Below, one piece after another: positions 1 through 64,000 of a stretch of DNA of 64,000 bases. The stretch covers positions 1,311,039 through 1,375,038 of the forward strand of contig NW_015971541.1 in assembly GCF_000182565.1 (NCBI RefSeq), given 5' to 3'. The DNA is from Spizellomyces punctatus DAOM BR117 (lineage: Eukaryota; Chytridiomycota; Chytridiomycetes; Spizellomycetales; Spizellomycetaceae). The notes beneath the pieces are model-generated. The model had not been told where the DNA came from. It saw only the letters and a list, made by a program, of their open reading frames with translations, and did not search any database. The position numbers and the translations under genes are program-made. Position 1 is the first letter of the stretch, and every line of letters begins with the position of its first letter.

Positions 1-670
1 CGTACGAAGGTGTAGGCGCCGATAAGGGAAAGAAATAAGTTTTAAATCATATGTAATATTTGCTGCAGCGTTACAATTTGCTAATACACGCATCATCCTT
101 GATCATCCTTGTCCAGTATGTCAATTGTAATACTCCTCTGTAACCCACCCCCGCCAAAAGACAGTTTAGCTGAACGTTTCAAACAGGCTATTTGGTTGGT
201 CAATATAGTCAAGTACTGGGCACACCACATCCCTGGATGGGCTCCCGCTATTCTGTAGCAAAAGAATTCAATGCAATATCCAATTCATGAAATTTGAAGA
301 AGGCCATGAAAGGGCTAAGATGTTCCTTACAGAAAACCATTTGAGAGCAAATTATCAATTCCTAGTTCGATGTCAGTCTGTGGATTATGTAAGTGATGAG
401 TAATCACAAACTTCAGCTCCACTGATCAACGAGCTGATCTGTCAAGGAGCAAACCGACCTTTGGAATACTGTTGATTTCTGCCGGACGTCCCTTCCACGG
501 TTAAACTGAAGGTGAATAGCCAGTTGCAGTGCTTAAATTCCCGCATTTTTACTATAGTTATTAACCTGGGTCTTTATTGTGGTGCATTTAATCAGTGTTG
601 CTGCGGAAGCGCATACTGGAACGAACCCTACGATTGACATAAATATCACATACCGATACTCTCATTCAAA
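1..670. other. Intergenic, nothing recognised
   Basis: No open frame with coding character was recognised on either strand. The right part should hold the promoter of the Sld2-like/Tubby gene that starts at 671. An upstream gene, if any, lies outside the window. Confidence 0.5.
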
Positions 671-3372
671 ATGCCTGTTGACGTTGGTACGTATTCCTTC
701 GCCTTGTTCTTACCTGCCTCGTCTGCGTTTGGTTGCTTACGATCGCACTAGCCCCTATCCGTTTGAGCACTTCCTCTGCGGAACCCGACCCTGACACGTT
801 GGAAAGTCAAGTGCGTCAGCTCAAAAAGGAGCTCAAAGATTGGGAGCATGCATTTGCAAGCAAGGAAGGGAGAAAACCGGAGAAGGCCGATATAACGGCG
901 AACAAGGACATAGGTTGGGAACGAACTCCCCTCGAACAGCTGTGACGGTTGACTAAAAATCCAAATTCTACTAGCGCGACGATACAAGGCGTATATCAAG
1001 CTAAAGTCTTCACTCGAGAGCTCACCTGCGCCGGATGAGAAGACTGAGAAATCGATACCCCGATCTAAATCAAGTAAACAACGTCGGCCGGCCACTCGTG
1101 ATGATGAGGCAACAGAGGGTACCGCCAATGAGGAAGATGTTATTCCATTGCCAACCGTTGCAATGCCAAAACCGCCTCCAGTTGCAAAGAAGGTGCCCCG
1201 GAATGCGGTACGGAAGGCCGCTGGGGCACGAGCTCTTACTAAGCCGAAAAGCAGAGGGGAACCAACCGACGATCCCTTTACCAGAGACGTGACATCGGAC
1301 GGTGGAGATGATTCTGAAGCTGCAGCAGAACAACAATCTCCGAGAGGGTCCACCACTTTGAAAGCAAACTTTTTGGACAAAGAAGCCGTTACGGCCATCG
1401 CCACCTCTACTTTGGTTTCAGAAGAGCACCTGGACACGAGCTTGAACCCATCGACGGCCATAGCAGCCGAAGCCAGACCGTGGGGGGCAACAGCAGCTCT
1501 GCCAGAAAATTTCAAATTGAGAAGAAATACAGTCTCAGTAGGACCCATTTCCACTGCAACGCTCTCTGCGGCTGAGAAACGGCCAACATCGCGGCCTGGA
1601 ACCGCATCTGGAGAGCGACGTTCGACTTTCAGCGAGGGATCAAGACCAGTGACGAGCGCTGGCGGCATCGGTAGCAATACCGCCAATGCAGGCAGCCTGC
1701 AGGATAACTTTGGATCCACAGAGGCGTCTGAATTTCTGGATTTTATGAATCGACGAAAGGAAATTGAGAAAATTACCTCCACGCAGGTACCTGCGGGAGC
1801 CGTTACCGCTGCCGAAGCCCTCAAAGCCATGCAGCAACGTCCCAACTCACCCAACACTACGTCGCCTATGAAGACGGATCGTGCACGTGCACCCATTGTA
1901 ACCTCCATTACAGTTCAACAGTCCCCCTCCTCCGCGAATGCCAGCAAGTCATCGGCGTCACCCTCCATCCAAGCTAATCCGCCCTCACAGCCTTTGACTG
2001 CTGCTCAACTCCGAGAACTCGCCAAACCTTACGATCCGACTGATATTGACTTGGAGGACGATACCATCCTAGATACACCTATACACGCCATCGATCACCG
2101 TATATCGGCGTCATCACCAACCAGCCGCCGATCAGATGCGCCCAAACCACCTAAACGACAATCGCTCGCGTTTGTAGCCTCTCCACAACATCGAGCCCAG
2201 CAACAGGATGTAGACGACGGAGCGGATGAGGAGGAAGAGGAAAATGCTGGAGATATAGTGGCACCTTTGGCCACATCCCCCATGAACCCACAAACGATGT
2301 GTGTTGGAGCCGATGCGATTGGTTCGGCAATGAACCCAAGCCTGACCAACGCGCAGATCTTTTAGTACGTCTGTCATCATTTATTTGGGCTTGACATGTA
2401 ACCATTTAACCTTTCTCTGTGCCTTTTCAGCCGTATCCCGCCAGAATATATCCTCCGCTGCAAACTTTATCGCAAGAAAAATATTCTCGACAAGGCACAT
2501 CCAACGTTTTTCCTATATAATCAGGTTGATGACACCTTCCTCCTCGCCGCACGTAAAAGAAAGAAGTCGAAGAGTGTCAATTACGTTATATCCACAAGTC
2601 AGGTTGATATGAGTAAAGATTCAAAGCACTATGTTGCGAAGTTGAAGTAATTAGCCTCGATTGGGTCTGAGACTTCTGGTAGTGATTTAACCTAGTATTG
2701 AATAGGGCAAACTTCCAACGGACAAACTTCATCCTCTTGGATGCACGATCCTACAATCCTCGCGCATCCAATAAAGGGTTGCGAGAGCTCGCTTGCGTCA
2801 GTTATGTAAGTAGTCTCGCATACCATACATGTATGTATCCTTCTGAGGTAGCTCATTCTCCACCTTTGATTAGAGTAAAACTGTTCTTCCCAGAGAAATG
2901 TCCGTGGCTATTCCCGCAACCCACATTGAAGAGCTATCGGTAACTCTTTCCAGTCTGAGCTGTCATCATATCACTCGGATGAACTCATACTTGCCAATTA
3001 GGAACATTACTCAAAGGATATAATGGCAGATGTCAAAACCCAAAACACCAACAAACTACTCTTTCTGCGAAACAAGCCTCCACGGTGGAACGAAGTTACT
3101 CAGTCACATTGTTTGAATTTTGGCGGACGGGTGACGCAGCCTTCCATCAAAAACTTCCAACTAGTCGGGACGGAGAATGGTATGAGCTATTGTAGTTGTT
3201 CAACGCATCTACTGGTCATCAACATATGTATTCTGCTTTAGAAAACTTTGTCATAATGCAATTTGGACGATGTGGCCCGGACTATTTTACGCTGGATGTG
3301 CGATACCCCATGACTCCTCTCGACGCATTCGCCGTGGCACTGACCACCTTCGATGCATACGACAATGCATGA
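671..3372 (+). CDS. Sld2-like N-terminus fused to Tubby domain protein
   Basis: Predicted 752-residue protein from eight exons: 671-686, 752-913, 975-2364, 2431-2646, 2706-2805, 2874-2939, 3002-3179, 3242-3372; all phases close and introns are 60-70 nt. Residues about 18-75 read like the Drc1/Sld2 (RecQ4 N-terminal) helix domain: [30 protein letters not shown]. Then come about 440 residues of Ser/Thr/Pro/Ala-rich low complexity with an acidic run. From about residue 523 there is a complete Tubby C-terminal domain: [28 protein letters not shown], a [11 protein letters not shown] strand, [16 protein letters not shown], and the closing FVIMQFGR and [14 protein letters not shown]. Tubby domains bind phosphoinositides and in flagellates help carry membrane proteins into cilia; Sld2 domains act in replication initiation. 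The join lies inside one uninterrupted exon (975-2364), so it is not an obvious merge of two genes. Function of the fusion is unknown. Confidence 0.85.
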
Positions 3373-4049
3373 CAAAGTTAATTGTTGCAACATCATCTTA
3401 CGGTGCCATGGGTTGGAGAAAAGTCTTCAGATGACATTGTATACACCCAAAAGTTTGTTCAGTAACGTTTGTATGTAAGATTTTTAAAAGTGTATACTAT
3501 GTACTGGTTTACCCATATCTATTAGCCAGCTCAATGCAAGATAATGAGTGGTTCTGGCTGTGCCAGCAGTAATGCATGCACTACTTCAGGTCCATAAAAC
3601 TAACAAATATCATTGAGAACGAGGACAGTTGTTCTGGTTCAGTAAGCGGAACTGCCGCAAGTCGATGAGGTTACCATTAACCTTGCCTCGTTTGCAAGCA
3701 CGTTCGTGCATCTGTGCATCTACCCTCCGTCAATATGCATTGAATGACGTTGTACCCTGCTTTTAATGCTAGCTAGTAGCTTGCTCCGGAGCAAATTATT
3801 CCGCGCTCAATGTGGTCAGATGCACTGCTATTTAGGGAAATAGCACTAGTTTGGCCCCAAGGAGACGAACGGGAGGATGTCTTCGGAAGAAAGGCTACAA
3901 TTAACAAGTGGACGATATTGACTAAACTAATACTGGCTTTAACAGTGATCATATAGTGTGGTAGGGACGGTCTCATCAGCTACTTCTCAGCTATATCTAT
4001 TTCCTTTTTACTGATCACTATCGGTCATTAATGTGCCCACTGTCGGTGA
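3373..4049. other. Intergenic, nothing recognised
   Basis: Only short open frames with no recognisable motif, for example 3773-3976 on the minus strand. Contains the 3' end region of the Tubby gene. Confidence 0.4.
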
Positions 4050-4149
4050 NNNNNNNNNNNNNNNNNNNNNNNNNNNNNNNNNNNNNNNNNNNNNNNNNNN
4101 NNNNNNNNNNNNNNNNNNNNNNNNNNNNNNNNNNNNNNNNNNNNNNNNN
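4050..4149. other. Assembly gap (100 N)
   Basis: Exactly 100 consecutive N, the usual placeholder for a gap of unknown size. The order and distance of what lies left and right of it are therefore not certain. Confidence 0.99.
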
Positions 4150-5004
4150 GACGGATTAGATCAGCGTGTCCAGGAAGGACACGACTTCGATTCGAGGGGG
4201 ACCTCCTTGAATGCACGCATATACACATGGGAATTAAGGGGCCGAATAGTCCAGTCGGGACTGTAGTGTGCGTGGTGTGAGCAGCTACCTCCATCTTCGG
4301 ATTGGAGCTCTATGATTGTTTCTAAGGGGGAGGGCAGTCATAGGGAGGGCCTCGGCAGGTGAAAGGGGGCCTGCGTTATGTTTTGACCAAATACGAAAGG
4401 GGATACATGACCTGGTGCTGTAATGTCTTTTTCAAGCAAGGAGTCTGTACTTCACCAGACAACATTTAAGGTCGGCCCAGTATTATCTCATTGAAAAATC
4501 AAATCCTTTGATAGTTCCCAATTCTCCTTGTGTCGAACTGTGTATTTCTGAACTGGCGCAGACTTCAGAAGCAGAGGATCTGCGCAACTCTCGAACTCCG
4601 CTAATCGACCTTCCGTGGCTCGCTGGCGGTTTGCCGCATCTGTGACCAGTCAAAGTCGGATAAATAAGTTGAATCGCTTATTGCGAGATCTCTGTCGTCT
4701 GACGCAGGATGTCAGATGCCCTATTAAATGTCAGTTTCTAGGTGAAGAAAGAAAGCACGCTAGACGATCTCTCACGTTATTCTGTGCCAGATGTGGTGGT
4801 CGTTGTTATCTAAATCTGACGGGTATCGTTCGTTTCATTATTCTAATCTTATAGCGCAGTCGTAGAACGTCATGTCTGCACACTCTGTAGTTGAGTGGTT
4901 AAAAGTGCTCATTTAGCGATCGGCAGGTCAATAACGTAAGCGGAGACAGTGATACGTCAGCATGCTTTGGTCCACTCATCCAGTGGTCAACCGTCCAATC
5001 CGTC
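4150..5004. other. Intergenic, nothing recognised
   Basis: No convincing coding frame. A stretch near 4890-4910 resembles a tRNA A box (TAGTTGAGTGGTTA) but no matching B box or cloverleaf follows, so no tRNA is called. The right end is the promoter side of the deacetylase gene. Confidence 0.4.
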
Positions 5005-6092
5005 ATGACAGTGCTATACCCACTCGCTATCCTATGTATACTCGTCATTCCCTTATTCATAGCGCTGGTCGCTTACTTGCAGCCTAGGTGGATTATATCG
5101 TATGCTTCTCGCTGTTTTCCGCAGGTGTTATTCTGCTGCGACGATGGAGTTCGTCAAACAATAAATAGTCGCCACGCCGACAAGGTCATTGCCCTGACTA
5201 TTGATGATTCCCCGTCTCCGGTGGGTTACTCGAAAGCTTCCGAACAACACCACAGGTGGGAATGGATATTGTAATGTACAATAAAATCGTTTTTTGCAGC
5301 TTACAGCGGCAATTTTGACTCTCCTGCGCCAGCACGATGCTAAGGCGACATTCTGTACGTAGGACCGTTCACTCTTTGCGATGCGCTAACTCATACATGG
5401 TATCTTGTTCTACTACAGTTGTTATTGGTTCATATGTGGAAAAGTTCAATACTCTCACTGGAGAGGGGAGCACATCTGAACTAGAGTCTGGATCGTTTAA
5501 CGATCTGATGACTGCAATAGTGTCCCATGGTTGTGAACTGGGAAATCACCTCATGTTTGATCACGCCAGTGTCAAGCTACCTCCAGCCATCTTTGAAAAA
5601 CAACTACTTCAAGTTGATACCCTGCTGCGAAAATACGACAATCTCGCATTATCGCCTCCCAGGCGACGAAAGAGTGTTGCGATAGTCGACAGTACAGTGC
5701 CTTCCGGAGATCTTCCGTCTATACCATCTCCCACTGCAGATGCGTCGAGAAGTGAGCCGGTTCAGTTAGAAGCACCGGTCAAATATCGATGGTTCAGGCC
5801 GGGATCGGGGTGGTTCAACTCAGCGATGCTAGCTACCGTAGAGAAGCACGGGTATCGGACGGCCTTGGGTTGTGTATATCCACATGATCCACATATTTCC
5901 AATGCCCGTTTAAATGCATGGCATGTGCTCCGTGGGGTGCATCCTGGTGCTATCATCGTACTTCACGATTGCCGGTCATGGACCATTGATACATTGAAGA
6001 TACTCCTACCCGAATTACGCAAGAGAGGATATGCTGTACGAACCCTCACAGAGGTGTACAGATCGAGACAAGTCAACGATGGCTGTATATAG
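5005..6092 (+). CDS. Polysaccharide (chitin) deacetylase family protein, membrane-anchored
   Basis: 314 residues from exons 5005-5220, 5300-5354 and 5419-6092. The N-terminus has one hydrophobic segment (about residues 5-25) that looks like a signal anchor. The NodB/CE4 fold is seen as ALTIDDSPSP (metal-binding Asp pair), ATFFVIGSYVEKF, CELGNHLMFDH, WFRPGSGWFNSAML, ALGCVYPHDPHI and IIVLHDCRSWT. CE4 enzymes remove acetyl groups from chitin or related glycans. The second motif reads H-x4-H rather than the usual H-(S/T)-x2-H, as in a diverged fungal subgroup, so zinc binding and substrate are uncertain. An insert of about 45 residues (around LSPPRRRKS) separates motifs 2 and 3. It is the only gene here with a clear link to cell-wall glycans. 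Confidence 0.85.
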
Positions 6093-6453
6093 TTGGTCAG
6101 GTAAATGGAAATGAAACCGAAAAGGATGTTATCATCTATCGGTTGGTGCAGTCTTGTGACTGGATCCTAGTTTTGGCCGTGCCACTTGGGTATGGAGGAT
6201 TGGGACCCGAGGCTGACAGTAGGACAGTGTAGAGGCGCGCACAGCAGATAGATCAACAAGGAATCTGAGGGAATTCAAGTCACCTGTTCATGAGCCTGGT
6301 GTCGGTTTACAACCATGAAACCTGCTTTGGATGTATCTATTACGTCCGTATCTGTCATGATTCGGTGAACGCGGAAGACTCGTGGTGCTTGTGGGGCTGT
6401 GGGAGGGATGCTCGGAGGACGCGGCTGAGCGGTGATTGGTCCAAGGACAGGAC
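6093..6453. other. Short intergenic, convergent 3' ends
   Basis: Lies between the 3' ends of two convergent genes. No separate feature seen; some of it may be 3' UTR, or a further 3' part of the CCDC24-like gene if my stop is wrong. Confidence 0.4.
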
Positions 6454-7733
6454 CTATTCATTGCAATCCATAAGTTCATCGCAGCCTGCAATACGATGAG
6501 CATCGAGAGAACGATACCTGTCTTGGCATGTTGATTTCGATCCAACAAGGAGTCAAGGTCTGCCTTCCGCTCATGCTTTCTCCACTTGTTCTGAAAGGGA
6601 TAGTTTGCAGTCAGTTGACTCCAAATTCGACAAATGCTTTTCATTCATCTGCGGTGGTACCTCCAACTTGTCCGAAAAACTCCGCAAGTCTTGAATCGAT
6701 GGAGGGCTTAAACCTCTGACACATTCAGCCCTGCATGTCCGCGGTTAGCACAACCATCGCCAGTTAAACAAGGATTTAACCCACTTCGATCGGTGGTCTC
6801 TCTCATCATCCATGGCTTGCCGTAGCGCTTCCACTTCAGTCAACAGCCTGTCTTTCTCGCTCATGAGCGCACGACTGTTTATCGAATGTTCAGTGTTAAT
6901 TTGACAGTTGTCCTGCTGAGACGGGACACCAAAAGACAATCCTACCGAAATTGACTTAAGACATCAGTCGCATCGAGGATGTTCTTAACTTGACCTGTAT
7001 CCAGGAGTGCAGGTGTTGATCCAGGTCGCTTTCCCGCACCTTGAAGCGCAAATGGTAATCAGGCCAAAGTTCTGTGGTCTCCGTATGACAAATCGCAACA
7101 ATACCCGAAGATATTGGTCGCCGTCTCCTCGATGTCTCTTCCGCATGGATGTAATTTACTACATGGCCAAATACAGTGAGAACGGGAAGGCTTTTAGGAA
7201 TCAGTTTTCTTCTACTGCTGAAGCTCAGATAAAAATGCGGGCGAAAGGAGCCGTACCAATCCGGATATCCTGCTCGTTTTCCAGTATTGATTCTTGTGAC
7301 CGGTGATCGTCCGCTACCTATCCTGTGTCTCAGCAAATCTGTCCATTCAAAGACACGAGGGAATATAAGGACATACCTCTTTGAAGTTGTCCAACAATAG
7401 TCGAATTTTTTGTATCAAAGCTGAGCGGTGGAAAGTACCAGAGCCGATGCCTCCCTGCACCATGCCTTCGACAAAAGACTTGGGCAAAAGGATTTCAATG
7501 GAACTCTACACGAAAGCAGCGTACCGCAAATAATAGTAACTCACCTTGTCAGTCTCTTGCCTGTACTCCTCATGTATCTCCATCAGCATCCTGGCTTCCA
7601 ACTCCAATTCCTCAACCTGGCCAACCAAGTGTTCCCCCAGCAACCCTCGTAGTTCATCCCGTTCCTGTGGCGGGGCAGCAACTAATATGGATTCAAGAAG
7701 AGAAACAGTGGGAGTGTATCTTTCAGAGTGCAT
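6454..7733 (-). CDS. Coiled-coil protein, CCDC24-like
   Basis: Hand-assembled multi-exon gene. It starts MHSERYTPTVSLLESILVAA at 7733, continues with ERDELRGLLGEHLVGQVEEL, then SFVEGMVQGGIGSGTFHR, QVKNILDATDVLSQFR, then a coiled coil (SEKDRLLTEVEALRQAMDDE), PSIQDLRSFSDKLE, HERKADLDSLLDRN and a stop at 6454. The order of elements (acidic helix with LLGE, an IxxVxxxLxxLLxEE-like helix, then the coiled coil) resembles animal CCDC24, a poorly characterised protein. Splice sites between the blocks are plausible GT-AG pairs but one or two phases had more than one solution, and an exon around 7100-7300 may be missing. It fits with the other flagellar genes here, but the family assignment is tentative. 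Confidence 0.45.
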
Positions 7734-8254
7734 GGTTGTGTTTTTCTATTGTAACTTTTATGTTACTAGCAATGCATCTATTTCTGAAATAGAATCCGCG
7801 ATTACTTAAGCTGATCGCATAAGCAAGAAGTAGTAAACCCTATCAATGCTACTACGGCTAGACAATTTCATATGGAGCAGTTAAACTATCTACTTCTTGA
7901 TTAGCTGAGGTGTAGTTGCTCAATCTAATGTATTGTATTTGACACGGCTGATGTCGTATGAAGACTGGGAGGCCTAGCACGCGATAATCGAACGAAGCGG
8001 ATTCTTTGACACTTCCTGTTAGTCTGAACGACAGCCATTGTCCGAGTTCCGTTAGAGTCTATTTGGCTTTGTGTCCCGCCTTCTGCATCATAAATTGAAA
8101 CAGATCCCGTGGATTGAGTCATTTTTGGACCAGAAAGCTGTGAAAGTATGGATTCTGCTGGATTGCATAGGTTTCAGCAGGTATCTGGTGTTTGCCTACC
8201 GCTGTCATCCTGGTAAGTGCGTGGTTCACAATGCCAATGACCTTGTCCAGAGGC
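7734..8254. other. Intergenic between CCDC24-like start and E(z) stop
   Basis: Holds the promoter region of the CCDC24-like gene and the 3' side of the E(z) gene, both on the minus strand. Only weak open frames; nothing recognised. Confidence 0.4.
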
Positions 8255-11200
8255 CTACTTGGTAAAATCTTCGCCATAATCAAAGAAGAGCTCTTTCTCA
8301 GCTTCGATCCGCCGCGCAGCGTATATGCCAACCCTGGAAACGATAGATGAGTGGGAACTGGTTTCAAAAAACAGGAGAAAACTGGAACACTGCACCTACC
8401 TAAGTTCGCCGCTCACCATCTTAACTAATTAGTTTAATCGAATCCGATAGATACCATTAGAACTTTGGCGAATTTAGTTCAACAGTTGAGCTCTCCTCAC
8501 CAACTGGGAAGCAATTGGCTTTATCTGGATATTCTCCATGATTGATAAATCGGGTTTTGTTCCCTTTCCGTGAGGCATCCACTAATGGCGCATATTTATC
8601 TCCCAAGCTGAAAAGATAATTTAATTTGGACGCTGCATTGATGGCATCCCGTCTGCGTTTGACCGAACAACGTGGTGAGCTACAGTCAGAATCTGTCCTC
8701 AAGTTTGATGGCACACCTATTTGATTCTGCAACGGATATCACCTATATATGGGGATGATGAGCACTATAGTACACGGAAAACTTAGATTCTTATACATAC
8801 CCCTCCCGTGTATTCAGCAAGCAGCTCCCCTTTCTCCGCTAATATTTAATGCTCGTGAGTCGCATGCTTGAAGCAGGAAGACGTCGCACACCATACCAGG
8901 CTCACGTAAAAATGCTCCACGACCGTGCACCTCGCTGTCGCCAACACATAGATGCTATATTTTATGTGACGTCGCGGTTATCGCAAACTTCGGAGCTTGC
9001 AGTGTAGCGTCAGCAAAGTACCAATACCTTCTTCATATTTCTTTGCATAGCTTGATTATGGCAGGTTAAGGAGGATGTCTTCCGTCCAACAGCCCCACAC
9101 TCCACTACAATCAAGATATAATCTCAGTCTAATAAATGCACTGTTCAATATCACTACTTCGCTGTACCATCTGCACCGCAGGATCTGGGCAATATTTAAG
9201 TTAGTTTGTATTCATCTTTCTACTAAAGTTCTCGCAGCACACGCACCTACACACATCAGGATCACATTCCCTCTCTTCGTGAACACATCTACAAAACTCC
9301 TTCCCGTTCGCTTGGAGTTTGAAATGACCTTTCACATGCCTGTTTTCCGTTTGGTCCCAGGTGGCTGGAACTTTAATCACTTTAGCACGACACCCCGATA
9401 CGCAGTCACAGCCAGGATATCGATATGGACAGAATTTGGAGCACGCGCATGTTCTCTCGCAAAAGTTCCCCGTTTTCACGCAGCTGCAGTTTTCTGTGCA
9501 CACAGCGGTAGCGGGGTTATGTAAGTGATCTTCACAGCTGCAAGGAGCGGTCGGCGTACGCTTCCGAGTGGGAGAATATTCTATAAACAGAAGTATTGGA
9601 ACAACTAGCGCGGAAGATAAAACATATTTGAGGACCTTTTTTGGGAACAGCAGGAGGTAGTGCCATGCGGCCAGAGATGGCGAGCCTATCCGCCTCCTTG
9701 ATCATTTCGGTCAATGATGAAATTAAGGCCCCTTCGTACATAGCGAGCGCTGTGCAGTCGCCGTTAGTCAAGGCGATGACCATGTAGTAAACCTAAGTAT
9801 CAACAGGTTACATCGGATCAAGGAATGTATACTGCACATCGCAGTGGTATGTGAACTCACGTCTGCACACGACTTATTCGAATATGATATTGATATTCGG
9901 CAGTAGTCGCGTCCAAAGCATCGGTAAGCGACTCCCAGAGTCCTCAATTCATCACTTTTCCAGTCAGCAACACGGGCTGATATCGTGTCCTCACAGATTT
10001 CTGTCTCTCTCTTATATACAGATTTAATCAGGGTTGTCTCACAAGACGTTTCCTCATAAATAAGGGTATGTACCTGAAAATAATAGCAACAGTTTGAGCT
10101 GCATGGCGAAGAGACGCTTTTCGGGACATTGGGTATTTCGATGAAAGGTTTGCGCTGGCGCAACGCTGTAGTGGATACTAGGGCATTGGTAATCCAGTCT
10201 CCAAGACCGACCGCAGCACACTGACCATCCTTATCGAAAGACATTAGATGTGTCTGACATCCAGCTAACCCACATATTTGACATATGAGATGGAATTCAC
10301 CATCGAATGCGGTATGCGAGCGGCGATCTCCATCCGTGCTCAATCTTAAATGCCTGACGAAGATCACCGTCTCACACAGATTAGCACAGCAGGTCGACAC
10401 AAGACTCAGAGGAGTGAATCTACCGTTTAAGCAGCTCGACAGCACTCATGCTTCCAATCTTCTGACGGGCAAGTGCTCGAAGAGTTCGGGTTACCTCCAG
10501 CTTCGTAGAAGTGAAGGTGGCCTTTCGTTTGCCATTTGAAAGGTTGGCGAAGAGCTCTTGCAGAACATCCCTCGGAGCGCACGAAGACAAGATATGCTCA
10601 CTAAACGCAAGTATCTTTTGGCGCTCTGATGTTCATGCGAGCGTGAGGTTCAGAACCTGCCCCGCAATTCGGGACGGTTGTTGAGTCAGATAATGCAATG
10701 GCCCACCCTTATCATTTTCCATGGACCAGTTTGCCAAGTCCTCTACCCATTCATCGTCTTCTTCTCCTGAGCTCAACAAAGCAGAACGCCGTACGGGGTC
10801 ATTCGGCTCCTACAGTTTGAAGAACCATATGTGAACAAACTAGCCAAAGGTGTCCCATAAGATGGCAGCACGGGGTTTCTGTTGTGAGTACCTTTACACT
10901 CCGTGCAGTTGGAATAAATGTGAAAGAGTTCATACGCTCGAACTTTCCTTCCACAACAACAATCGAGCTCCCCGTTGTTGATCCTGCCTCTTTTTTTATC
11001 GGAGTGTTTGACGGCGTCAATTCCCAGGAGGACGGACGGAATCCAGTTGTGTATGCTTTCAAGGCTCGCTTATATACCTTCTATAGAATTCGAATGCAAC
11101 ACGGTAAACCGGTGGCTAATGCAATCCGCCAGCCAATGCGACAGATTCCCGAACCTTGCGCTGGTTGGTCAACTCCACATTCCAGCCTTTCTCCCACTTT

Positions 11201-11367
11201 TGCAGGTCAAGTAACAGCTTCTTTTCAACTCTCCTGTCCTCTTCGTCCGAAACCGAACTATCACTCCCGTCAGAATCCTCTGCATGTTTCCTCTTCCTTG
11301 CATTATGAGACTCTAAATCCCCCGTGTCTGCAAAGGCGTTATCAATCCTGGAACTTTTCCTCGACAT
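8255..11367 (-). CDS. EZH2: Enhancer of zeste-like histone H3K27 methyltransferase
   Basis: Multi-exon gene starting MSRKSSRIDNAFADTG at 11367 with an acidic, Lys-rich N-terminus. A SANT-like block reads LRTLGVAYRCFGRDYCRIS. The Cys-rich pre-SET/CXC region gives PCSSNC, then ENCSCVKTGNFCERTCACSK, YRYPGCDCVSGCRAK and EERECDPDVCRC. The SET domain follows: DSEVHGRGAFL, ELLAEYTG, AASKLNYLFSLG, PLVDASRKGNKTRFINH, a small exon KMVSGELR, and the end VGIYAARRIEAEKELFFDYG before the stop at 8255. The NH and ELFFDYG catalytic motifs are intact. E(z) is the catalytic subunit of PRC2 and deposits repressive H3K27 methylation in the nucleus. The exact intron borders in the N-terminal half are not worked out. 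No EED or SUZ12 gene is recognised in this window. Confidence 0.88.
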
Positions 11368-11707
11368 CACTCCCCCAGAACCATCCCTTGAAGATGCCAG
11401 GAGAGGCCAAGTTGCTCTGTGGCACAGTCATGTAATTGGGCAAGTGCTGCGCACGCAAAGTCACAGAAGGCGGGGGCAGCCAGTGGAGGAACACGTACCG
11501 CGATGAGTCAGCCAGGTGAGCTTCAACTGCCCCACTCTTGCTGTTAAGATATAAACCTCATCCCACCGTTGTCCACCCCGTTAACAAGCTTACAAGCAAG
11601 AGACTAGCTATCAGCGCTATATTGGTAGCTGCTGCTTTGAGGTCTCGTTTCCTTTGCTCGAAAAATTGGTCCCCCAGATAGCAACTCCTGGGCTTGGGGG
11701 ATCTGCC
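11368..11707. promoter_or_regulatory. Divergent promoter region of E(z) and GTPBP1
   Basis: About 340 bp between two divergent start codons. No specific motif could be assigned. Confidence 0.4.
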
Positions 11708-14335
11708 ATGGCTACAAACGGCCTTTCTGTTTCCGATGCGGTCGCTCTGGCGCAGCAGCTAGCAGCGACGTCCTTGAGTGATACATTACCTGAAAATCCA
11801 GAGGATCATGTATCTTTCTTTGGAGAGGAGGTTATTGGAGCAGTTGACGCAAACCTATGTTTGAGAGTATGTCTCAATAGAGTTCCCACGTGAATTGTTT
11901 ATGAACTGACCTGTATCCCTTCCTTGAACAGGACCTTTATTTGAACGCAACAGCAGAAAACATGACAAAGATCATAAACCAGCTGGAAGATCGATTGCGC
12001 ACTGGCCAAGGAGAAACGCTGTTCGAGATAGGTCTTGAAGGTAGGAACGAGTCAATTCCTTTTGGTGCACGGTACATCGGCGTTAACTCAGATTATTGTG
12101 ATATGTAAATAGAGGACGGAGGATCTATGAATTTGACACAGAGTGAATTTGATATGTGCTTAGAAACTATTCGACGCGCTGCCGACAAGCTCAACGCCGA
12201 CGTGACAGTGATACATCAGCGGAACACGGTAGTATTAACATCCTCTGGGAAAAGCGCGCAAGAAGAAGGGAGGAGCAATGCGGACGCTTCCAAGGACTAC
12301 TTCTACGCCCATGCTCTGATTAGACGGCGACCTGGCAAGGTGGAGGACATGACAGAACTGCGTATTTGCGTGGTTGGAAATGTCGATGCTGGAAAATCAA
12401 CTTTGTTGGGTGTCTTGACTAAAGACATGCTGGATGACGGTCGCGGAAGAGCTCGCGTCAATCTCTTTCAGCACAAACATGAGATTGAGAGTGGGAGAAC
12501 TAGCTCTGTTGGGATGGAAATCATGGGGTTTGATTCCAAAGGGAATGTAATCACTCCCTCAATGCTCGGCAAGGCTAAGCTGACCTGGGATGACATCTGC
12601 TTGCATTCGCCTAAGGTACAGAAGATGGCTTCTGCCACGCAAAGATATTTTCCGTTCGTGAGTCGACTCTAAACTCGAGTTATACAGGTGTTGACTTTCA
12701 TGGACTTGGCTGGTCACGAAAAGTACTTGAAAACGACCGTATTTGGGATGACGGGAACCAGTCCAGACTTTGCTATGCTCATGGTACATGATGGAGTGAT
12801 CGGATGCTCCTTATCGTGATTTAACCGTGTGCTCTCTTTCGCAGATTGGTTCAAATGCTGGGATAATTGGAATGACGAAAGGTAAAACAATTTTTCAGAC
12901 AACATATCCCACGGAGAAGCTGACTTTATACTTGGATAAGAGCATCTCGGTTTAGCATTGGCCCTCAACGTGCCGGTGTTCATCGTCATAACCAAAATCG
13001 ACATGTGTCCGAGTAACGTACTGGAGAGCACTATTAGCCAGCTTACTAAAATACTGAAGAGTTCTGGGTGCCGTAAGATTCCCATGTTCATCAACACGGT
13101 CGGCGATGTGCTGGTTACCGCGGGTAATTTCGTCAGCGAACGGTGAGTACGCGCATATTGAGGCCGAATCACCGTACGACCCTAACATTTTCCCAGAATT
13201 TGCCCCATTTTCCAAGTATCCAACGTCACTGGCCAAGGCTTGGATTTGTTGAAGCTCTTCCTGAATGTCATCCATGCAAACGGTATTGGAAAGTATAACC
13301 CAGACCAGCCGGTCGAGTATCAGATCACGGATACATTCAGCGTGCCCGGTGTTGGTACTGTCGTCAGTGGAACTGTCATTAACGGTACGTTTTAAAAGAG
13401 CAACACGAACACGTACTAGATCCTGACCTTTGTTGCCAAAGGCATCGTGCATGTTGGAGACCAGTTGCTCTTGGGACCCGATGCGAACGGACATTTCATG
13501 TCGACAATGGTGAAGTCAATACACAGGAAGCGCGTCAATGTTCCTGTTGCATTAGCAGGACACAGCGCTTCCTTCGCCTTGAAGAAAGTCAAACGTGCGG
13601 GTATTCGGAAGGGCATGGTGATGCTGAGGTATGATTGCTACCCCTAATATGACATTGACTTAGACAATACTGAATATCCTTATCATCATACGCACGTTGC
13701 AGCAAAAATGCCGCTGCGAAGGCCGTTTACGAATTTGAGGCGGAAATTCTTGTTTTGTATCACAGTACTACTATCTCGCAGAAGTATCAGGCGATGTTGC
13801 ATTGTGGATGTGTTAGACAAACGGCAAAGATTATTGGAATGGACAAGCAAGTATTACGAACCGGCGACCGTGCGTTTGTGCGATTTCGGTACGTAGGATA
13901 CCCAAATAGTCATTGATAACATTTGACACCTTGAATTGATTTCTCATTGCTGTTCAGATTCATTCAGCACCCTGAATATCTCAAGGAGGGAACGCGATTA
14001 CTGTTCCGTGAAGGTTGGTGCTAGCACGCTGCTTTAAGACGTTGTACATATACTCAATGCAATTGTCTCTCCCAGGTCGAACGAAAGGAGTTGGAAAGGT
14101 CGTCCGATTATTCACTGAAGCCGAAGCTCTTAAGCCCAATCCACACCCGCAGGAGGACGTCAACACTGCCCGGAAGAAACCTCCAAATAACCCACCATCA
14201 GGATCCTCTCCATTAGCAATTGAAAAGAAGACATCTCGACGACATCATCATCACGGTGGGGGTCATGGAACCACTAAGGCAGATACCGGCCATCACAGAA
14301 CGGGAGGAGGGGCCAGCGTCGCAGTAAAGACGTAA
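11708..14335 (+). CDS. GTPBP1: GTP-binding protein 1-type elongation-factor-like GTPase
   Basis: Multi-exon gene starting [18 protein letters not shown] at 11708. The GTPase domain has G1 [11 protein letters not shown], the family signature [13 protein letters not shown]3 DLAGHEKY followed by [19 protein letters not shown], and G4 ITKID. Domain 2/3 motifs follow: [64 protein letters not shown] and [12 protein letters not shown]. The tail (about 60 residues) is basic and has a His cluster. GTPBP1/2 proteins relate to eEF1A and Hbs1; in animals they bind aminoacyl-tRNA and act in ribosome-stall resolution and mRNA turnover. An earlier in-frame TTG exists but 11708 is the first ATG. Confidence 0.92.
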
Positions 14336-16919
14336 CGTCCCTAATGCTCTTCCGCGGTATTGTACGATAGTGCCGTACCACACACGAGGTCGCCGTTCTC
14401 GCATTTCTCTGCTGTGGAAAAGATGTTTTTACTGTAAATGCTTTCATTGTTTTGTGGATGGGTTCATGAGGAGTATATATTTCATTTAATGAGCCAAAGG
14501 CATTTTAATGAGCCAAAGGCAATAAGGCAATTAGTCTTTCGAGGAGCATTGTGCACCATAGGAAAATTTAAAAATTACAAGACTTTCGTAAATAATCTTG
14601 TCCTGATTATCATCCTCAGCCCAACCATAATAACGCCGTTTCTTCATGGTGATAACTGTTGGCTCGTTGCACTTGTTGAAGAAACGATTCTTGAATGGAG
14701 CGCGAAGGCGTATTAACCTGGTCTGTAATCAGGAATTGTTGTGTGAACGTTGTGAATGGAACAGAAGCGCCCGCCCGTAGAGCTCGTCGGATTTGCCATG
14801 GTAGCGATAAATAAAAGAAAGGGAAGACAAGGTGAGTAGCAAGCCAGATACGTTCGACATCAGTGAGCCTCAAACATTGTTAAGGGCAAGCGGGCGATTA
14901 CGGAACAACACGTATACGACTATCGTACGTGTGAGATGTTCCATAATCGCCCGCTTTCCCCAACTTTCTCATGAATGAGACGACGGTTTGACATCCTGTA
15001 GAGAAAGCATGCTGGCACGACGCAGGGCTGGCGCTTTGGAGTTGTTTTACCCGCCTGCACTCTGACAAGGTAAAGGTCCAAAACACTGGCCGTGATTTAT
15101 CGCTGCCCGGTCTACAAGCTAGGTCAAAACCGCAACCGGATCGGCCTTTGTATGGTTTTGTGCGTCGGCATCCAAAGGATTCCCCCGGGCTATGGATGTA
15201 ACATCCATCATCTCAACGAATCCACCATGTGCAGGATGACTGCCTTGACCTCACCAGGGAATCCGCCCAAGGAGTGGGATGACTTGCTTTGGGAGGTCAA
15301 AGCAAGTCACCGATACCCTCGCGGCCACCTGCTGGACTGTGAATGTTGTTGCGACAGCAACATCTGACGCGGAAATGGCCAGGTCACCCCATCTGCCAGA
15401 CCACCCACATCCGAAGAGGCTCCTAAGCATCAGGCAAACTCGCCATATTCTTTGTGTTCAATTCAGTACTTACCAGATGAATGGCGATTGGGAAGATGGG
15501 TAGATGAGAGGTCGCGCAGAAAGAATGACGCGTTCCCAACTAATGTTGCGCGCACCTCTGAGTGCGCCACTATATCATGACTGTGCCCCATCACATGAAC
15601 GTCACGTTGCAAAGTGCGCAGCTAGTGCGCGCCATGGGCGCCGCACCCCACCTTAGCCGCGCGATGAATCTAGCAGCGCAAGCAATTAATGAACTAGTTA
15701 CTTGAAGACCTGGCCAAACCCAATTGGTGCAGTCTTTGGGGTTTCAAAGGGCCATGGCAAAGAATTGACGCATATACTTGTAGTGATCTTGTGGATAGCT
15801 GAATATTCCATAGTTGGTTGCATAACAGTGGGTTGCATGCAATAAATGAAAGACAAAGCTGCGACAAACTCCTCATCCATGCTCCAATCATGGTCGCAAT
15901 GTCATTATCGGGGGTATCTGGCCAATGCACTTGCAATGAAGCAGGCAGGGGACCTGCAACCCACCATGCCGTATTTGTTGAAGATACCTCTATCAGCGAC
16001 AAGTAAAAACTGACATCGAGGCAAGCGTCTCGTGGTCCAAGAGCGAATCTTGTCCCGTCCCTTCATCCGAATATTCTGCCCAAGGTGGACGACTGCTAAC
16101 TTTGACAGGTTTCTGCAGCTAGTGCCACGGACTGGCCAGGTATGCAATGAGATCCATCGGGTAGAGTAGCATTGCCAAGAACCCTCGAGCTGTCAGCCTG
16201 ATTGTGCCCTTTCGTATCTACAAAATGTCAAATTTGTGAAGCTTCACATCACAGAGCGTCGGCGTACGTTTGAGATATGAGGCGCGTCGGTTGTCAAAGC
16301 TCAAAAGCTAATGGACTTGGAGTTCACGAGAGTATTGATGTGACGACTTTCGGCCCGAATCATCTATCATCTACCCACTGCCGATCTCCCATATCTAAGG
16401 CTAAGTTCAAGTTTAATTGACGATAAATGATTGATCCAAATCGGGAGCTCTCTGACGCACAAACCATACATGATGTCGAGCAGTGGGAGACTATTGTGAA
16501 GTCAGACGATGATTCTCTGATTGAGAACCAGACATGGGATTTACCACCTGGAAGATCATACCTGGCGAAAAGGAGTAGCGAATGCCCAAGGAACAGGACC
16601 CTTCACCAAAAGTTAATATCAGCGCGCCGAAACTTCTGCTGCCCAATCCTAGCAAGAGTTTAAGGTTGCCGCGGACATGAGTTTTAAATGACGGCAAAGC
16701 GCCGCGTGGCCAAAACTTTGAAGAATCTCAAACCCAGCTTTCAACTCGAGCTAGATTCCTGCCTCAATCCATCTGCTCGGATCTTACTACATGGTAGAAT
16801 CAGGAAACATAACCATCACTTTTTCTTATTGTCCACATCGCCTCCCCACTGACCCTCCATCCAAACTAATATATACAAAATGCAGATGTTGGTCCAGTAA
16901 GGTTTGCCGACTAAGCTGC
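14336..16919. other. Gene-poor stretch with a hairpin repeat
   Basis: About 2.6 kb without a recognisable gene, the longest such stretch here. It holds two near-adjacent copies of TTTAATGAGCCAAAGGCA around 14485-14520, a strong inverted repeat at 14888-14957, and short open frames. One minus-strand frame at about 14580-14820 has some protein-like character (it contains ITMKKRRYYGWAEDD) but I could not connect it into a gene. Confidence 0.45.
14888..14957. repeat. Imperfect inverted repeat / hairpin
   Basis: The left arm AAGCGGGCGATTACGGAACA (14888-14907) is matched in reverse complement by AAGCGGGCGATTATGGAACA (14938-14957, read on the minus strand). The inner parts continue as partly paired CACGTA/TACGTG sequence with almost no loop. 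It could be a MITE-like remnant, a terminator-like hairpin or a structured RNA; the sequence alone does not decide. Confidence 0.7.
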
Positions 16920-18587
16920 TCATTTTTGTTCTTCCTCTTCTTCTAGGCAACCGAGCTGAAGACCTTCCTCCGCAGGAATCCCCAACTCTCTTGCCGTATT
17001 ATATCTAACCAACCATGGGTGCCGCAGGACGTGTTCCAGTGGAAGCCGCTCGTCAGGATTATACCGCAAAAGCTGTGTGAAAAAAAAAATTCAGCTTCTG
17101 AATCAAAACAAGGATGGAATACAACAGCCGCCTTACGCCTGAGATAAGGTCCTTTGCTTCAGCGCTGACATAATCAGGAATACGCAGGTCCACCTGTGCG
17201 ATTCGTTTATAGGTTGCTCGATAGCTGGTCTGATCCTCAAAAGGAGGTACTCCAACCAGAAACTCGTAACAAAGCACGCCTAAGGACCATAAGTCAACAT
17301 TCCGACCGTGATCGCGGCCCTCCACCATCTCTGGAGGCAGATAGTCGAGGGTACCGCACAGTGTCTGCCGTCTATGAGGCAGAATGGGTGAGGATCGGTG
17401 GATACGGAGGAGTCATTATATTTAAGTACACACCTTGTGTTAGGAGCATGAACTGACCACCCAAAATCAGCGATTTTCAATTCTCCTTTCATTCCCAGTA
17501 GAAGGTTTTCTACAAAGCATATCAGCGTGGTGACTCGCATGACTGTAAGGGCAAGTATTATATATAGTACCAGGTTTGATATCACGATGGATAACGTTCT
17601 TCTTATGCAAATATCCTAGTGCATTTGCCATTTGCGCGATGTACTAAGAAGCAAATGGGAGTTTATACAGAGTCCTTCCGCGTGGTAAAAGCTGGGTAGA
17701 ATATAGACGAATACCTTTGAAGCCCTTCTTTCCGAGAATCGCCCATATTTGCTCAGCTGCTTATACAGTTCCCCTTTCGCAGCATACTCAAGAATAAGGT
17801 ACACTCGCTTAGCATCGTAAAAGTACCCAAAAAGGCGCAAAATGTGCGTGTGCCTGAAAAACGGGTTGCTGCGTAAAAATACTGCGATTCCAGTACGTAG
17901 CGTCTCCCCAAACATACCTGAGATGAGACTGAATCTCAATTTCACGTCTCAGTTGTTTCTCAACTTTTGCGTTGGCGAGCTCACTCTTGAAAAGGATTTT
18001 CAAAGCCACGACAAAGCCACTACGCTTTTCACGGGCCAGATACACCCGTCCAAATTTCCCTTTCCCAAGGGCCCTGCCAACGTCGAAATCATTCAAGGAC
18101 CATTTTCGACCACTGGGATGAGTACTGCCGTCACTGCTATTTGGGCGATGGAAACTCAGCAAGAGTCAAACAAGGATGTCGCCGCCAAACCTACACTGAA
18201 GATGCCTGCGGATAGATACTCTGGTTTAAAAGGACACTGTTCTGCTTGGACTCTGGAACACGCTCGGGACTTCTCATCTGCACAGTCTCGTTGAACTTGA
18301 CCATCTTTGGCGTTGGAGGGGTGGCAACCTTCACTCCTGCAGTAGTGGCTGCTGTGTTTGGGGCAGCATTTTCTTTTTGCGCTTGCGGCGGCCTTTGTGA
18401 TGTTTGGGGCGGCTTGGCTCGGACTCCTTTTCCGTCAACCACAGACTGGGTTGCATTCAAGCGATTCGCAGTACTGTATTTAGTGCCAGTCGGTGACCCT
18501 GTGGCCGCTGTCGTTGGGTGTGGTTTGAGATTGGACAAGTTTGATCTCTTCAATGGTGCAATTTCTGTTGTCGGACGACCAGCCATT
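16920..18587 (-). CDS. Aurora-type serine/threonine kinase
   Basis: Starts [18 protein letters not shown] at 18587 with about 130 residues of basic, Pro/Thr-rich N-terminus. The kinase domain begins [20 protein letters not shown] with the Gly loop, then [10 protein letters not shown] (VAIK lysine), [14 protein letters not shown] (helix C Glu), [18 protein letters not shown] and [20 protein letters not shown]. The catalytic loop exon (17580-17640) reads into [20 protein letters not shown] (DFG). The C-lobe has [22 protein letters not shown] and [13 protein letters not shown]; the stop is at 16920 after an acidic tail. The [10 protein letters not shown] and [15 protein letters not shown] pattern is typical of Aurora/Ipl1, the chromosomal passenger kinase acting in mitosis. 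A single Aurora gene is usual in fungi. The N-terminal intron border near 18150-18190 is approximate. Confidence 0.9.
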
Positions 18588-19183
18588 GCTTGTTTCGTCA
18601 AAGGAACACGAAGAGGTGCCGCTGACGATTTGGTTAGACCTTGACGGACAACCTGACGCGCGAAAGGGTCAGATGAGAATTTACAGCCGGGTCGGGAAAA
18701 CAGGCAGCAATAGATGGGATATTCTCCAGTATATGTAGCAAAGGGGACACAAGAAACTCCGTAAGGTTATGGCCTTACCTTCGGTGCCGTTTGTTCCTTA
18801 TCTTTCAGCGTTGTTGCGCGCATTTGAGTCTCAAGCGACCGAATCGAACTTCCGTTGTACGACATCCTCGGCGTCCTTCCCGCAAGTCAGAGAAGGGCGC
18901 CTTTCAGTTCAACCGATAGGGGATTTGATGGGCGGGACTCTTCCTTCAACACGCGTGAAAATCTGGCCAAGAATAACCAGGCGCGATGAGCGAGCTGAGG
19001 TCCGTCGACTCGCTTGGAGCTGCTTGACGTCAACTAGGGTTGTGGTCCGTCTTCCCGTCCCAAAGTCAGCTGGCACTCGGTCTGTCCTCTGAGCAGCTGA
19101 AGTAAGCGTGTTCTGGATGGGCAGGAGTCGGAGGGCCGTGGGTGGAAGATTGTTCGAAGTGAAGCTGTGTCCGAAAACCTCAT

Positions 19184-19189
19184 CACGTG
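19184..19189. promoter_or_regulatory. CACGTG box
   Basis: Palindromic CACGTG (context ATCACGTGCA) 159 bp upstream of the aldo-keto reductase ATG. This is the core site of bHLH factors such as Cbf1 or Pho4 in yeast. Several other promoters in the window carry it. Confidence 0.4.
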
Positions 19190-19276
19190 CATGTCCGAAA
19201 CAAGCCACGCAGCGTCATTTCGTTGATTACAAAAGCAAATCGCATCATCGATCATAGAGCGCAATTGCGAGCAGAA

Positions 19277-19284
19277 TATAAAAG
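19277..19284 (+). promoter_or_regulatory. TATA-like box of aldo-keto reductase
   Basis: TATAAAAG, 71 bp upstream of the ATG at 19348, a fitting place for a TATA element of a regulated gene. Confidence 0.5.
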
Positions 19285-19347
19285 AGAGCAGACCTTGATA
19301 CTTACCCCTTGTCTTTATCGTCTTTTGCATCGGCTTGCTTCACCAGA

Positions 19348-20407
19348 ATGTCTCAACCAACTACAAAGCTTTACACTGGAGCAGAAATCCCGTTGATTGC
19401 CTTTGGCACGTACGGAGGTGGTGACGACGCTGCCACATTGGCAGGGGCCACGCGGGCCGCTCTTGACGCTGGCTACCGGCATTTCGATCTTGCAGAAGTT
19501 TACGGAAACCAGGCCGAGCTCGGCCAAGTATTTTCCAAAGCCATAGTCGATGGTGTTGTGAAGCGATCCGACTTATTCATTACATCAAAGGTGTGGAATA
19601 CCAAGCACGACCCCAAGCATGTGGAGGAGAGCTGCAAGAAAACCTTGAAGGACTTGCAATTGGATTATCTGGATCTGCTGCTAGTCCATTGGCCATTGTC
19701 ATGGAAGTATACTGGAGAGGATTTAAGGGTGGAAGGAAGTAGCTTCCCTCGGGATCAGGATGGTGAGCCATATTATGAATTAAGAACGCTTAGGCGACCG
19801 CAGATGTAATGCAGTTGTTCTTGTAGGCAACGTAATCACTGCGCCCGTGCCTTTGCACAAGACCTGGGCTGCATTTGAGAATCTCGTTGATGCAGGGCTT
19901 GTGAAGCATATTGGAGTATCCAACTTCCCCAGCGTGCTCATTCTGGATCTTCTCACTTACGCTCGCATCCGACCAGCCGTCAACCAAGTTGAGCGACATC
20001 CTTACTTGGCGCAGAACTCACTGTTGCAGTTTGTGAAAGACAACGGCATTCATCTTTCAGCCTACACTCCCCTGGGACGTCCCGGGAAAATCGACAATGT
20101 TCACAAAGAAATCATTAAAGAACCAGTTGTCGAAGCTATTGCAAAAGAGCTAAAGGAACAGTCGGGATTGGACGTTAATACTGGCCATGTTCTGCTGCGC
20201 TGGCACATTGAACGTGACGTCAGTGTCCTACCGAAATCTAGTAACCCGCACAGAATCAAGTCGAACCTCCACATCACGTCCCAGATCCGGTTGACTGAGG
20301 AGCAACTGAAGAGGATTGATAACTTGGATTCTGGGCTGAGATACAATGACTTGGATTTAAAGACGGGAACTGTGCGGCCAGGTGGAAGGACAATTTATGA
20401 GATTTAG
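19348..20407 (+). CDS. Aldo-keto reductase
   Basis: 331 residues from two exons (19348-19762, 19827-20407). NADPH-dependent reductase of carbonyl compounds with a TIM-barrel fold, presumably cytosolic. The catalytic tetrad is visible: Asp and Tyr in FDLAEVYGN, Lys in TSKVWN, His in LLVHWP. The family motifs GYRHFDLAEVYGN, GLVKHIGVSNF, VNQVERHPYL and the cofactor-binding VLPKSSNPHRIKSNL are present. Length is normal for the AKR superfamily. The ATG chosen follows a splice-free stretch and directly precedes the conserved first beta strand. The substrate cannot be told from sequence. The TATA-like and CACGTG boxes suggest regulated expression. Confidence 0.93.
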
Positions 20408-20675
20408 TGTCGAGGGTAGGAATAATCAGTAGATCTACGATGTATTATCCTTGTTACGAACATTGAAAATAACATTCATGTCAAAACTGCATTTCATAAC
20501 ATTTCATATGGTTCAGACGCATTTCATTAAGGCCAAAAAGGGTTATAGTGCCTGTCTGGGAGGTCGCGCTCGTCTTTGGAGATCTTTGGAGAGACTGACA
20601 GAGTTCTTACTCTTGACATCCTGCGGTAGCGATAGTCTTATCAACGGTTGTCTGAGGCAGAGACTGTTGGATGGG

Positions 20676-23585
20676 ATGAGCAGGAGGGGAAGAAGGCTGT
20701 CTGTAGAGCATGGTGCGGGTGAAGCGGCTTCGGCTGCGGCCGCGCACGAGCGCACACTCAGGCCTCGGCCACAACCAAGGGCCACTGCACTGCGGTCCGG
20801 GTATGCTACGACACTTCAGATTTCTTTGGCCTCAGAATGCGACCTGGCTGCAACGAATTCTCGCCTTCCTCCGGATTCCATGGTAGAAGCTGAAGAAGCT
20901 ATATTTCCTCAGTATGCACGAACTCTCGAAGCAAGTTCCACTTACATACGATGCCGAAACTTTATTCTTGCTCTTTGGCTACGGAATCCGGTGAAATATC
21001 TCGAGTACACGCGCGTGGCTGAAGTGGCATCTATTCAAGGCCGGCTAGTCAATATATGGAACTCGCCGGTCCTTAGAGATGCTTATGAATTTCTGCAGAG
21101 GTACCGATATATCAACTTTGGCATTCTGCCTCTTTCTCCCCAGCCATCCTCGAAGCAGAGTCCGCGCATTATCGTTATCGGGGCGGGAATCGCAGGCCTG
21201 AGTGCAGCGCGCGAGCTTTTAAACTTGTATAGACATCATCCAACCGAAGCACAACCGGTGATAACAGTCCTAGAAGGCCGAAAGCGGGTCGGTGGCCGGA
21301 TTTTTACCTTACCGCTTCATACCAGAGCCCAAGGGGAAGAACATCCATCTGGTGTAGATCTTGGTAAGCAGCTACCATGTTTAATGCCATAATTTAGCGC
21401 GGTTTTGTATGGTAGTCTCATCGTCTGGTGACAGCTGCCCAGGTAAGCAGTTGCCTGCTGTTTCTTTTTTCGCAGTGTGGCAGCTGAACAGTGGAATGAC
21501 ATACTTGTACCAAATATTTCCAAGATAGTGACTGGGTTTGAAGGTATTGTACGGATGTACTGACTTACAGTAAAGTTTGATTTAACATGTATTTTAAAAA
21601 ACGACTCTCCCACCGCAAGACGGGAATCCACTAGATGTCATTATTATGAAGCAGTCACAACTGCCCGTTCACGTATGCGTATAAATGGCCCCTTGGCGGA
21701 TGCGCATGATGTGTTTAAAATCGTTTCAATTCAACCAGTTTCTCTACAATGCGAACGAATGCCAGCTGTATGATTACAATGGTGAAGCTGTGGATCAGCG
21801 TGTTGATATGAGATGCGAAGAGCTCTTTAACGAGATACTGGAGCAAGGTTGGAACCATGCATGCACATCGTCCGATTGCGTTTTATGTCCCATGGTTGTG
21901 ACAAGTCTCAACCCTTTCTACTGGCTTTCTTGACAGCATGTCATACGGTCATGGAAGACGGCAGACGCTACGTCGTCACTGGTCCCCGTGTGCGAACATC
22001 CACAAAGACACCGGCCGATATCCCACGGCTACCTTTACCTTCCCTTGGAGAGATGTTTGACTATCATCTCAGCCGACATCCCAAGCGCGTCATGCTTCGA
22101 CCATTGGATTGGCGACTTATCAATTGGCATATTGCGAATCTCGAGTTCGCGAACGCTGCATCCATTGATCAACTTAGCCTATATAACTGGGACCAGGCAA
22201 GTCATCTTGGTCAGAAAATAGGCGGGTGCACTGCCATTCTAAGGACGTGCGATTTAGGATGATGAGGTTCGTAAATAAGCGGCTGCTTTGTGGCGTCTAT
22301 TGAGACATCATACCCTTCGCACCAGCACGGATTTGAAGGAGACCATGCCATGATTCCGGGAGGTAAAACATTCCGCATCCTAGCTATTTCTGCAGGCCCA
22401 ACTCAAAGAGTATTTTTATGACCTAAAAGGATACGGACAAGTTCCACACGCATATGCGTTTGGGATGGACTCAGAGCACGCGGTTTTGGATATCAAGTTC
22501 GAAAAAACTGTCGACCTAGTCTCAGTGGACCCTGTCACTGGAGAAGTTACAGTGGAGTGCGCGGATGAAAGCTTGTATCAATGCGATGCGTTGGTACGCA
22601 CTAGTAGCTTTCGTTTTACCTTCACACGGTAACAAATACAAGGTTCACAGGTAATGACTGTACCATTAGGGATACTCAAAGTAGGTATGCCGGTGATGTT
22701 CAGAGCGAAACGCAGGATGGCTCCTCTGATGTCTTGTCAAACAACCATATGCCGTGGTTTCCGCAGAGTAACAGTATCGTCTTCGACCCGCCTCTTCCAG
22801 CGTGGAAACGGGGTGCCATTGACCGGCTTGGCATGGGGTGGTTCAATAAAGTTATCCTTGTTTTTGAACGCCGCTTCTGGCCGGCAGATATGGATAGCTT
22901 TGGCGCGTTATCGGAACCTGAAGACCGTTCAGACTCGACCGGCGGCCTTCCGGCATATACGGCGGTTAGAGGACGATTCTTTTTGTTTTGGAACGTCGAC
23001 GATTTGTCCTCATGTCCCATGTATCGAATGGCCAATGTCCGTGTGCGGTATCATCATTAGGAATTTATACCCGACAACGCGACTTCCCGTTCTATGCTCT
23101 TTCATTGCAGGGGAAGCGGCCGTCGAGATGGAGGCCGACGATGATGAGACAATAGTTAATAAGGCTATGACCGTCCTTTCGCGTATCTTTCCTTATGAGC
23201 ATCCCCTTCCCCCTGTTGTCGAACAAGTTGTGACCCGATGGAGTCGAGATGAGTTCGCTCGAGGCAGCTATTCCTATGTCGCGAATGGTGCCTCAGGTTG
23301 GTGTTGTACAAGCGGAGAGATCACAATCGTATGCGCTGATAGTCTCATATGTAGGAGACGATTATGACCATCTTGCTAGACCGACGCATGGAAACATTTT
23401 TTGGGCGGGCGAAGCGACATGCCGTCAGCACCCGGCAACCGTCCACGGTAATCTCAACAGCCCATCCATCATATGGATATGTGCTGACCGAATAATATAC
23501 TTTAGGTGCACTTTTATCGGGTATGCGCGTTGCGCAGGAAGTTGGCGACCTGTTCCTAGGCCCTCTCCAAGGCAACTCAATATAG
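20676..23585 (+). CDS. LSD1-type histone lysine demethylase (SWIRM + amine oxidase), tower-less
   Basis: Multi-exon flavin amine oxidase with an N-terminal SWIRM domain (SRLPPDSMVEAEEAIFPQ, IRCRNFILALWLRNP, LQRYRYINFGIL), then the FAD site IIVIGAGIAGLSAARELL and LEGRKRVGGRIF. Later motifs: DWRLINWHIANLEFANA, LSLYNWDQ, VVMTVPLGILK, DPPLPAWKRGAIDRLGMG, LFWNVDD, AGEAA, RWSRDEFARGSYSYVANGAS and the closing FWAGEATCRQHPATVHGA. Homologues demethylate mono/dimethyl H3K4 in the nucleus. In animal LSD1 about 105 residues of coiled-coil tower separate the SLGxxL helix from the WHxANLEFAN motif; here SLGEMFDYHLSRH runs almost straight into it, so the CoREST-binding tower is absent. The start ATG lies in the frame leading into SWIRM; some middle exon borders are approximate. 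One intron seems to use a GC donor (22197). Confidence 0.9.
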
Positions 23586-23629
23586 CAAATCACTTCATTA
23601 TGTACAATTGAGCATAATCTATATTATCT

Positions 23630-24589
23630 CTATCGGGCTTCAAAGGTTTTGTCTCGCTGCAAAACTGTTCCATGTGTGAGGATACTGTTACACCAAGTGT
23701 CATGATATTGATGCACATACCTGTCTTGTCAAATTTCATTAAAATTGTTGTCCGAAGTGGAAACTGGTCAGTTGCCGTTGAGTGCGCGCTGACTCTGGCC
23801 GGCTACAGGATAAATAGGTATCAATCGATATCTAAGGCAGCCAGTGGTTCAGTTCAGTTCGTAGCGAGATACTTACGAATCCGCATCCATCCAGCACCGC
23901 CTCCACAACACCTCCAATAAAAGCACCACAACTGAGTTGTGACATTTCTCGCGGTACCGCAATGAATTTGGTTATATTTGGCTCATTGTCAGATATCATA
24001 TCTGTGGGTTGGTAATTGATACTCAGCACATCCAGACCTTATTGTAATGAGCGGGATGTTGTACTAAAGTTCGACACTCACACTCATCCTCGTTTTCCGT
24101 GCCCTTCTCCAACGCGTCCGCCACCTTGCCGAAAAGAGTTTTCCAAATGGTCGAGTGTATGAAGGACAAGACGTTCAGAAGACGTGTGTCTCGACGGCCG
24201 GGCCGCTCTCTGAAAACGATCAATTCGAGAAACCGAATACCAACACGATATCCAAAGTCGCTCAGTCTGATACAATCGGTGATGAGTCACCATATACATC
24301 CGGTAAAGTCCGCTTGACGACCGCGGCTCGTCGTTTTCATGCCAAGCTTACTTTTTCTCCATGTCCTGAATGCCGCTACTCTTTTTTGTTGCGTAGCTGA
24401 GCATTTCGGCGAAGAGGAAGGCATAGGCCGCCACGCTGACCTATTCGGAAAGGACATTTTGATGAGCCCCAAGTCACATGTGAGGTAAACAGATCTACGT
24501 ACCTCATTGGATCTTCCTTTACTGAGGTTTCGTTCAAGAATTGCTGGCCTTCGTAAAGAGGAGGATGGCCGTGCGGTGCTTTGTGACAT
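23630..24589 (-). CDS. TRAPPC5: TRAPP complex subunit 5 (Trs31)
   Basis: Starts MSQSTARPSSSLRRPAILER at 24589, then SVAAYAFLFAEMLSYATKKS, FIHSTIWKTLFGKVADALEK, ITKFIAVPREMSQLSCGAFI, GGVVEAVLDGCGF, TTILMKFDK and a last small exon ending VLQRDKTFEAR (stop at 23630). This is the complete Bet3-family core of Trs31/TRAPPC5, a shared subunit of the TRAPP guanine-nucleotide exchange complexes that activate Ypt1/Rab1 in ER-Golgi traffic. Length of about 200 residues is normal. Its 3' end is only 44 bp from the end of the convergent LSD1 gene, and its start is 175 bp from the divergent Vma22-like gene. Confidence 0.92.
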
Positions 24590-24764
24590 TTCGACGAGAA
24601 AAGGGATGGAGATCCGTTTCCAGCAAGCTTGAGTAAGGTCAACAGCCTTGCGCGTTCGTAATAAAGCCTAATCCGGAAGTGCGAAAGGGCACTTGGACGC
24701 TTACGTGGCTTTCGTTGGGCAATTCGCAATTTGAGCGACATTTTCCAACATTTTGCAGCCGACG

Positions 24765-25495
24765 ATGCTAGCGTCGTCCGACATGCCTTCCATAACCCCA
24801 GCTCATCGATCGGACTCTCTCATGACCCTCCTTGACGCTCTTACAGAATACGAGGCGTTACGTACAGAGACGGGACAGACCTTATCAAAAGCCTATATCG
24901 ACCTTGCCCAAGCGAAGTACATTTTGGGCCCCGGTCGTCTGGGCGCCGTGGCGTATGACGGGAGGATGAAAGCAGGAAAGGTTGTGTGAGTATCTCACCG
25001 TACTGACCATCGAGATTCGTTTTGGTAAAGATTGATATGCAGACATACAGACGAGAAGGGCGAAATGTTTCTGATGCGTGGGGTTCTTGATACAAGCACG
25101 AGTCTGACTGATTCAGACGTGAACGTGTCGATGGATAAGGAAGACGGACTACGACGGCGTAGGGCGGGTGGTGTCAAGGAATCAAACGGGACTTCAGACG
25201 ACGAGAGAGAAGAGAATCAGGACAGCACAGATGACATGCAAAGCGCAGATCAAAAGAAGCCAAAGCGGCCAACAAATCCTCTAAATTGGTTTGCACCTCT
25301 GCCCCCAACCTCCCTACGATCTTCCCAGACCCATTTTGAGCAAGGTAAGCGGACCTCGTTAAAGTTGTGTGGCAGAGTTCTGATGCACATGCAACCGTAG
25401 TGTTGAGAGATCTGATACGGTTAAGTAACGTAGCAAGGAGGGTGGAAGAGTTAAGGGTAAAATGCGAAGCTCAAGGTGTCCATGGTAGACAATGA
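24765..25495 (+). CDS. V-ATPase assembly factor Vma22/CCDC115-like
   Basis: Three exons starting MLASSDMPSITPAHRSDS. The N-terminal coiled coil LMTLLDALTEYEALRTETGQ leads into the family pattern LSKAYIDLAQAKYILGPGRL and AVAYDGRM. After an acidic, variable linker comes the C-terminal signature NPLNWFAPLPPTSLRSSQTH, followed by a last helix (DLIRLSNVARRVEELRVKCE). CCDC115/Vma22 works in the ER with Vma21 and Vma12 to assemble the V0 sector of the proton pump. It is divergent from TRAPPC5. The V-ATPase subunit G gene lies about 33 kb away, so there is no direct cluster. Confidence 0.85.
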
Positions 25496-25560
25496 AGTCG
25501 GAATGTTGGTCGACTGTACGGTCACTGGCTGACAGTGCAATTTTCATTGAGCCTTTCAGG

Positions 25561-26633
25561 TTACGACTTTTTATCATTATTAGACGGTGGAAATAGTGTT
25601 ATACTTGGTCCAAATACGTCCTTTAAGGTTTCACCCGGCTTCAGCCTCCTCACATTCCCTTGCTCGTCAATGTATTCCCCTTGATCTAAGATATCATAAT
25701 CCCCTAATGTTCTTGGCGAATTCACCGCCTTTATCCAATCCAGCTCCAAAGAGAAATCCCCCGGTTGCCGCACCAGCGAGAATCCGACAGTTTTAATTTT
25801 AGACCGGTCCATGGTGATTTGACGCTTTTGCACGTATCCATGACTCGTGAGAACAAAGTCTCGAAAAGGTATCTGGATACTTCTTTTAGCAATTGGCCCG
25901 CATCACAGCACGAAATGCTTGCCACCGTACCATTATGACTTCCCATTCCCCAGGTCGTTGGAAATACAGCCGATGTTGCCAAAGGTATGATGGATAAATA
26001 CTATCCGTTTGTAGGTTAACAAACCATTGTCGCGTATCACCTTTCGCTCTTATTGCCAGATATCTGAACAGAGTCGTGTCGTATCTCGGACGATGGAAAA
26101 GAGTCAACGGTCGCTCCTGTTCATCAACTAGGTAAGTTCCCATGACTTTCCAACAAGTAACTGGAAGTCCCCCAATGTACCTTCGACCGCACTCCAGCAT
26201 ATCCACTCCGATCTATCTTGACTCCAGGAGGAATATCCGTAGATAGTGATCCCCAGAACAAAGCTGTATTCTGAGGGGTGAGTCCCCAATAAGCTTCGGA
26301 CAGCCCTACCAGTTTCCAAGACTATCTTTGAGCCAAGGTGTCAGTATAAGGGATGACTGACGGTCATTCTGACCTCCAATATCTGCATCGGATCCTACAA
26401 CCCAGTCTTGCAGATCTTCAACGTTTTGAAACTGAAAAAGGGGCATTTCTTTCCTCCAACTGACATCAAACTTGATTGCTACGGTTGGTATATATGAGCC
26501 GTACGTCGCGATGGACCAAAGGAAGTATAAGTCCGTTACCTGCAACAGTTTCGGCTTTCATATAGTTCCATGATCGCTTGAAATACGAGCTGATCACTCG
26601 TAGCCCTTCAGTCATTCTCCCCCCTGACGCCAT
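25561..26633 (-). CDS. NDUFAF1: Complex I intermediate-associated protein 30 (CIA30/NDUFAF1)
   Basis: Multi-exon gene starting MASGGRMTEGLRVISSYFKR at 26633. Motifs: PLFQFQNVEDLQDWVVGSDA at the start of the CIA30 fold, then FRYLAIRAKGDTRQWFVNLQ, SYLWQHRLYFQRPGEWEVIM and, near the end, KIKTVGFSLVRQPGDFSLEL with DWIKAVN; stop at 25561. CIA30 is a matrix chaperone of the mitochondrial complex I membrane arm. The fit with the NDUFB10 gene further along indicates that this fungus has a standard complex I. The N-terminus is basic and may be a mitochondrial presequence. It is divergent from PEX6 with about 300 bp between the starts. Confidence 0.9.
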
Positions 26634-26931
26634 GGCGTGCTCAAACTGTGAGGGACGTCGATATAAATAGGCGTCGCCGGATCGCCAGAACTCTAAGGAT
26701 ACAATCGTATCAAGCTGAGCCCCTCGTCTAGTGCTCTTGTCATTTCCATACCTAGGTATGTACTGCTTTGGAGCTCGGAGATCGGCAAGTAGTCAGTTTT
26801 GAGGTTTAAGCCTGAGGTCCCAAAATGATAGTCATTTGTTGCCATGGCTTTAAGAGTGGCACAGTCCGTGTCACTCGGACTCTGAATGTTGAGAGATCTA
26901 CCGACGTTCACCCTTTGCCTAACCGAAAACC

Positions 26932-29900
26932 ATGCGGCCTTCAACACGACTACGGGCGTTTACAACCGAAGATGGTTTACCGGGCGAGGATTGCCTGTTT
27001 GTCAGTAAGGATGTGTGGGACGAATTGATACGCCAGGGAGCAAGATGTGTCCCTTCTCGTGGTCTGTGACGATGACTGCACTTTCAAAATTTGTGAGCTG
27101 GGCCCTGTTTCTTACAAAGTATCCTTGTAGCCGGGAGTGGGTCGCGGCTTTTGGTGTCTATTACTCTGGACGATAGTATCTCCGCCGGTTACGAAACATA
27201 CTTTACTACAAATCACCAAGGGCAACGGTCGCCCTGTAGTTCATTCCTGTCGTACGTGCGGATATCTTATGCAACCGAGGTGAGAGCCGCCTCAGGTGGG
27301 GTTGCCGGTGGAGCGTGCAGCTGAAAGGTTAGAACGTATTGAATGTCCTATGTTGAAGGTTGAAAAGGCCACTGTGCGAATCCCTCCACAATTTTTCACC
27401 CGAAACGAACTTCCGGTGCCAGATCCAGATGATGAAGTTGATATCGAATTGCATACCTGTGGGACCGTCGAGCTCAATGAAGTCATATTGGGTGCACTGG
27501 ATCAAGCTTCCTACGAAACGGCAACGAAAGGTACCCACATGCGCCGTCCCATAGTTCCCTTTCCCCGCTCGCATTTATGACCCGCACGCTAATGAGTGCT
27601 CTTATGCTAAAGATGGTCGCTCCATTCAAAATCAGTTGATTGTTGACGCCACCTTACTTCGTCAATCCGCTACCTGCAGAATATCGGTCGACGATAATGT
27701 CCTTGTTTTTCGCGTGCTGATGTGCTCGCCGGTCCTACAAGGAACAATCTCAGCAAACTCGCGGGTCATTTTTTCGAGAGCAGAATGGCTCGTCGGTCCT
27801 GACCTCAGTATGACAGCAGTCAAATCATTGGGCAACGAATCTCTCGTGCCAGATGTCCTTCTTGACGATGCCGGCATAGAGGATGGCCTTCATTTCAGCA
27901 CAGATGCGGATCGTCTAGACGCAGATTTCGTTGACGCAGCACATGAAGAAGAAATTCATGGCAGCAGGGGAAGCTTGAGTAGTGTGGAAGCATTGCCTGT
28001 AGTGTTGAGTCACCGGGTACCTCGGTCGATGGTATATCCCAAACCCGGCGCGCGGGACGACTTGGATATCGGAATTTGGGTTCCATATTCGATTTTGGTT
28101 AAGCTCAAAGTGTTCAGCGGAAGCATGGTAATGAGCTGGGTGTTTTTGATTCTACCAATTCGACCGCCCGCTAAATTCCCCTGCGCTCGATAGGTTTCGG
28201 TGCTAAACGACCCATCTTCAGCGGAAGGGCGATTGTGCAGAATTTATGGTTGCGATACGCCTTTCGAGCAAAGGTAGATCCCTGCTTTTATCCTGATAGC
28301 TCGGCGTTTCGCTGACGACTTCTTTGCTTAAACCCAATCGAGAAGGGGAGGCTCGCAGTTACCCAACGCCTACATGTCTCCATCATTATATTTCAATATG
28401 CAACTCAATCCCTCCAAGCCAATACACCTGATGCCGCTCTCCCGGGAACAAATGATGGAAGCAATACCAGTGGCAAGCGAAGTGACGGTGGCGCGTCTCG
28501 CCGGTTCTTTAACAAATGACAAGAGAGTGTTGGATGAGTGCTTGATTCAGCTAAGAAAATGGTTCGAGGACACAGAAAGGGTGGTATGCGAAGGGGATAT
28601 CATCACCGTCGTGGTTAATGGTGAGAATTTGTGGAAGCGGTTTCATCCGATCAATGAGATTAAGTTTTTGTGCTGGACTCAGAGGAACAAGCTCGCATGC
28701 ATGCCCTATTCTCGATGGATGATAGTGATGAGATTGTAGAGCATGATCTACAGTAAGAGCCATCGCACCCTTTTTTAAGGAATCATCGTAATGGCTCACG
28801 GCTGTGTTGTGAAGGTGTTTCCCGGCGGCTGCGAGAGCCAACGATCTAGCGTACTTCAAAATCACTCATGTGGCTGTTGATTCATCCATTGACTCGAAGG
28901 GAACTTCAAGATCCATGGGTGTCATGGTAAAAATAGACCCTGCCGTCACAAGGATAACGCAGTCCGGTATCGCGCATGGTCGAGTCCCGCCACGACAACG
29001 GAGCTACTTGGGAGCTGGTCCGTTGGTTACCTTTTTGCAATGCGTTAACCGACTGCACAAAGGGCTGACCGTTTCCATTTCTTTAGGCATTGTACCAACT
29101 GCACCGGAGAAAAGCGCCAGCGATGCATACCGGGAACTTTCAGGACTCATGTCTACATGTCTCCATCCGACGTCCTTGGCATTAGGACTGAATTGCACAG
29201 TTCTTCTTCATGGTCCTCGAGGAGCGGGCAAACGTACGTTGATATATGCCGTTGCGGAAGATCTAGGAATTCATCTGTTGGAGGTAAGTGGCCGGCTAGT
29301 AGAGAGCGATAGTGACGAGAGCTCATTCCGTGACCTCCACGTAGGTCAATGCCTACGACATCATCGGTGACACGGATGCCAAAACGGAGTCATTCCTGCA
29401 AATTCAATTTGAGAAGGCTGCTGCCACGGCGCCGTGTGTATTAATTATACGTCACGTCGATGCCCTGGCTAAAAAACCTGGAGCTGCTGCCGCCGAGCCA
29501 GGAGACGGTATGTGATATGCTTAGGAATTGTACTTTGGTACACATAACGTACTTAATGTCTCATTGTCTTCCGCAGAACCGACTGTGACCAAGGTTCTCT
29601 CTGAGTGCTTGACAATGATTTCGGAGTCTTTTAAAACGTCAGGACACGTAGTGATGGTAGTCGGTACAACTGCTGATTTGGATAAGATTCCTACCGGAAT
29701 GCAGGCTCTGTTCAGGCACCATTTGTTATGCGAGGTTGGCTCTATCTCGGAAGAGGATAACAAGTGTCTTTACTGATTCTGCCACTTCCTTTAGAGCCCC
29801 TCAGAGGAAATGCGATTGCATATATTGACGAATCTAACCAAAGGCATTTCGATGACGCCGGATGTCAGCCTGCCCCTTCTGGCCATGCAAACTGCGGCAC

Positions 29901-31801
29901 TTGTTGCTCGTGATCTTGTTGATCTGGTAGCCCGCGCCGGCTACAATGCCCTAGAGCGGGTACTGGGCGCGATGTACGTTCTGTGACGTGCATGTCGTTG
30001 TCCACCTCCACATACTGACAAGTGGGCACACAGGCAAGCATTAGGGCACAACGTTTCCGAATCAGACGTAGTACATGCGGGCGTAGCGGTAACTTCTGAA
30101 GATTTCAGTAAAGCTCTAGACAAGTCACGAGCAGCCCATTCCGACGCCATAGGCGCGCCGAAGATCCCGAACGTTACCTGGGATGACGTCGGTGGTCTTA
30201 GCCACGTCAAAGACAACATCTATGATACCATTCAGTTGCCACTGGAACATCCTGAACTTTTCGCCAGTGGTATGAAGAAGCGTTCGGGTATCCTTCTATA
30301 CGGCCCGCCAGGGACAGGCAAAACCTTGGTGGCTAAGGCGGTTGCTACCAACTTCTCCTTGAACTTCTTGTCCGTAAAAGGGCCCGAGTTACTGAACATG
30401 TACATCGGTGAATCGGAAGCAAACGTGCGCCGTGTTTTTCAAAAAGCTCGTGATGCTCGACCTTGCGTCGTTTTCTTTGATGAGTTGGACAGTGTTGCGC
30501 CTAAGCGCGGGGAAAAGGGGGATTCTGGCGGTGTTATGGACCGAATAGTGAGTCAACTTCTTGCGGAGATTGATGGAATGGGAGGTGGTGCGGACGTATT
30601 TGTGATCGGTGCTACCAATCGGCCAGATTTATTAGATCCTGCTTTGCTACGACCGGGAAGGTGCGTTCCGGATCTGATCGAATGAACTCGTTGCTATCAA
30701 GATAGTCTGCGCTTACACCGTTTATTTCTAGGTTTGACAAACTGCTCTATCTGGGCGTTAGCGAAGACCATGACTCGCAACTGAATATTTTGAAGGCATT
30801 GACCCGAAAGTAGGTGCTCAACACCTTTCCAGGGATGTTTCAGATCCTTACGATACTCTCCTTAACAGGTTCCGCTTACATCCGTCTCTCGACCTGCGCC
30901 GCATTGCCGATTTGTGTCCATTCCACTACACCGGCGCTGACTTTTATGCTCTGTGCTCAGATGCTATGCTTAAAGCGATTATAAGGACAATCGATAATGT
31001 TGACGCCAAGATTGGTATGCTGTAGCCTCGTGCGTTAGTTCGGTTTGTATTCTGGGAGTCGCTAACAGCAAACTTCTCAGCAACTCTGAATGCGTCAGGT
31101 CCACACGAGCACCATCCTCATCCCATTCCCCCGCCGTATTATCTGGAGAATATGGCGGAGGCTGAAGACACTTTTGTCCAAGTCGAGGAGGTGGATTTCC
31201 GTAAAGCTCTCGAGGAATTGGTGCCTAGTGTGAGTCCTAAAGAGCTGCAACGATACAAAGAGGTTCGAAGCAAGTTCGAAACGGAAGACAAGGAAGACAA
31301 GAAGAAAGGGAAGGGGAAAGCCGTAGCAGATATGGTGCCTAGTGTTGTCGACAGAGCGCAATTGAGTTTCCGCTCAGATGCTGGAAAGAAGATCAATGGC
31401 GGATCTTCCCAGCAGAACGGTCACGAACCAATACCAGTTCCGAACGGACTACCGCCCGTGGAGCACGTAATATCAAATGGACGCTTGAATAATGAACATT
31501 CAAAAGCTTATTTTGCGGAGGAGGGCAGTGGCAGCAGTGGCACGGACATTGGGAGTAGTGGAAGAGCGGGTGGTGAGCAGGCAGTTAGCGAATCAACCCA
31601 CCTGAGCGATGTGCCGACAGCTCCGGGTGAGCCAACTGCAACGCCTGATACCGCATCAGCCAGGAATAGTGCGGACGAATTAAATACGTCTGCAACCGAT
31701 CCTTCGCATTCAACAGATAGTGCCAGCGCGAGCCCGTTGTCAGCGAAAGCGAAAGGTAAAACGCCAGTTCACAAGACAGGGAAAGGGAAACGGCGGCGAT
31801 A
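26932..31801 (+). CDS. PEX6: Peroxisomal AAA-ATPase Pex6
   Basis: Long multi-exon gene starting [20 protein letters not shown]. After a variable N-terminal half, the D1 AAA module has [20 protein letters not shown], a GPRGAGKRT Walker A, and [11 protein letters not shown] in the Walker B place without the usual Asp-Glu. The D2 module is canonical: [68 protein letters not shown] and [20 protein letters not shown]. Pex6 with Pex1 pulls the import receptor Pex5 out of the peroxisome membrane. Beyond the last AAA helix (about 31330) is an unusual 150-residue Ser/Gly/Thr-rich, finally Lys-rich tail ending GKGKRRR. Intron borders in the first 1.5 kb are approximate. Confidence 0.92.
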
Positions 31802-31935
31802 GTATTTCAATCATGGTATATTATTGTAGTGTCCACCTCTTGGTGACGGTGAATATCAATGTAGATAACTATCTATGCATAAATTCAATAGTGGGGATGG
31901 TGTGAAAGCCTCCCTACCCATACTCCGTTCAGCAT

Positions 31936-33522
31936 CTATTTGGACCCTGCTTTCATATTGTCTGGTTTTAAAGGGGATCTACTTGCCATTTCCGCCGCTG
32001 CTTTGACGCCTTTACTCCATTCTCTTTGGACCTGAGCGTCTGGCATGGAAAGTACTAGATATTTCCCATTGACCAAATGGATACAGACAATATCTGGACG
32101 AGACGTGCCGTATCCAGTTCGTGGACGGGTGACCACCGCATGACGAAGGCTGTGAGTCGAAATGGGTGATGAAGACGGTTTTTTCTGTCAGGAATGTCAG
32201 TCAGAGGTCCTTTCAATACATGTAGCAGTGATTCCTCTTTGTACCTGGTAGACCACTTCGCCGTTCCTCCCTCTACATTTCCAAACCTCCCAAACCGCCA
32301 CCTTCCATCCATCATCAGGTACCAACTCAATCCAAACTCGCCGCCAGGCAGTCTCCCCAGATGCACCCGCCAGTGGAATCACGCTATTAGATTTCCATGC
32401 TTTGGATGATAGTAGATTGGAAAGTTTGCTTCGAGATGAGAAAGATGGATCCATGCCTGGTTCCCACTCTTCACGAATTTCGCAGGCAGTTGGTGACGGG
32501 TGAAGCGGATTCCGGGCGCTAGGATGCTCGTTTGGATGTGGATATGCTATTGGGTTGGAATCTGGAGTGTGGCTGGGAGGACCTGACGGGGGAGGTAATG
32601 CTGGGGTGCCTGGACCATTAGGACCGGGGGCATTGGGGAAGGAATTTGTCACCGCTGATCCAGCAGGGTGTGACTTTTGAGTATGAATACTATGGAGATT
32701 GACGTTCTCGTCAGAAGAACCTGGATACTCCACATCAGATGCAGTGTCGCGGGAGGTTGGAAACATGTCCCGTCGCCCCTTCCGCACATCAGAGTCCTCG
32801 ATTGAGTTGCTATGTGAGCTTGATACGTCTGTGCAGTCTGAATAACAGCGACGGTGGGGAGCTGGGCTTGGAAAATTGTCGTACTGCTGATCCGGGATCA
32901 TTTCCTGCTCCTGAACGTTCGCGGGAGGCTTGATGCCGGGTACTGTAATGGCATGAAGGACAGCCGATTCTTGATCTTTCATGTTCACCTGACCATTATC
33001 AGCAGAGTATTGGAAACACTCAAAATTGTACGGTGGTGGAGGCTCCATGTCTGCCAGTGTGGGTTCTGTGGCACACGCGTACGCCTCAGCCGCTTTACCA
33101 TGTCTGCCAGAATTGTCGCCTGCTACCCGCAAATCTGCGTCACTAGACGGTGATAGGCGAAGATCAAGGCTACGCTGCCCGTCTGAAACGTTAGATACAT
33201 TGAAGAAGGTCCTGCCTTCCACAGGCTGCCCATCATCGTTCTCCTCCGCAAACACTTCAGGCATAGTTGTCGGGACGCTTGGGGCGCGCGAAATGAGGGT
33301 CTCCACGTCCTCAGTTCGTCGTCGTTGCGGAGTTGTGGTTGGTGGATTAAACGATTGCTGCGAGTTTCGCAGAGGTAGTTCCGGGACGATAATGTCACGA
33401 AAACTAGAGGTTTCCTCGATGGATGGTACATTGCCAGCTGCATTTCTGTCATCAGTAGGAAGAGGAGGAACAGGGCGTTTCACTTTCTTTTCATTACGTT
33501 GGGGAAGAGGTGGTGCCTCCAT
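31936..33522 (-). CDS. PH-domain protein with long disordered N-terminus
   Basis: Two exons. The start is MEAPPLPQRNEKKVKRPVPP at 33522. About 390 residues are low complexity, rich in Pro, Ser and Asp, with PPLP/PPPP tracts that could bind SH3 domains. The C-terminus holds a PH-like fold: WRRVWIELVPDDGWKVAVWE, then RHAVVTRPRTGYGTSRPDIV, CIHLVNGKYLVLSMPDAQVQ and the closing amphipathic helix REWSKGVKAAAEMASR with the invariant Trp. PH domains bind phosphoinositides or partners at membranes. No other domain is seen, so the role is unknown. It shares a short bidirectional promoter (191 bp between ATGs) with NDUFB10. Confidence 0.75.
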
Positions 33523-33612
33523 AGCGATGATGAGAGTTTGGTGAAAGCAAATACGACAAAGGAAAACGGGCAATAGTCGGAAATAGCCTCTTGGCAGATT
33601 AGGTAACATGAT

Positions 33613-33630
33613 CACGTGTAAATTCACGTG
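33613..33630. promoter_or_regulatory. Paired CACGTG boxes
   Basis: Two CACGTG palindromes at 33613-33618 and 33625-33630, 12 bp apart start to start, in the bidirectional promoter between the PH-domain gene and NDUFB10. They suit a bHLH (Cbf1-type) factor; yeast and other fungi often use such sites for respiratory genes. Confidence 0.5.
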
Positions 33631-33713
33631 CCTCCCACCAGAACAAATTCGGCTCCTTCCAACCTTCACAACCACACGCAAGTTGCACGCTGCAACTCCA
33701 CAGAACATTCACA

Positions 33714-34324
33714 ATGGCGGCGACACACGAACCTATGCAGGTGAGGTTTCAAAAGCTCCCAATCGAGTGAGCATACTCATGTAAAGAGAGAAGGAAAAGC
33801 TCACCTGTTGACTGGGGGATTCCGTACGACAGATTTCACCGATGCCCACCATCGATCCCGACCTGAACGTCTACGGTATGGTTAAACCTCTGGGAGATGT
33901 GGAGTTTGAGGACAGGGGAACAGGGGAACGTGCTGGAATCCCTGGGGGAGAGCAAAGAATAGATTGAGCTTGCAGATGAGCAAAGTGCTTTACGCACAAT
34001 AGTGCTCACAACTGGTTGTTGAGTCAACCTCTTCGTCCCACTTTTTCTAACCGTTCTGTTGTTCCAGATCGGGCAGCTGTGGTGAAATCGCGTGACGAAT
34101 TCTTCCGCGAACAAATGGTCCGTATTCAGGAAGTGACGGTGCTTCGCGACAAGATGCGCTGGTGTTACAGGCGGGAGGGTGTCAACCATTTGCAAAACTG
34201 CAGACACCTGTCTCAACAGTACCTTGACTTGATGAAGGAGATGAGGACCGGATGGATTAAACCATTTAAATTGTCTGGTCCGCCGATACCTGAACGTGTA
34301 CCCACCGCGCATGAAGCTGAATGA
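33714..34324 (+). CDS. NDUFB10: Complex I subunit NDUFB10 (PDSW)
   Basis: Three exons. The first encodes MAATHEPMQ, the second SPMPTIDPDLNVY, and the third (from about 34071) the conserved core DRAAVVKSRDEFFREQMVRI, KMRWCYRREGVNHLQNCRHL and SQQYLDLMKEM. The WCYRREGV...NCRHL pattern with its Cys residues is diagnostic of the PDSW subunit, an accessory subunit of the distal membrane arm of mitochondrial NADH dehydrogenase facing the intermembrane space. Length of about 115 residues is slightly shorter than the animal protein. Its promoter is shared with the PH-domain gene. Confidence 0.9.
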
Positions 34325-34871
34325 AGGGTTGGAATTAGCAGAAGGCAACATATGGTAAGGTTAACAAGTGAAGATACGCCTCTTCTATGTATACCGAAAC
34401 ACTAAGAATACTGCTTGTAAAATTGCAGGTAGACTTATGTACCTCGTGTATCAACAATAAAGCATATATTCACAAAAATGCGCAATTCGGCTGAGTTGCT
34501 AGAGTTTCCGTCTTGTAGGGCGAGCAAAACGTACGAATCAATGATAAACTTGGAACCCCGCTTCGCATCTACAACCCAAATTCCATTTTTGCATTGCACC
34601 CAACCCAGTTTATGGTGGCCAATTTGATATCTATAGACATGATTGAAATGTAAAGATCCCTCAGACTCGAGTAGGCCAATAATGACTTATGTGCGGCAAT
34701 ATTGTATTGTTACATCCGGGACATTATAACAGGTTAACTACTGTTGAGTAATTCCCGCCGTCCAGAGATGGGCCTGTCGCACGACGACCCCCCTCCTTCT
34801 GTGACCTTCTACCATCCCTCCCGTATCTCACACTTCAAACATTAACAAGAAAGCCCACCCAGCAACAGCGC
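34325..34871. other. Intergenic, convergent 3' ends
   Basis: Between the 3' ends of NDUFB10 and the L13a gene. AT-rich, no coding frame or structured element recognised. Confidence 0.45.
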
Positions 34872-35867
34872 TTAGTGACCGAGAGTTGAGAGAGTTTGCT
34901 TCACAGCGGTCAGGTCCTTTTGTGCGTTTGTGGCAGCCTGAGCCCGAACACGGAGAAGAGCCTTCTTCTGAAGGTAGTAAGCGTGAGACTTGGTCTTGCG
35001 CTTCTGCTCCAGCTTCTCAACGACGTCCTGGTATTTCCAGCCGAATTCGCTGGAGATGCGCTTGAGAACGGTGAACTTGCGACCGGGAGAGAGACGGAGC
35101 ACACGGAGGGCGTCAGGGACGACCAAACGCTTCTGCTTGTCGTACGGGGGAGGGACACCCTCGAAGACCTTCAAGCGCTCAAGGGCAGCAGCACCACGGG
35201 CGGTCTTGTGCGGGACCATACCACGAACGGTGCGCCAGAAGATGCGGGAAGGAGCACGGAAGTGGAAGACACCTCGGGCAGGGTTGACAACGCAACGCTT
35301 ACGGAGGAAAGCCATGTACTTCACTAGAAATCACCGAGAGGGGATGAGGTTCTGCCACCACCAAGAAGAATATGCGAAAAAAAAATAGTACGTACACTTG
35401 TTGCGGAAGAAGGGTCCGCTGATGTTGATCTCCTCAGCACGGACAATAATAATCTTCTGGCCGTTGAGCAACTGTTTGGCAACAATCGATGCCAAACGAC
35501 CGAGCAAGTGGCCCTTGCCGTCAATAACAACCTCCTATGCAAAAGAAAAACAGCACGCGGTTAATAAGCTAGTTTACGAACATTATCAGCTTCACGGTGT
35601 GTCCGGACACCCTCCCAGTCTATGAGAACGAAAAGGCGGCCCTCGTCCACAATTTCCACCGTTCGTCCATTTCACAGATCACTACTCCGTCCACAGGTCC
35701 GTCAGACCCTCCAAATGAATTTTCCATTTCTGCTCTCAGACGGTTCTCGACAGTAATAAAAACCGTTCACTCCGAACCCACACTTGCTTCCAACTGCATG
35801 AGACCCGAAAGACCCCCGCTCCCCCTCGATAGTGTTTCTACGCCTGTACCTTCTGGAACGTGGACAT
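34872..35867 (-). CDS. RPL13A: 60S ribosomal protein L13a (uL13)
   Basis: Three exons on the minus strand. The first encodes only MSTFQK; the second [39 protein letters not shown] and PFFRNK; the third [20 protein letters not shown] through [36 protein letters not shown] and the C-terminal [11 protein letters not shown]. This is the full uL13 protein (RPL16 in yeast) of the large cytosolic ribosomal subunit. A long first intron (about 310 bp), as is common in fungal ribosomal protein genes, follows the tiny first exon. I searched that intron for C/D snoRNA boxes and saw none. Strongly biased codons fit high expression. Confidence 0.95.
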
Positions 35868-36097
35868 CTTTCTTCTTTTTTGGGGGGTTAACGTGCCGTA
35901 TCGAAGATTTCGAACGACGTGCGTTATCGGGCTTCTCAGAATTAGAAGGGAAGGAAAAGGGAAGGCCTCTTGCTGGACGTTGCCGACAACGACCACGACA
36001 AACAAACGAGGCCCAATGTGGCGCGGCAGCAAGAAAAGTCAGGTGAAATGTGCTGATTGGCTACTTTTATGGCACAGTTTGATTGGTTAAATGAATA

Positions 36098-36105
36098 TCA
36101 CGTGA
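36098..36105. promoter_or_regulatory. TCACGTGA box upstream of L13a gene
   Basis: Perfect palindrome TCACGTGA about 230 bp upstream of the L13a start codon. It may act on L13a; the convergent HGH1 gene ends just beyond it. Confidence 0.45.
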
Positions 36106-36191
36106 TTTTGCTTACGTTTGCATGCAAGAATTAATGATATTATGAAAGTATAAACAAATGAAAAGGTCTCAAGAAAATAAACTATCCACCA

Positions 36192-37739
36192 TTAGAGCAG
36201 CTGCTCAATCATTCCCCCATCAGAATCAGAATCAGAATCCTCCATCTCCTCAATAACATAGTCCTTTGCATCCACAGACTTTAATCTCTTTGCAACCGGA
36301 ATCGGCAGATTGGTTGACCCTCCATCCTCTTCGTCTCTACATAGCATCTGAACCAATCGTTCGATAGCTTCTTGCACTTTCTCATCTTTTTCCTGTAGAT
36401 GAAGCTTTTGTACCACAGGATACACCTTTTTGGCCCGAAGAATCTCACGTCCTTGTCGTGTAGTGGTCAGAAGGAGTAGAATTTCAACAAGGGCAAGTCG
36501 TAACTTGGCATCCTGCTCACGTTCCTTGTCTGGTTCCAGAAGCTGCAACTCGTCTGGCATTCCTTCCATTTCCTTAAAAATCAAAAATCCATATCAATCA
36601 CTGCGGGTCAATTCATCATTCAGCTTCGTCGCACCTCATCTGTATAATCTTCCGGCCCAGATAGAGGAAGAAGGAGATATGGCAACAAATTCAGCTCAGT
36701 ATCAGTGAGTAATAGTGCGTGTCCTTCTGGTTCAAAAGCTGTATTCTTGATTGTATGGATGGCGGCACTACGGCGGATACGGTTGGGGTGCTCGGTAAAT
36801 GGCACCATCTTACTCAATCGTAACGCTCCGTCAACTCCCGTCCGTCCTCGGAACCATGCCGCTCCGGCTGGTGTCATCGCCACATTTGACAGCACCCCAC
36901 CAAGGAAATGATATTCGGCGTCCGGATTATATCCCTTCCCTGCACCCCTCACAAAGACTTCCAGCAGATTGTCGAGGTAATGGGTTTTTAGTTTGGTGGT
37001 GGAGGGATTAGGTTGTGTGGAAGGAGTTGGGATAGGAGACGTGGATTCCGCTGATGGGCTGGGCGCAGCTGCTGATCGTGAGATATCCGCGACGAGTTTC
37101 CGTGCCACAGAGTTACTTTCGGAAAGATTGTTTAACAACATACAACATAGATCGGCTACTACATTTCGAGGTAACTAGTCAGATATAAAGAAGCACAAAG
37201 ATAAGTATTAGTATGAAGACATATTTGGGTGATACGATATGATCTACATACCACAATCAGCAATATCAGGTCATAAAGGAAATCTTCATTGTCCATAACG
37301 GAAACAAAGACAGGGTCCACGCACAGGTTGATTAAAGCACTGAGTGCATCATGAGCTGCCAGCTAAAAAGAAATCCATGGTGTCAACTTTTGCTTGCGGA
37401 ACTGAACCATAGATCACACCAACCGGCTCTCCCTTGGTCAATGCCATTAGATCCTTTACTACTCGACAGCCATCTTTCTTGAAAAAGGGAAGAAATTCCG
37501 GCGTTGTAGTGAGTCCTGCAATATTCTTTGCTGCTAGTTGCCGCACCTAATATAGGATTGGGTTAAGCTTCGGGAGAAAATTGCTTTCAAAACGGAATTT
37601 TGCATACATCTGGTCTAGGATCTCTTAGAAAGGAAAAAAGCTATGAACGATATTTACCAACAGGTTAGCAACGCGAAATCGGATGTTCGAAAGCTACATT
37701 TTCCATACTTCGTCTAGTTGTGCCTCCATATCTGCAGCA
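36192..37739 (-). CDS. HGH1: Protein HGH1 (FAM203), eEF2 folding co-chaperone
   Basis: Multi-exon ARM/HEAT-repeat protein. The first exon encodes MEAQLDE, the next DPRPD and VRQLAAKNIAGLTTTPEFLP with FFKKDG, then ADLCCMLLNNLSES-type repeats, KTHYLDNLLEVFVRGAGKGY, YHFLGGVLSNVAMTPAGAAW, NRIRRSAAIHTIKNTAFEPE and the last exon with GMPDELQLLEPDKEREQDAK and QGREILRAKKVYPVVQKLHL. These are the DUF383/DUF384 signatures of HGH1. In yeast Hgh1 is a cytosolic chaperone that hands eEF2 to the TRiC chaperonin. It ends with an acidic DSDSDSDGG tail, stop at 36192. Its start is 127 bp from the divergent FOL3-type gene. Confidence 0.88.
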
Positions 37740-37866
37740 GCAAGGTGAGGTGGTGAACACACGACAGATTGTCCAAGAAGAGAGGCGAGTTGCTGTGGCA
37801 ACAGGCGCTTTCGTAAGCACCCTCAGACGGGAGCAACCCCACAGACTGTCCTTGCCACCACAAAGC

Positions 37867-39144
37867 ATGGTGCCCACATCCATTGAATTGGGTTTGGACC
37901 GCATCAACCGCCTTCTAGCCGCTCTAGACAGCCCTCAAACCAAATTTCCGGTCATACACGTAGCCGGTACCAATGGCAAAGGATCAGTGACTGCATGCAT
38001 ATCAGCAATCCTCACGCATGCAGGTTACAGAACTGGCCGCTTCAATTCGCCCCACCTGGTTTCTCCCCTTGATGTAATTCGCATTAATGACCGTATCATA
38101 GCCAAAGATTTGTATGCGACATGCTACGGGAAAGCATTCAGGGCTGACGAAGAGAATGCAATTGGGGCCAGCTTGTTTGAAATTCAGACAGCGACAGCCT
38201 TTTTGGTATTTGCGGAGCAACATGTCGATATAGCGATATTGGAAGTTGGGTTGGGTGGGAGATTAGACGCGACCAATGTTTGCTGTAGTCCATTAGTGTG
38301 CGTTTTTACTGCGATCGGTATGGACCATGTAGATCTCCTTGGGGACACAATCGAAAAGATTGCCGCAGAGAAGGGTGGCATCATCAAACCGGGAGCAATG
38401 GTCGTCATTGGACCACAGGTCGAAGAAGAAGTAACTCCTGTTCTAATACGCATGGCCGCCGCGCACAACTGTCCAGTCCACATTGCTTCTCCTGCCGTTC
38501 GCCCATCGGACTCAGACTTGATCGAGGTCCAATACAACGGCCAAATTGTCCGCACTCCTTTAGCTCTTCTCGGCGCCTTTCAGTTGTCAAATGCTGCGAC
38601 AGCGCTGAAAGCCATTGATGTGCTCACCTCTGCGCATCCTCAATTCAAGGTCCCAATTGACGCAATCACGTCTGGGATGTCCACAGTACGATGGGCTGGA
38701 AGGCTGGAATGGGTCGATATCCCAGGTTTGGGTAGGATACTGATTGATGGTGCGCACAACCCCCCGGCAGCGGAAGCCTTAGCCGACTTTGTTAGCAATC
38801 AACGCAGTAAAACAAAAGACGGGCGTGTAGGATGGATAGTGGGCTTGACGCAAGGGAAGGACTTGGAAGGCCTGCTGAGCTACCTTCTGAAAGAGGGTGA
38901 CAGCCTCTATGCTGTCCCCTTTAGTCAGCCAGAACAGATGCCATGGATCCGATGTATACCAGCCGATTCGATACGGGAACGAGTAGTCAATTCATTCTCG
39001 GGTGTCCATTGTCTGTCATTCCCAAGCCTATCACAATGCTTAAATGCGCTGGGACAGGACGAGACTCGGCCTAATCTTTTGGTTCTCTGTGGGTCTTTGT
39101 ATCTGGTCGCAGACTTATATCGTTTATACTCTATACCGTCATGA
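37867..39144 (+). CDS. FOL3: Dihydrofolate synthase (FolC family)
   Basis: Single exon, 425 residues, starting MVPTSIELGLDRINRLLAAL. The frame is open further upstream, but that part overlaps the divergent HGH1 start and lacks family similarity. Mur-ligase fold motifs: P-loop VIHVAGTNGKGSVTACISAI, FNSPHLVSPLDVIRIND, LEVGLGGRLDATNVC, IGMDHVDLLGDTIEKIAAEK, KGGIIKPG, the ligase histidine region RILIDGAHNPPAAEAL, and LVLCGSLYLVADLYRL at the end. The enzyme joins glutamate to dihydropteroate to make dihydrofolate. Animals lack this step, so the gene supports a fungal origin of the window. The paralogous folylpolyglutamate synthase is usually longer and has a different N-terminus. It is intronless in an intron-rich region. 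Confidence 0.93.
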   Translation: MVPTSIELGLDRINRLLAALDSPQTKFPVIHVAGTNGKGSVTACISAILTHAGYRTGRFNSPHLVSPLDVIRINDRIIAKDLYATCYGKAFRADEENAIGASLFEIQTATAFLVFAEQHVDIAILEVGLGGRLDATNVCCSPLVCVFTAIGMDHVDLLGDTIEKIAAEKGGIIKPGAMVVIGPQVEEEVTPVLIRMAAAHNCPVHIASPAVRPSDSDLIEVQYNGQIVRTPLALLGAFQLSNAATALKAIDVLTSAHPQFKVPIDAITSGMSTVRWAGRLEWVDIPGLGRILIDGAHNPPAAEALADFVSNQRSKTKDGRVGWIVGLTQGKDLEGLLSYLLKEGDSLYAVPFSQPEQMPWIRCIPADSIRERVVNSFSGVHCLSFPSLSQCLNALGQDETRPNLLVLCGSLYLVADLYRLYSIPS

Positions 39145-39225
39145 AAGTGGAAGGTCCCCGTAGTCGAATCTTTGATAATATATACTTGGTGTAATGCTTA
39201 TACATAGAATAAAGTGAACGAACTC

Positions 39226-41243
39226 TTATCGCTGCTTTGTTCTGTCCCCTTCCCCACCAGCGAAGATGCTTGTATTATGCTCCGCCACTTGCATCCACCT
39301 CTCCTTTTTTCTCTTGCCCTCGATGTACCTCATACTGTGTGGAATCAACCAGTTAATTCATTGCCTCGCAGCATTTGAGCAAATCTGATAGTAGCTCACC
39401 TCTCATCGTAAGATCTTGGCATGACGCGAGGAACTGACCCCCCGTCTAAGGCCATGAACGTAAAATGAAACGTATTCGTGGTGCTTTGCTCGTCACTGAT
39501 CGGATCTAATACATCTGCCCGAACCTTGACTTGGAAACTACGAGACGGCGACCCGGAGGAATAGGTTACTTGAGACGTGAGACTAAGTAGTGATCCAACG
39601 TGCACTGGTTTACGGAAGCTGATATCGTCGAGGGCAACAAAGTGTATCCGTGATCTGCAAAAGATGAGACCAGTCGAGTGGGCTAACTCGTATGCGAGAC
39701 GGATCAGATAGCCACCAAATACGTTTCCGTGAATATTGCGGTCTTGAGGCATGCACATAACGAGGCTTTGTTTTAAAGTATCTTTCATCCATTTCACATC
39801 TTCTGGCATGTCCCTGTTGTAGGTTGGATCCAAATATTGGATGTACTCTTTATATAGGTCATGTACCAGGGACATCTAAGAGCAAAGGGGTGAGATCTAT
39901 TGAAAAGAGAATGTTGCAGGAGATTGATGATTACCTCTTCAAAACTTGGGGGTATTAGGCTTAAGTCAAACCTTCTCTCGGCGACCTTTCGAGCTTTGTG
40001 CTCTAAACACGGACTCGGTTAGCTCGCCAGCTTGGCTTCAAGACAGTTTCGGGAATTAAGGCTCACCAGCTCCCAGTTTAAATAATCGGCGCTCTTCCTC
40101 TGTTTCCAGCTTCAACTGATTGATGGCCGCGGCCTTTCCAGTGTACGGATCTCTTGCAACCTAATCATGCGTACGTTATCAATAGGTATTTTCGCAATGA
40201 GTAAGACGGGAATGACTTCACCATTGAAAACTTTGCCGCAAGAATTGGCTTGCCAGGGACACGCTGGTCCGCCGATGGTTGGCCAACTCCAAACGCGGAT
40301 TGACCTGACTGCGGGGCTCCCTCTGGCACTGTCTCGACCCAGCAGCTGACCTCCATTGATGATGTTCCTACCCCTATATCTCAGTTAACATATGCACGCT
40401 TAAATGCATCACCAGATGCACTTACATGTGACATGGCCACTAATCCTAATATCTTCATCAGGTGGTATGACATCCAACATGTCAATGCGATCAAGACTCG
40501 CTAGGATGTATAATCAGTGTGTGTGTCTCCAGGCGCTTCTAGAACCATCTTCATGATATTCACCTGTTACAATGGTCAACGGAATCGTCTCTGATCGCCC
40601 ATCATCACAATGCAAGTACCCAATCGATCCAGCTAGGGCATCAAGGTCTTCAAGGATCTTCCCGATCCGAATTCCACCATATACATTGAGATACTCTTCT
40701 TTGACATCCGGCTCGGTTTTGAAAAGAAGATATTCCTCAATATAAGAGTCTTTCATTTTCTTTTCAAGAATGACTGGTATGTCGGTCTGGCTTTCACCCG
40801 ACTCTGCCCGCTTTTCCAGCGCTTGTTGTTGCTTTTCAGCGAGAAACCGATTGATCCACATACTAGATTCGTTTGACTGCATTAGGAAAGAGCACCAAAA
40901 AGCATTTATAGTGACAGTGGAGGGACATGTACCGATGTGTCGCAGACGTACGGTTGCGTACGTAGGGCAAAACCATCCACTTCCGTCGCGTTGCTGCTTC
41001 AGTTTGCATGGCGTCTGAAAATGAACGACAAGAGGACTGTAAGCATCAAAAGAGAAGCTATGAGTTAGTCGTTCCATTACTTTTTGCGCCATTTAACTTG
41101 GTTCTGCTGTCTTCGGCCGCGGCGAAGGGAACCAGGTGCAATTCTCGGCAGAGCATCGGCTGGCAAGCGATGCGCTTCAGCCCCATGGTGTTGTGGGAAC
41201 CTGGACCTGCAAGCAGTCCTAAACGATAGGACCTACGCAGCAT
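39226..41243 (-). CDS. Acyl-CoA thioesterase, ACOT9-type (double hotdog), mitochondrial
   Basis: Many short exons. The first starts MLRRSYRLGLLAGPGSHNTM, an Arg-rich, acid-free leader typical of mitochondrial import. First hotdog: EEYLNVYGGIRIGKILEDLD with ALAGSIGYLHCD, SLDRIDMLDVIPPDEDIRIS, and SSMEVSCWVETVPEG. Linker LKLETEEERRLFKLG. Second hotdog: MPQDRNIHGNVFGGYLIRLA, FVALDDISFRKPVHVGSLLS, FHFTFMALDGG. The last exon encodes MRYIEGKRKKERWMQVAEHN, stop at 39226; reading straight through the penultimate exon would stop earlier at about 39393 but loses the conserved C-terminus. ACOT9 enzymes hydrolyse acyl-CoA in mitochondria. The neighbouring ACBD6-like gene (divergent) binds acyl-CoA, an agreeable pairing. 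Confidence 0.9.
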
Positions 41244-41412
41244 GTCTGTGGAATTCCTTACAGTGAAATGACGATGGAATAAATGGGGAGATCTACAAAG
41301 TTTTTGAAATTCCGATGACTGCCCAGAATGGCATCATTACGTGTGCACACGGTTGAGAATGACAACGCTTTGTATTTTCCCTTCCTTCAGTTTACTTACT
41401 TTTGACTAGACG

Positions 41413-42531
41413 ATGCCAACAGCTCCCGTCCCAGACGCAAGCGAGGATGAAGCTAATTTCCATGCAGCTGCAAAGTATCTTGCGTCACGGCAAGACCTGC
41501 ATTTGAGCAATGAGATCATGTTACAGGTTTGTTGAAAGAAATGCTGTTTAGGACTTGCGTTCTTTTTGGGTATGAATGTAACTAGATGCCAAGTGCGTTA
41601 ATAGTTTTACGCGTTATACAAAGTTGCGACTGTTGGATCATGCAACGTTCCAAAGCCAGGCTTCTTTGACTTTGCGGGGAAGGCCAAGGTTGGCAGTCGA
41701 TGGAGCTCAATCGATATTCAACACAGGCCGTTTTCTGACTTCCACTACGTTCAAAGTGGGATGCATGGGCTTCTTTAGGAGATTTGCCCAAGCAAGAAGC
41801 AATGTCACGATATGTGAGATTCGTTGCTGAGCATGCTGGCTGGAAGCCGGGTGAGAGCGATCGCGAGGTTAGTTGGTAGCTCCAGGAGTCTCTTCATTTC
41901 CTTGCACCAACTGTATTGCATATCTCCAGACTACGGATAGCGAAACATCACCACGCACACGCCCTGAAAAGACTGACAAGTCTACCGGTGTATCAGTTAG
42001 TACAATGGCCAATGACCGTGAAGAGATTAGGTATGTGGACATAAATCCATGCTACCAAGTCAAATACGAAACTAACTGGTCCGTCAAGTGATGCCGACAA
42101 GACAATATGGAACTGGGCCGAGGAAGGGGTAATTGAGAAGGTCGTTGATATGATTGATGCCAAGCGTGCCGATGTCAATCAAGTGGATGATCAAGGGATG
42201 ACCTTATTGCACTGGGCCGCGGATCGAGGGTATGTGGAACTGACCAAGATACTACTGGAGCGAGGTGCATCCGTTGATGCACAAGATAATGAGGGCCAAA
42301 CACCACTACATTATGGTAAGAAAACACATGAAATACCCGTGTCACGCCACTTTGATTGATATCTCTCGTATAGCTGTCATTATTGAAAATGAGGATATTG
42401 TGAGAAAGCTTATTGCTAGTGGGGCAAGTTCAGCAATACGGGACTTCAATGATGAAACGCCACTGGATTCTGCCTCAGAAGGCATTAAGAGTGTTATAGT
42501 AATTGAATCTTCAAAATTATCAAAAGGATAG
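41413..42531 (+). CDS. ACBD6: Acyl-CoA-binding protein with ankyrin repeats (ACBD6-like)
   Basis: Starts MPTAPVPDASEDEANFHAAA at 41413. The ACB domain is spread over four exons: FHAAAKYLASRQ, LYKVATVGSCNVPKPGFFDF with AGKAK, then WDAWASLGDLPKQEAMSRYV and the closing helix. These include the Tyr-Lys and Lys residues that contact the CoA in ACBP. After a Ser/Thr linker come two to three ankyrin repeats: DVNQVDDQGMTLLHWAADRG, VDAQDNEGQTPLHYA, IIENEDIVRKLIASGA. This domain order is that of ACBD6, which binds long-chain acyl-CoA and in animals assists protein N-myristoylation. About 280 residues, normal length. Confidence 0.9.
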
Positions 42532-43021
42532 AAATCTTCTACGGCGTAATATCCATCCACCTCTAATGTTGTTCCTATTCGTCCTGGGTTCATGTCCAGA
42601 TAAATGGACTTGCAACAACGGCACGTAGCATCCGCGCAGGTTTCAAAGGGGGCGGAAGGTTGGGATAGAATGCCAGAAACCACGTTGCATGGCGAAATGC
42701 CAGCACGCAACCAACGATCATTAACATAAGCTTGCTCGGCACCAGTCTTGCATGGCGCACCGCCAGATAAAGTTACAACCTGGCAGTCCAGACGATTCGA
42801 GCTTTGGCCTTATCGATTATCATAGTCCGAGTGCGCGACAGATACACTACAAGTATCAGATATGATGAGATCTTGTATCGGATCCTTTTCTTGTTTTTGT
42901 ATCTGATCATGTACTTCAGTAAGGCAATTGGAACTGTTTGGATTATTAACATACACATCCCAATGTCATTTTTCACAAAGCATATAATGTATTGATATTC
43001 AACAAAAATTGCAGACCCCTC
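42532..43021. other. Intergenic, nothing recognised
   Basis: Convergent region between ACBD6-like and TauD genes. AT-rich with some Lys/Ile-type random frames; no gene, RNA or repeat family recognised. Confidence 0.45.
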
Positions 43022-44254
43022 CTAGTCATTGTAACCTGAGACCTTTAATGAGCCAACTTGCTTTCTCAAGCCCTTGGGATGGCCCGCCTTTTCGTCCAGA
43101 TCCTCCTGCCTACTCTTTCCGCCCTTGAAAACTGGCCGCTCACCGTGTGGAGTGACGCGAATGGCATGCCGCTTTTCTGGCCAAAAGTCGTAGGTAGCTG
43201 AGTGTATCGTGGATCTGTTGTCCCAGATTGCCACGGCATCCTTTGACCACTTCCAGCGGACAGTCACATCCACGGATTGCGAGATCAGCTTGAAGAGGAA
43301 CGAAAGAATAGCCTCAGACTCGGCTTTAGGAACTCCAACGATCGAGCGAGTGAATCCTGGATTAACAAAGACAGACTTCCATCCCGTAACGGGGTGCGTC
43401 CGGACTAGCGGATGGACAGTAGTGATAGGATCACGGCGAACCGTTGTTCCAGAGGCCTGGGCGCCCTGTGCTTGCTCGTGAGCTGAGTGAATGGCGCTCA
43501 ATCCCTCGAGATACTGCTGGAAGGCGGGTGAAAGCTGGTCGTAGACTGCATATCCCGACACCCAGAGAGTGTCACCGCCACCACCAGGAGGGGTGGTGAT
43601 TACCCTAAATGAGGTATAAGCGGGAGGTTGAAGCTCGTATGTGACATCCGAATGCCAAAGTTCTTGCTGTGTAAACTGGTTGTTTCGTGGAGGTCGCTTT
43701 CCGTCAGCGTAAACAACGTGAATTTCCTCAAGACCTGCTTTCTTCGGGAGACCGGTGGTAGCGTGCTTATGAAGCTTGCCCCAGTATCGACCAAGATCCA
43801 GCTGTTTCTCGACAGTAAAGTCCGATTGGTCACGAACAAAGACCACACCGCGGTGGGCTACCAACCGAGCCAGATCGTCCTTCTGCTCGTTGGTGAGATC
43901 CGCTAGACGCACTCCCTTGAGTTCAGTTCCAATGGTAGGAAGTACGTTCTCAGCTGTAACGCTATTGCTAAGAAGCCGCGAGTACTTTTCATCCCCGAAC
44001 AGCCCGCGATCGGGGTCGACCTCAAACTCAGCTAAAGGTTCCCACTTAACGTCGGGAAAGCTGGGAAGGAGGTAGTCATACTCGTAGCTAGTTTCCTCAG
44101 TTGTATCAAAAGCTTCGGCGTAAGTAGGTGCAGGAATCGCATATGAAGGGATATCAGTTCCAGTTTGGCTTTTAGCTGTTGCTTTGATATCGCTGATTAA
44201 GGTAGCTTGGTCCGGAAGAGCCGCCGTTTCTGCGAGTGCGTGTGGAGGGGCCAT
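43022..44254 (-). CDS. TauD/TfdA-family alpha-ketoglutarate-dependent dioxygenase
   Basis: Single exon, 410 residues, starting MAPPHALAETAALPDQATLI. Non-haem Fe(II)/2-oxoglutarate oxygenase motifs: GVRLADLTNEQKDDLARLVA, HRGVVFVRDQSDFTVEKQLD, ELWHSDVTYELQPPAYTSFR (HxD iron ligands), GGGDTLWVSGYAVYDQLSP, NPGFTRSIVGVPKAESEAI and WKWSKDAVAIWDNRSTIHSA (third His ligand), then RHAIRVTPHGERPVF with the Arg for the 2-oxoglutarate carboxylate. It resembles the fungal sulfonate dioxygenase group (yeast JLP1), which frees sulfite from taurine and other sulfonates. The absence of introns and the C-rich codons differ from most neighbours, which may mean strong expression or past transfer. Confidence 0.93.
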   Translation of the reverse strand: MAPPHALAETAALPDQATLISDIKATAKSQTGTDIPSYAIPAPTYAEAFDTTEETSYEYDYLLPSFPDVKWEPLAEFEVDPDRGLFGDEKYSRLLSNSVTAENVLPTIGTELKGVRLADLTNEQKDDLARLVAHRGVVFVRDQSDFTVEKQLDLGRYWGKLHKHATTGLPKKAGLEEIHVVYADGKRPPRNNQFTQQELWHSDVTYELQPPAYTSFRVITTPPGGGGDTLWVSGYAVYDQLSPAFQQYLEGLSAIHSAHEQAQGAQASGTTVRRDPITTVHPLVRTHPVTGWKSVFVNPGFTRSIVGVPKAESEAILSFLFKLISQSVDVTVRWKWSKDAVAIWDNRSTIHSATYDFWPEKRHAIRVTPHGERPVFKGGKSRQEDLDEKAGHPKGLRKQVGSLKVSGYND

Positions 44255-45386
44255 GTTCTTACTCAGATAGCAATGTCAAAGATGATTCTGGATTCTGGTG
44301 CCTGTGATGCACTGGCTTTTGGAAAAGACCGCTGCGACCGCCCTCCTTTTAAAAGACTTCGTTAAGGTGGGTATGCTGTTCGCGATCGTGGCGCAGTGAG
44401 TTAGGTAAGGAACGCGATCGCGCAATTTGAGAAAGACTTCAAAGCATCACCGCAACCCCAACACGTTCGCGAGTACGACGGACCCCCCACGGTTTGCATT
44501 TCTAAGCTCATTCGCAATCACGAGCTTTGATGGTGGGGGAAGGAGGGGGTAATGGGTGGGAGATCCATGTTCCACTATTTGTATTATTCATCTTGTGGCA
44601 GAGTGATGGAGATTGATGGTTTTATGTTTCCTAAATGGGGAAATCTGTCAGGTAATGGTCAAGCGTTTGTGTGTGCCGATTCAAGCATGCTATCATGGAA
44701 GAGTGGGGGATTTTCGAATCCAATCGTGTCCAATTACGAACTTTGGGGGTCTGCGGACTGAAGTGATCGAATGACGATTGAGAGATGAGATGCAATCACT
44801 CATGCTATCTGATCACTTTTATTGCTGGCAGTCATTTGTGCTCTGAAAGTTGCTTGGATCCTGCCAGGGACCTCGTGCCTCCCGGAGCCACCAGGGGAAT
44901 ATCCATTCTTCAGCATCGACGGAAATTGACGTGCCATTCTTGATTAGTAACTGTAAAGTTCCTGCTGTTGAGTGCTTTTCAAAATGTAATATTCTCATGC
45001 CATTCGAAGATGTTCCAAGCGTTCTTGGTGCAATCACCCATATGGTTGCTTGGGAGAGGACGTTTGTAGTCTAGCATGAATATCCGGCGCAAGCTGGTCC
45101 TCTAGGAGTAACCCTATTGAGCCATGCTGAAGAGATATTGGTGAAAAGCATCATTCGGGAGTTTAAGCAACTCGGCTTCGAAATCGCTTTCATCATGTGG
45201 ATTATTGTTAGCTATCTTCGCTGCTCAAAGTCTTTGACAACTGGAGGACTCTTGTGTGGTTGGTTCAAACCAAAATTAGGCGCTGTCTCAAACTACTGTA
45301 CACACGCGTACGCCGTTCTGCAGAAACTGAGCAATCCCATCGCAAATACATTCAGCACCAAGAAGGTGCCCTTTACACATTTCAGA
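44255..45386. other. Intergenic, promoter side of TauD and twinfilin genes
   Basis: About 1.1 kb between divergent starts. Upstream of the TauD gene are two copies of CGCGATCG at 44381-44388 and 44413-44420, and a TTTTAAAAGG stretch near 44346. Otherwise only short frames without domains, for example 44552-44761 (+). Confidence 0.45.
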
Positions 45387-47038
45387 ATGTCACATCAGAG
45401 CGGAATACAACGTAAGACGTTTGGGGCCCGGTCGGTCTTCAGCAGGGAAAAGTGGCATCTTGACCAATGCATTCACAGCATCCGAAGAGCTTCTTACAAC
45501 ATTCAACAATGCATTGCAAACGACAGACCAGCGTGCCATCAAAGTTGTCATTTCTGAGGGTTCGTCCTTGTATCTTCCATATTGTCCTCCAATGTTCCAT
45601 AATCAACACTTTTTACTTTTCTTTGAAGAGGTCATGACCGTTTCTGACACTTTGCCAGTGAAGGGAAGCTGGGAGGAAGGTAAAAGTCGTTTGCATGGGT
45701 TTGAACCAATATGCTTTCCATAAAAGTAATGCAAGAGTGGAACAGATTTTCCCCTCCTATCGGCTTGGTTTGGGCCCACAGAACCCTGCTTCGTTCTGTG
45801 CCGGATGGATTCAACTCTGCCAAGTGGAGATTTTGAATGGATCTTGCTGCAATATGTCCCTGATTATGCCAAAGTATGTGATATTCTTGTGTGTCTTTGT
45901 ATGACATACCCTTTATGCGGCATGTTCACTCATAATCACATCAATGTGCATGTAGGTCCGAGATAAAATGTTGTATGCATCAACAAAGGCGACTTTGACA
46001 AAGGAATTGGGCGACTCAAAGTTTGTGGACACCTTGTACGGAACAACACCGGTACAATTTATGGTGTTCATTCATAGCAGGAAACCTAATACTGAAAGGA
46101 CACCAAATCCAGGCTGAAATGTCGCTTGATGGGTATCGTAAGCACATTATACACAAGGAGGCAGATGTGCCATTGACGGAACGTGAAATCGAAGCTCAAG
46201 CCGTTAGATTGGCAGAGGTGGGAGGGTGCTTGCGAGATGCTATTTATACCTTGGAAGCTAATGGGTCGACAGTCGAGTGCAGACATTGGAATGTCGTCAC
46301 GGAGATCTCATGCCCAAGGCGTGACATTCCCCTTTTCGGATACGGCTAAGGGCGCTTTGCGACAACTGAAGGATGGGAAAGCGAATGTGGTTGTACTGGT
46401 GAGATGATCATGGTGTTTAACTCAGCCAACCGATCGATCATGACAATACGAACGGATTTTCAGTCGGTAGACTTGTCCCAAGAATGCATGGAACTTGATA
46501 CGGCAGGGGATACGACTTTGTCAGAGCTACCGTCAGTCATTGAGCCCTCAGTTCCACGTTTTGTATTTTTCACTTTCCAAAATACCGAATACAATGGCGC
46601 GCCTTCCTCCCTAAGTGGGTTCCCAAGCATAGATAGAACACTTCACTTCGCTGATTACTAAACTATAACAGTCTTCATTTATGTTTGCCCGCCTGAGTCG
46701 AAAGTGAAGGAGCGCATGCTGTATTCCTCTTCTCGTGCCAGCGTTGTTGCGTATGTAGAAGGTGAATTGCAGTTAAATGTGGTAAAAAAGGTAACTTGGA
46801 AATTACTTCTTCGTATGAATGGACGACCAACTGATTATTAAATTCAATATAGTTCGAGGTTGACTCTGTCGACGAGGTGGATGAAGCCACTTTAACAGAA
46901 GAGCTCTACCCGAAACAACAGGGTACACCAGGAATGACGAAGCGTGCGTTTGCACGGCCGACTCGACCGGGAAGAGGTCCTGCGCGCGTATCACGGGCAG
47001 GGACTCCTTCCTCTACTGGGAGTGCAGATACTTCTTAG
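45387..47038 (+). CDS. TWF1: Twinfilin
   Basis: Multi-exon gene starting MSHQSGIQ at 45387, the same opening as animal twinfilins. First ADF-H domain: SGILTNAFTASEELLTTFNN, VMTVSDTLPVKGSWEED, CFVLCRMDSTLPSGDFEWIL, LQYVPDYAK, VRDKMLYASTKATLTKELGD. The linker helix contains PLTEREIEAQAVRLAEVG. Second ADF-H domain: GVTFPFSDTAKGALRQLKDG, SVPRFVFFTFQNTEYNGAPS, VFIYVCPPESKVKERMLYSS. The tail has LTEELYPKQQG followed by a basic stretch, the capping-protein/PIP2-binding end. Twinfilin sequesters ADP-actin monomers, caps barbed ends and promotes depolymerisation in the cytosol. Intron borders between 45550 and 46500 are partly approximate. Confidence 0.9.
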
Positions 47039-47103
47039 GATCAATGGAAAATGTAGATTTCGAAAACATTTGAGATCCCTTTTTATTTAGACCGGCGACA
47101 ATC

Positions 47104-48044
47104 TCAAGTTTTACGCCGTGTCAAATGGTCGTATATGACCACCTGTGTGTGCTCATCGGTCTCAATTTCTGTTCGCGTCGTGTTATCACCTGGTTTTGGC
47201 TCCTTGAACGCGAGGAGGAAGATTAACTTGAAGGAAATATACTCTGGTGCCAATAGAACAAGACATCTCTCATCTTTCAATCCACAGACATACCTTCGGG
47301 TCAACGTTTATGATTTTCCTATCTCTTTTATTTTTAAACAAGAGTCCGTTCTCATTGTCTGCAATCACCTGAAAATTTGGGGTGGCATTACTCGTACAGG
47401 TTTGCGTCTCCCAATTATAAAAGCTCATGTCAGATGGGCGGGGCATCAAAACTTTTGCACGCGAGAAGTATGGTTCGAAATTCTCGGTCTTTAAGCGATA
47501 AGCGTAATCAATGTAGCCGGATATCTCTTGCGACTTGTTGTTGCGGGTTCGTATGAAAATTATGGACTGTGGTGGTAACCAGTGAATATATGCAAGACAG
47601 ATGATTACTCTCAAATTACCAACTCAACTTTTACCTACAGTGAGTTTCCCACTTCTGTTGGCTTCTTCCCTATCTGCAAGGGCTTGAAGAAAGAGAGATT
47701 TCGATAGATCCTTTCCCTGGGATGCCAGGACTTTAGTCGCTAACCGTTTCGACAATCGGAAATTCTCTGCCGCCTTCTTTCTCGATTCGAATTCTTCCCT
47801 CTTCAAGGGCTCGCCTGAACCTCTGTATCCCAGTTCAACCAGCTGTCGTGCTAGTTCTTTGTCCTTTTTATAATACGGGTTACCGTGGACCCCCCGCAGG
47901 ATATGAAATCGGGACATATCTTACTTCCAAGTAATACAAGTCTATAGCAGTAATTTGACTGTCAAGATATTCTTCATAAGTACCAAATTCAGCAATGGTA
48001 TTATCGCCTGGACCGTTAGGGAGGTCCCCCAATTCGTCGGCCAT
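47104..48044 (-). CDS. CFAP299: Cilia- and flagella-associated protein 299
   Basis: Several exons starting [20 protein letters not shown] at 48044. Family blocks match vertebrate CFAP299 (C4orf22) through the whole length: [150 protein letters not shown] and the C-terminal [12 protein letters not shown] with the stop at 47104. A minus-strand ATG at 47917 lies inside the first intron and is not the start. The protein belongs to motile-flagellum genes and is lost in fungi without zoospores, so it is good evidence for a flagellated stage. Confidence 0.93.
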
Positions 48045-48370
48045 TCTGCGGTCTCAAAGCCCGTCGTCAGTTGAGAGTTCTAAACTCAAAGAGTTGCTCA
48101 ACTGTGTCGGAGGCAGCTTACGAGAAAGTCACGTGATTGTATCACCGATTCCTCATTGGCGACTTCTTTTTGGGCAAGTTGATACCAGAGTTGATGCTTG
48201 ACCTTTCGCAACGTTTTCCAGCGATTTTTTCAAGCGCATTTTGACCTTCAGACGGCTCCATCCTTGTATTCAGTCATTCTCAGATCGATAGCTTCTTAGT
48301 GTAAACGGTTCCTACGGCATTTTTTCCCATCTTCTCGGCCATTCGGCAGTACAGCTGCACCAAGAGTGCA
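48045..48370. promoter_or_regulatory. Divergent promoter with TCACGTGA box
   Basis: About 325 bp between the CFAP299 and Utp7 start codons. It holds the palindrome TCACGTGA at 48129-48136 and an inverted CCAAT (ATTGG) shortly after it. Confidence 0.5.
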
Positions 48371-50382
48371 ATGGCAGCAGACAATTCAGGAGCAGAGCTC
48401 GAGGCTGAGAGAACAAACGAACAGCAAGAGACAATAGAAAAGAAAAGCAATGCTGCTCGTCGAAAGTCCAAGTCGAAAGGGATAGCACCAGAGGAGCTGA
48501 TAACGAATGAGAAGAAAGAGATCCCCAATACAAGCTCGACAGATAAAAAGCAGGCTGCTGCATCAAAAAAGTATGATCGTGCAGGAATAACCACCATTTC
48601 CTTGAAAGTGAGTAGAGTGAAGGAAGGAATGGGTGGCATCTTAAGCATGATTTTGACAAGCTACTTTTGCAGGGCGTGGGGGATAAGAAGCTGAAAGGGA
48701 AGCTCAAGAGGTCGGAGAAAGCGGCGCGCGAGGCAGCGTACAAAGCTGCTCAAGCTGAAGTACTGCTTCCAGCTGAGGCTGGATTTTTGGAAGCAGAGGG
48801 TCTGGAGAAAACATGGAAGTTCACACAGAATCAGCTCAAGGACAACTTGGATGCAAATACCAGTAAGAACGTTTTTGACCTCAAGCTGAAAGATTTTGGC
48901 CCGTACACGATGGACTACACTCGGAATGGACGACATATGCTGATTGGGGGACGGAAAGGGCATATCGCTACATTTGACTGGAAGACGGGAAAGCTCGGCT
49001 GCGAACTTCATGTCAAAGAAACCATCCGTGATGTGAAATGGCTACATAATGAAACGATGTTTGCTGTGGCACAGAAAAAGTACACGTATATCTACGACAA
49101 CACTGGTTTGGAAATTCACTGCTTGAGACAACATACTGAGATAAATAAGCTGGAATTCCTACCGTACCATTTCCTCCTGGTTACCGTGGGCAACGCCGGA
49201 TGGCTAAAGTATCAAGATACATCTACCGGCAAACTCGTTGCAGAGCTTCGTACAAAGTTGGGACGGTGCGATACAATGTCCCAAAACCCGTATAATGCCG
49301 TCGTACATCTCGGTCACTCTAACGGGACGGTTACATTGTGGGCCCCCACGGTGTCGACCCCCTTAGTGAAAATGCTATGTCACAAAGGGCCTGTGCAGGG
49401 AATTGCGCTTGATCGAGGAGGAAACTATATGGCCACTACTGGATTAGATGGCCAAATGAAGCTTTGGGATATCCGCACGTATAAATGTCTTCAATCGTAC
49501 TACACTCGAACTCCTGCTGCCACATTGTCGATATCACAACAGGGACTCTTGGCGGTTGGATACGGACCGAACATTAGCGTATGTGATTTACTTAGTTGCA
49601 TTGTGCGTCGTGCTTATCATCATTCTTATCACACTGGGTTCCCTTCGTTATGCAGATTTGGAAAAATGCTTTCAAAACAAAGCAGAAGGAACCATATATG
49701 ACTCACTTAAGCGCCGGCAATATTGTACAAGATATTAATTTCTGTCCTTACGAGGATGTCCTCGGATTTGGTCACAGCAGTGGCATATCTAGCATTGTTG
49801 TTCCCGGATCTGGTGAACCGAACTTTGATACTATGGAAGCCAATCCCTTCCAGACGAAAAAGCAGAGACAAGAAACCGAAGTTCATAACCTACTCGATAA
49901 GGTTCAGCCTGAGATGATTGCCCTAAACCCAGAGTTTATCGGTGCTGTTGATCGGGCACCGGCGGAAGTCATTGCGGAGGAGAGGAGGCTGGAATGGGAG
50001 GTAGGAAAGACCTTCATGTAGTTCGACGCAGCAATACTACTGGACAGTTGTTCACCGGTGCTGTTTGCAGGCAAATCACCCCAACCAAAAGTTTGTCCCC
50101 CAGCACCGTGCTCGAGGAAAGTCCTCCTCTATGCGACGATACTTGCGCAAACAATCGAATGTCCTGGATGCAAAGAAGGTATATTTTGGATTTCTATCGC
50201 TGTTCTCTTCTCTTGTTATTGATATTTCGCATTTGAATTCGTTGCATCAGGTCGAGATGCAAGAGCGTCTCGAAAAGGAAAGAAGAGAGCGTGAGAAGGA
50301 GCGCAAGCGTGCGCGTGGGGAGGGAGAGCCAGAAATACCTCGGACGGCTCTAGATAGATTCACAAAGAAGATAAAAGTCTGA
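48371..50382 (+). CDS. UTP7: U3 snoRNP protein Utp7 / WDR46
   Basis: Starts MAADNSGAELEAERTNEQQE at 48371. A Lys-rich N-terminus is followed by LKGKLKRSEKAAREAAYKAA, then the WD40 propeller: GPYTMDYTRNGRHMLIGGRK, ETIRDVKWLHNETMFAVAQK, YTYIYDNTGLEIHCLRQHTE, NPYNAVVHLGHSNGTVTLWA, GGNYMATTGLDGQMKLWDIR, FCPYEDVLGFGHSSGISSIV. The BING4 C-terminal block follows: VPGSGEPNFDTMEANPFQTK, KVQPEMIALNPEFIGAVD, and a basic helical end with stop at 50382. Utp7 is a nucleolar component of the small-subunit processome needed for 18S rRNA maturation. Introns at about 48607, 49578, 50000 and 50180. Confidence 0.93.
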
Positions 50383-50955
50383 AGGTGTATTGGTCATTAT
50401 TTAATTTTCATTAGCGAGTTTTTAAAGTTCAAGGCTGAGTTGCATATATGCATTCAACAGCACAAGGCTTGTTACCCAAATATCTGCCTACAAACACACT
50501 GGCAAGCGACTGACGTAAGCATCGATCACCCACGTAATCCATTTGTGCACAGTGGACTCTTTGGTTCATCGTCATGGTCAGTGGCAAGTTTTCTATGCAA
50601 GTGTCCAAATGAAGAGTATTTTGGCATGGCAAAGCTTAACAAGCTCCATAAGCGTCGCAGAGCCCTGCTCTTGGCGTTGGTGGGGTTCGACACGGCGCAT
50701 CGCAAAGCCCTGGAGTGGCAAGCTCAATGACTCATCATGGCTCCTGGGGCTTCTTGGCGAGTGTTAAAAGACACAGCTTGTGGTCCGAATAAGGAAAGAT
50801 AGTGGGATTTTGCATGGAGTGTGATGGGATATGTGACTATCGTAGCATATGCTTCAATTGCGCCCAATGAGCGCTTATCCATGAGCGCCCTATAAAAGGT
50901 GTCCTTGAGTTTGAGCTCCGTACCATTGGCAAAAACGCTTTCACACAAAGTCCAG
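50383..50955. other. Intergenic, promoter of the receptor-like fusion
   Basis: About 570 bp with no gene recognised. The right end carries the TATA-like box of the fusion gene. Confidence 0.45.
50891..50898 (+). promoter_or_regulatory. TATA-like box of the receptor-like fusion
   Basis: TATAAAAG, 65 bp before the ATG at 50956. The spacing suits a core promoter with a short 5' UTR. Confidence 0.5.
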
Positions 50956-53900
50956 ATGCATCACTTTTGTCCATCAATCCTCTTTTCTGGTCTCATACTA
51001 GGCGGCTTTCTACCTCTGTTGGCCGCCGAATATCGTTCTTATGATGGGGTTGGCAATAACCCTGGCGGTCTCGCTGGCCTTTCACAGCTCCGGACACCGT
51101 TTAGCGGCGCATGGTACGATATTTCAGATCCCATCAATTATACCAACCGCATTATGGTATTGGAGACAACGGATCCGGTCCTTTCTGCACGTAATGTGTC
51201 CAATCAGATGGCCTCTGCTATGGTCACTGGTGGACCACGTAAAAATAGGAGGATGATCAATGATTTGCATACGATGTGGGGAGCCATGATTGGGCTGGAT
51301 TATGTGTGAGTTTTGAAGTACATGCTTTGGTATTGAATCACGAACCTGGTCTTATAGATGCTGCAATTGGGTCATGTTCAGGAAGACGATGATGAACACC
51401 ACCAACGTCACCATGTCGATCCCGAGGTAAAGTGTTCTTGTTGTGAGCGATTATAGTAGCTGGAACTCCAGAGCTGACACCAGTGACGCATCAGGTGCGA
51501 TGGCTACTTTGACCCCGACTGCAGTGAGTACGAGTAGTGACCCATGTCACTACAAAATGAAATCCTCACCGCCCAAAATACTACCCGGTTGCTAATCCAA
51601 CTTTTAGCCGGTATCAAGAATTTCACATTTCAACGGGCATTCACAAATGAAAGTGCCAATCCCGAAAGAACCGCACTCAATCTCGTCACTCCCTTCCTAG
51701 ATGCCGGCGTCATTTACGGCACGAATGAAACCCGAGCGAGACTTTTACGAACCTTCATCAATGGCAAAATCGTTCTAGACTCTGATGAATTACCCCCACG
51801 AATTTCCGAAATGCCTGCACTGGACATGGTGGGTCCACCTCCTCCATCTCTCGCCACCCAGCTGGGAGATGCAAGTACCCGTGGTGCTCCACGAAGCGAA
51901 ATGAGAGTGGGGGGCGATGCGATTTCAAATGTTAACACATTCGGGTTCGTGATTGTTACGTTATTTATGAGGGAACATAATCGATTGTGCGATCAATTTG
52001 CGAGCGAGCATATAGGGTGGGATGACGAGACCTTGTATCAAGAGGCCCGGAGATGGTAAGTGTTCTGGTATTTGGCATAACTACCTGTATCTTGTAGCTA
52101 CGAGATTTTCGAGAAAATAATCATGCTGTTCAAAATTAAGGGTCATTGCTTTCATGCAACGCATCACTTACTACGAATATTTGCCGGCTCTTACGTCTCG
52201 CGTACTACCTACATACACTGGCTTCAACGCTAGCACGAATCCGCAAGTGACCATCTTCAATTCCGCATGCATTTTACGATACGGACATAGCGAAATGAAT
52301 GATGCAATCGAACGGCTGGATGAGCGATACGTTCCTCACCCACGGGGTCCGATCTTGGTTCGGGATGCCCCTTTTGATCCCGATAAGGTGCTGGATGCTG
52401 GAATTGAACCTGTCTTGAGAGGACTTGTGTCTCAAGTGCAGAATCAAGTGGATTGGGAAGTCACTGGCGATTTACGGAACTGGATGTTTGGGCACCCAGC
52501 GGGAATGCCGGGTGTTGATATGATTGCGCTGGATATTCAAAGGGTTAGTTAAAAGAGACCCGATGATTTAATTCTATATTCACATTTCTGGTTACTTTAC
52601 AGAACCGCGATTTTGGCATCCCACCTTACAATGATGTGCGAGAGTCCTATGGCTTGTCACGCGCGAAATCCTTCCAAGAGATTTCGTCCAATCCTCGAAT
52701 TGCGGCAACGTTGGCAAACATGTACGGGTCGGTCGATAGAGTTGAGGCCTGTATCGGTAAGTCACTGTTGATAAACAAACCTTCAATAATCAGCAGAGTT
52801 GCATGTTCAGCAATATCTGCAGGTGCGCTGGCAGAGGATGAATGGCCCGGCTGCAATATGGGTCAGCTGCTTCATGAAGGCCTTCGGGAACAGCTGACTA
52901 GAATACGGTAGGGCATCTTAGTTCATGTTTAGAGTTACTTTCGTAGGTTACTAAACGATACTGTTAGCAACGGCGACAAATTCTGGTACCAAAATGAGCA
53001 GTTCGCACCCGAGGACCTCAAGATCATCGAGTCAACATTGTTGAGGGACATCATCGCCCGGAATACATTGTGGAAAGATCCGCCAATAAACGTGTTTTTC
53101 TCTCTGGGGGCACAGATGAGCCGAAGAAATCTAGTCGAGGCTGAGCATGCGCTAGCAAAAAATGAAGAGTTCCTTGAAGACTTTCCAAAAATTTCTGGAA
53201 AAGAGCAGGCAATGCATTTAGGACCGGCGTTCAAAATGTACTGGAGTGTCAACGTGAGGAAGGGAGAGGCAGAGTTTGTTGTTGTTGGACGTAATGAGGT
53301 CCGTGCTTTTGCTTTGACGGTTCATTGTTTGTTTTGTTTATACTGAAAAAGTCAAGTAGGGTTGGATTGGCGTAGGATTTGAACCTGATGATTCAGGTAT
53401 GACCAACGCAGACATGGTCCTCGGCTACGCACTCGAAAACGGTACTACCTATATTCGTGGCGCCCGCTCGGTGGCAAACGAGCCCCCAATTCCCTATCCA
53501 ACTGATAACCCTGGAATCACGAACGCAAGCGCGGCACGCATCCATGGATTCACAGTTTTGAAATTCACTAGACCATTAGCTGCCCGTCCTCCATTCAACA
53601 AAACCTTGCCAATTGCAAGACCTGCGAAAGTGGTATATGCAATGAATCCAATGTATGTCGAACCCTTATATCACGGGCCTGAAAGAGGATTGGCAAATGT
53701 GGACTTGGTGCCTGCTTATGGTAAGAAGATGGACTTTAGATCATGTATCAGATCGCTCAACTTTCTTGATACAGTGAACTACCGTCCTGTAACCTTCAAT
53801 AGCGCTATCGGGATTGTTTTCACCGTCATTGGGACAATTCTGCTCTCGATAACACTAGCAACCATATACGTGGTCATTACTCGTCGAATGGACCCTATCG

Positions 53901-55028
53901 TCCGCAGATCAAGTCCACCCTTTCTTCTCATCATCCTGGTCGGCGTGGCTTTGGGGTACGTGTGCATATTCGTCTGGACGATCCCAAGGAGTGATGCCGC
54001 GTGCAAAGCAAGGATGTGGTTGGTAGGATTGGCTTATATCTTGATGTTTGGGTGAGTTCCACCGCCCCGTTGCCGATTGTTCACTGATTCTAACCATCAG
54101 GTGGTGGATACAGCTTTGCAACTGTAAAAAACTACCGTATATACTTGGTGTTTCGGGGAGCAAGTGGATCCAATTTGAGTACTCGCGCCGTTCTTTTGGG
54201 AAGTATCCCATTGCTGGCCATTGAAGTGGTAAGCGAACATCGTCGTGCAAGGCATTTGTATTCCCAATCATTAACAAACATTCATTGGGAGATCCTCCTT
54301 ACGATATGGACATTTGCCGACGCACCATACCTTCGTGTAACCAGCGATATGGTAGATTGTTGGTATGGTCGTGTGATGCCAGCAATTGTGCTGGCATACA
54401 ATCTGCTTATTTTATTGTGCGGCCTATACATTGCCGTGTGCGTCCGTCATGCATATACCGACTATCGGGATTCATTTGCGATTGCATTTTCGGTAAGTAT
54501 CTGCTAATAACTGACACCACAAGTGATCTCAACAAGTATTAACTTTTGGGATAGACGTACAATTTTGTGATGTGCATTATCATTCTTGTACCCGTATCGG
54601 TCTCAGGTCGCACCGCTGTCGAGCGATATGTTCTCGAATGCATAGCAATCCTCTTGGTAACAACAGGGGTCCTAGCGTTTTTCTTTGGTGGCAAGTTATG
54701 GACAATCTATGTCATCAATCGTGGTAGCATCCGTCTTTCTTCGTCATTCGTCCCAGAACACGAGTACCGAGGATCTCGACATTGGGCTTGGTCGTTCGGG
54801 AGCGCTTGGAGGCATACCCTAAGGGTGCGGAACCCGGAGGAACAGAGAGTGGAGGTGACAACACCTGCGAATCAAGAACCAAAACCTGGAGAGGGGGAGG
54901 CTGTTGCCTCGAACAGTGTCATCTCGTCCCCAACGATCGGCCAAGCATTGATGGAGAGGCTTTTCATCGTTAACCGGTCAACAGAAACCCAATCCAAACC
55001 GACCACAGAAACAGAAGGCGTCATATGA
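50956..55028 (+). CDS. Haem-peroxidase-like + DOMON + class C seven-helix receptor fusion
   Basis: About 1090 residues. Exons: 50956-51305, 51382-51426, 51495-51523, 51608-52055, 52141-52543, 52603-52756, 52823-52907, 52968-53298, 53360-54051 (with a likely 54-nt in-frame intron 53721-53774), 54114-54228, 54292-54492, 54555-55028; all phases agree. Residues 1-24 are a signal peptide. Residues 25 to about 560 are an animal-type peroxidase: EYRSYDGVGNN, NPERTALNLVTPFLDAGVIY, ILRYGHSEMND (proximal His 340), NRDFGIPPYNDVRESYGL, NGDKFWYQNEQF. The distal site reads MWGAMIGLD where active enzymes have WGQFxDHD, so Gln, Asp and His are Ala, Gly and Leu. A DOMON domain follows (about 590-720: FKMYWSVN, GWIGVGFEPDDSGMTNADMV, LGYALENG). 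Then come seven hydrophobic helices of the class C type with RSSPPFLLIILVGVALGY, a Cys before TM3 and in loop 2, KNYRIYLVF and a 100-residue tail. Likely a plasma-membrane receptor or haem sensor; ligand unknown. Confidence 0.88.
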
Positions 55029-55161
55029 TGATGAATATTGGTAGTATTTTCGTCCTTTGATAAGGAGCTGTAGGGTGCAAGGCAACAACATGGCCTATTC
55101 GCATGTAAATTAATAGCTTAAACCTTGGGAATGGAAAAAGATTTTGCTGCAAAACCCTGCT

Positions 55162-55413
55162 TCAAAACAGCTGTCTATACACACTAGCAACAACAGTACC
55201 AGACAACATACACAACAATATGGAGGTGCCAAAGTACTCAGTGTGCAGGCGCGCAAAAGTTCTAATGTCCTTGCCGTAGTTGATGTTTTCGGTAGGCTTT
55301 GATTCAACAGGTAAATAATTCAGGGGAGGTTGGCCGTTTGCTGATAACAAGCTTTCAAGCTCTGACCGCGCAACTTGCAATTTGGATTTTATGGTTTCAT
55401 TAGAACCTACCAT
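55162..55413 (-). CDS. Small single-pass membrane protein, unrecognised
   Basis: Open frame of 83 codons starting MVGSNETIKSKLQVARSELE. A polar helix and a Pro-rich linker (QPPLNYLPVESKP) are followed by one hydrophobic segment near the C-terminus (TSILLCMLSGTVVASVYRQL). This tail-anchor layout suggests a small organelle or ER membrane protein, but no family was recognised. An additional upstream exon (around 55420-55440, MAKESI...) is possible. It could be spurious. Confidence 0.35.
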   Translation of the reverse strand: MVGSNETIKSKLQVARSELESLLSANGQPPLNYLPVESKPTENINYGKDIRTFARLHTEYFGTSILLCMLSGTVVASVYRQLF

Positions 55414-55910
55414 ATGCTTTCTTTAGCCATTTTGCTGCTCCGGGAGTTCCGACCAAACTTTTTGCAGAGGCTGTGAAGGATGAAAATTACTAGTGGCGAG
55501 TCGTACGAAAGTGATATCTTGACAGCTGCGGATGGTGAAAATGGCGAGAAACAACTTGTCCTCCAAGGATGTACATTAAACACCATGCAAAGCACACACT
55601 CTCGGATCCCCGTATCAACTGGTTGAACAAGAAAGATTAGTTAGTCCTTTAGAACTTTTTTTTTTTGTTTCACTATCAGCGATTTATTGTCAAGGGTGGA
55701 ATTCGTCCCTTTCTCCATTTCTGATTATCCTCGGTCTGATTTGACGGTTCTCAGCTTTCTTTGGACCGTACACCTTAGGCACAGAGGAGTACGCACTGCA
55801 CCTACCAAAACCTTTTGGGAAAAATCCAACGATGGCCTGTAAGTAATCGTTTTGTTCATGTACTCGCTTCATGGCGGTAACATATCATTGGTTTCAACAA
55901 ACTAGCTGTA
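55414..55910. other. Intergenic, nothing firm
   Basis: Contains a run of T near 55660 and short minus-strand frames without domains. Part of it is the promoter of the symporter gene. Confidence 0.4.
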
Positions 55911-57591
55911 ATGACCTCATCTGGCCGAATGATGAAGCGGCTTCTTCGCCAATTAAACAGAATACCCATGGTAAAAGAAGCAAATGTGAAAACTAGTTTT
56001 TTGCTCCTTGCTAATATGGATAGAAAATCATGTTAGCTTGCATGGATTTTCATCATGAGTGGATTGGGGATCATGTTTGGTCTTGTTGCTCCTCAGTTTT
56101 CAAAAGAGTACCTAGCACTCCTCTCCACTCATATCTTCTTGCCCATGGTGAAATCGCTCATTGTTCCCCTCATATTCTCGTAAGTTGCCTTCTTTTAGGC
56201 TTTTTAAAAAGGGCTGTTGGGCTTAATGTTACGTTTGCGAGCAAGGCTGCTGGTGGTTGGAATTGCTGGACATGGAGACGACCTCGCACGGGTAGGAAAA
56301 CTCGGAGTAAAATCCATGGCGTACTTTCTAGGATTGACTTTTATTGCCAGTGAGTTTCACAGTTTTCATTGGAGGGCCATACTATTATGATTTTCTTTTG
56401 CTTATTCCTTTGTGGTCTCTAGTTTTCATTGGTCTCGGGTTTGGGAATGCGATTAAACCAGGAAACGGAGTGACATTGGGTGAAGTCAAAAACGCCAATG
56501 CCACAGCTGCAATCAAAAGCCAAAAAATCTCCCTAGCATACGAACTCAACCAAATCATTCCCGAATCGTTTTTCGCTGCGGCTTCCGCCAACAAGTCGTT
56601 GCAGATTACCTTTTGTGCAATCATGTTTGCTTGCGCTTGTATGCTGGTCCCGAATAAGGAGCATAAACGAGTCATGGTGGATTTTTTTGATGGTTTGGCG
56701 AACGTCATGTTGTCTGTTACGAATTTAGTGATGAAGTTTACACCTCTGGTGAGTATCTAATTTGAAAAAAACGAATCTAACGTTTCTTTAACCTTTATAT
56801 TCGTTTCAGGCCATCGGCGGAGCCTTGGCGAAAACAATTGCCACAAACGGAATCGGCGTTCTGTCTACTCTTGGAAAACTGATCGGAACCGTTTACCTCG
56901 GCCTCCTCACATTTGTTTTCGTTATCCTCCTTCCCATCGCCCTTTGGGCCAAAGTCCCACTAGTGCCCTTTATGCGACAGGTTTCTCATCCCCTCATCAT
57001 TGCCTTTTCGACTGCCTCATCCGATGCTGCCTTGGCAAAGGCAATGGAGAACATGATAGAGCTGGGCGTTCCAAGGGAAATTGTTTCATTTGTTATTCCT
57101 GTAGGGTACTCGTTCAATCTTGATGGTACAACTTTGTACCTAGGGACTGCAGTCCTGTTCGCCGCGCAGGTTGCCAATGTAAACTGGAGTGTTGGCGAGC
57201 AGATCTTGCGAATGCTCTTGGTCTTGCTAATGAGCAAAGGGATTGCTGGTGTGCCGAGGGCATCGTTGGTAGTCTTGGCCATGGCATGCGACAATTGGAA
57301 CTTGCCAACCGAGATTGTTGGTTTGGTACTTGGAGTGGATGAAATCATGGATATGGCCAGAACGGCTGTCAATTTGCGTATGTGCTCTCTTATTGGCGCA
57401 GATATTCTTGAGATCGTTGGCTAATCTTTGAATGCTTTCGCGGAAAAGTCGGAAATTGCCTAGCTTGCGTCGTTATTGCCCGCTGGGAGGGCGTCTTCAA
57501 ACTATACAGGCAATCGACCGACGACAGCGACATTGAGGACTCCCCTGATGCGCTACATGTGAAGCTAGACGTGGATAAGACTGTTGCATGA
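55911..57591 (+). CDS. Dicarboxylate/amino acid:cation symporter (DAACS family)
   Basis: Multi-exon gene. The N-terminal exon gives MTSSGRMMKRLLRQLNRIPM, spliced to LAWIFIMSGLGIMFGLVAPQ, then HIFLPMVKSLIVPLIFS, IVVGIAGHGDDLARVGKLGV and further helices. The transport core is clear: PLIIAFSTASSDAALAKAME (place of the SSS motif), ELGVPREIVSFVIPVGYSFN, LDGTTLYLGTAVLFAAQVAN, LLMSKGIAGVPRASLVVLAM and DEIMDMARTAVNL with GNCLACVVIARWEG. The family moves glutamate, aspartate or C4-dicarboxylates with Na+ or H+ across the plasma membrane. Spacing is like the bacterial GltP/DctA branch, without the long extracellular loop of animal EAATs. The start could also be the ATG at 55932. The hydrophilic tail ends at 57591. 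Confidence 0.88.
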
Positions 57592-57836
57592 TGATCTGTT
57601 TTGTTATATTGGAGCTGGTCGTTTACTTGCCCGCTGGAAGCGGGCCAAATAGGTTGGATTGGCCTCATAAGAGTGTTCTGGAAAGTGACCCTTCCACCGA
57701 ACACATCGTACTGACATGGCAAGCCTGGCGCGCCTGTAGCAAGAATGCGACTTTGTATTATTTCTGTCTCCATATCATATGCAATACCAACAGAGAATAC
57801 GGATCGGTATCTAGTTCAACATTTTATTAAACTTTT

Positions 57837-58596
57837 TCACGCGGCTCGCTTTACTTGCTTTGCGTTCTGGTGGATCTATAAACCATAATGAAAAGTAAAT
57901 ATTGAATCCCGATCACGGCTTTAACGTGTACTCTTAGATTCACCTGTGGTTGCACGTTCACGATACCAGCGAGTAGCTTGTCAATGACCTGGGCCTTGTT
58001 CCTGTTGTAAGCTGCAGTAACTTCTTTAAGCTGTGTCTCAGTGTCCGCGTTTGCCTTTGATACGATATCATCTGTGCTTCCAGTGTACTATTCATATCAT
58101 AAGAGGATGTGAGAGAACTGATATTGGGCATGTATAACAACTGGTGACAGTAACAAAACGGTTGCTAACCTGCTTCTCGAAATCAGCGTGTTCCTTGTTC
58201 TTTTGTGCCTTCAACGCTTCAATCTCTTTCTGCGCTTCTGTTCGTGCGTCCTTCAAGCGCTGCACACGATCTATGCAGGGTGAACCGCATGTTTAGCTTA
58301 TCGCGCATTCGTCATTCCTTTGGTGTCTCTCGCCAGTAGCCATTCTCCCCACGCCGTCCATACTGCCGCTTTACGGCAGAGTACCACCCGGCGCTGTACA
58401 CTACTATAGCACCTTACATTTTCTTGCTGTCGCAACAACTTTGGAGGCCTCCTTTTCAGCTTCCAGTAGAGTTTGAATTCCTTGTGCGCTTTGAGCCTGC
58501 CACGAAAAGCATTAACGTCGTCAGCACTGTACACAACGAGGCTCAAAGGGTATATCGGTGTGATATTGTTCTGTGCTTGTCACTCGCCCTCACCAT
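57837..58596 (-). CDS. VMA10: V-type ATPase subunit G (Vma10)
   Basis: The first exon is just the start codon: ATG at 58594-58596 is followed directly by a GTGAGG donor. The second exon opens AQSAQGIQTLLEAEKEASKV, then VATARK, RVQRLKDARTEAQKEIEALK, AQKNKEHADFEKQ, STDDIVSKANADTETQLKEV and AAYNRNKAQVIDKLLAGI; a last short exon ends IHQNAKQVKRAA with the stop at 57837. This is the complete peripheral-stalk G subunit, about 115 residues, which pairs with subunit E to brace V1 against V0 in the vacuolar proton pump. Yeast VMA10 also has an intron close to its start. A CACGTG box lies about 100 bp upstream. Confidence 0.9.
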
Positions 58597-59523
58597 TATG
58601 GAGTTATTGTTGACTTGAGCAGGATAAGAAAACGCGATGTGGATGGGAAGCTGAATCGTTCAACGCAGGACAACGCCATCCATAAGCGCGGAGTATCACG
58701 TGACAACACCACTCGTTCATTGCCCAAAGTCTGTAGTTCGTTCAAAGTCGATGCACTTTTTCACTTTAAATGAAAGGAAATCTATCCTTTTATGCAAGCT
58801 ACATATAAGTGTAAGGCTGATATTAATGCATCATATGGAGTCTACGCAGGTCGCCATACGGCGTGCACGTTGCTCAATGCTGGCATGATGTCAATCGTTT
58901 GGATGTGGCACCTTGTCATTTCCGCATCATCTACAGTAGCGTCTGCATTCAAAGTCGGCATTTCCGCAAAAAAGTATATGAACTGGTACTCCACGTAGAC
59001 AGAGCGCCGCTTAACGTAACCACTTTAACAGACTTGGCTATTCCCTTACTTGGGGGGAGTCAACGCCATTTTCTACAAATGAAGATCAGTTACCTGCCAC
59101 TGGTACTGACTTTTCATGGGCAGATTTGGCCATTAGGCTCTCCCGCAGGTTAACTGCTACAGGTTTTAATCTTATCAAATTGTTCAAAGCACCACTGAAA
59201 GTGAATAATGGCCTTCATCTGTAAATATCATCAACAAACCCGAACTGCATCTACAGTTGATGTTAAAGCCACGTGACTACCCTTAGGGAAATGTCATTCA
59301 AACTTAGCCAGCCACCTGGACTCTCTCGTCAGCGATACGCGGAGGATTCTGCCAACGGGGTTCCGTAGTAGGAAATGGCATTCATTTGGTCATTTTAAAC
59401 AATTATTGTTTCTTATAATCCATCTTTTGTGGTAGATCTTGATATTTCTTACTTGCTCCTTCAACTCTGCTGTGGTTTTCTTCTGGGGTTTCTGGTATTG
59501 TGGGTGACGGAACCATAAGGAGG
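58597..59523. other. Divergent intergenic region, VMA10 / CFAP53
   Basis: About 930 bp. Contains CACGTG boxes at 58697-58702 and 59270-59275. No coding or RNA feature recognised besides these. Confidence 0.45.
58696..58703. promoter_or_regulatory. TCACGTGA box upstream of VMA10
   Basis: Perfect palindrome TCACGTGA 100 bp before the VMA10 start codon. Confidence 0.45.
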
Positions 59524-61635
59524 ATGGCAACAATCGCACAGGTACATGCAATTTATGGCCATTGTTTATTCTTTTGGTATGGTCTGCTACGATGTGTACA
59601 TAGTGTAAACATTGCCATTACGTGGTGGGACTTTTCTATTAGTTGCAATGTTTCCATACTTACCATCTCTCTGCATACTACGCTACATTATTTCCATTGA
59701 GAAGGCACGAGGAGGCCGACATGGGGGCTTTCGATCGGATTTTCTGATTGCCAACCGTCGACGGGAGGAAGAGACCCGAACCCGCATGCGCGAGCAAATC
59801 CAATACTATGAAAAAACAGCTCTACAGTCGCATTTTGAAGAGTCGACAAATGCCGCTATCATGCGAAACAGGATCATGCGCCGTTTTGAGGAGCTAAAGT
59901 CTCAAGAGAATAGCAAACTTGAGCAACGGAGGGAAAGGTATGTAGGTCGGGTTCTTTTACGGCTCGCGCTCTAGGTGCCGACTAGATATACCATTTTGTT
60001 AGATTGCGACAGTTACTGGCCCACGATGACGAACGGTACCAAAAGGAACTGGCATCAACAGTCGTGACTGGAGAATCTCGGGTCGAAGCCATGCGGGCAA
60101 GAATGAATGAATTGAAAGCAAAGCGAGAAAAGGAGCGTCAGAAAATCGTGGAGGAGAAGCTCTTGCAACGATGGAGGTGGGAGCATAGTTTTAATGCAAC
60201 CATCCGAACTGAAATTGATGAAACATGTGTGTCTGTTTGGTAGAAACGAATGTGACGAGCTTCGTTCTATAGAGTCACATCTGTTGGAAAAAGAAGTTGC
60301 CAGCGCCAGAGCGGAACAGTTGATCGAAGTCCAAGAAAAGAGAGCATTGGCAAAGCAGGAGAAAAAATACTACGATGATCTGTGGGAACAAGATCGTCTC
60401 AAAAAGATTGAACGAGAAGAAGCAGATCGGTTACGAAGAAGAGCCATGAATGAAGCCATGACAGCTACCTTGCAGGAACAGCTACGACTTCTCAAAGAGC
60501 ACGCGCAGGAGGAACAACGATTAAAGCAGGAAGAGGGAGTTTTGATGGTAAAGTGACCGCTCATACGACCTCCACATATTGACATGCGCTAAATTTACAA
60601 ACTCGCACCATTCTAGCGACAAGAACACGAGCTTCGCCTGCTAGAAGAAGAACGAGCCCGACTCCGCAAAATCCAAGACCAACGCCAAGTCCGCCTCGAA
60701 CTCGATGCGTTCAACAAGCTCAAAGTCCAACAACGTCAGCGTGAAGTCCAAGATGCCCTCGACTTGGATATCAAGATTGTCAATGCCTTTTTCCGCATGG
60801 ATGAGCAGGAGAAAGAGAGCCGTAATAGACGAAAGGAAGAGATGAGAAAGGAAATGCTGCTTTATATGGAACATTTGAGGGAACAACAACGGATTGAGAA
60901 GGAGAGAGAACGAGAGGTTGACAGGATGTATGCTGAGGAAGCTGAAAAGGTTACTCTTTGCTCACAAAACCTGATCTGCCTACCTTGAGTACTGACAATC
61001 TTTGTTCTCACAGTTATGGCAAGCCCGAGCAGAAAAATGGAGTAAAGAACAAGGTGCACGCGACCGGCTCATGCAAGAGGTTCTATCCGGTCGCCAAGAG
61101 CAACTACAAAACGCCCGTACGTTCCCCACCATACTTGCCCCTTGAATGACTATCATAATATTAAATTTTCCCACTTGTGTACAGTCAACCACAATCGTGT
61201 CCGTCAGGAAGAAGCCCGAATGGAAAAACATCTTCTTGAACAGCAAATCGCTCAAGCGCGTGCCCAAGAAGAGGCAGAGCGGGAGCGACATGCACGTAAT
61301 GCACAAGAATATAAAGGGGCATTGTTACAGCAAATGACAGTTGCGCAAGAGAGGAAGAAGGTGGAGAAGGAACAAGCTGCACGGGAGAGTGCGGCTGAAA
61401 AGGAAGCTGAAGAGTTATACAAGGACTTGCTTCGACAAGAGACGGATCGCGCGCATCAATTGCCAAGGTTTGGACAGAGTAAATGTGAAAATCACAACGT
61501 TTTTTGCTGGAGGCTTACCCGTTTTTTACTTGTAGAGTCCGAGCCTTTAGAGCAACGAACCGTGATGCTACTCGATTGACAGTCACACCCATGTGGGCGA
61601 CTGTCGTTGGGTCTGGTGCGAAAAAAACGAAATAG
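59524..61635 (+). CDS. CFAP53: Cilia- and flagella-associated protein 53 (CCDC11)
   Basis: Multi-exon gene; the first exon is MATIAQ, then KARGGRHGGFRSDFLIANRR. Almost the whole protein is charged coiled coil of the trichohyalin-plectin homology type: RLRQLLAHDDERYQKELAST, RARMNELKAKREKERQKIVE, EKLLQRWRNECDELRSIESH, KKYYDDLWEQDRLKKIERE, QREVQDALDLDIKIVNAFFR, EHLREQQRIEKEREREVDRM and RRKEEMRKEMLLYMEHLREQ, ending PMWATVVGSGAKKTK at 61635. The blocks ERxxxLRxLLAxxExxY, FxxEKLxxxxRxxCxELR and LWExDRLxK match CFAP53, a microtubule inner protein of the axoneme doublet also needed at basal bodies. Its presence indicates a motile flagellum. Confidence 0.9.
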
Positions 61636-61847
61636 AACAGAGCCCATGTCAAATAAAAAGTAGCATAAAAAAAGCGCCTATGCGTGTTTGGTTAGAGCAT
61701 ATTGTTTTTCTCTATTGTTGACGTCAAAAAGCTCGCGCAGATACAGAGCACGATGTATATGTATTGAGACCGCTGCATGTTTTTCTCTATGCTGCGCACC
61801 ACCACAATATGCGCTTAACGAGATCCCCAACTAGATGACACAATCTA

Positions 61848-63581
<1,734 letters not shown>

Positions 63582-64000
63582 TAGACTTCCAAAGTCACTT
63601 CAGGGAATGGAAGGGCCATAAAGTCATCGTCAAACTCGAGTGCAGAAATGTCCTCTGCCTGCTGCAAAAAGACTATTTGTCGTTCCATTTCAGACAAGAT
63701 CATTGTGACAAGATAATACAAGAACATTCATGCAGAATAACTCACATTCATCTTGAAATGGTAATTTCATGCTCAAATCTGGAGGGGACAATTCCGGCAA
63801 GTTATCATCGTAGAGGGCATCCCAGATGGCTGGATCCACGTAGGGATCCAAGCGGGGTTTAGCCAAAAAGTGGTGGTCGACAATCAGCTCTGGGTCTGGC
63901 CTGTATTTCTCCTCTGCATTATGGAAAAGGCGTTAGCAACCATTTAGAGCCCGTAGCCGTTTCACGAACATCCATACCGAATGTAGATGGAGGCATATAC
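63582..64000 (-). CDS. Unrecognised protein, C-terminal part (cut by window edge)
   Basis: Last exons of a minus-strand gene that continues beyond the right edge. Exon blocks read YMPPSTFG, then EEKYRPDPELIVDHHFLAKP, RLDPYVDPAIWDALYDDNLP, ELSPPDLSMKLPFQDE and the last exon EMERQIVFLQQAEDISALEF, FDDDFMALPFPEVTLEV with the stop at 63582. Acidic with Trp/Phe motifs (DPAIWDALYDDN, EFDDDFMALPF) that look like short binding peptides. No family recognised; with the N-terminus missing no function is proposed. Confidence 0.55.

Follow-up and report, generated by a model that had tools for sequence, protein, structure and literature searches.

A predicted class C receptor of Spizellomyces punctatus with a peroxidase-homology and DOMON ectodomain, a candidate redox or haem sensor

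Animal class C receptors usually carry Venus-flytrap or cysteine-rich ectodomains. In early-diverging fungi, the class C (glutamate family) GPCRs form class 16, according to the portion of the source used here (PMC12842992), and their published ectodomains are of the ANF and periplasmic-binding-protein types (PMC3251606) or, in the excerpts available of another report, contain a pectin-lyase fold, EGF or SBP-II, the receptors of gut fungi having putative carbohydrate-binding ectodomains (PMC5168858). Peroxidase and DOMON domains are absent from the main texts of PMC3251606, PMC5168858 and PMC12716839. The window, a stretch of 64,000 nucleotides from the chytrid Spizellomyces punctatus, contains a gene whose predicted product has the 7tm_3 helices, hydrophobic N-terminus and large ectodomain common to the known fungal class C GPCRs, but whose ectodomain, in contrast to the published ones, consists of a peroxidase domain and a DOMON domain. 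An earlier note, made from the letters of the window, knew of no peroxidase–GPCR fusion, and titles and abstract openings of the papers listed likewise revealed no description of such a receptor; architectures of relevance may be contained in the DOMON survey of Iyer and others (2007).

Several described systems resemble parts of this protein. DUOX, a membrane protein, likewise has an extracellular An_peroxidase domain at its N-terminus that is catalytically degenerate and, in the sections of the source considered here, the DUOX1 peroxidase domains contact each other and no haem was seen in them (PMC7794343). However, DUOX possesses NOX and dehydrogenase domains not found in our model, which has a DOMON domain in addition, and DUOX1 is devoid of the haem-ligand His whereas the model keeps the proximal His340. 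CYBDOM proteins (HYP1 and CRR of Arabidopsis) resemble the model in having a DOMON with a Met/His pair ahead of membrane helices, but these form a b561 domain, whereas the model has seven class C helices at this place and a peroxidase domain before the DOMON. Fungal peroxidase–DOMON–b5–reductase proteins (named “heme peroxidase”, in Rhizophagus and Cladochytrium) show the tandem in the same order but end in electron-transfer domains rather than in a receptor, and peroxidase–DOMON–cyclase proteins (P0003, P0005 and P0127) place it on a signalling output, a cyclase instead of seven helices. Finally, the pheromone receptor Ste2 acts in chemotropism to plant peroxidases, as stated in the part of the report at hand (PMC13308352); a fungal GPCR response is there tied to peroxidase action, but the peroxidase is a separate plant protein outside a receptor of another GPCR class, whereas the model holds a peroxidase domain within the receptor itself.

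The gene (50956..55028, + strand) was modelled from GT-AG introns, the open frame and the orthologue P0001 as 13 exons encoding 1090 aa. Exons 1–7 (50956-51305, 51382-51426, 51495-51523, 51608-52055, 52141-52543, 52603-52756 and 52823-52907) and 8–13 (52968-53298, 53360-53720, 53775-54051, 54114-54228, 54292-54492 and 54555-55028), all on the + strand, run from a start codon at 50956 to a stop codon ending at 55028, and their spliced translation has no internal stop. The 12 introns, all GT-AG, measure 54–85 nt; read-through gives an in-frame stop in nine of them, those at 52757-52822, 53721-53774 and 54229-54291 being open. Retention of the in-frame intron 53721-53774 (54 nt), which may be optional, would yield a protein of 1108 aa. 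We excluded an alternative donor at 51304 with exon 2 in phase 0, which hits a stop within exon 3, and an earlier AG acceptor for intron 54052-54113, with which the remainder of TM3 falls out of frame. The model departs from the database protein P0001 in two places, around exons 2–4 and at the exon 8–9 junction; around exons 2–4 we favoured our own version because its CDGYFDPDC has a matching counterpart, CDQYFDPAC, in the solved Peroxinectin A. About 60 nt 5' of the start codon, a TATA-like CTATAAAAGG (50890..50899, +), read by eye, gives a weak hint of a promoter. The earlier note had envisaged a single membrane protein of three modules with 12 or 13 consistent exons, and the model agrees with it on each count: exon 8 (52968..53298, +) carries the end of the peroxidase domain together with the start of the DOMON, and the open frame 53360..54051 (+), which contains intron 53721-53774, links the end of the DOMON with TM1–TM3 without a stop.

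A Pfam search of the 1090-aa model returned only three families, each above its curated cut-off, and no NOX/ferric reductase, dehydrogenase or b561 domain. An_peroxidase (PF03098, 346.1 bits, profile positions 1–520 of 530) covers residues 26–539, encoded by exons 1–8 (51031..53070, +); DOMON (PF03351, 54.7 bits) covers residues 593–710, encoded by exons 8–9 (53230..53644, +); and 7tm_3 (PF00003, 145.8 bits against a curated 33.5) covers residues 742–978 (53792..54689, +), the first membrane helix following the DOMON by slightly more than 20 residues. A simple hydropathy scan gives a hydrophobic N-terminus, a probable signal peptide at about residues 1–23 (50956..51024, +; hydropathy only), and, once overlapping windows are merged, seven later hydrophobic segments. 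The signal peptide, animal-type haem-peroxidase fold, DOMON and class C helices that had been read from the sequence by eye were all recovered, the last three by profile search, and the presence of peroxidase, DOMON and class C helices in one gene model is thereby confirmed at the sequence level.

The solved chains closest to the helix domain are mGlu1, the nearest, mGlu2 and GABA-B2. A cysteine pair between TM3 and ECL2 is a class C feature, and the alignment places Cys812 in TM3 and Cys889 before TM5; Lys833 (TM3) and Lys980 (TM7) are present as well. TM7 of class C receptors usually contains an xPKxY motif, which is partial here, residues 978–982 reading GGKLW with the Lys kept but neither the Pro nor the Tyr. 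This genome has 7tm_3 matches at about 17 places (31 stretches) and G-alpha matches, strong at five places.

The nearest solved relatives of the protein are 8s6c and then Peroxinectin A (6erc), and the DUOX structures 6wxr and 7d3e are also among the matches. By alignment, the distal motif, WGQFxDHD in most relatives, is degenerate in the model (WGAMIGLD, residues 108–115; 51277..51300, +): its calcium-binding Asp115 is kept, but the distal His, Arg and Glu columns read Leu114, Ile247 and Val250, and an alternative in-frame acceptor of intron 1 supplies no His at the distal position. On the other hand, the proximal haem-ligand position is retained as His340 within RYGHS (52286..52288, +). With the distal His gone, and with it the catalytic Arg and Glu, the domain appears to be catalytically inactive, and a working peroxidase is not supported. 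We counted these residues in 220 aligned sequences, namely the model and 219 of 220 database proteins, the one left out being P0002, which has no listed peroxidase domain. The tandem set (n = 26) comprises the model, the 24 listed matches with both PF03098 and PF03351, and P0209, whose DOMON was assigned by alignment and is not reported by Pfam. In this set, which draws heavily on Glomeromycota and whose rows are not independent, the distal His is found in 3 of the 24 proteins with a residue there, the Arg in 7/25 and the Glu in 3/26, whereas the calcium Asp is conserved in 24/24 and the proximal His in 23/26. By comparison, 184/191 of the non-tandem peroxidase proteins (n = 194) have the distal His and 190/193 the Arg; the distal column is non-His in seven of these rows and a gap in three, and at least one row without the distal His, for example P0212, may be a piece of a tandem protein. 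Residue loss as a mark of signalling fusions alone could be excluded, as other tandems commonly show it, and since it is common in electron-transfer tandems it is no argument for sensing by itself. There are exceptions: the cyclase-type P0003 retains the distal His, and the GPCR P0139 retains the Arg and Glu.

DOMON domains are described, in the extracts used of two sources, as binding haem or sugars (PMC10784544, PMC3591440), and for HYP1 the pair Met90/His174 has been proposed to ligate haem b, in the former as far as it was available (PMC10784544). Their predicted analogues in the model are Met629 (53399..53401, +) and His720 (53672..53674, +), placed by alignment within the tandem family, for which HYP1 served as a guide and was not itself aligned. 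In the tandem set, the Met is invariant (26/26) and the His occurs in all 25 proteins with the segment, offset by one in P0004. Since Met629 and His720 are retained in the DOMON, an ectodomain that works with haem is plausible, the basis for the putative haem binding being these two aligned residues. Six of 10 tandem DOMONs matched the CDH-cyt family at E up to 1 (best 7.5e-7), with P0004 (18.1 bits) and P0093 (24.0 bits) below the curated 27, but the DOMON of the model had no CDH-cyt match at this threshold and matched PF03351 alone. Against solved chains, the DOMON profile matched dopamine beta-hydroxylase only, and the single DOMON sequence gave one chance match (E 1.4).

Relatives were taken from the best 120 of 335 matches, the best 120 of 133 and two further matches, each search having scored at most 8000 candidates. 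P0001, from Spizellomyces sp. “palustris”, shares all three Pfam domains with the model and is 92% identical to it over residues 560–1000 and 87% over residues 20–560. The transcript-derived eukaryotic protein P0139 also has all three, at 28% identity, which excludes a fusion unique to Spizellomyces. The peroxidase–DOMON tandem is, by its domain matches, a wider recurring module and not a one-off: among the matches listed, it also occurs with b561/b5/reductase domains and with cyclases, and most tandem proteins carry b5/reductase rather than a signalling output. For P0024 and P0063, the b561 score falls short of the Pfam cut-off; a Guanylate_cyc domain is found on P0005 and P0127, and the cyclase assignment of P0003 is its source's name only.

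The best explanation, with a probability of about 0.5, is a class C receptor that would sense the extracellular redox state or a haem or aromatic ligand. A receptor of polysaccharides or surface contact is possible but unlikely: its DOMON would bind sugar, not haem, its dead peroxidase domain would be an adhesion module, and it would report contact with a substrate or cell wall. The described sugar binding of some DOMONs, the putative carbohydrate-binding ectodomains of gut-fungus receptors cited above, dopamine beta-hydroxylase as the sole solved match of the DOMON profile, and Peroxinectin A as second-best solved match, with a name that suggests adhesion, are in its favour, but a lectin would not need the Met/His pair kept across the tandem family, and relatives with b561, b5 and reductase modules point to redox use. 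The b5/reductase domains on most listed tandem proteins would suit an extracellular electron-transfer protein whose seven helices are a mere anchor and signal weakly, if at all, through G proteins. We regard this as improbable given that the class C cysteines and lysines are kept, that 7tm_3 scores 146 bits, that identity to P0001 is no lower in the DOMON–helix region (92%) than in the peroxidase region (87%), and that the Pfam search gave no b561 domain as a source of electrons.

The retention of His340 and of the domain as a whole could also be taken as signs of an active peroxidase making the receptor's own ligand from peroxide and a substrate, a highly improbable reading with Leu114, Ile247 and Val250 at the distal positions and no distal His from the alternative acceptor. 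As the gene model is known from sequence alone, it might be an artefact fusing two adjacent genes; two mis-joined genes are nevertheless very unlikely, and this is the least probable reading of all, because exon 8 and the frame 53360-54051 are shared between domains and the three Pfam domains recur in P0001 as well as in P0139, which derives from a transcript.

The preferred reading of a redox or ligand-sensing receptor can be given a specific and more tentative form, a haem- or redox-gated GPCR in which a cytochrome DOMON under a retired peroxidase reads redox chemistry outside the cell and drives G proteins, one of at least three outputs of the module. In the preferred reading, the tandem would stem from a b561/b5-reductase type of extracellular redox protein, placed on a class C helix bundle, and the resulting ectodomain, a pseudo-peroxidase followed by a cytochrome-type DOMON, would act as the ligand sensor. 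The DOMON would hold haem b and report either redox conditions outside the cell or a small ligand that is aromatic or interacts with haem; by analogy with the contacts in DUOX1, the inactive peroxidase domain may provide a dimerising and ligand-binding platform; and the signal would cross the short linker, reach the helices and be handed to a G-alpha protein. Of the redox, haem or peroxide sensor proposed earlier, the haem-based ectodomain is plausible, whereas a working peroxidase is not supported. An ectodomain of a pseudo-peroxidase and a possible cytochrome departs from both the animal and the published fungal class C types. If haem is present, the protein would be a GPCR that uses a metal cofactor to sense redox chemistry, and it would exemplify how an electron-transfer ectodomain can be recruited as a sensor; it would also offer a testable ligand class for some orphan fungal class C receptors.

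In a tree of the peroxidase domains, where P0084, P0086 and P0090 were labelled “electron” by eye with no Pfam match, a branch with a support of only 78/55 has all three GPCR rows on the same side, a single origin of the GPCR fusion being one possibility; the cyclase-type domains form a separate clade (support 100/100). The peroxidase–DOMON module is seen on at least three outputs, namely electron transfer, cyclase and GPCR, and two paralogues in the S. punctatus genome itself (loci C12 and C13) are probably tandems with electron-transfer domains.

The predicted gene at 50956–55028 (plus strand) encodes a single frame of 1090 residues once 12 GT-AG introns of 54–85 nt are removed. Nine of these introns would introduce an in-frame stop if retained, which makes splicing necessary at each of them, and the other three are stop-free. 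Intron 53721–53774 may be optional, its retention giving a protein of 1108 residues. The Pfam scan proposed in the earlier note (E-values up to 0.01) found all three expected domains in this model: An_peroxidase at residues 26–539 (346.1 bits), DOMON at residues 593–710 (54.7 bits), and 7tm_3 at residues 742–978 (145.8 bits). The note's claim of three modules in one protein is borne out by this single spliced frame, as are its details: the peroxidase end and the DOMON start both lie within exon 52968–53298, and the DOMON end and TM1–TM3 within the open frame 53360–54051. We regard the three-domain architecture as nearly certain.

A search for the same architecture elsewhere, also suggested there, identified two proteins carrying all three Pfam domains. 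Among the matches listed, the closest to the model is P0001, a hypothetical protein of Spizellomyces sp. 'palustris' encoded on a contig of 0.97 Mb, with 92% identity over residues 560–1000 and 87% over 20–560; the two differ around exons 2–4 and at the exon 8–9 junction, where P0001 is probably mis-spliced. Its similarity to the model makes a Spizellomyces very probable as the source of the window. P0139, which came up in a profile search built from eight sequences, is a EukProt protein of 908 residues with a Trinity transcript name; it is 28% identical across 83% of the query (An_peroxidase 333 bits, DOMON 75 bits, 7tm_3 114.5 bits). Taken by part, P0139 is 35% identical to the model in the peroxidase domain and 29% in the helices over 184 positions. 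The peroxidase–DOMON–7tm_3 fusion is real and not unique to the window gene. As read from the alignment, TM1 starts some 20–27 residues past the DOMON histidine in both the model and P0139, too close for a cysteine-rich domain to fit between them.

The peroxidase domain, closest among solved structures to 8s6c and Peroxinectin A, is by its sequence degenerate on the distal side. With residue roles and numbering that we assume after myeloperoxidase, the alignment gives WGAMIGLD for the distal motif WGQFxDHD and GDAISNV for GDxRxxE, and RYGHS is retained with His340. In the tandem set, that is, 26 proteins with An_peroxidase followed by DOMON (the model, 24 listed matches with PF03098 and PF03351, and P0209, whose DOMON comes from alignment), we counted the distal His in 3 of the 24 having a residue there, Arg in 7/25, Glu in 3/26, the calcium Asp in 24/24, and the proximal His in 23/26; the figures for 194 peroxidase proteins outside this set are 184/191, 190/193, 169/193, 183/190, and 185/193, respectively, the rows not being independent of one another. 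P0139 has lost the distal His and retains Arg and Glu. Distal loss as a mark of signalling fusions alone was ruled out, because it is frequent in other tandems too; the distal His is retained in P0003 (a cyclase by name), P0004 (b561), and P0024 (b5 and reductase). In DUOX1, no haem density is seen in the peroxidase homology domain, which is missing the haem-ligand His, and the two such domains of the assembly are in contact (PMC7794343).

In the DOMON, the column of Met629 holds Met in 26/26 tandem proteins and that of His720 holds His in all 25 having the segment; a ten-sequence DOMON alignment gave Met in 10/10 and His in 9/10, P0004 being shifted by one. A Met/His pair has been proposed as the haem b ligands of HYP1 (CYBDOM), modelled on cellobiose dehydrogenase (PMC10784544). 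The model's DOMON may be a cytochrome, with haem binding as a prediction because the HYP1 pair is itself modelled and the sole solved chain matched by the DOMON profile is dopamine beta-hydroxylase.

By sequence, the helices resemble a functional class C domain. Among solved chains they match mGlu1, mGlu2, and GABA-B2 best; Cys812 and Cys889, Lys833 (TM3), and Lys980 (TM7) are all there and the TM7 motif is partial, positions that we take to be those of the class C family. The host genome (24.0 Mb, 29 contigs) contains G-alpha matches, strong at five places, and 31 stretches matching 7tm_3 at ~17 places. Among eight other class C loci with ORFs supplied, six have a Pfam ectodomain-type match: ANF_receptor in three, PBP_like_2 in one, kelch plus a cysteine-rich stretch at locus L020:2079–4302, and a polymorphic-membrane-protein repeat plus a sub-threshold beta-helix at locus L015:2842–4706, these last two lying beside the helices. 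The other two have none.

Our preferred reading, with a probability of about one half for the mechanism, is a receptor in which the DOMON haem would report on redox conditions outside the cell, or on a small molecule that is aromatic or interacts with haem, the dead peroxidase domain would serve as a platform and dimer contact, and the output would go to G proteins. The strongest rival is a receptor for a sugar or for surface contact instead.

Among the tandem matches listed, there are three kinds of output: cyclase, electron transfer (b561/b5/reductase), and 7tm_3. Pfam finds Guanylate_cyc on P0005 and P0127 and no cyclase on P0003, which its source names a class 3 adenylate cyclase. All three read as tandem, hydrophobic segment, and class III cyclase (in P0003 by source name only), possibly an undescribed receptor-cyclase type. 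P0004 carries cytochrome b561. P0024, P0063, and further proteins among these matches have b5 together with FAD/NAD-binding reductase domains; in P0024 and P0063, the two of them scanned, b561 falls just below the Pfam cut-off.

An_peroxidase matches four loci of the host genome, the window gene included. Two paralogues, on contigs C13 (L009:2472–7705) and C12 (L011:2253–7965), align over much of their length with peroxidase–DOMON–b5–reductase proteins: Pfam finds the peroxidase in both and b5 and FAD-binding in C13, the DOMON of both and the b5 and reductase of C12 come from tblastn alignments, and b561 matched weakly in both. The C12 locus retains the distal His (YFGQFLAHD). A further An_peroxidase gene (L010, C8:850000–859500) includes a long stretch reading N. 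Three loci read as DOMON–b561–b5–reductase genes without a peroxidase domain: C18 (L012:532–3585, minus strand), a single 1018-residue frame with DOMON, b5, and FAD-binding above Pfam cut-offs; C2 (L013), with b561 above and DOMON below; and C8:270000 (L014), with b561 and b5 above and DOMON below. The C18 frame also has a sub-threshold b561 and an SH3 domain at 843–884. In a tree of 41 peroxidase domains, the three cyclase rows group with support 100/100, and the three GPCR rows lie to one side of a weak branch (78/55, 79% of bootstrap trees). As the simplest account, we infer that the tandem started out as part of an extracellular redox protein and was then placed on a receptor, perhaps in a single event.

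Fungal class C ectodomains are known to vary and include ANF and several periplasmic-binding types (PMC3251606) as well as a pectin-lyase fold, EGF, and SBP-II (PMC5168858); according to a 2025 eLife survey, filastereans and holomycotans have a wider range of class C ectodomains than animals do (PMC12716839). Neither "peroxidase" nor "DOMON" occurs in the main text of any of the three. A 2026 review gives class XVI (7tm_3) as uncharacterised in fungi and has pheromone receptors acting in chemotropism towards plant peroxidases, a system separate from the window gene's receptor (PMC13308352). A 2013 ferric reductase survey counts both DOMON and a peroxidase-like domain among the electron-transfer add-ons, each in a different architecture model (PMC3591440). 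Among the papers listed, several of the listings covering far fewer than all matching papers, none deals with a peroxidase–DOMON tandem or with its fusion to a GPCR, in line with the earlier note's view of the gene as a candidate undescribed system. The tandem recurs with other outputs, and P0001 is already in the database with the three Pfam domains as a hypothetical protein. The window gene encodes a class C GPCR whose ectodomain is of a new type, within a wider group of peroxidase–DOMON proteins that is likewise without description among the papers listed.

In its upstream neighbour (window 48616–50021), frames give WD40-type matches and a BING4CT domain is present, and downstream (window 56338–56760) lies a portion of a sodium:dicarboxylate symporter (SDF) gene.
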